Positions 1 to 20,744 of a stretch of DNA of 20,744 bases are shown here, piece after piece. The notes under the pieces were generated by a model. The model was not told the origin of the DNA. It saw nothing but the letters and a program-made list of their open reading frames with translations, and searched no databases. Source of the stretch: a virus; IMG/VR virus record IMGVR_UViG_3300030102_006286, positions 1 to 20,744 of that record. One strand, 5' to 3'. How positions within the stretch are numbered: the stretch's first letter is position 1; the number at the start of each line of letters is the position of its first letter. The position numbers and the translations under genes were made by a program.

Positions 1-2153
1 TCACTACCACCAACTAGATCGGCATACAGACAACCATCTTCTTCCTCTCCGCAACATGTCTTGGTGTTACCCGGACAATCTGGATCAACATAGACATCAC
101 AGTCGTTGTACACTCTCCATCTAAGAGAGGCGACTGTATCAAAACCCGGATGTCCAGGCGCCGAGCATTGTGTATCATCACAATTACAACACTCAGACTG
201 ATCTTCATTACCACAAGTAAACAGGTTACATGATTTTTGTAGTTCCTCTAAAATCTCTGGAGTAAATGAGTCTAAACCACCACTATAAACCACACCACAT
301 GGCTGTTGTGGTTCGCTGCCACACTCCTCTGATTTTGAACAACACCATACTACGATGCGTCCACAGTCTAGACAAGGCTCACCTAAATTATTTAACGTGT
401 CACACTTTACCCCCGGAGTAAAGTAGGATTCCTGATTTACACCGTCACCACCAAGCAACTCACATAAACTCTCTGTCATTGGGGGGCTACCCGGCTGTCC
501 CGGACTGGCCTCGTCTGTGCAGAAATAGAATCCATCCCCGTCAAGATCGTATATGCAACAAGAACCACATGGATCATCTAGGGATGAACAACAGGGTTGC
601 TCATCACAACTGAATGGTCTCCAAGTGGTTTGAAGGAATGGAGCGTCATCAGCCAAACAATCCTCTAGTGAATATGGTTCTCTGCATTCAATAACTTCAT
701 TTGCTACCGTATCGAAGTAACAACAGGATCCAATCAAATCACACGCTTCGTCACATACTGTTCCCTCTCCTCGGAAGAATCCTCCTAAGTATCTACACAT
801 ATCCGCAGACTGAATTGAACATTCTGAGATTCCCGGTTGAAGGGAAGTGCAACACGCTCCAGTTGCTCCAATTCCTCCGTCAATAGGACCTTCTCCACAA
901 GAGGTGAGCAAATTGGGATTTTCGTCTACATTGAAATCATTACAGTCAAAACAGTTGTCAATGGAAACGACTTGTTTATTCTCTGTAAAGTTAAACACAA
1001 GTGGATTTCCGTTGTGATCCACTCTAGTTCTAAAATCATCTATTGTGTTGGGTTCTAATACACTACCTAAATTTGGATCAATACCCCATTTTGCAATTGT
1101 TCCATACCATTCATCACGAACACTTATGAATTCAAAAAGATCACCAGCACCACTAAAACATGGAGCCTTAGTATAAGGCCACTTGATGTTTCTTGACCAT
1201 CTAGGAATGATAGGAGTAGTTCCTGTCGCACCGACAACTAATAACTTAAATGAAGTGCTTATATTGGGATCGTTTGGTGGGGCGATATTTACTAGAACGG
1301 GAGGTGGTCCATAAGTTCCACCCATCTGCATCGTATCTAAGACAAATAAACCCTCTGCTGTTCCGCCTGACTGATGCTCTATACCACAACTAAATCCACC
1401 TGCACCCTCGATGCAAAGTGATTGACAGTAACCATGTTTAGATGTAGGGGTAGCAATATTTCCCGGAAGACCTGTGTCTGTGCCTGGTAATGATAATAGT
1501 TTTTCTTGTCCCTCTCTGTACCTGTATGAAACGAAAGATGTAGACTTTGTTTCTTCATTATAAAAGGTTCCAGATGCACCTTCCAGTTTTACAACGTCTT
1601 GGTTTCCAGTTGATGTCTTTTTAGTGGAGACTAAGAACTGTCCGGCAGTTCCGCTAATAGCATCTAGATAGCCTGCTTTGCCTCTGTCAATCGTTATTGT
1701 AACTTCTTCGTCTGTTGAACTTATTCTTGCGTTTCTTCCAAGAACCTTAAGAGGTCTAATTACAATTTCATCAAGTGCAGGATCATCTTTGAAAACACCT
1801 AAAACATCAGCATCAGAGATTTCTGAATCAAAGGTATTACCACCACCAATTATAGTTGTTAGGTTTCCAGTCGCACCAACAATTCTACCGGGAGTTGTAT
1901 ATGCGAAAGTAACTCCAGTATTTTCGGAGTCGGTGAAAAACTCTTGATAAAGTTTTCCGTTTACAATTCTAGTGCCAAGAGGACTAAATCCACCAGTAAA
2001 ACCAAATCCGGTGTAACCCCTTGGACCTGTTTGTCCAAATCCGGTGGGACCTGTGGGACCTGTTCCGCCTCTACCACCAGTTCCCCCTGTGGGACCGGTG
2101 TTTCCGGTTATCTTGAAGTGACTACTTTGTAAACCGATTCGCATTACTGGCAT
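1..2153 (-). CDS. Collagen-like, cysteine-rich virion/fibre protein (partial, C-terminus off the left edge)
   Basis: An open frame of 717 codons runs from an ATG at 2153 to the window edge with no stop, so the gene is incomplete. The start is preceded by AAGGTGG on the minus strand at suitable spacing, 14 nt after the stop of the upstream gene. Residues 17-55 are Gly-X-Y triplets, many of them Gly-Pro-Thr, with two one-residue phase breaks, which suggests a short collagen-like trimeric shaft. A middle part of about 350 residues has no motif I recognise. From about residue 400 the chain becomes very rich in cysteine and contains imperfect tandem repeats starting with Cys-Cys pairs at 434, 477, 532 and 604. 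The first has the pattern CC..C..C..GG.F.G.GT.C. As the last gene of a baseplate and fibre operon it is probably a fibre or surface-exposed appendage. The receptor is unknown and the function is inferred from position and composition only. Confidence 0.75.
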   Translation of the reverse strand, partial: MPVMRIGLQSSHFKITGNTGPTGGTGGRGGTGPTGPTGFGQTGPRGYTGFGFTGGFSPLGTRIVNGKLYQEFFTDSENTGVTFAYTTPGRIVGATGNLTTIIGGGNTFDSEISDADVLGVFKDDPALDEIVIRPLKVLGRNARISSTDEEVTITIDRGKAGYLDAISGTAGQFLVSTKKTSTGNQDVVKLEGASGTFYNEETKSTSFVSYRYREGQEKLLSLPGTDTGLPGNIATPTSKHGYCQSLCIEGAGGFSCGIEHQSGGTAEGLFVLDTMQMGGTYGPPPVLVNIAPPNDPNISTSFKLLVVGATGTTPIIPRWSRNIKWPYTKAPCFSGAGDLFEFISVRDEWYGTIAKWGIDPNLGSVLEPNTIDDFRTRVDHNGNPLVFNFTENKQVVSIDNCFDCNDFNVDENPNLLTSCGEGPIDGGIGATGACCTSLQPGISECSIQSADMCRYLGGFFRGEGTVCDEACDLIGSCCYFDTVANEVIECREPYSLEDCLADDAPFLQTTWRPFSCDEQPCCSSLDDPCGSCCIYDLDGDGFYFCTDEASPGQPGSPPMTESLCELLGGDGVNQESYFTPGVKCDTLNNLGEPCLDCGRIVVWCCSKSEECGSEPQQPCGVVYSGGLDSFTPEILEELQKSCNLFTCGNEDQSECCNCDDTQCSAPGHPGFDTVASLRWRVYNDCDVYVDPDCPGNTKTCCGEEEDGCLYADLVGGS

Positions 2154-2167
2154 CAATCACCACCTTT

Positions 2168-3430
2168 TCATGTAGAAGTTAGATATGTACCAGTCTTGCT
2201 ACTCGTCACACCAAATTTACTAGAGTGAGTATCGATATTAGTATCGTGATCGGATAGTAGTGCAGCAACGTCAGAAATTGTTTTTCCTTGTCCCTGAGAC
2301 AATGCGGTTAGTTTACTAGTTACTTCTAGTTCTGAGACAGTAAGTTTATCATGAACAGTTACAGCATTTAGGTTCCTAAGTTTCATAAAGGGAACAGGTG
2401 TTTCTCTCATGTTTACTCCACCATAACCGATGATCCGTTCATTATCTCTGTCTTTGACAATTCCCGGTGTGTAAACATGAGTAATGGTTACTCCAGTTGG
2501 TTTCCCGTATGATTTACCATCAACAAAAACAGTTGAGTCTGTAGTAAATATATTTGACGTTCCATCCAGCGTAGGGTTTACTTCTATTTCTACTTGATTT
2601 TTTGAAATTACTGAAGTGATTCTACCCTTTGTCGTTTCTCGTCCATTCTTTTGGTTGTAAATGCCAGGGGTATTTAATATGCTTGTCGAAAAACTATCCC
2701 TTGATGAATCATCTATCGATATAACTGCGGTGTAACCATACTTCGTCCCGTACAGTGAGTAAAAATCAGAGAACTCATCAACCGCTAACTTGAGAGGTTC
2801 GTCTACTCTATACCAACCATCTCCAAGATAATTTTTTGTACCATAAGTTACGACATCGATAACCTGTCCCAACTTTGCGAGTGAGTCTTCACCCTCAGAT
2901 GCAACTACATTTCCACCGACTTGATATCCAATATAATTCTGAACAATGGCATTGAAGTCGCCGTTATCTGCCATCTGTAGAACTGGTTTTACAATATTGG
3001 TGGGTTCGGATGGTGCGTAACTCTGAAGTAAACCTCCAGTAATCGCACTCAAGAAGTAGATGTCATTACCACCAGCACCACCAGTGCTTCCTAGAGGACC
3101 GTCACCATCGGGATCAAATACTGCAAAAGCACCCTCTGGATATTTCATCTGTCCGGAAAGAACTAGAGTGACATTCGCATCAGTTACAGCCTCGACTACA
3201 CCGATGACTTCTGCGGTTGCAGGATCATTCGCTTGTGCTTTGGTGTAAATTTTTGGATTACTTAGAACATCATATCGAACAACATCACCCGCAGTGATAC
3301 CATCCACGATACCACCCTGCACTGTTGGTGTGTTAGGAACAACGGTGATAAGTCTGCTACCAACAGCCTGTAGACTGTTGATTGTTAAATTACCCGCTAT
3401 GTTTGAACTATTGTTGCAAGATGATGACAT
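2168..3430 (-). CDS. Fibre-type virion structural protein sharing a repeated domain with its neighbour
   Basis: This protein has 420 residues. The ATG at 3430 has a strong GGAGG seven bases upstream, and a second ATG four bases earlier is out of frame. Residues about 47-170 form a domain that also appears twice in the 793-residue neighbour. Shared landmarks are GDVVRYD, AEVIGVVEAV, a YFLSA..GGL segment and a KPV strand followed by a short Asp/Gly turn. A Gly/Asp-rich insertion (about 107-122) sits inside it. The C-terminal part (about 330-420) looks polar and could form a helical or trimerisation region. No enzymatic motif is visible. Position, composition and the shared domain suggest a short fibre or baseplate-rim protein. 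The exact T4 counterpart cannot be assigned; genes 10 to 12 occupy this place in T4. Confidence 0.7.
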   Translation of the reverse strand: MSSSCNNSSNIAGNLTINSLQAVGSRLITVVPNTPTVQGGIVDGITAGDVVRYDVLSNPKIYTKAQANDPATAEVIGVVEAVTDANVTLVLSGQMKYPEGAFAVFDPDGDGPLGSTGGAGGNDIYFLSAITGGLLQSYAPSEPTNIVKPVLQMADNGDFNAIVQNYIGYQVGGNVVASEGEDSLAKLGQVIDVVTYGTKNYLGDGWYRVDEPLKLAVDEFSDFYSLYGTKYGYTAVISIDDSSRDSFSTSILNTPGIYNQKNGRETTKGRITSVISKNQVEIEVNPTLDGTSNIFTTDSTVFVDGKSYGKPTGVTITHVYTPGIVKDRDNERIIGYGGVNMRETPVPFMKLRNLNAVTVHDKLTVSELEVTSKLTALSQGQGKTISDVAALLSDHDTNIDTHSSKFGVTSSKTGTYLTST

Positions 3431-3444
3431 TCATGTTCCTCCGA

Positions 3445-5826
3445 TTAACTTACTACCTGATCATCTGCTAAGAAGTCTGCGTCTGCGACATAGTGTAGGT
3501 GAATATCGTCCCACAACACCAGTCCAGAGTTTAAGAATACTCTAAACCCATCATTAGTTATGAGTTCAAACCTAACAGTGTCTACTCCGCCCGGTGCTGA
3601 TCTAGTCGAACCATCTTTTTGTGATCCGGATGTGAGTCTCATGTCTGCATTAGCAGATGCGTTGAATGCGTCTCCGGTGTGTCCACTCTCGGGCGAGAAG
3701 AAGTTAACTTTAGGAACTCTTCTCATCTCAATCGGGAATCTGTAATAATCAAAGTAAGATGGAGATGCTAGAATATGAAGAGCAGTTGGATCTACCATAC
3801 CACCAGTCATTGTTTGTGTATGAGTGTCCTGATCCAGTGCGTATGATCTTTGATAGTATCTCTTACACTTATCAAGTTCTAGTCTTAGATCTGTTGGTTC
3901 AAATACAGTCGGAACGTATCCTCTCTCTAGTTTTACCTGTGCAAGATCTAATTGACTATTTGTGTTTGTGACATCAAATCCTACATCAACATAACTGTCA
4001 GATGAGGTTGTGGAAACAGACGGAACTGTAAATGCCACACTGTATTTTTGCCACTGTGTTCCCACTCTAACCAGTCCATCGTTATAAGTGGCTCCATTCA
4101 TCCATGTTCCGATTGGAGTGTTTCTCTTCGAGGTTCCGTCATATTGAGAAACCACGAATCCCATAGTTGATCCTGTTACTCCACATTTTGCGTAGAAAGA
4201 TAGAGTTACGTCTTCACCCGCAAGAGTTTCATTATTCTCTATCCTGTTCACTAAGTAAACGTGATCTCCAGCAGGTCCACTATACCCACTAATGCTGTGC
4301 TTAGTTCTAAGGTAATATGTGGGATCTCCCTCTATTCCAATCACAGGTTGAGCGAAAGGAACCCGTTCTATGTTCGGGGAAGAACTGTAAGTTGCTGCTT
4401 GTTTGCCGGTTCCTTCCTTAGCAGTAATTCCATCAATGCGAAGCCATTTATCTGCAAGGTAAGTATTTCCGGTGTTACCATATGGAAGAGTTCCGATACC
4501 TCTTTGCCAGATATCATACCCACCATTTATTAGTAAGTTTGGTTGAATTGCTTGTCCGTATGTTGCACCGGAATTGTTTCCTAATCTATAGTTATTAGCA
4601 AATCCACCACCACCAGAACCGCGAGCCCCTGCGGATCTTTGCTGAGCCCCGTCAGGAACCTCAATTTCTCCAGTGTACTGTTGGTTGATGACAAATGCTT
4701 TGAAGTCACCACCTTGCTCCCAAACAAAGGCAAACGGTTTCGCTGCTCCGCCTGGAGGGATACCTGTGAGAAGTCCATCGACACCAATATACTGCAATCC
4801 ATAACTGCTGTTGATATTGTTGTAGTTATCAATGAGTCCGGATCCAATTACTTGGATATACTGTTGTCCTCCGAACTCAAATTTGTTCACACAAACACCA
4901 ATGGCATGTTCTAAGTTTTCATAGTTGTTTGTAAATTCAAACCAACCATTAAATCCAGTTCCCGGACGGAATCCAACAACTTTACCGGGAGTGATTGTGT
5001 GTTGGTTGTTCGCACCTTCCAACTGAACGGTGAACATGTTACTGTTTGCAGTTGCACCCGCAACAGATCCGGAAAGACCAGTTGAGAGATATTGTCCTCT
5101 ATAGTTAACAACAACTGCCTTTGATTTTCCGCTTATGTCATCATATGTAACACCAACCACCATTGGTTTGGATACCTGTCCAGAGACGATTGGTTCACTT
5201 GCAGTGAGTCCACCGGGATCCTCCGCTGAGAGGAAGTAAGAACATCCGGGGGACAGAGTTGCACCATCTGTATTTTTGAAGACACCCTCAACGACACCAG
5301 CGGTGGCAATTTCAATATAGTTTAGAGTTGGGTTGAACGTATCGACTTCGCTAAATGTAATCCCTGCAACAATACCAATCGCCTCAGCAAAACCTTGTCC
5401 GTTAGCCTGAGCATAAGTGATACCACCAGTTGCACATCTAACCACTTGTCCAAATGTAAATCCTGCGGTTTGACCATAAACTCGGAAACGAGTATTAGGA
5501 ATCTCTGTTAGATCTGGAGAGAACTTAAGTTCTCCATTTACACTAACGTCTCCGTAAAAAGTTACACCCTTATTAACAGTATCTGCGATGGTTACTCTAA
5601 ATACACCCGCGTCCAGATCCGATCCTGTAGTCGCTCCACCTTGCGGATCATTTGACGCAGTGGTTCCTAAAGTTAAATTTACACCGTCACCAGATACACC
5701 ATCATAGATCTTGATGTTGTTCAACTTACCAACAACATTTTGATTGTAGTGATTAACCCAATCATAAAATGTTGTGGTTGAAGTCAGAGTTGGTATCTGA
5801 TACTTGTTGTCGTTCGGATTTGGCAT
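3445..5826 (-). CDS. Large tail fibre/baseplate-rim protein with duplicated domain and carbohydrate-binding-like C-terminal region
   Basis: This protein has 793 residues, and its ATG is preceded by AGAAGG and, further up, an exact T4-type late promoter box. The N-terminal 110 residues include a FYDWVNHYNQN segment and a YGDVSVNGEL strand of the kind seen at the start of phage fibre shafts. Two copies of one domain follow (about 124-246 and 279-385), each with a VV.F/R strand, an AIG(I/V) strand, a Gly-Leu-Leu/Thr turn and a KP strand. A Gly/Ser-rich linker lies at 399-410. Residues 430-443 (NLLINGGYDIWQRG) and 456-461 (YLADKW) open a jelly-roll-like module that closes at about 628-644 (LAQVKLERG, FEP) and leads into CKRYYQRSY at 654-662. 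This arrangement is common in phage and prophage fibre tips and resembles carbohydrate-binding modules. A receptor-contacting fibre is the best reading, but the ligand is unknown. Confidence 0.8.
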   Translation of the reverse strand: MPNPNDNKYQIPTLTSTTTFYDWVNHYNQNVVGKLNNIKIYDGVSGDGVNLTLGTTASNDPQGGATTGSDLDAGVFRVTIADTVNKGVTFYGDVSVNGELKFSPDLTEIPNTRFRVYGQTAGFTFGQVVRCATGGITYAQANGQGFAEAIGIVAGITFSEVDTFNPTLNYIEIATAGVVEGVFKNTDGATLSPGCSYFLSAEDPGGLTASEPIVSGQVSKPMVVGVTYDDISGKSKAVVVNYRGQYLSTGLSGSVAGATANSNMFTVQLEGANNQHTITPGKVVGFRPGTGFNGWFEFTNNYENLEHAIGVCVNKFEFGGQQYIQVIGSGLIDNYNNINSSYGLQYIGVDGLLTGIPPGGAAKPFAFVWEQGGDFKAFVINQQYTGEIEVPDGAQQRSAGARGSGGGGFANNYRLGNNSGATYGQAIQPNLLINGGYDIWQRGIGTLPYGNTGNTYLADKWLRIDGITAKEGTGKQAATYSSSPNIERVPFAQPVIGIEGDPTYYLRTKHSISGYSGPAGDHVYLVNRIENNETLAGEDVTLSFYAKCGVTGSTMGFVVSQYDGTSKRNTPIGTWMNGATYNDGLVRVGTQWQKYSVAFTVPSVSTTSSDSYVDVGFDVTNTNSQLDLAQVKLERGYVPTVFEPTDLRLELDKCKRYYQRSYALDQDTHTQTMTGGMVDPTALHILASPSYFDYYRFPIEMRRVPKVNFFSPESGHTGDAFNASANADMRLTSGSQKDGSTRSAPGGVDTVRFELITNDGFRVFLNSGLVLWDDIHLHYVADADFLADDQVVS

Positions 5827-5848
5827 AAATTAGTACCTTCTTTATGTG

Positions 5849-5856
5849 TATTTATA
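5849..5856 (-). promoter_or_regulatory. T4-type late promoter box
   Basis: The minus strand reads TATAAATA exactly, the T4 late promoter -10 consensus recognised by the gp55 sigma factor. It lies in the 37-nt gap before the 793-residue fibre gene, with the predicted start of transcription about 15-20 nt ahead of the ATG, leaving room for the AGAAGG ribosome site. It would drive the fibre genes separately from the upstream wedge genes. Confidence 0.7.
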
Positions 5857-5863
5857 CAACTAT

Positions 5864-6709
5864 TCAATAAGTAGCCAGTAATAAATTGTTCATGTATCGA
5901 ATAGTTCTATCCGAAGGATCTATCTTAAGAACCTTACTAATCGTGTCTTCCTGTGAATCACCAGCCGTGATCGATCCAATGGATTCAAGTCTAACCTGAT
6001 ATCTAGCAGCACCCCCGGAAGCGGGATTTCCTGATGAGTAACCACCAGCCTGATCGTATAGATCAGAATCTTCCTCTGGTGTTATGGTTGAGTATGCTGT
6101 TCTAAATCCAACGAATGTCAATTCATCGGGGACACCTACAGAAATACTACCAAAATTTACTGCAATATTATTATAAACCCAATACTTTAATCCATTAAAG
6201 AATGGACTATCTTCTCCAACAGCCTCTACACCCTGAACCTCAGTTAAGAACCAACCAGGTCTAAACTGAATACTAATACCAGCAGCGGTTCCTACCTCCA
6301 CCTCAACGAGACTTGTAGATCCACCCGTGATGTATGGTGAGTCATAAGGAAAGAGTGGACAAGTTCCTTTCCATCCGGGAGTTCCTATTGTAGTTAATCC
6401 AGATCCACCGTCACCTAATGCTAAAGTTCCCTCGGGTGCATCTCCCCATAGTTCAGGTCTACCAGAGTATAACCAGTTATGATACATGTTCATTGTTAAT
6501 GTCAGTTGCATCTGAAACTGCTCTTGTATTTCATTTAGTTCAGCAGCCTGTAATGCATATCCAGGTCTAAACATGACATGTTTGTAATTTTTAGAACCAC
6601 CCTCCGAAAGTTCACCAGAAATTTCATGTTCAGTAACCCTACTTAAAAAAGGAGGACCTGACATTGGAAACTCCGCACTTAATGGGTTGGTTAATCTATC
6701 TGTAGGCAT
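5864..6709 (-). CDS. Putative fibre connector/baseplate protein in the gp9 position
   Basis: This protein has 281 residues, and its start is preceded by AAGGAGAT at ideal spacing. The N-terminal part carries FRPGYALQAAELNEIQEQ (residues 47-64), a signature seen at the N-termini of many phage tail fibre and virion-attachment proteins (the DUF4815-like pattern RPG..LQ..EL.E.Q). The rest is beta-rich and Gly/Ser-rich without a recognised motif. It follows the gp8-like gene, exactly where T4 has gene 9, and its length is close to T4 gp9 (288 residues). I saw no direct sequence match to gp9. It is plausibly the protein that joins fibres to the baseplate rim. This assignment rests on position and the N-terminal motif. 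Confidence 0.65.
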   Translation of the reverse strand: MPTDRLTNPLSAEFPMSGPPFLSRVTEHEISGELSEGGSKNYKHVMFRPGYALQAAELNEIQEQFQMQLTLTMNMYHNWLYSGRPELWGDAPEGTLALGDGGSGLTTIGTPGWKGTCPLFPYDSPYITGGSTSLVEVEVGTAAGISIQFRPGWFLTEVQGVEAVGEDSPFFNGLKYWVYNNIAVNFGSISVGVPDELTFVGFRTAYSTITPEEDSDLYDQAGGYSSGNPASGGAARYQVRLESIGSITAGDSQEDTISKVLKIDPSDRTIRYMNNLLLATY

Positions 6710-6730
6710 TCTTATATCTCCTTGGGTTTA

Positions 6731-8638
6731 TCACACGTTTCCAGGCATCGGTAGTATGAATGTTACTGTAAAGTTTCTTTCCGCTTGTTGTCCAGCGCCT
6801 CTATTTGTAGGCATCGTCCAGTTTACATCTTTCGTTGAAAGATAGTCTCCACTAGAAACATCAATGATATCATCTCTGTCCGTTGGAACTTCTGTTTTAG
6901 TTTTGTCTAGCGTGTAGGTTATGTTTGTAGTATCATCTTTTATACTGGTTGCTTCTCTTATATCACTTGGTTTTAGAGTTAAAAGACTTAGTGTAGAGGT
7001 TCCATCGGTGTTCTTGGTTGTGTTGCTCAGTTTAGCATCACTTCGTGAGAAGATATTCGATGTCGTAGTTCTACCCTCTTCAAAAGTATTAAAACTAAAT
7101 TTACTACTCGAAGAAGATGATGAAGATGTTGTTGATGGAGTCCCTGTTACTTTAGTTATCAACGATCTGTCTACTACCTCATTCGAGTTTGTTCCTATCC
7201 CAACCTGTCTATTAGCATCAGAGACTTTGAAATTCTTGACAAGTCCAATTCTAGTGAACGAGTCGAGAGGGACTCCTAGATTATCTCTGATATAGTCACT
7301 CCTGAAAGATTTTACAATTTGGATCTTAACATCCTCTAAAACAGAGTCCAAATTACCAACAAGAGATCCGTTCAGAGGAGTTCTATTAACTTCTAATCTG
7401 TTTGAACTAAATCCATTTTCAAAAATTGAATCTAGATTGGTGATTGTTACATCTAAGTAACCATAACCACCACTAATTTTTTCCAAACCTCTAGCATAGA
7501 AAGTTTTTCCACCGTCTTCAGTATAACCAACAACATTCCATTGTGCATCATATCCGGTGTCGCTTTCTATCTTAAGAGGCCAAGGTCCCTTTCCTTTCAA
7601 TTTCAATTGTTCTTTTTCTAAACCACTAAAGTCAATAAACATGGATAGAATATTACCTCCCGGTAAGTCACACTCTGATAATATCTTTCCAAGAACTCCA
7701 ATGTTACTTGAAGGATTTGTTCGTTCGTATTTGTCTCTGATTCTTTTCTCTGGTGTGTCGGTGGCATCTTGATAGAATTTACAAGAGCAGGCTCCACATG
7801 ATGTTGGGAAAGATTCTAAATCACATCCAAGACACTTATCTCCACTAAATCCAGATCCAAGTCCTGCATCTGTGTGGGGAGTAAAGACATAACGCATGTC
7901 CATTCTTTTTGCAAAGTCTATGCACTTATAACACTTAGTGCAATCACACTTATAAAAATCTCCTGCATCATAGGCAACTCCTGTAACTTCATCGTACCAG
8001 CCTTTTTTGTGGTACAGACAACAAGTTCCCGTATTTTGCTGTTTACCAGATCCGCAAATTTGAGCGGACTCCATTCTGGGATTTGTCGAACTATAAAAAT
8101 CAGTTAATCTATCTTCATCGTCTAAGTTTCTGAAGGGTAGATATTTTCCTAAGTGAGTCAAGTCTTGTCCGGCGTCTACTTTGTACAGAGCAACCCACCG
8201 AGAGTTATCTGGATAAAGTCTTTCACAAACATTATCTGGTGTGCTTGTAGAGATAGACTGTCCCTCTAGATCCAATCTCCAATCAGGATTACCTGCTCCA
8301 CATACACACAAATATACGATATTGTTTACTGGATTGAACGCATAATAATTTCTTCGTTTTCTGTCTTGTGACCAAGCATTGTATACGTTTCCAGATGAGT
8401 AGTTTGATCTATACGCAACCTTACTCACATCTGATTGTTTTATCTTGGAATAAAATGCCAAGTTATGTTGAAGATTTTCCTTAGAGGACTCTGTGTTGTC
8501 TGTTTCAATCGAACCAACATCACCTGCAACAACCAAACCAAACTGCTCCTGATCATTCAGTGCAATCTGATCAAATGTGGTTTGGGCAACTGAAACCGCT
8601 AAGTTAGATGGTGAATTTGTTGAAGTATATCTAGCCAT
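6731..8638 (-). CDS. gp8-like baseplate wedge protein with cysteine-rich insertion
   Basis: This protein has 635 residues; T4 gp8 has 334. Similarity to gp8 is local: an N-terminal FYSKIKQSDVSKVAYRSNY region, then a NNIVYLCVCGAGNPDWRLD strand pair like the NDIVVCNS...YRCLD part of gp8, a Trp-Val-Ala-Leu-Tyr strand (148-152), and an ending NFTVTFILP that matches the C-terminal strand of gp8. Between residues 195 and 286 lies a segment with 12 cysteines, including CDCTKCYKC (231-239) and CLGC/CGACSC (269-286), absent from T4 gp8 and reminiscent of a metal-binding or disulfide knot. A run of serines (about 495-508) forms a flexible linker in the C-terminal half. Gene order (after gp6 and gp7, before the fibre connector) supports wedge gp8. 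The match is inferred from partial motifs and order, so confidence in the name is moderate. Confidence 0.6.
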   Translation of the reverse strand: MARYTSTNSPSNLAVSVAQTTFDQIALNDQEQFGLVVAGDVGSIETDNTESSKENLQHNLAFYSKIKQSDVSKVAYRSNYSSGNVYNAWSQDRKRRNYYAFNPVNNIVYLCVCGAGNPDWRLDLEGQSISTSTPDNVCERLYPDNSRWVALYKVDAGQDLTHLGKYLPFRNLDDEDRLTDFYSSTNPRMESAQICGSGKQQNTGTCCLYHKKGWYDEVTGVAYDAGDFYKCDCTKCYKCIDFAKRMDMRYVFTPHTDAGLGSGFSGDKCLGCDLESFPTSCGACSCKFYQDATDTPEKRIRDKYERTNPSSNIGVLGKILSECDLPGGNILSMFIDFSGLEKEQLKLKGKGPWPLKIESDTGYDAQWNVVGYTEDGGKTFYARGLEKISGGYGYLDVTITNLDSIFENGFSSNRLEVNRTPLNGSLVGNLDSVLEDVKIQIVKSFRSDYIRDNLGVPLDSFTRIGLVKNFKVSDANRQVGIGTNSNEVVDRSLITKVTGTPSTTSSSSSSSSKFSFNTFEEGRTTTSNIFSRSDAKLSNTTKNTDGTSTLSLLTLKPSDIREATSIKDDTTNITYTLDKTKTEVPTDRDDIIDVSSGDYLSTKDVNWTMPTNRGAGQQAERNFTVTFILPMPGNV

Positions 8639-8650
8639 TTATGTCCCTAT

Positions 8651-10012
8651 CTAGCATCCGTAACATTGTCCTGCATCGCAGTTTGATTGATTATTTAGTT
8701 TATCCCCGGTACATCCAGTTAAACCTAAGTTTGGACTTTCATTTGCGTTGCACATGAATACAAAGTCACCAATATATATGTTTCCAATGCTACCAACTCC
8801 TGCACAGAAGGGATCTGCTTGGTTTACACCCTGATTATAACCACTGTTGTCTCCTTCAACGAAATCGCAACTTATTCCTCTCGACCAGTTTGGGAACTTG
8901 TGGGTAGGCATATTGAATGTAGCGCCGGTGAAACCAAAGTTACCGTTCAAGTTGACTCCATTGGGATGAGAGTTATCTAATCCATATTCATACCCTTCAC
9001 CATCATACTTGTAGTTACTACCTGAACAACCTACACACGAAGTGAACCCTGTGGTGTCCGACAACCTATATGGGAAATAGTTTCCTACCATTGGTTCTTC
9101 GCATACTTGGAAGTCCTCCTCGTATGTTACTGGGGGTATGTAGTCCTCTAAAGTAACTTCATAGAACGCCTTTAGTCCGGCTGGGTGAACAAGTTCTTTT
9201 AGTAAGTCTGAATATAGAGGTTCCCCAGTGTCTGGATCTACAACCTCCGTCTTTATGAGATATGAAAAGTCCTGATACCAGTAACTATCTTGAATAACGT
9301 GAACATTTAGAACGCTGTAACTTAGATCTCGTAAAACATCATAATCAAGTCCCGAACCAAGAGGACCATCTTGATCCTCAGACCACCCTACACCCGGCTC
9401 CCATGTGAGTCCCGGTACTTCGGCTCTTGCCGGAACGAAACCATAAGGCGCACCACCATTCAATCTTAAAACAAACTTCTTGGGATACTCAATCCAATTG
9501 TCTCTAAACTGTTCAACTCCATATAGGGATCTAAAGAAATATTCGTATGAACTTTCAGTTCCCTTCTTTTGGTAAAAATTGTCTCTGATCCCTTTGATAA
9601 AGTTTCGTAGGAATTCAGATGGAGGTTGATCATCGTTAAACTGCGAGATCTCTTGTTGACTAAAACCTGTAGTGTATGAATAAGAGAAACGCTCTAAGTA
9701 TTCTACTGGCGTTTCGTCAATATCAACTAATTTTAAAAAAGGGATTTCACCAAGTTCATACCTACCGAAACCATATCCCTGAGAACTATACAACCAATCA
9801 TAATAAGACTGAACAAAATCGACCATAAAAGAAGAAACATTCGACGCTTCGGAATGTCTCTCTAAAATCCACAAAGGAAACAAGTGCTTAACATCAACAA
9901 CACTTGGTTCAGAGTTAGCCGCTGGTAATTTTATATCAAGCGACTGCTCTAACTCAAGGAGTTTGTAAGCAATAGTCTTTGTAGATTTGTTTAAATATGA
10001 TCCTAACGACAT
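8651..10012 (-). CDS. gp7-like baseplate wedge protein (short form)
   Basis: This protein has 453 residues and matches the C-terminal third of T4 gp7 (1032 residues). Landmarks are SFMVDFVQSYYDWLYSSQGY (61-80), FIKGIRDNFYQKKGTESSYE (138-157) followed by YFFRSLYG, corresponding to gp7 FFESRSYDFYSTKGIEASYK and FLFKVLYN, and LVHPAGLKAFYE (274-285), corresponding to the gp7 VHPVGFGF region. The large N-terminal part of T4 gp7 is absent. Residues 304-453 are a private extension: all ten cysteines lie there and the protein ends CDAGQCYGC. The ATG at 10012 follows AGAAGGGAT. In T4, gp7 starts wedge assembly by binding gp10 and bridging gp6 and gp53, and the flanking gp6 and gp8-like genes fit that role. 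Confidence 0.75.
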   Translation of the reverse strand: MSLGSYLNKSTKTIAYKLLELEQSLDIKLPAANSEPSVVDVKHLFPLWILERHSEASNVSSFMVDFVQSYYDWLYSSQGYGFGRYELGEIPFLKLVDIDETPVEYLERFSYSYTTGFSQQEISQFNDDQPPSEFLRNFIKGIRDNFYQKKGTESSYEYFFRSLYGVEQFRDNWIEYPKKFVLRLNGGAPYGFVPARAEVPGLTWEPGVGWSEDQDGPLGSGLDYDVLRDLSYSVLNVHVIQDSYWYQDFSYLIKTEVVDPDTGEPLYSDLLKELVHPAGLKAFYEVTLEDYIPPVTYEEDFQVCEEPMVGNYFPYRLSDTTGFTSCVGCSGSNYKYDGEGYEYGLDNSHPNGVNLNGNFGFTGATFNMPTHKFPNWSRGISCDFVEGDNSGYNQGVNQADPFCAGVGSIGNIYIGDFVFMCNANESPNLGLTGCTGDKLNNQSNCDAGQCYGC

Positions 10013-10029
10013 TCAATATCCCTTCTACA

Positions 10030-11766
10030 TTAAATTGCAACTACTGAAATATTGTTTGCGTTAACACCTAATTTTAAATCAAATTTACCATCGACAGTTT
10101 GAGATTCTGGGGTGACTGTGTAGATAGCAGATTCAGTTATTATGTCGGGGTTTAGTCTAAAAGATCCCTCAGACGGAACAAACTTACCAACATCAGGAGA
10201 CACAACTATTATGACACCTGTGTTTGGATCTATCGTATACGCTCTAATTCTTTGCTCACCTCTACGGTTAAGAGTCCCATATGCAGAGAATGTTAGTTCC
10301 GGATATGTCTCTGATAAAGAAGAGGAGGCAGTAAATATTAAACTACTTTCTTGCACTGGTTGTCTTACAGAGTACAAAGTTCTGTCTGGTGATATTACAG
10401 AACTGATGGTTAAGTTTACTGACTCTGGGGTGAGCGAAAAGGCTGAGTCTGCTCTGGAGAGTATTTGATTTAAACTAGAAAGTGACACAGAGGTGTTGTA
10501 AGTTGATCTGGGGTATTGACTGAGAACAGCAGAGGCAAAAAGTGATCTCATTTCTTCAGCAGTTCTCGTCGTATCTCCAGATCTATAATTAACAGTCCCG
10601 TTTAGATTTGCAACCACTTCTGTAGTAGTTATGAATTCAGGTAATATACTAACTATTGATTTTTCCTTCAGAGTAGCCAAAGCCTCCAAAGCCGCCGATA
10701 CAGTGGACTGGTTTTGATCTCCGGTTAGGGTGACGAACACTCTTCCGAAAAGAGGAGGTTCTAATTCTTCTCCACCAAAAACATTGAAATCCTCTCTTGT
10801 CAAACCTGACTTTTCTGCAAGTATCGCTTTACAATCATTCACCGTTACCGCTCTGTCCTGAGCAGCAAACCACTTCGGTGCGAAGAATTTTATTTCCTCG
10901 ATATCCGGTTCATCCAATCCACCGGACGAAATATAGACAGTATCTATGGTGCCTGGAATAGAAGAAGACGCTGGTATTGAGAATCCAGAACAACCATTAC
11001 CATCAGATCCACCACTTACAATATAGGAGACTCTAACCAAGTCGTTTTCATTGATTCTCTCCCCGACTTGTTCCTCTGCTCCGGTTGGATTTCTTCCTGC
11101 AAAAACTAAAAAGTATCCTAGTTCAGATCTCTCTAGGAAAAACACTTTACTTTCGTTTGTTATGTTGGTGTTAATATTTGAAGAGTATTCCCACTCTTCA
11201 TAGTTTTCACTATCTTCCTTTTTAACCTCTACCTTCAGAGTTCTGAGATCTATGTCAACTCCAGATAAAAATCCTTTTTGTGTAGAAATGTCAATCTGAG
11301 TGGGTATTTCAGAAACTAACTGCTTACCCTCATAGACTTCTATTTCACCCTCACCATCTTGATCTAAAGTTACATTTGCATTACTATAAAAGTTAAAGGC
11401 TATTCCATCTCTATTTTTACCGATGAACCTAGAGTATCTTGGTATTATGGTTCCAAGTCCACCCTGTCGGAGTTTCAGAGTGCCTACCGCAGAAACCTTT
11501 CCGGGTACAACATACCCCAAAGGTTTTACGAGTGATATGATAGACTCTAATCTCTGTGCTGTATCGAGAAAGGATTCATTTGCAACCATGTTCATATAGT
11601 AAGCCTGATACATTGTGTTGTAGGCTAGAATGTCAAGTAGCACCTGAACCGCAGAACCCTCAAAGGCATAGTCTTTAATTATCTCTTGTTTCTTTAAATA
11701 ATCAATTAGAGAAGATTTTATCTCCTCAAACTCAAGATTTCCTATTTGGATGAATGGATTAGACAT
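10030..11766 (-). CDS. 6: Baseplate wedge protein gp6
   Basis: This protein has 578 residues; T4 gp6 has 660. The N-terminal domain carries the family signature: LEFEEIKSSLIDYLKKQE, then FEGSAVQVLLDILAYNT and YYMNMVANESFLDTAQ, ending in a KPLGY motif near residue 85. The middle contains FAPKWFAAQDRAVTVNDCKA, the conserved core shared with gpJ/gp6 baseplate proteins. gp6 dimers form the iris-like ring that holds the baseplate wedges together and links to gp25 and gp53. The start lies one base after the gp25 stop codon, with AAGGTAAGG as ribosome site, so the two genes are translationally close. The assignment is secure. Confidence 0.93.
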   Translation of the reverse strand: MSNPFIQIGNLEFEEIKSSLIDYLKKQEIIKDYAFEGSAVQVLLDILAYNTMYQAYYMNMVANESFLDTAQRLESIISLVKPLGYVVPGKVSAVGTLKLRQGGLGTIIPRYSRFIGKNRDGIAFNFYSNANVTLDQDGEGEIEVYEGKQLVSEIPTQIDISTQKGFLSGVDIDLRTLKVEVKKEDSENYEEWEYSSNINTNITNESKVFFLERSELGYFLVFAGRNPTGAEEQVGERINENDLVRVSYIVSGGSDGNGCSGFSIPASSSIPGTIDTVYISSGGLDEPDIEEIKFFAPKWFAAQDRAVTVNDCKAILAEKSGLTREDFNVFGGEELEPPLFGRVFVTLTGDQNQSTVSAALEALATLKEKSIVSILPEFITTTEVVANLNGTVNYRSGDTTRTAEEMRSLFASAVLSQYPRSTYNTSVSLSSLNQILSRADSAFSLTPESVNLTISSVISPDRTLYSVRQPVQESSLIFTASSSLSETYPELTFSAYGTLNRRGEQRIRAYTIDPNTGVIIVVSPDVGKFVPSEGSFRLNPDIITESAIYTVTPESQTVDGKFDLKLGVNANNISVVAI

Positions 11767-11767
11767 G

Positions 11768-12175
11768 TTACCTTACCTTTGTTAATGCGATTGTTATTCT
11801 ATCTACGGGAGATGCCGCAATGTCTGATTCGTTTAAGATTTTGTATTCCACTGTGATCGAGAGTTGATTTGAGTCTATGAGAGTCTCGTCAAAAATTACA
11901 TCAGTTAGAACAACTCTTGGTTCAAACGAATTCAAAGCCTCCTGTATATCCGATCTCAACGTAGCAACAGCAAGTCCACCTGCCACGTTTTCAAAAAGAA
12001 GTTGATGCACACCCACACCAAAGTTTCTATTGAATGGTTTTTCTCCCTTTCTTGTCATTATGATATTTCTGACAGACTGACGAATAGCGTTAGACTCTTT
12101 CTTTACAGAAACGTCTCCAGTAAAACTATTCTTTTCAAAGTCTATATCATAATCACTGTACTTAGTTGATGCCAT
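11768..12175 (-). CDS. 25: Baseplate wedge protein gp25 (gp25/GPW family)
   Basis: This protein has 135 residues, the usual length of the family (T4 gp25 has 132). It shows the conserved N-terminal helix AIRQSVRNIIMTRKGEKPFN, the NFGVGVHQLLFE strand-turn (51-62), and the FEPRV motif (84-88) with its invariant Glu-Pro-Arg. The gp25 fold provides the handshake strand that starts sheath polymerisation at the baseplate and is shared with type VI secretion TssE. The family is sometimes called lysozyme-like, but it has no catalytic role in baseplates. The ATG at 12175 follows a strong GGGGGAG and an exact late promoter box, so this gene heads a transcript covering gp25, gp6, gp7, gp8 and the connector. 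Confidence 0.95.
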   Translation of the reverse strand: MASTKYSDYDIDFEKNSFTGDVSVKKESNAIRQSVRNIIMTRKGEKPFNRNFGVGVHQLLFENVAGGLAVATLRSDIQEALNSFEPRVVLTDVIFDETLIDSNQLSITVEYKILNESDIAASPVDRITIALTKVR

Positions 12176-12197
12176 GTCTATTACTCCCCCTTTCAGA

Positions 12198-12205
12198 TAT
12201 TTATA
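12198..12205 (-). promoter_or_regulatory. T4-type late promoter box
   Basis: The minus strand reads TATAAATA exactly, in the 40-nt gap between the hub gene stop and the gp25 start. The expected transcription start leaves a leader of about 15-18 nt containing the GGGGGAG ribosome site. It is identical to the box before the fibre gene at 5849-5856. Both occur in the two widest minus-strand gaps. Confidence 0.7.
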
Positions 12206-12215
12206 CTAAAACGCC

Positions 12216-15200
12216 TTACCCCAAACCTAAAATGTTAGCAAACCAGTTTGGTTCTTGTAGTTCGTCTGGAGAGACACTAGAGGTGTCTCTGACAAGAGAT
12301 AGAATCATTCTATGTGTTTGTTGTGTACTGAACGTGTGTGCTATAGCAGAAACTAACCACTTACCAGAGGTTCTAGTTGTCTGTCTCTCTGCACCTTCAG
12401 TCACCAACGGAATATTCAATCGTATGATATCTCCAGGCTGAACAGAGAAGTCACCGTTTACAACTATGGCACATTTTTGTGAACTGAGTTGAAGCATCTG
12501 AGCGTTTCTTAGTAGAGGGGTGTTGAGAGGTGTATCCCAATAAGTAGACCAGGTTCTGGTATACTCAACATACTTGGAGAAATTATCACCACGACAAGGA
12601 CAGTTGCAACTTATAGAATCGTCTAGATTACTATACAGACAACCTAACCAAGACTCACCCAACTCATCTGATATCAATTCACACTCTCTAGTTTCTTGCA
12701 GAATCGTTTGCAAATCATCGTCGGTTGGTTTCTTAGCAATACTTCCGTTTTCTTCTAACCACTCTTGAATAGAACTGAACCCACTGAACAATCCTCCAGC
12801 AAAAACTTCATCTATGGTGGATCCGGGAAGTCCCTCGAAAGATTCTATAATATTATTTTCTTGATCAACTATGAAGTACAAGTACTCGGTTAGACTCAAT
12901 ACACCAGTGGTTGGAGGTTCAATTCCTAGATCGTAAAGTTCCTCTCTTGACACAACTCTTTCGTTTCGGGGAACCAAGTCCTGACATGGACAATTGCAAT
13001 ATGGATTATCTTCGGGACAACCTAGACTACTAACAGGTCCATCTGGGTTCGCACAACGATAACCACCATCACTGCATGTATTGACGTTTCTTCTAGAGAA
13101 GACAACAAACTGTGCAGCAAAGTTTCTACCCATTTCTTGTTTTTCATTCTGTCTTTGGAAGAAATAGTCATGACCGTGTTTTGGCTCTACCATTCCATAT
13201 TCAGTGTTTCCAGTTGAGTCCCTCTTCCAGACATCTTCCTCACCGAGTGCCGATGAGTATTCTGTTTCTCGTTGCCAAATATATGAGTATCCATAGAACC
13301 AACTAGAGTTCCACCAATATCTCCATCTCCATCCGCCCCACCTACTATACGAACGACCACTTGCATTGTTACCAACGTCTGAATCCGTTTCATCAAATTC
13401 AGGATATTGATAGGTGTCGTAGAAATAGTTGTCGTAGTAGTTATACCATCTGTTCCAATACCAACCATAACTATAACGATATCGATACCTCCACCAAGCA
13501 TAATTATATCCACCATAGTAACCATAGTATCCATAATATCTTCTACCATTATAGTAAACACCTGGCGGGGGACTATACTCAAAGTGATAGTAACTGTTTG
13601 GTGCGCCTGCGGAAACATCAACACTAGACTTCGATAGCAATGAGTATGCGTTTCCCTTTCTGTTTAGGCTTGCTGCATATGGAGCATATCGGAAATCATC
13701 ACCGTAGTAATCGTATCCTTCACCCCACCAGTTACCCCGGTTTCCTGCTGTTGTATAGAAAGGTCTCTCGGTTTCCCAATCATCGGTTGGATATAGGTTC
13801 ATCGAGTCATCTGCTGTATTTTCCCCATATTCTGCTTCGTCTGGTTCAAGGGCAACGTCGAATCCGTAGGGATCAATACCAATGACAGCCATGTTTCTGT
13901 GAACACCCTGCTTACCATAAGGACCTGGAGTTATCATGACGAGATATGGAAGGAAGTATTCGTATCCAGCATCTCTGATGAATCCCTCTGGATATTCATC
14001 CAGTGTTTCCAATCCAATGGGTGTTTCAAATTCAACCCGAACGTAACTTTGCACTTCTTTTCTTTTTATACTAACAGGTTTGTATTCAGCAATGTCGTTG
14101 ATATAAAAATTATACCTTTGAGAATAATCATAAGGATTGAAACCATTAGGAAGAAGAATTTCTCCATTGTTCGGATGCCATTGTGGTGCTATCACACCCC
14201 ACGGAGGACCTTGCTCGTCGTCCTGAAAAATCTCGCTGCTTGGACCATACTCACAGGGATTTCCTTCCCAACCAACTGACCACCTGTGTTGATCCAATTC
14301 CTCCATCGTTACGTTTGGACCTCCATAGAAAAAGGTTTCCGGTTGAACGTGTACCGGGCAACTATAGGTAAGGTAGTCACAAGGAACGCCTGGTTCATTC
14401 GTACCTTCTCGACAACAACCTCTACAATAGAAATTTTGATGCCTACCTCTAACCTCTCCCCACCACCTTTGTGTCGAATCTCTAAATGCACTAGGTCCTG
14501 CGGTTTCAAAGTCCATATATTTTTGATCATATATTGGATGTCCACCTAGTGCTGTTGGATCAATCGATGGATCGTTTCCAAGGTACGCATTGTATATCCA
14601 CTCACCAAGTAACTCGTCTCTTACGTTATATTTTCTTGCGAACTGCTCATAGCGACTACCTCTTAAAGATTTTCGTTGAACACTCTTAACATTGAAAAGA
14701 GAATGTGGAGTGGTAGTGATATTTAACTTATCTATTTCTGGTTGCTTGGATATGAAATATGCTCGTTTGTTCCAGTGCCTATCATACGCACCTAAAAACT
14801 CTTCTTTATATTGAAGCCATTCTTCCAAACGATCTCTCAGTCTCGTCAAAGCACTCTGAGCAGCATTTATTCTTATTGCACATGCAGCACCAGCCTCATC
14901 AATATTGTCTACACATAAGATGTAATCCTGACCTGAAAGTCCATTGCACTGACTGAAATCTCCAGTTCCTTCAGGATTACAATACCAACATTTAAAACCA
15001 CGAACCTCTTCAGCCGTGTAGCAATCTCCACACTCGGGTTCGTCGTCGGGGTATCCCCAAGGTCCATTTTGACAAGCGTCTAAATATTCTTCGTTGGCTA
15101 GAATAGCAGTTTGTAATCTTGTGATTTCCAGATCGATCACATAGTTTGAAAAGTCAGGAACCTCCCGTTTGAGATAGTAAAATTGTCCCAGAGTTTCATT

Positions 15201-16727
15201 CCACGGTCCCGTCGCACCCTCACCGTACTCATAACTAAGTCTGAATTGCTCACCTAGTGGTTTTTCCTTTTCCCAGTCAACAACATCAGAGAAAGATCCA
15301 GCAGAAACTATATTGTAGTCATCGATGGCACCAGTAACGCCAGGAGGTTGTGTTAGACAACAGACACTACACTCATAAGTGTCAAACTTGTTTCTTAAAT
15401 TTCTTAGTCTTGCGTACTCTTGTTTTTTCTCTACAACTTTCTCTTTTATTTCCTTGATTGTCTTTAGTGTATCAATGGGTAAAGATGAGATGTCGAACAT
15501 GTTCTGCCAAGTATTTTTGTCAGGCTTCCCTACGAGATTTCCATAACCATCTTCATAATTTAGAATTGTAACATCTGTGTGTCTATTCGCCTCGTTATGA
15601 TGCTCACCGAAGTACCCATAAATGGTATCATAGAATTGTTTTCCATTAGTTCGATCTGCAACAATAGTTTCGGGTAGTAGTTTGTGTTCTTCGATATGTT
15701 CTATTTTGTCAAAGTCTCTGTGATACTGATAGTCAACAAATATTTTTTTGTGTGACTCGTTGTAATCTAAGTGATCGAAATATGGATCAGAAAAATCTGG
15801 TTTGATGTTGGTGTAATATGAAGAGTATCCACCATTTTGCCAAAGAGCCATATGATCATAGTCAGATAGAGACGCGACATACTCTACAGTGTTTGGATCG
15901 TCCGGCTTATTTAGATCTACGTTATACTCTCTAATTTCTTCATTGTTCCCACGAATGATCATGTTGTTCACGGACTCAAATGCATATCCCTTTGTTGTGT
16001 TATAGAAAAGATAGTTTGCTGCATTTGGATTTTGTGCAGACAAAGAGTTTTCCGCAACATTGTCTAACATGGAAAATAGATCGGGATTACTTCTTGATTT
16101 CCCCCACGGATACATTAAGTTATTTTTCTTTAACCATATGGAGTTAGCAGTCGGTTCTATTTTATCACTCTGAGTAGATCTGTTTTGTCCGTCATCATTA
16201 TCAAAATACTTATTCGAGAGAATGTTGATAAGACCTTCACCGTCCTCTGACACGATAGGTCCAATGAAGTCATCCTCTAGATAAGTTTCGTCTTGTTTGT
16301 TTATGTAATATTCGGGAGTGCAAAAATCCATCTTGATATAAGAGTTAGAACCAGCAGGTCCAGAGATTGACTCGGACGACTCGTTTGATATCTTAGTGGT
16401 GTTGTATACAATGAACTTACAGTCTAGGATGTGAGAATCTGATTCCGGTTCCCCATCTGGGTTTGGTGTAAACGCTTTTATCGTTAGAAACTCACCACCA
16501 ACTGGATTGAATGATTCAAAAGCCTCCATAGAATCTCTAACAGTGATTGATCCTCTTACGGTTGGTTCAAAGATACTCTCTGAAATGTGCATTCCGTGAA
16601 ACACATCCATAGTTACATCATCATCTTTTGGTGTTGGATATATTACAAGAGGAGATCCATTTATGTTTTCCAACACAATGGACTGTATTTGAAATTCTTG
16701 TGATGTTGCTTTTCCGGTTTCTGCCAT
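12216..16727 (-). CDS. Giant gp27-like baseplate hub protein
   Basis: This protein has 1503 residues; T4 gp27 has 391. The N-terminal region shows the hub/tube-like domain pattern ISESIFEPTVRGSITVRD (48-65). The last 120 residues match the gp27 C-terminal domain: LLRNAQMLQLSSQKCAIVVN (about 1405-1424), QPGDIIRLNIP and GKWLVSAIAHTFS, parallel to gp27 RLQTMAQYDGYAKCSTIGN, TPGVKIIFND and FYVDEVIHELS. Between them lie roughly 1000 residues unlike T4 gp27. They contain five cysteine clusters (453-457, 552-616, 768-790, 1218-1248, 1349-1378; CNCPC occurs twice), a charged, probably helical segment (about 430-450), and a Tyr/Trp-rich tract at 1046-1151 with 46 aromatics in 106 residues. I see no lysozyme motif and no VgrG-type spike repeats. 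It sits between gp53 and gp25, where T4 has gene 5. The hub role is well supported, and the role of the insertion is unknown. Confidence 0.8.
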   Translation of the reverse strand: MAETGKATSQEFQIQSIVLENINGSPLVIYPTPKDDDVTMDVFHGMHISESIFEPTVRGSITVRDSMEAFESFNPVGGEFLTIKAFTPNPDGEPESDSHILDCKFIVYNTTKISNESSESISGPAGSNSYIKMDFCTPEYYINKQDETYLEDDFIGPIVSEDGEGLINILSNKYFDNDDGQNRSTQSDKIEPTANSIWLKKNNLMYPWGKSRSNPDLFSMLDNVAENSLSAQNPNAANYLFYNTTKGYAFESVNNMIIRGNNEEIREYNVDLNKPDDPNTVEYVASLSDYDHMALWQNGGYSSYYTNIKPDFSDPYFDHLDYNESHKKIFVDYQYHRDFDKIEHIEEHKLLPETIVADRTNGKQFYDTIYGYFGEHHNEANRHTDVTILNYEDGYGNLVGKPDKNTWQNMFDISSLPIDTLKTIKEIKEKVVEKKQEYARLRNLRNKFDTYECSVCCLTQPPGVTGAIDDYNIVSAGSFSDVVDWEKEKPLGEQFRLSYEYGEGATGPWNETLGQFYYLKREVPDFSNYVIDLEITRLQTAILANEEYLDACQNGPWGYPDDEPECGDCYTAEEVRGFKCWYCNPEGTGDFSQCNGLSGQDYILCVDNIDEAGAACAIRINAAQSALTRLRDRLEEWLQYKEEFLGAYDRHWNKRAYFISKQPEIDKLNITTTPHSLFNVKSVQRKSLRGSRYEQFARKYNVRDELLGEWIYNAYLGNDPSIDPTALGGHPIYDQKYMDFETAGPSAFRDSTQRWWGEVRGRHQNFYCRGCCREGTNEPGVPCDYLTYSCPVHVQPETFFYGGPNVTMEELDQHRWSVGWEGNPCEYGPSSEIFQDDEQGPPWGVIAPQWHPNNGEILLPNGFNPYDYSQRYNFYINDIAEYKPVSIKRKEVQSYVRVEFETPIGLETLDEYPEGFIRDAGYEYFLPYLVMITPGPYGKQGVHRNMAVIGIDPYGFDVALEPDEAEYGENTADDSMNLYPTDDWETERPFYTTAGNRGNWWGEGYDYYGDDFRYAPYAASLNRKGNAYSLLSKSSVDVSAGAPNSYYHFEYSPPPGVYYNGRRYYGYYGYYGGYNYAWWRYRYRYSYGWYWNRWYNYYDNYFYDTYQYPEFDETDSDVGNNASGRSYSRWGGWRWRYWWNSSWFYGYSYIWQRETEYSSALGEEDVWKRDSTGNTEYGMVEPKHGHDYFFQRQNEKQEMGRNFAAQFVVFSRRNVNTCSDGGYRCANPDGPVSSLGCPEDNPYCNCPCQDLVPRNERVVSREELYDLGIEPPTTGVLSLTEYLYFIVDQENNIIESFEGLPGSTIDEVFAGGLFSGFSSIQEWLEENGSIAKKPTDDDLQTILQETRECELISDELGESWLGCLYSNLDDSISCNCPCRGDNFSKYVEYTRTWSTYWDTPLNTPLLRNAQMLQLSSQKCAIVVNGDFSVQPGDIIRLNIPLVTEGAERQTTRTSGKWLVSAIAHTFSTQQTHRMILSLVRDTSSVSPDELQEPNWFANILGLG
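13275..13592 (-). other. Tyr/Trp/Gly/Arg-rich low-complexity tract in the hub protein
   Basis: Hub residues 1046-1151 hold 30 tyrosines, 12 tryptophans and 4 phenylalanines in 106 positions. The densest part (1058-1108) has 28 aromatics in 51, arranged as GYY repeats and then alternating Arg-Tyr pairs. An acidic break (1110-1117) divides it from a second Trp/Arg-rich block (1125-1151). The reading frame stays open throughout, and the flanking sequence is ordinary coding sequence. Confidence 0.9.
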
Positions 16728-16741
16728 AATATTATATCCTG

Positions 16742-17833
16742 TTACCTAGACTGAATAAATCTTCGTGTTCCTCTTGGAATCGCAGAGGTTGAAGACAACA
16801 TGTCTGAAATTTCATTTAAAATTCTACCGATGATATTCGCCTTTGGTACTTTGACTGTTCTTTTGTTATCATTATCCTCTAGGAATTTACTCTTTCTCGT
16901 CTTAGTCGAGATAGTCGTCGGGAGGGAATCTGTCATATATTTGTATAATACAGAGGTGGTTAGTCCACATATATTTCCAACTCTATAGAAGTCACCAAAC
17001 GGAATATTTTCACCAGATGCTATTCCAGTTATTCCGGAGTAAAAACTAACTGGATTTCCCAATGAATCACTAAACTCTACCGGGGAGTCTAGTATGTCTG
17101 TCTTCTTCATCACAATACCAAATGTTCCTCCTGCGGTAGCACAGTGAGGAACTGCAAAATTCCCATCAAATTGTCCGTTGCTATCAACTCCGGAAGATGG
17201 ACCTGCAAACTCATTACAAAAAGTATTACCAGCAAATGAGGGGAAACATCCGGTTGTTCCAAATTTTCCTACAGAAGAATATTTACCGTCTTCGGTTTTT
17301 CTAAAAATGTAAACCTCATCTTCCGCCGAAATTGTCCCGGTGCTTTCATCACCCCTAACATCTATTCTATGAGATAATGCATCATAATCAGAAATCACCC
17401 CGAATGCGTCTATGTCAATTCCACCCTCTATGGACGAATCTCTCTTTATTAGTATGTCTCCCGGAACTGCATCAACTTGCTCCATGAAAAAGTAACTAGA
17501 TCCCTTGTAAAAATCATCAAATTTGTCATTGATTTGGGAGGGGGTATAAACCCACTCATTGAATGGATCTATAACATCATTGAAGAGAAGAATAATCCAC
17601 CACAGGTTAGCATCTCCGTAAGTAAAGTCTGCTATGTCCTCTGGTTTTTCACCCTTGGTTATCGTAAAAGTTTCATAGTTATTAGGATTATTTTTTGATT
17701 CTTTTGTAAACGCTACTTTTCTAAAAATATCTACAACGGGAAGAGTCACGGAAATGCTCTTCGGTTTCGCCCCGTTATCCGTGACGTACCTAAAGGTATA
17801 ACTTGTTTTTGGTAGTTTTTTGAAGTAACTCAT
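16742..17833 (-). CDS. 53: Baseplate wedge protein gp53, extended form
   Basis: This protein has 363 residues; T4 gp53 has 196. The N-terminal 120 residues carry the family pattern: an initial MSYFKKLPKTSY, then NYETFTITKGEKPEDIADFT (52-71), YGDANLWWIILLFN (72-85) and DPFNEW, the LysM-like core that packs against gp6 and gp7 in the T4 baseplate. Residues 121-300 form an extra beta-rich and Gly-rich part with four cysteines. The last 60 residues are basic and partly helical, ending in an Arg-rich RGTRRFIQSR. GTGGAG precedes the ATG, 15 nt after the tube cap stop codon. The N-terminal match and gene order make the assignment firm. Confidence 0.88.
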   Translation of the reverse strand: MSYFKKLPKTSYTFRYVTDNGAKPKSISVTLPVVDIFRKVAFTKESKNNPNNYETFTITKGEKPEDIADFTYGDANLWWIILLFNDVIDPFNEWVYTPSQINDKFDDFYKGSSYFFMEQVDAVPGDILIKRDSSIEGGIDIDAFGVISDYDALSHRIDVRGDESTGTISAEDEVYIFRKTEDGKYSSVGKFGTTGCFPSFAGNTFCNEFAGPSSGVDSNGQFDGNFAVPHCATAGGTFGIVMKKTDILDSPVEFSDSLGNPVSFYSGITGIASGENIPFGDFYRVGNICGLTTSVLYKYMTDSLPTTISTKTRKSKFLEDNDNKRTVKVPKANIIGRILNEISDMLSSTSAIPRGTRRFIQSR

Positions 17834-17848
17834 AATCCAAACTCCACT

Positions 17849-18682
17849 TTAACCAAGACTACCCAAAAATCCGTCAAGAGCGCCGTTGCTGTCAGAGACA
17901 GATCTAGATACCAGACGTTCAGTTGTGTTCTGTGTTCTCACCAATGGTTCAAACTCCTTAAACTTCAATCCGATCTTCCAGACTGCGGGAAGGAAATCAG
18001 TGGGACCTACTGCATACGCTCTTCCCGCTCCCGTTCTATCTATGGTGACACTCTCTAGAATAGAAAGTTGTGGGTTCATGTCCCATTCCGGTCTAGGTTT
18101 ACCCCCACCAGGTCCACCTTGATATACCTGAAGACTGAAAAGTGGAGGGTGAAATGTTTTCGATGTCTGTAACGCTGCTCCCGGATAAGATAAAGCGTTT
18201 AATCTATATGCCATTGCAAATAGTCTTGCTGAAGATTCAGCATCTTTTGGAACGAATGTCCAATCATAGTTGTGAGTTCTAAAGTTTGCTCCGCTGAATA
18301 TCTGCTCTCTCTGATCCATGTCCCTTTTACCAACGGTGTTAGCAATCCCAGTCGCACTTTCAAACCATCCAAATATATTAGTAGCGATGTCCTGTAACCC
18401 ACCAATGGTTGTAACTTTGTTTATCGCGGATGCGAGCAATCCGTCCTCTTTCATGCCTGCACTGTAAGATACCGAGCCAGTGGTTTCCATTTTAGTAGGC
18501 ATGGGAAACCACATATCGCACTTTCTGGCTCCTACTTCAAAATTCCTTAACTGCTTTATCCTAGAAAAACTGAACGCACGAATATTTAACCAAAGTTCAA
18601 CCTCGTCCTGCTCTCCAACATTCATTGGATAGTAGGCTCGTTTATTCTTCATTGCTATTCCGGTGTCTATTCCTATTGCCAT
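17849..18682 (-). CDS. Baseplate tail tube cap protein (gp48/gp54-like)
   Basis: This protein has 277 residues. The central segment QREQIFSGANFRTHNYDWTF (124-143), followed by VPKDAESSARLFAMAYRLNA, matches the pattern of T4 gp48/gp54-type tube cap proteins, in which an FxGxxFRT strand is followed by an F.P....E segment and a helix. MWFPMP (57-62) resembles the Leu/Met-Pro-Met-Pro motif before it. A hydrophobic, Gly-rich stretch (about 82-118) lies between the two. In T4, gp48 caps the hub and gp54 starts tube polymerisation, and here the plus-strand protein at 19192 would be the partner. CGGAGAA precedes the ATG. It is the first gene of the minus-strand array. Whether it equals gp48 or gp54 is not settled by eye; gp48 is favoured. 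Confidence 0.8.
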   Translation of the reverse strand: MAIGIDTGIAMKNKRAYYPMNVGEQDEVELWLNIRAFSFSRIKQLRNFEVGARKCDMWFPMPTKMETTGSVSYSAGMKEDGLLASAINKVTTIGGLQDIATNIFGWFESATGIANTVGKRDMDQREQIFSGANFRTHNYDWTFVPKDAESSARLFAMAYRLNALSYPGAALQTSKTFHPPLFSLQVYQGGPGGGKPRPEWDMNPQLSILESVTIDRTGAGRAYAVGPTDFLPAVWKIGLKFKEFEPLVRTQNTTERLVSRSVSDSNGALDGFLGSLG

Positions 18683-18734
18683 GTATTGTTCTCCGAAAGT
18701 CTTACTAAATATATAGGAGGTTTATATAAGAGTT
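18683..18734. promoter_or_regulatory. Divergent intergenic region with candidate late promoters
   Basis: This 52-nt AT-rich gap separates the two arrays. On the minus strand TATAAACC (18726-18719) matches the late consensus TATAAATA at 6 of 8 positions and would give a leader of about 30 nt to the tube cap gene. On the plus strand ACTAAATA (18704-18711) also matches at 6 of 8, but its start would remove the AGGAGG (18715-18720) ahead of gp4. AGGAGG is also unusually far (14 nt) from the gp4 ATG. Promoter calls here are tentative. Confidence 0.35.
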
Positions 18735-19169
18735 ATGGCTTACAAATCACGCTTCAATCCAAAAAACAAAGACAAGTATATGGGTGATCTATCTTCCATT
18801 ATTTGTCGATCTCTTTGGGAAAGAAGAATGTGTAAGTATTTAGATGAAAATAAAAATATAATCCGATGGGGAAGTGAAGAACTTTCAATACCATATTACT
18901 CTCCGGTAGACAAGAAGATGCACAGGTACTATCCAGACTTCATAGTGGAACAAAAAAACAAGGATGGGACCGTAGAGACTCTCCTCATAGAAGTTAAACC
19001 AAAAAAACAAACAGAGAAACCGGAGAGAGGTAAAAAACAAAAAAGAGTATTCATAAAAGAGTGTTTGAGATATGCGATAAATGAGGCTAAGTGGGACGCA
19101 GCAAAAGAGGTGTGTAAACAAAACGGCTGGAGATTTGTCATTTTAACAGAAGATCATTTACTTTCTTGA
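18735..19169 (+). CDS. 4: Head completion protein gp4 (PD-(D/E)XK nuclease-like)
   Basis: This protein has 144 residues; T4 gp4 has 150. It aligns over its whole length by eye: MAYKSRFNPKNKDKYMGD matches MAYSGKWVPKNISKYRGD, and WGSEELSIPY, RYYPDF, IEVKPKKQT and FVILTED all have gp4 counterparts. Asp68 (in YPDF), Glu86 and Lys88 (in IEVKPK) form the D...ExK constellation of PD-(D/E)XK nucleases, with Glu29 upstream. gp4 acts after DNA packaging to complete heads so that tails can join. It is the first plus-strand gene, diverging from the tube cap gene. The assignment is secure; nuclease activity is inferred from the motif. Confidence 0.93.
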   Translation: MAYKSRFNPKNKDKYMGDLSSIICRSLWERRMCKYLDENKNIIRWGSEELSIPYYSPVDKKMHRYYPDFIVEQKNKDGTVETLLIEVKPKKQTEKPERGKKQKRVFIKECLRYAINEAKWDAAKEVCKQNGWRFVILTEDHLLS

Positions 19170-19191
19170 TAGATAGTTGTAGGAGAAAGAT

Positions 19192-19782
19192 ATGCCAGCA
19201 CAAGGACAAGGATCAAACAGCATTTCAGTTATGAAAAATGAAATCATAACGGGGAGATTCCATTCCCCTAGTAGATTTCATGTGGAGGTGTCAGGTCCAG
19301 CGGGAGAACTTTCAATTGATCAGTACATAGTTGATGCCATAGTCCCATCCAGAACAGTAGTGACTCAAGAAGAATTCTTGTGGGGTATACCGAGACAAAT
19401 TCCAGTTGCTAGATCGTATGCAAAAGACGCAATCATAACGTATGCTGTAAAAGACAATCAAAGCGTTAGAAGATATTTCGAGCAGTGGATGAACACCATG
19501 TTCAACAAGATTCTCGCAGTAGGAGAAAACAGTCCTTTTGCTCCATTTGAAGGTTTAGTAGCAGCGTTTAACAACCAACCAGATACCACAAACAACTATA
19601 GTGACTATACAGGCGAGGTTAAGATAAAAAGTTTAGATTACAATGGTGAAGTTACGGGATGCACAACTCTAATTGAGGCGTATCCAAGTTCACTTCTACC
19701 GATCACATACAGTGCCGCATCACAAAACGATTTTACACGACTTCAAGTGCAATTTGGATACAAAGAATACGTTTATGGCTAA
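19192..19782 (+). CDS. Tail tube-fold protein (gp54-like tube initiator or gp19-like tube protein)
   Basis: This protein has 196 residues. It shows the tube fold order: FHVEVSGPAG (29-38), a strand ending in IVPSRTVVT, the IPRQIPVARSYAKDAIITYA strand pair, a helix with RRYFEQWMN, then DYTGEVKIKSLDYNGEV and a final LQVQFGYKEYV strand. This fold is shared by gp19 (tube), gp48 and gp54. The C-terminal strands look closest to T4 gp54 (ADIQVNLHSRNG..., TTFDVTFAYRV). Sitting beside gp26 and hub genes rather than beside a sheath gene favours the gp54 role, starting the tube on the baseplate. AGGAG precedes the ATG. It is followed by gp26, whose AAGGAG overlaps this gene's stop codon. Confidence 0.75.
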   Translation: MPAQGQGSNSISVMKNEIITGRFHSPSRFHVEVSGPAGELSIDQYIVDAIVPSRTVVTQEEFLWGIPRQIPVARSYAKDAIITYAVKDNQSVRRYFEQWMNTMFNKILAVGENSPFAPFEGLVAAFNNQPDTTNNYSDYTGEVKIKSLDYNGEVTGCTTLIEAYPSSLLPITYSAASQNDFTRLQVQFGYKEYVYG

Positions 19783-19796
19783 GGAGACTTTAAATA

Positions 19797-20516
19797 ATGC
19801 AAAAACTATCTTCTTTATTATTGGATAAAACACCAAAATACGAAATAACAATACCCTCCACCGGAAAAGCAACTAGATTTAGACCTTTTTTGGTGAAGGA
19901 AGAGAAAATATTACTCATCGCACAGTCAACACAGTCTAAAAAAGACATAATGCTTGCGATCAAGGACATAATAGAGTCATGTGTGGAAGGTATATCGAAC
20001 GCCGGTGACCTCCCGATCTTTGACATAGAGTATATTTTCATGAAACTAAGAGCAAAGTCCGTAGGTGAGGTGGTTCAACCCATCATTGTATGTCCAGAGA
20101 CTGGTGAAAAGGTTACGTTGGATGTAAACATAGACGAACTAGAGTTGAAAAAGTCAAAGGCACACAAAAAAACCATAAAGTTAGATAAAGATCTTGTAGT
20201 TAAGATGAAATATCCCTCTATAAACATACTTGAAAAGTTTGGGGGAGATATAGACACAACAAACACACCCGAATTCTATGATATGATACTTCACTGCATC
20301 GAATCAATAGAAACTCCCGAGGTTAAAGTGAAACAAGATGAAGTTCAGATCGAAGAACTCAAAGAGTTTGTTGATTCCATGACAAAGCAACAGTTCGATA
20401 TGATCTTAAACTTCTTTGTTACTGCACCGAGACTTGAATCTGTAGTTGATTACGAGACAGAGGACGGACAGAGTAGAAAGGTTACGCTTTCGGGGTTGGG
20501 GGATTTTTTCGGTTAG
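19797..20516 (+). CDS. 26: Baseplate hub assembly protein gp26
   Basis: This protein has 239 residues of the T4 gp26 family (T4 gp26 has 208). Family features are TRFRPFLVKEEKILLIAQST (26-45), a helix ending in IIESCVEG, LPIFDIEYIFMKLRAKSVGE (72-91), a Cys-Pro-Glu-Thr-Gly turn, and a C-terminal helical part leading to LSGLGDFF. gp26 acts in assembly of the central hub. The ATG at 19797 follows TAAGGAG. The zero-frame protein ends Phe-Phe-Gly-stop on a T TTT TTC slippery heptamer at 20504-20510, and the -1 frame stays open for 65 more codons, so two products of 239 and 303 residues are predicted. It is likely co-translated with the tube-fold gene upstream. Confidence 0.92.
   Translation: MQKLSSLLLDKTPKYEITIPSTGKATRFRPFLVKEEKILLIAQSTQSKKDIMLAIKDIIESCVEGISNAGDLPIFDIEYIFMKLRAKSVGEVVQPIIVCPETGEKVTLDVNIDELELKKSKAHKKTIKLDKDLVVKMKYPSINILEKFGGDIDTTNTPEFYDMILHCIESIETPEVKVKQDEVQIEELKEFVDSMTKQQFDMILNFFVTAPRLESVVDYETEDGQSRKVTLSGLGDFFG
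20504..20510 (+). promoter_or_regulatory. Probable -1 programmed frameshift site in gp26
   Basis: The heptamer T TTT TTC is in the zero frame of gp26 (codons 237-238, Phe-Phe), the exact X XXY YYZ form. A tRNA-Phe can re-pair on TTT TTT after slipping back one base. The gp26 stop TAG follows two codons later. Four bases beyond the heptamer a stem can form (20515-20520 AGCCCT with 20530-20535 AGGGTT, one G-U pair, nine-base loop), in the place expected of a stimulator. Confidence 0.7.
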
Positions 20517-20707
20517 CCCTCAGCCACTTAGGGTTGGGGGAGTACTTCAGCATCAACTTTAACTTGATGCAACATTACAACTATAGTTTAACCGAAATCG
20601 AGTCCATGATCCCGTGGGAAAAAGATATATATTTATCGATGCTTACAGCCTATATAGAAGAAGAGAACTGGAAGATAAAGCAACGAAATAAATCGCGGGG
20701 AGCCTGA
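20510..20707 (+). CDS. -1 frame extension of gp26 (tail-chaperone-like)
   Basis: The -1 frame is open from 20477 to a TGA at 20705-20707. Read after slippage at 20504-20510 it adds 65 residues to gp26 residue 238, giving a 303-residue product. The extension reads like real protein: an ALSHLGLGEYF segment, NFNLMQHYNYSLTEIESM, IPWEKDIYLSMLTAYIEEEN and a basic tail. A Tyr-Ser-Leu..Glu..Met-Ile-Pro-Trp-Glu pattern followed by an amphipathic helix is reminiscent of downstream parts of frameshifted tail assembly chaperones. The only in-frame ATG (20567) would give 46 residues, has no ribosome site, and lies inside a hairpin. TTG codons at 20534 and 20564 are no better. The stop overlaps the next start as TGATG. 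Alternative: a short independent gene of the gp51 type. Confidence 0.7.
   Translation, partial: RLALSHLGLGEYFSINFNLMQHYNYSLTEIESMIPWEKDIYLSMLTAYIEEENWKIKQRNKSRGA
20515..20535 (+). other. Stem-loop downstream of the slippery site
   Basis: AGCCCT (20515-20520) can pair with AGGGTT (20530-20535), six pairs with one G-U, and two more G-U pairs are possible outward. The loop is CAGCCACTT. The following G-rich run could pair with pyrimidine stretches to form a pseudoknot; this was not computed. Confidence 0.4.
20550..20570 (+). repeat. Perfect inverted repeat within the -1 frame extension
   Basis: GCATCAA (20550-20556) and TTGATGC (20564-20570) are perfect complements around a seven-base loop. 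The second arm covers the in-frame ATG at 20567, so folding would hide it from ribosomes. It lies 39 bases after the slippery site, far for a classical stimulator. Confidence 0.6.
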
Positions 20708-20744
20708 TGGACAAAGAATCTAAACTACAAGCAATCTCAGAGTT
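20707..20744 (+). CDS. Start of the next gene (partial, runs off the right edge)
   Basis: An ATG at 20707 overlaps the preceding TGA as TGATG, and GGGGAG (20697-20702) lies just upstream. Only twelve complete codons are visible (MDKESKLQAISE), hydrophilic and helix-prone. Product unknown. If the upstream pair is a frameshifted tail chaperone, a tape-measure protein would be the expected neighbour, but nothing in these codons proves it. Confidence 0.55.
   Translation, partial: MDKESKLQAISE

Follow-up and report, generated by a model that had tools for sequence, protein, structure and literature searches.

Three copies of one beta domain of about 130 residues, here called beads A, B and C, lie in two adjacent fibre genes of a 20,744-nucleotide stretch from a marine, T4-like bacterial virus (the window, positions 1 to 20,744 of IMG/VR record IMGVR_UViG_3300030102_006286), as indicated by family profiles and predicted strand order. 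By profile comparison, the three beads are homologous to each other and to gp81 and gp82 of Anabaena phage A-1(L), and the two-gene arrangement that carries them is conserved. They are probably bead domains, small beta barrels, of a fibre built as a fused chain of beads and ending in a carbohydrate-binding-like tip; its genes occupy the T4 gp9-gp12/wac slots. The window proteins go unnamed because neither Pfam nor PHROG has a family that fits the bead copies and the wider family has only scattered PHROG matches (3 of 73 members, best 4.4e-5). Many marine viruses nevertheless carry this unnamed domain in a gene pair that is conserved among them; its link to the one studied string-of-beads fibre yields a testable picture of fibre building, and bead number and fusion could tune fibre length. 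The genes and their parts are as follows:

3445..5826, minus strand: gene of the 793-residue fibre protein (ORF; 1.9e-39 to phrog_4492, tail fiber protein, over residues 420-730)
5506..5826, minus strand: residues 1-107 of the 793-residue protein, N-terminal region and presumed anchor (kept in relatives; pLDDT mostly low)
5077..5499, minus strand: bead A, residues 110-250 (HMM match; family profile to gp81 of A-1(L), 4e-8)
4660..5034, minus strand: bead B, residues about 265-389 (profile-profile match with A and C; family profile to gp82 of A-1(L), 1.3e-7)
3448..4584, minus strand: C-terminal module, residues 415-793 (family profile to gp196 of Moby, 4.9e-38)
3919..4545, minus strand: predicted CBM4/CBM22-like jelly roll within that module, residues 428-636 (fold comparison, Foldseek)
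2168..3430, minus strand: gene of the 420-residue protein (ORF; no Pfam or PHROG match)
2912..3337, minus strand: bead C, residues 32-173 of the 420-residue protein (HMM match; pLDDT mostly 80-93 except at about 100-120)
2714..2869, minus strand: putative degenerate collar, residues 188-239 (aligns with the Collar domain that Pfam finds in relative L141)
2213..2269, minus strand: C-terminal helix, possibly a coil, residues 388-406 (AlphaFold model)
3..2156, minus strand: next gene, a collagen-like GPTG protein cut by the contig end (ORF; weak tail fiber PHROG matches)

The first-pass annotation had quoted the beads as residues 124-246 (A, 5089-5457) and 279-385 (B, 4672-4992) of the larger protein and 47-170 (C, 2921-3292) of the smaller. 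A profile of the N-terminal region (1-107) found nothing significant among T4 gp9-gp15 or the Moby and A-1(L) ORFs.

Homology of the three beads

The proposal of one beta-rich domain present three times across two adjacent fibre genes is borne out by family profiles (A, 56 sequences; B, 27; C, 59), which match at 9.4e-31 for A-C, 2e-10 for A-B and 1.7e-9 for B-C; pairwise profile alignment, the test set beforehand, is significant for all three pairs. The shared motifs first listed are all present, in identical order, in A, B and C respectively: VV (VVR 128, VVG 283, VVR 50), (A/V)IG (AIG 149, AIG 308, VIG 75), the turn (GGLT 205, GLLT 351, GGLL 132) and KP (SKP 219, AKP 362, VKP 147). With single window segments, blastp gives a significant match for A-C (E 1.5e-6) and none for A-B (2.2) or B-C (2.6); with 4-sequence profiles A-C alone is significant (5.8e-7); and with 7-8-sequence profiles the values are 7e-19 for A-C, 9e-9 for A-B and 1.5e-7 for B-C, whereas controls against the remaining regions of both proteins, 14 in all, each gave E of at least 0.16. 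None of 200 column shuffles reached the observed score for either B-C or A-C with the 7-8-sequence profiles. For A-B, 1 of 200 passed the observed 54.1 by scoring 134.1 over 23 columns, an outlier that we take to be an aligner artefact; when that set was run again the runner-up scored 23.7, and the best of a second set of 200 was 20.7.

A profile seeded on the B segments of three viruses, with matches overlapping strong A or C matches excluded, finds the window's own A (residues 111-246, E 1.9e-5), and an HMM seeded on A and C reaches B (about 265-389) at E 0.12 only. The search for more copies suggested at the outset, run with profiles on the window's own record, recovers A and C but misses B and yields no extra copy, including in the collagen-like neighbour. 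Direct tblastn of cultured phages was weak or empty, so profiles are needed: with E allowed up to 10 there was no match for query A, four S-CAM9 records came up at E 5 for query B, and two records of Serratia phages came up at E 1 for query C.

A general bead profile, run against A-1(L), 11b, part of lambda, phi29 and T1 (320 ORFs), matches gp81 at 5e-10, a 168-residue protein of 11b at 1.8e-8 and gp82 at 4e-5; the next ORF stands at 0.0084 and the best reversed ORF at 0.1, with reversed-ORF controls across bead profiles at 0.027 to 0.45 at best. Among the separate profiles, that of A matches gp81 (4e-8) and gp82 (0.0015, little better than a chance match to T1 at 0.012), that of B matches gp82 (1.3e-7), and that of C matches gp82 (4e-4) and gp81 (6e-4). 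The best match of A is the repeating bead gp81 and that of B the base bead gp82. The bead is found also in free genes of several cultured phages.

Structure prediction agrees: in AlphaFold monomer models, compared by eye rather than by superposition, the strand order of the three segments is alike, and in this respect the predicted folds do not differ; in the model of B the fifth strand is split in two and strand four has a short helix (302-307) ahead of it. The PDB fold search of the 793-residue model returned matches to its CBM-like part rather than to A or B, so the support for these two consists of strand-level agreement and profiles. Searched by sequence against solved structures, the 420-residue protein gave nothing and the 793-residue protein two chance-level rows, while the 73-row family alignment returned five weak rows, one of them the gp82 chain of A-1(L) at 0.055.

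Spread and age of the gene pair

Neighbouring bead genes (same strand, gap of -30 to 400 bases) make up at least 65 non-redundant pairs of 120 on viral contigs, counted at 70% shared 5-mers, among loci that were gathered with bead patterns and are biased towards carrying the bead. In a less biased set, gathered with C-terminal-module patterns and confirmed with the whole 793-residue protein, bead A is present in 37 of 39 proteins and an adjacent bead gene in 32 of 39; four of the seven proteins lacking the latter (L123, L138, L140 and L158) reach, or nearly reach, the edge of the retrieved locus. Two loci, L066 and L069, have two pairs each, with free bead genes between two bead proteins.

In a tree of 149 copies (rooted at the midpoint for drawing only), B falls within a 27-row group of other viruses' B-position copies with support 100/100. 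Judged by sequence, the copies are old, because position, not virus, decides how they group, and because they recur in gene pairs. The duplication within a gene that the first-pass annotation suggested does not seem to have taken place in the 793-residue gene, and a recent one there is not supported: bead C of the 420-residue protein resembles A more closely than B does; B sides with its positional counterparts from other viruses; and adjacent genes encode a B-like and an A-like bead in each of A-1(L), Moby and DSS3phi2.

The proposed fibre and its alternatives

In the fused fibre, bead A and then bead B, which belong to different old types, would link an N-terminal anchor to a C-terminal module of carbohydrate-binding-like kind, and the 420-residue protein would open with the third bead, C, followed by a degenerate tail-collar stretch and a helix. 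The beads may form trimers that stack along the shaft, with the 420-residue protein docking through its bead on the 793-residue fibre; the whole assembly would be borne on the baseplate or neck, and its tip would bind host sugars. The jelly roll of the AlphaFold model is CBM4/CBM22-like (best Z 15.0 over 161 residues, rmsd 2.8; Foldseek E 3.5e-7); Pfam CBM_4_9 (PF02018) matches 5 of 40 relatives (best E 0.00056) and not the window protein. The domain's relatedness to the A-1(L) string-of-beads fibre points to an old, reusable building block of viral arms. Of the modular "fibre or rim" once envisaged, the fibre is favoured by relatives and gene order, while the rim is left without support.

The gene pair is placed between the wedge genes and gp13, that is, at the T4 slots gp9-gp12/wac, the window's gene order spanning both the baseplate-fibre and whisker slots of T4. 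Run against 13 T4 proteins, the family profiles of the window proteins gave no match below 0.001, to gp9, gp10, gp11, gp12 and wac or to any other, the best being gp7 (0.0051). Pfam Collar (PF07484) matches 2 of 42 relatives and not the window's 420-residue protein, with residues 188-239 of which the domain of one relative, L141, aligns; the Collar stands after the bead in L018 (3e-10) and in L141 (3e-8). Such collars, together with the gene order, could mean that the 420-residue protein is a T4 gp12-type short tail fibre and the 793-residue protein a separate receptor-binding fibre, the bead serving only to trimerise the protein that carries it, without bead-to-bead docking. This is rather doubtful, as the free bead genes of L066 and L069 and the head-to-tail chain of A-1(L) suggest that beads meet beads, and no bead was found in T4 gp12.

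Fold comparison of copy C raises another alternative. Among the 50 matches listed, 10 cover the domain with at least 80 residues, and all 10 are phage or herpesvirus capsid entries (Z 4.4-7.8); these include decoration proteins of P74-26 and lambda and the base of the phi29 head fibre, and we take 8hdt_G, 8pkh_FP, 8qsy_JJ and 9kzj_I, from their entry titles, to be decoration proteins. Foldseek with copy C gave no PDB match at E <= 0.001. The beads might then be beta-tulip, lambda gpD-like capsid-decoration proteins recruited as carbohydrate-binding or cementing modules, in which case the bead-chain link would be uninformative on role and the proteins, whose genes sit among baseplate genes, would be ordinary baseplate wedge or short-fibre parts. 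This is unlikely: a Z below 8 can reflect a common arrangement, and gp81 and gp82 match by sequence whereas, in the same profile search, lambda D, phi29 gp8.5 and the T1 capsid proteins do not; moreover, it is compatible with the bead reading, as the beads may have a beta-tulip fold. Convergence of unrelated beta-rich fibre sequence, which the non-significant single-sequence comparisons with B and the 1 shuffle of 200 beating the A-B score might favour, is very improbable given that detection is reciprocal and in register (from B-seeded profile to A), that the A, B and C profiles each match gp82 independently, and that tandem copies in relatives are detected at E down to 2e-30.

Extending the fused bead-chain reading, we tentatively raise the possibility of an old two-type phage bead kit, with a base or adaptor bead (B, gp82-like) and a repeat bead (A and C, gp81-like), supplied as free self-assembling neck-fibre subunits in some viruses and fused into fibres in a large marine T4-like group; the free bead gene of L066 and L069 could polymerise as a variable-length spacer that sets fibre reach.

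Comparison with known systems

The beta-tulip decoration proteins (lambda gpD, P74-26 gp87, the base of phi29 gp8.5) are a family of trimers, as described in PMC7602432; they show moderate fold likeness to copy C without a sequence match, and the window proteins, by contrast, are fibre proteins not encoded with capsid genes. The T4 gp12 short tail fibre occupies the same gene-order slot as the window pair and has a parallel in the Collar following the bead in L018 and L141; no bead was found in gp12, however, just as the window protein is without a Collar match.

By sequence comparison, the C-terminal module is homologous to the fibre protein that follows a free bead gene in Stenotrophomonas phages, where this gene lies 99-114 bases before the module match in 12 of 15 records. 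In Menderavirus Moby (NC_048802), gp198 is a B-like bead, its neighbour gp197 an A-like bead, and gp196, next in line, the counterpart of the C-terminal module; these are three separate, unfused genes beside a "head fiber protein" gene. Base-bead, repeat-bead and distal-protein genes thus stand side by side in Moby, and similarly in L066 and L069, whereas in the window they are fused in two genes. Several of the matches in Moby and YMC17 are weak (0.0009 to 0.013), and the whole Moby record scanned with the 73-row family alignment at E 0.001 gave nothing.

A close parallel is the A-1(L) neck fibre, whose gp81 and gp82 C-terminal domain (OR360731) are homologous to the window domain by profile; no published report of this link was found in the open-access literature, among the matches listed. 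According to PMC10966104, gp82, about 14 gp81 trimers and gp80 assemble as a chain of beads both in situ and in vitro, the carbohydrate-binding module of gp80 did not bind the host, and its authors doubt a role of the fibre in primary recognition. For gp82N no counterpart was recognised in the window. The bead genes adjoin in A-1(L), and the B-like and A-like types are both present, as in the window; the order differs, the 793-residue protein having A then B and A-1(L) having the B-like gp82 proximal. The A-1(L) fibre stands on the neck, whereas the window beads, known from genes and monomer models, are in baseplate-fibre gene slots; and its repeating bead is a free 168-residue protein used about 14 times, whereas the window beads are fused in two larger proteins.

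Three copies of one bead domain

Two adjacent fibre genes carry the domain treated here, which we call a bead:

3445-5826, minus strand: 793-residue protein, with bead A (residues 124-246), bead B (279-385) and a C-terminal module (415-793)
2168-3430, minus strand: 420-residue protein, with bead C (residues 47-170)

The first-pass annotation had seen one beta-rich domain here three times, and both the segment positions and the order of motifs that it claimed are borne out for A, B and C. As single sequences only A and C match (E 1.5e-6, against 2.2 for A-B and 2.6 for B-C), and profiles of four sequences likewise support A-C only. Once the profiles are enlarged with relatives drawn from viral contigs all three pairs become significant: with 7-8 sequences A-B reaches 9e-9, B-C 1.5e-7 and A-C 7e-19, none of 14 accompanying control comparisons being significant (E ≥0.16), and with 27-59 sequences the values are 2e-10, 1.7e-9 and 9.4e-31, respectively. 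On column shuffling, none of 200 reached the observed score for B-C or for A-C; for A-B one of 200 exceeded the observed 54.1, over 23 columns only, the others remaining at or below 23.7, and a second set gave a maximum of 20.7 against the same 54.1. A profile seeded with B of three viruses also recovers the window's A, in register, at E 1.9e-5. The AlphaFold models of the two proteins (mean pLDDT 70.7 and 79.4), with strand lists matched by eye, place the strands in like order in A (112-239), B (264-379) and C (26-163), the fifth strand of B being split into two pieces. The observation of three domain copies is confirmed.

As for the fold, Foldseek alone finds no match in the PDB for the protein of copy C at E ≤0.001, and bead profiles give no sequence match to lambda D, phi29 gp8.5 or T1 capsid proteins. 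In a fold comparison copy C aligns with capsid-associated chains at Z 4.4-7.8, values below 8 that are no proof of a shared fold; the neighbours include the decoration proteins of P74-26 and lambda, as well as the base of the phi29 head fibre. Among the 50 matches listed, all 10 with at least 80 residues over the domain are capsid entries, with poor rmsd in some (8.1 for the top match; 3.4 over 123 residues for Pam3). A beta-tulip fold is likely for the bead; the passages of PMC7602432 on this fold describe it as trimer-forming and count the preneck appendage of phi29 among its structural relatives.

Age and spread of the domain

Among 909 distinct ORFs of the loci fetched for comparison, an iterated profile detects the domain in 187 proteins (E <1e-4), and adjacent genes both bear it in 120 pairs (65 non-redundant). 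In a second set of 39 non-redundant proteins, fetched via patterns of the C-terminal module, bead A is present in 37, a B copy in 27 and a neighbouring bead gene in 32; in two fetched genes (L166:5152-6987 and L171:3733-6531) the module is present and the bead was not found. The 26 virus records searched whole hold one to three domains each. A lone bead lies within a 2192-residue open frame of one record (G010:C1:6067-6420, record of L096).

A tree built from 149 copies has a branch of support 100/100 that sets apart 25 B copies together with the second copies found in L015 and L036; the second-gene copies are likewise set apart by a branch, whose support (76/80) is not strong, and the first copies need three changes. 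Since copies cluster according to position and not according to virus, the duplications predate these viruses. Seven second copies (L018, L075, L076, L077, L078, L083 and L099) lie outside the B group, amid first- and second-gene copies, so that tandem beads seem to have arisen more than once. Of the earlier interpretation, one domain in a modular fibre stands, whereas duplication inside the 793-residue gene and a role in a rim are unsupported.

Gene neighbourhood and a possible fibre

The window is one part of a record of 28,027 bases, in which Pfam identifies the T4-like baseplate genes gp53, gp25, gp6 (28.6% identity to cyanophage S-RSM4 gp6) and a wedge protein, and PHROG adds further wedge matches; a tail tube cap is present as well. 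After these follow, on the minus strand, a 281-residue protein (DUF4815, slightly below cut-off), the 793- and 420-residue proteins and a collagen-like protein truncated by the contig end. In the relative L004 collagen-like proteins come next in order, followed by a pair of unnamed genes and, beyond them, head-tail adaptor, head closure, sheath stabilizer, both terminase subunits (small and large), sheath, tube and portal. Set against the T4 order, this arrangement places the two bead genes in the slots of gp9-gp12/wac.

Three further features of the neighbourhood are these:

3-2156, minus strand: the collagen-like protein, with 43 cysteines in 718 residues and seven CC pairs, C-terminal of GPTG repeats
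6731-8638, minus strand: 635-residue protein with a CDCTKCYKC cluster at residue 231, a possible metal site, the same cluster being found in the relatives L003 and L004
13299-13538, minus strand: residues 1064-1143 of a 1503-residue ORF between gp25 and gp53, where 35 of 80 residues are Tyr, Trp or Phe

Residues 1-107 of the 793-residue protein would serve as its anchor and beads A and B as part of the fibre shaft. Residues 428-636 have a predicted CBM4/CBM22-like fold (Z up to 15.0), and would form the tip with the remainder of the C-terminal module. In the 420-residue protein bead C comes first, then a stretch aligning to the true Collar domain of a relative, then a helix in the AlphaFold model. 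Bead C may dock onto the beads of the 793-residue protein, by analogy with the repeating bead gp81 on the base bead gp82 in the neck fibre of Anabaena phage A-1(L).

Bead genes of cultured phages

With gp81 as query, tblastn matches 63 phage records. Of the 15 Stenotrophomonas phage records that match the C-terminal module, at least 12 have the gp81 match ending 99-114 bases ahead of the module match; the remaining three fall outside the 40 gp81 matches listed. In phage Moby the B profile picks out gp198 (2.4e-5), the A profile gp197 (9e-4, where the general profile gives just 0.011) and the profile of the C-terminal module gp196 (4.9e-38). The run gp200-gp196 (L180:6064-9598), which starts with a head fiber gene and an unnamed gene and goes on through the B-like and A-like bead genes to a tail fiber gene, looks like an entire bead-fibre operon. 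DSS3phi2 has a similar pair (gp33, B profile, 6e-5; gp34, A profile, 1.4e-5), and matches in YMC17/07/R4900a are weaker (B 0.0073, A 5e-4).

Against solved structures a 73-row alignment gives a weak match (0.055) in the gp82 chain of A-1(L), over residues 125-219, the "gp82C" region that is without a model in the published map, going by the map description in PMC10966104. Among 320 ORFs from A-1(L), Flavobacterium phage 11b, phi29, T1 and part of lambda, the general bead profile clearly matches gp81 (5e-10), a 168-residue protein of 11b (1.8e-8) and gp82 (4e-5); next comes a T1 ORF (0.0084), while no reversed ORF scores better than 0.1. The A-only profile finds gp81 (4e-8), the 11b protein (1.7e-7) and gp82 (0.0015), with a T1 ORF at 0.012; the B-only profile finds gp82 alone (1.3e-7), and the C-only profile gp82 (4e-4) and gp81 (6e-4). 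The 11b protein is the hypothetical PHG11b_32 (L174:3866-4372), among unnamed genes 3' of the major capsid gene.

The neck-fibre sections of PMC10966104 describe a chain of gp82, about 14 gp81 trimers and gp80, on virions and from recombinant proteins, with a model fitted in a 6-Å map. A literal copy of this fibre is disfavoured: the bead order here is A-then-B, the gene slots span those of both baseplate fibres and whiskers, and the carbohydrate module of gp80, by the same paper, did not bind the A-1(L) host. Just as gp81 sits between gp82 and gp80, free bead genes of two relatives (L066:5950-6444, 164 residues; L069:5950-6453, 167 residues) are each flanked by genes for bead-bearing proteins.

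Follow-up and report, generated by a model that had tools for sequence, protein, structure and literature searches.

We propose that gp26 and the -1 reading frame entered at its 3' end very probably constitute one gene, which would give rise to two tail assembly chaperones through a -1 frameshift of the lambda G/GT type. This reading, drawn from sequence comparison, is based on the conserved signal, on homology that continues through the junction between the two frames and on the existence of a natural fusion in T4. The locus lies at the end of the window, that is, the entire 20,744-nucleotide stretch of viral DNA that was analysed (IMG/VR record IMGVR_UViG_3300030102_006286), and comprises the following features:

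19797..20516, + strand: gp26 (TAC-N, the 'G'-like short form), 239 aa, with an ATG preceded by a good Shine-Dalgarno (SD) sequence (-8.4 kcal/mol)
20491..20499, + strand: SD-like G-rich stretch CGGGGTTGG, putative stimulator, ending 4 nt before the heptamer (-5.7 kcal/mol with the anti-SD)
20504..20510, + strand: slippery heptamer T TTT TTC, in register with gp26, present in 110 of 111 adjacent loci
20510..20707, + strand: -1 frame extension ('T'-like; gp51 in other annotations), 65 codons plus TGA (phrog_634, 1.2e-23)
20514..20516, + strand: zero-frame stop TAG, one sense codon (GGT) past the heptamer, with equal spacing in 52 of 62 clusters
20517..20525, + strand: 5' arm CCCTCAGCC of the downstream stem (9 bp, -16.0 kcal/mol, z -2.14)
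20532..20540, + strand: 3' arm GGTTGGGGG of the same stem, pairing with 20517..20525

The gp26 protein matches PF12322 (T4_baseplate, 8.1e-55) and phrog_150 (1.6e-58), and its gene ends in ..GAT TTT TTC GGT TAG (..LSGLG D F F on the protein side), so the in-phase heptamer noted in the first-pass annotation is indeed in place. The 65 residues of the -1 frame, RLALSHLGLGEYF...KSRGA, run to the TGA at 20705-20707 and resemble 'gp51, baseplate hub assembly catalyst' (phrog_634), the homology beginning at the heptamer; the fused product is predicted to be 303 aa long, with DFF-RLALSHLGLGEY as the junction peptide. An identical gp26 is found in a second assembly (L003). Most ribosomes would stop at the TAG and release the 239-aa short form (TAC-N), comparable to lambda gpG, whereas a minority, aided by upstream SD-like pairing and by the downstream stem, would slip back by one base on T TTT TTC and produce the 303-aa long form (TAC-NC), comparable to gpGT. 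By analogy with lambda, the tape-measure protein would be coated by many short and few long subunits, and the tail-tube protein would be recruited by the extension. We infer the occurrence and the efficiency of frameshifting as well as its role in tail assembly.

Conservation of the slippery site and its stimulators

Relatives were collected by an unbiased extension-profile scan of viral contigs, by a gp26 scan and from annotated phages, and the set taken in comprised 111 loci (62 clusters) in which gp26 adjoins the extension. An in-register T TTT TTN occupies the same point in 110 of these loci, compared with about 0.56% of other gp26 codons at which an X_XXY_YYZ pattern occurs in register, and hence the heptamer is not there by chance. 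The only adjacent locus devoid of the six T's, L105:801-1530, lacks about 40 C-terminal residues of gp26 together with the heptamer but retains an intact extension, and we treat it as a defective or misassembled copy. The site is found in Kyanoviridae, in pelagiphages and methylophages, in phages of Sinorhizobium, Rhizobium, Desulfovibrio, Stenotrophomonas, Aeromonas and Vibrio, in the Agrobacterium jumbo phage Atu_ph07, and in Schizotequatrovirus and Emmerichvirinae. A tblastn search with the extension yielded matches in 566 phage records, and the alignments listed begin at residue 1 or 2. Thus, as anticipated in the first-pass annotation, alignment of the relatives reveals conservation of the heptamer and of the -1 frame but not of a start codon.

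Codon choice at the site points in the same direction. The last base of the heptamer varies among clusters (C in 54, T in four, A in three and G in one), the codon ahead of the Phe pair, whether AGT, GAT, AAT, TCT or GCT, has T as its third base in every case, and the first Phe codon is TTT throughout; where the second Phe is replaced by Leu, the codon is TTA or TTG, and the six T's are kept. When calculated from the codon usage of the individual genes, the joint log10P of this T-keeping choice is -27.3, a figure that is not an exact probability because the clusters are related. Among Phe-Phe pairs elsewhere within gp26, one of 56 is slippery.

About 10 nt upstream of the heptamer, an SD-like stretch occurs. 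Pairing with the anti-SD of 16S rRNA, evaluated in windows of 9 nt that end 6-8 nt ahead of the heptamer, reaches a family-wide mean peak of -6.65 kcal/mol against a background of -0.04, and 79% of clusters attain -5 kcal/mol, versus 10% of the background. GAG accounts for 27 of 43 Glu codons in this region, compared with 24% elsewhere (P 1e-7), a preference which argues that the peak does not solely reflect protein conservation. In bacteria, -1 sites are known to be stimulated by SD-like elements lying upstream of them (PMC4066793); Atu_ph07 and Bakedbeans have no such element. Downstream, the first-pass annotation had placed a stem four bases after the heptamer; a 9-bp stem was found, but its spacing in the minimum-energy fold is 6 nt, and when a longer segment is folded, the G-rich stretch upstream competes for the same C-rich arm. 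Across the family, folding just 3' of the heptamer has a mean z of -1.68, as opposed to -0.73 at +60 and, in distant control windows, -0.27 at +120, -0.31 at -150 and 0.09 at -250; in some members the downstream structure is slight.

Start of the extension and rival explanations

Could the extension instead be a small independent protein, gp51, whose translation begins near the stop of gp26 through re-initiation or coupling? Database records annotate gp51 from internal ATGs, an ATG stands at or just after the junction in 29 of 62 clusters, and Vibrio phage K393, which lacks the six T's, has a TAATG overlap. Nevertheless, we consider this improbable. In the virus studied here, the candidate starts within the extension are TTG 20534, TTG 20564, ATG 20567, ATG 20606 and ATG 20639, none of which has a Shine-Dalgarno sequence (the best value being -2.5 kcal/mol, versus -8.4 at the gp26 ATG). 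In 26 of 62 clusters, the stretch from the last in-frame stop to the conserved core contains no ATG, GTG or TTG, and the same holds for the present locus, apart from its SD-less TTGs; an ATG with a good SD is present in only one of the 62 clusters, whereas 55% of gp26 starts have a good SD. Hence the earlier proposal that the extension has no credible start of its own stands, and what the family conserves is a startless downstream frame that can be reached only via a -1 shift. Besides, a separate gene would leave unexplained why the homology starts at the heptamer, why the six T's are conserved at synonymous positions and why T4 carries a fusion.

Transcriptional slippage on the T run, by which mRNAs changed by one base would yield the fusion without ribosomal slipping, appears marginally less probable still: every member with the site does contain six T's, but the run is a short one that a C terminates in 54 of 62 clusters, such a mechanism would place no demand on codon register, and both the SD-like element and the fold downstream are suited to ribosomal slipping. 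Finally, the single-frame fusion found in T4 gp51 could be taken to mean that gp26 and gp51 are properly one frame, broken here by sequencing or assembly error or by gene degradation. This reading is already refuted by the relatives, in which the frame is broken at the identical base in 62 clusters, isolated phages included, and the identical gp26 of the second assembly likewise speaks against it; we regard its probability as negligible. Programmed -1 ribosomal frameshifting therefore remains our preferred explanation.

Lineage variants, predicted structures and gene neighbourhood

Both parts of the predicted fusion are homologous to the T4 gp26/gp51 family (PF12322, phrog_150 and phrog_634). 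T4 gp26 consists of the PF12322 domain alone, that is, the short form, whereas T4 gp51 (249 aa) combines a gp26-like domain (residues 1-201; PF12322, 3.9e-52) with a C-terminus related to the extension (hhalign E 3.9e-5 over residues 206-244; phrog_634, 1.2e-23). With an HMM of the virtual fusion, T4-type gp51 aligns without gaps through the Phe-Phe junction, and T4 gp26 only up to it. The resemblance to the lambda G/GT design suggested by the first-pass annotation is supported by this natural fusion of a gp26-like domain with the extension, which fits a short/long pair. T4 thus encodes the same two forms as would be produced here, but from two separate genes on opposite strands, and therefore cannot make the fusion by frameshifting; as had been noted, T4 is not generally described as frameshifting, and a 2016 review lists the lambda-type tail-gene frameshift as conserved 'except T4' (PMC5009743). 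In other Tevenvirinae, gp26 and gp51 are split as in T4. Phylogenetically, the T4-type gp26 and gp51 domains form sister groups (94/86) beside the frameshifting Straboviridae, which suggests a duplication within the T4 lineage, and frameshift types are spread throughout the tree, the deepest branches of which are weak. The two-gene arrangement of T4 apparently arose by duplication and is a derived state. In one T4-like gp51 (L126:2501-3258), the reading frame appears to be broken within the N-terminal domain.

Counting against the frameshift reading, Ackermannviridae and K393 retain the -1 extension without the six T's. In Ackermannviridae (L134, L135, L136, L138 and L035), (A/G)TT TTC takes the place of T TTT TTC at the junction, the extension is startless and no SD-like element is present; in K393, the junction is CTT TTC. 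These phages form one clade. Since T TTT TTC is retained by its sister, the Vibrio phage Bakedbeans, loss of the six T's is probably derived. It is possible that (A/G)TT TTC represents a different shift site. Tentatively, and leaning slightly towards doubt, one might envisage that a T_TTT_TTN shift with an SD-like stimulator was ancestral across the T4 superfamily, that Tevenvirinae replaced it by duplication and that Ackermannviridae, in which the -1 extension is still startless, moved to N_NTT_TTC, a kind of shift site not described before.

AlphaFold gave confident models both for gp26 (pLDDT 93.9) and for a naturally fused T4-like protein (86.4). HK97 gp13 (2OB9), 3FGX and 3KLU served as chaperone reference structures. 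Fold searches of the PDB returned no significant match, with known chaperones surfacing weakly (3fgx, probability 0.84, TMt 0.44, E 0.62; 2ob9, probability 0.16, TMt 0.40, E 2.6; neither significant), and matches in BFVD correspond to the gp26 family itself. A search of PDB sequences with the gp26 profile gave no match; the extension profile hit only coiled-coil gp41, which we attribute to chance. A long ORF overlaps the stop of the extension (L003 3911-5296), and comparison of ORFs with tape-measure PHROGs gave weak matches in phiM12 and Vibrio D484 and none for this phage. Just beyond the end of the window lies a run of N (20744-20760; L002:745 onward), across which the downstream ORF differs from the intact 461-aa ORF of the same phage at L003 3911-5296. 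Elsewhere in the window, all on the minus strand, are a 1503-aa protein of the baseplate region with Cys clusters and a low-complexity stretch rich in Tyr, Trp and Arg (..YRYRYSYGWYWNRWYNYYDNYF..) (12216-16727), several long proteins that look structural and contain many Cys pairs (3-8638) and a protein with collagen-like GPTG repeats (3-2156).

Relation to known frameshifting systems

The heptamer of lambda gpG/gpGT, GGGAAAG, differs from the T TTT TTC described here, and we know of no sequence similarity between the lambda proteins and gp26 or its extension. Further differences from lambda are the length of the short form, about 239 aa here, and the SD-like element that accompanies the site.

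Closer to the present case, the chaperone genes gp26/gp51 of T4-like phages, which belong to the same protein family, were identified by Vladimirov, Gautam and Davidson (2022, Virology 566:9-15), as cited in PMC10885494 and PMC12846349. Citing that work, the former (PRFect) describes some T4-like phages as having one short gene and one longer, fused gene, and the latter, on phage Adele, mentions that poly-T slippery sites are known from the TAC-N genes of T4-like phages. Consequently, the suggestion that gp26 plus its extension is the T4-lineage counterpart of the lambda chaperones is supported by the gp51 identity but is not new: lambda is the known example of the principle, and T4-like phages have apparently already been reported to follow it. 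The novelty is therefore modest; what may be new are the statistics on conservation and the SD-like element. Frameshifting would also account for the T4 'exception' (PMC5009743) and for the short gp51 of cyanophages, the missing first ~200 residues of which were found puzzling by Sullivan (2010; PMC3037559). In most of the T4 superfamily, gp51 would then be the tail of a gp26 fusion, and the many database records that present it as a separate gene with an internal start should show a joined CDS. The Vandenendeviridae and Andersonviridae, exemplified by Adele, also have, ahead of the tape-measure gene, a conserved startless -1 frame that follows a poly-T motif, but there the motif is GTTTTT and the phage families are different (PMC12846349). 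Together with T4, the phages described here offer a natural comparison between frameshifting and gene duplication as means of setting the ratio of the two chaperones.
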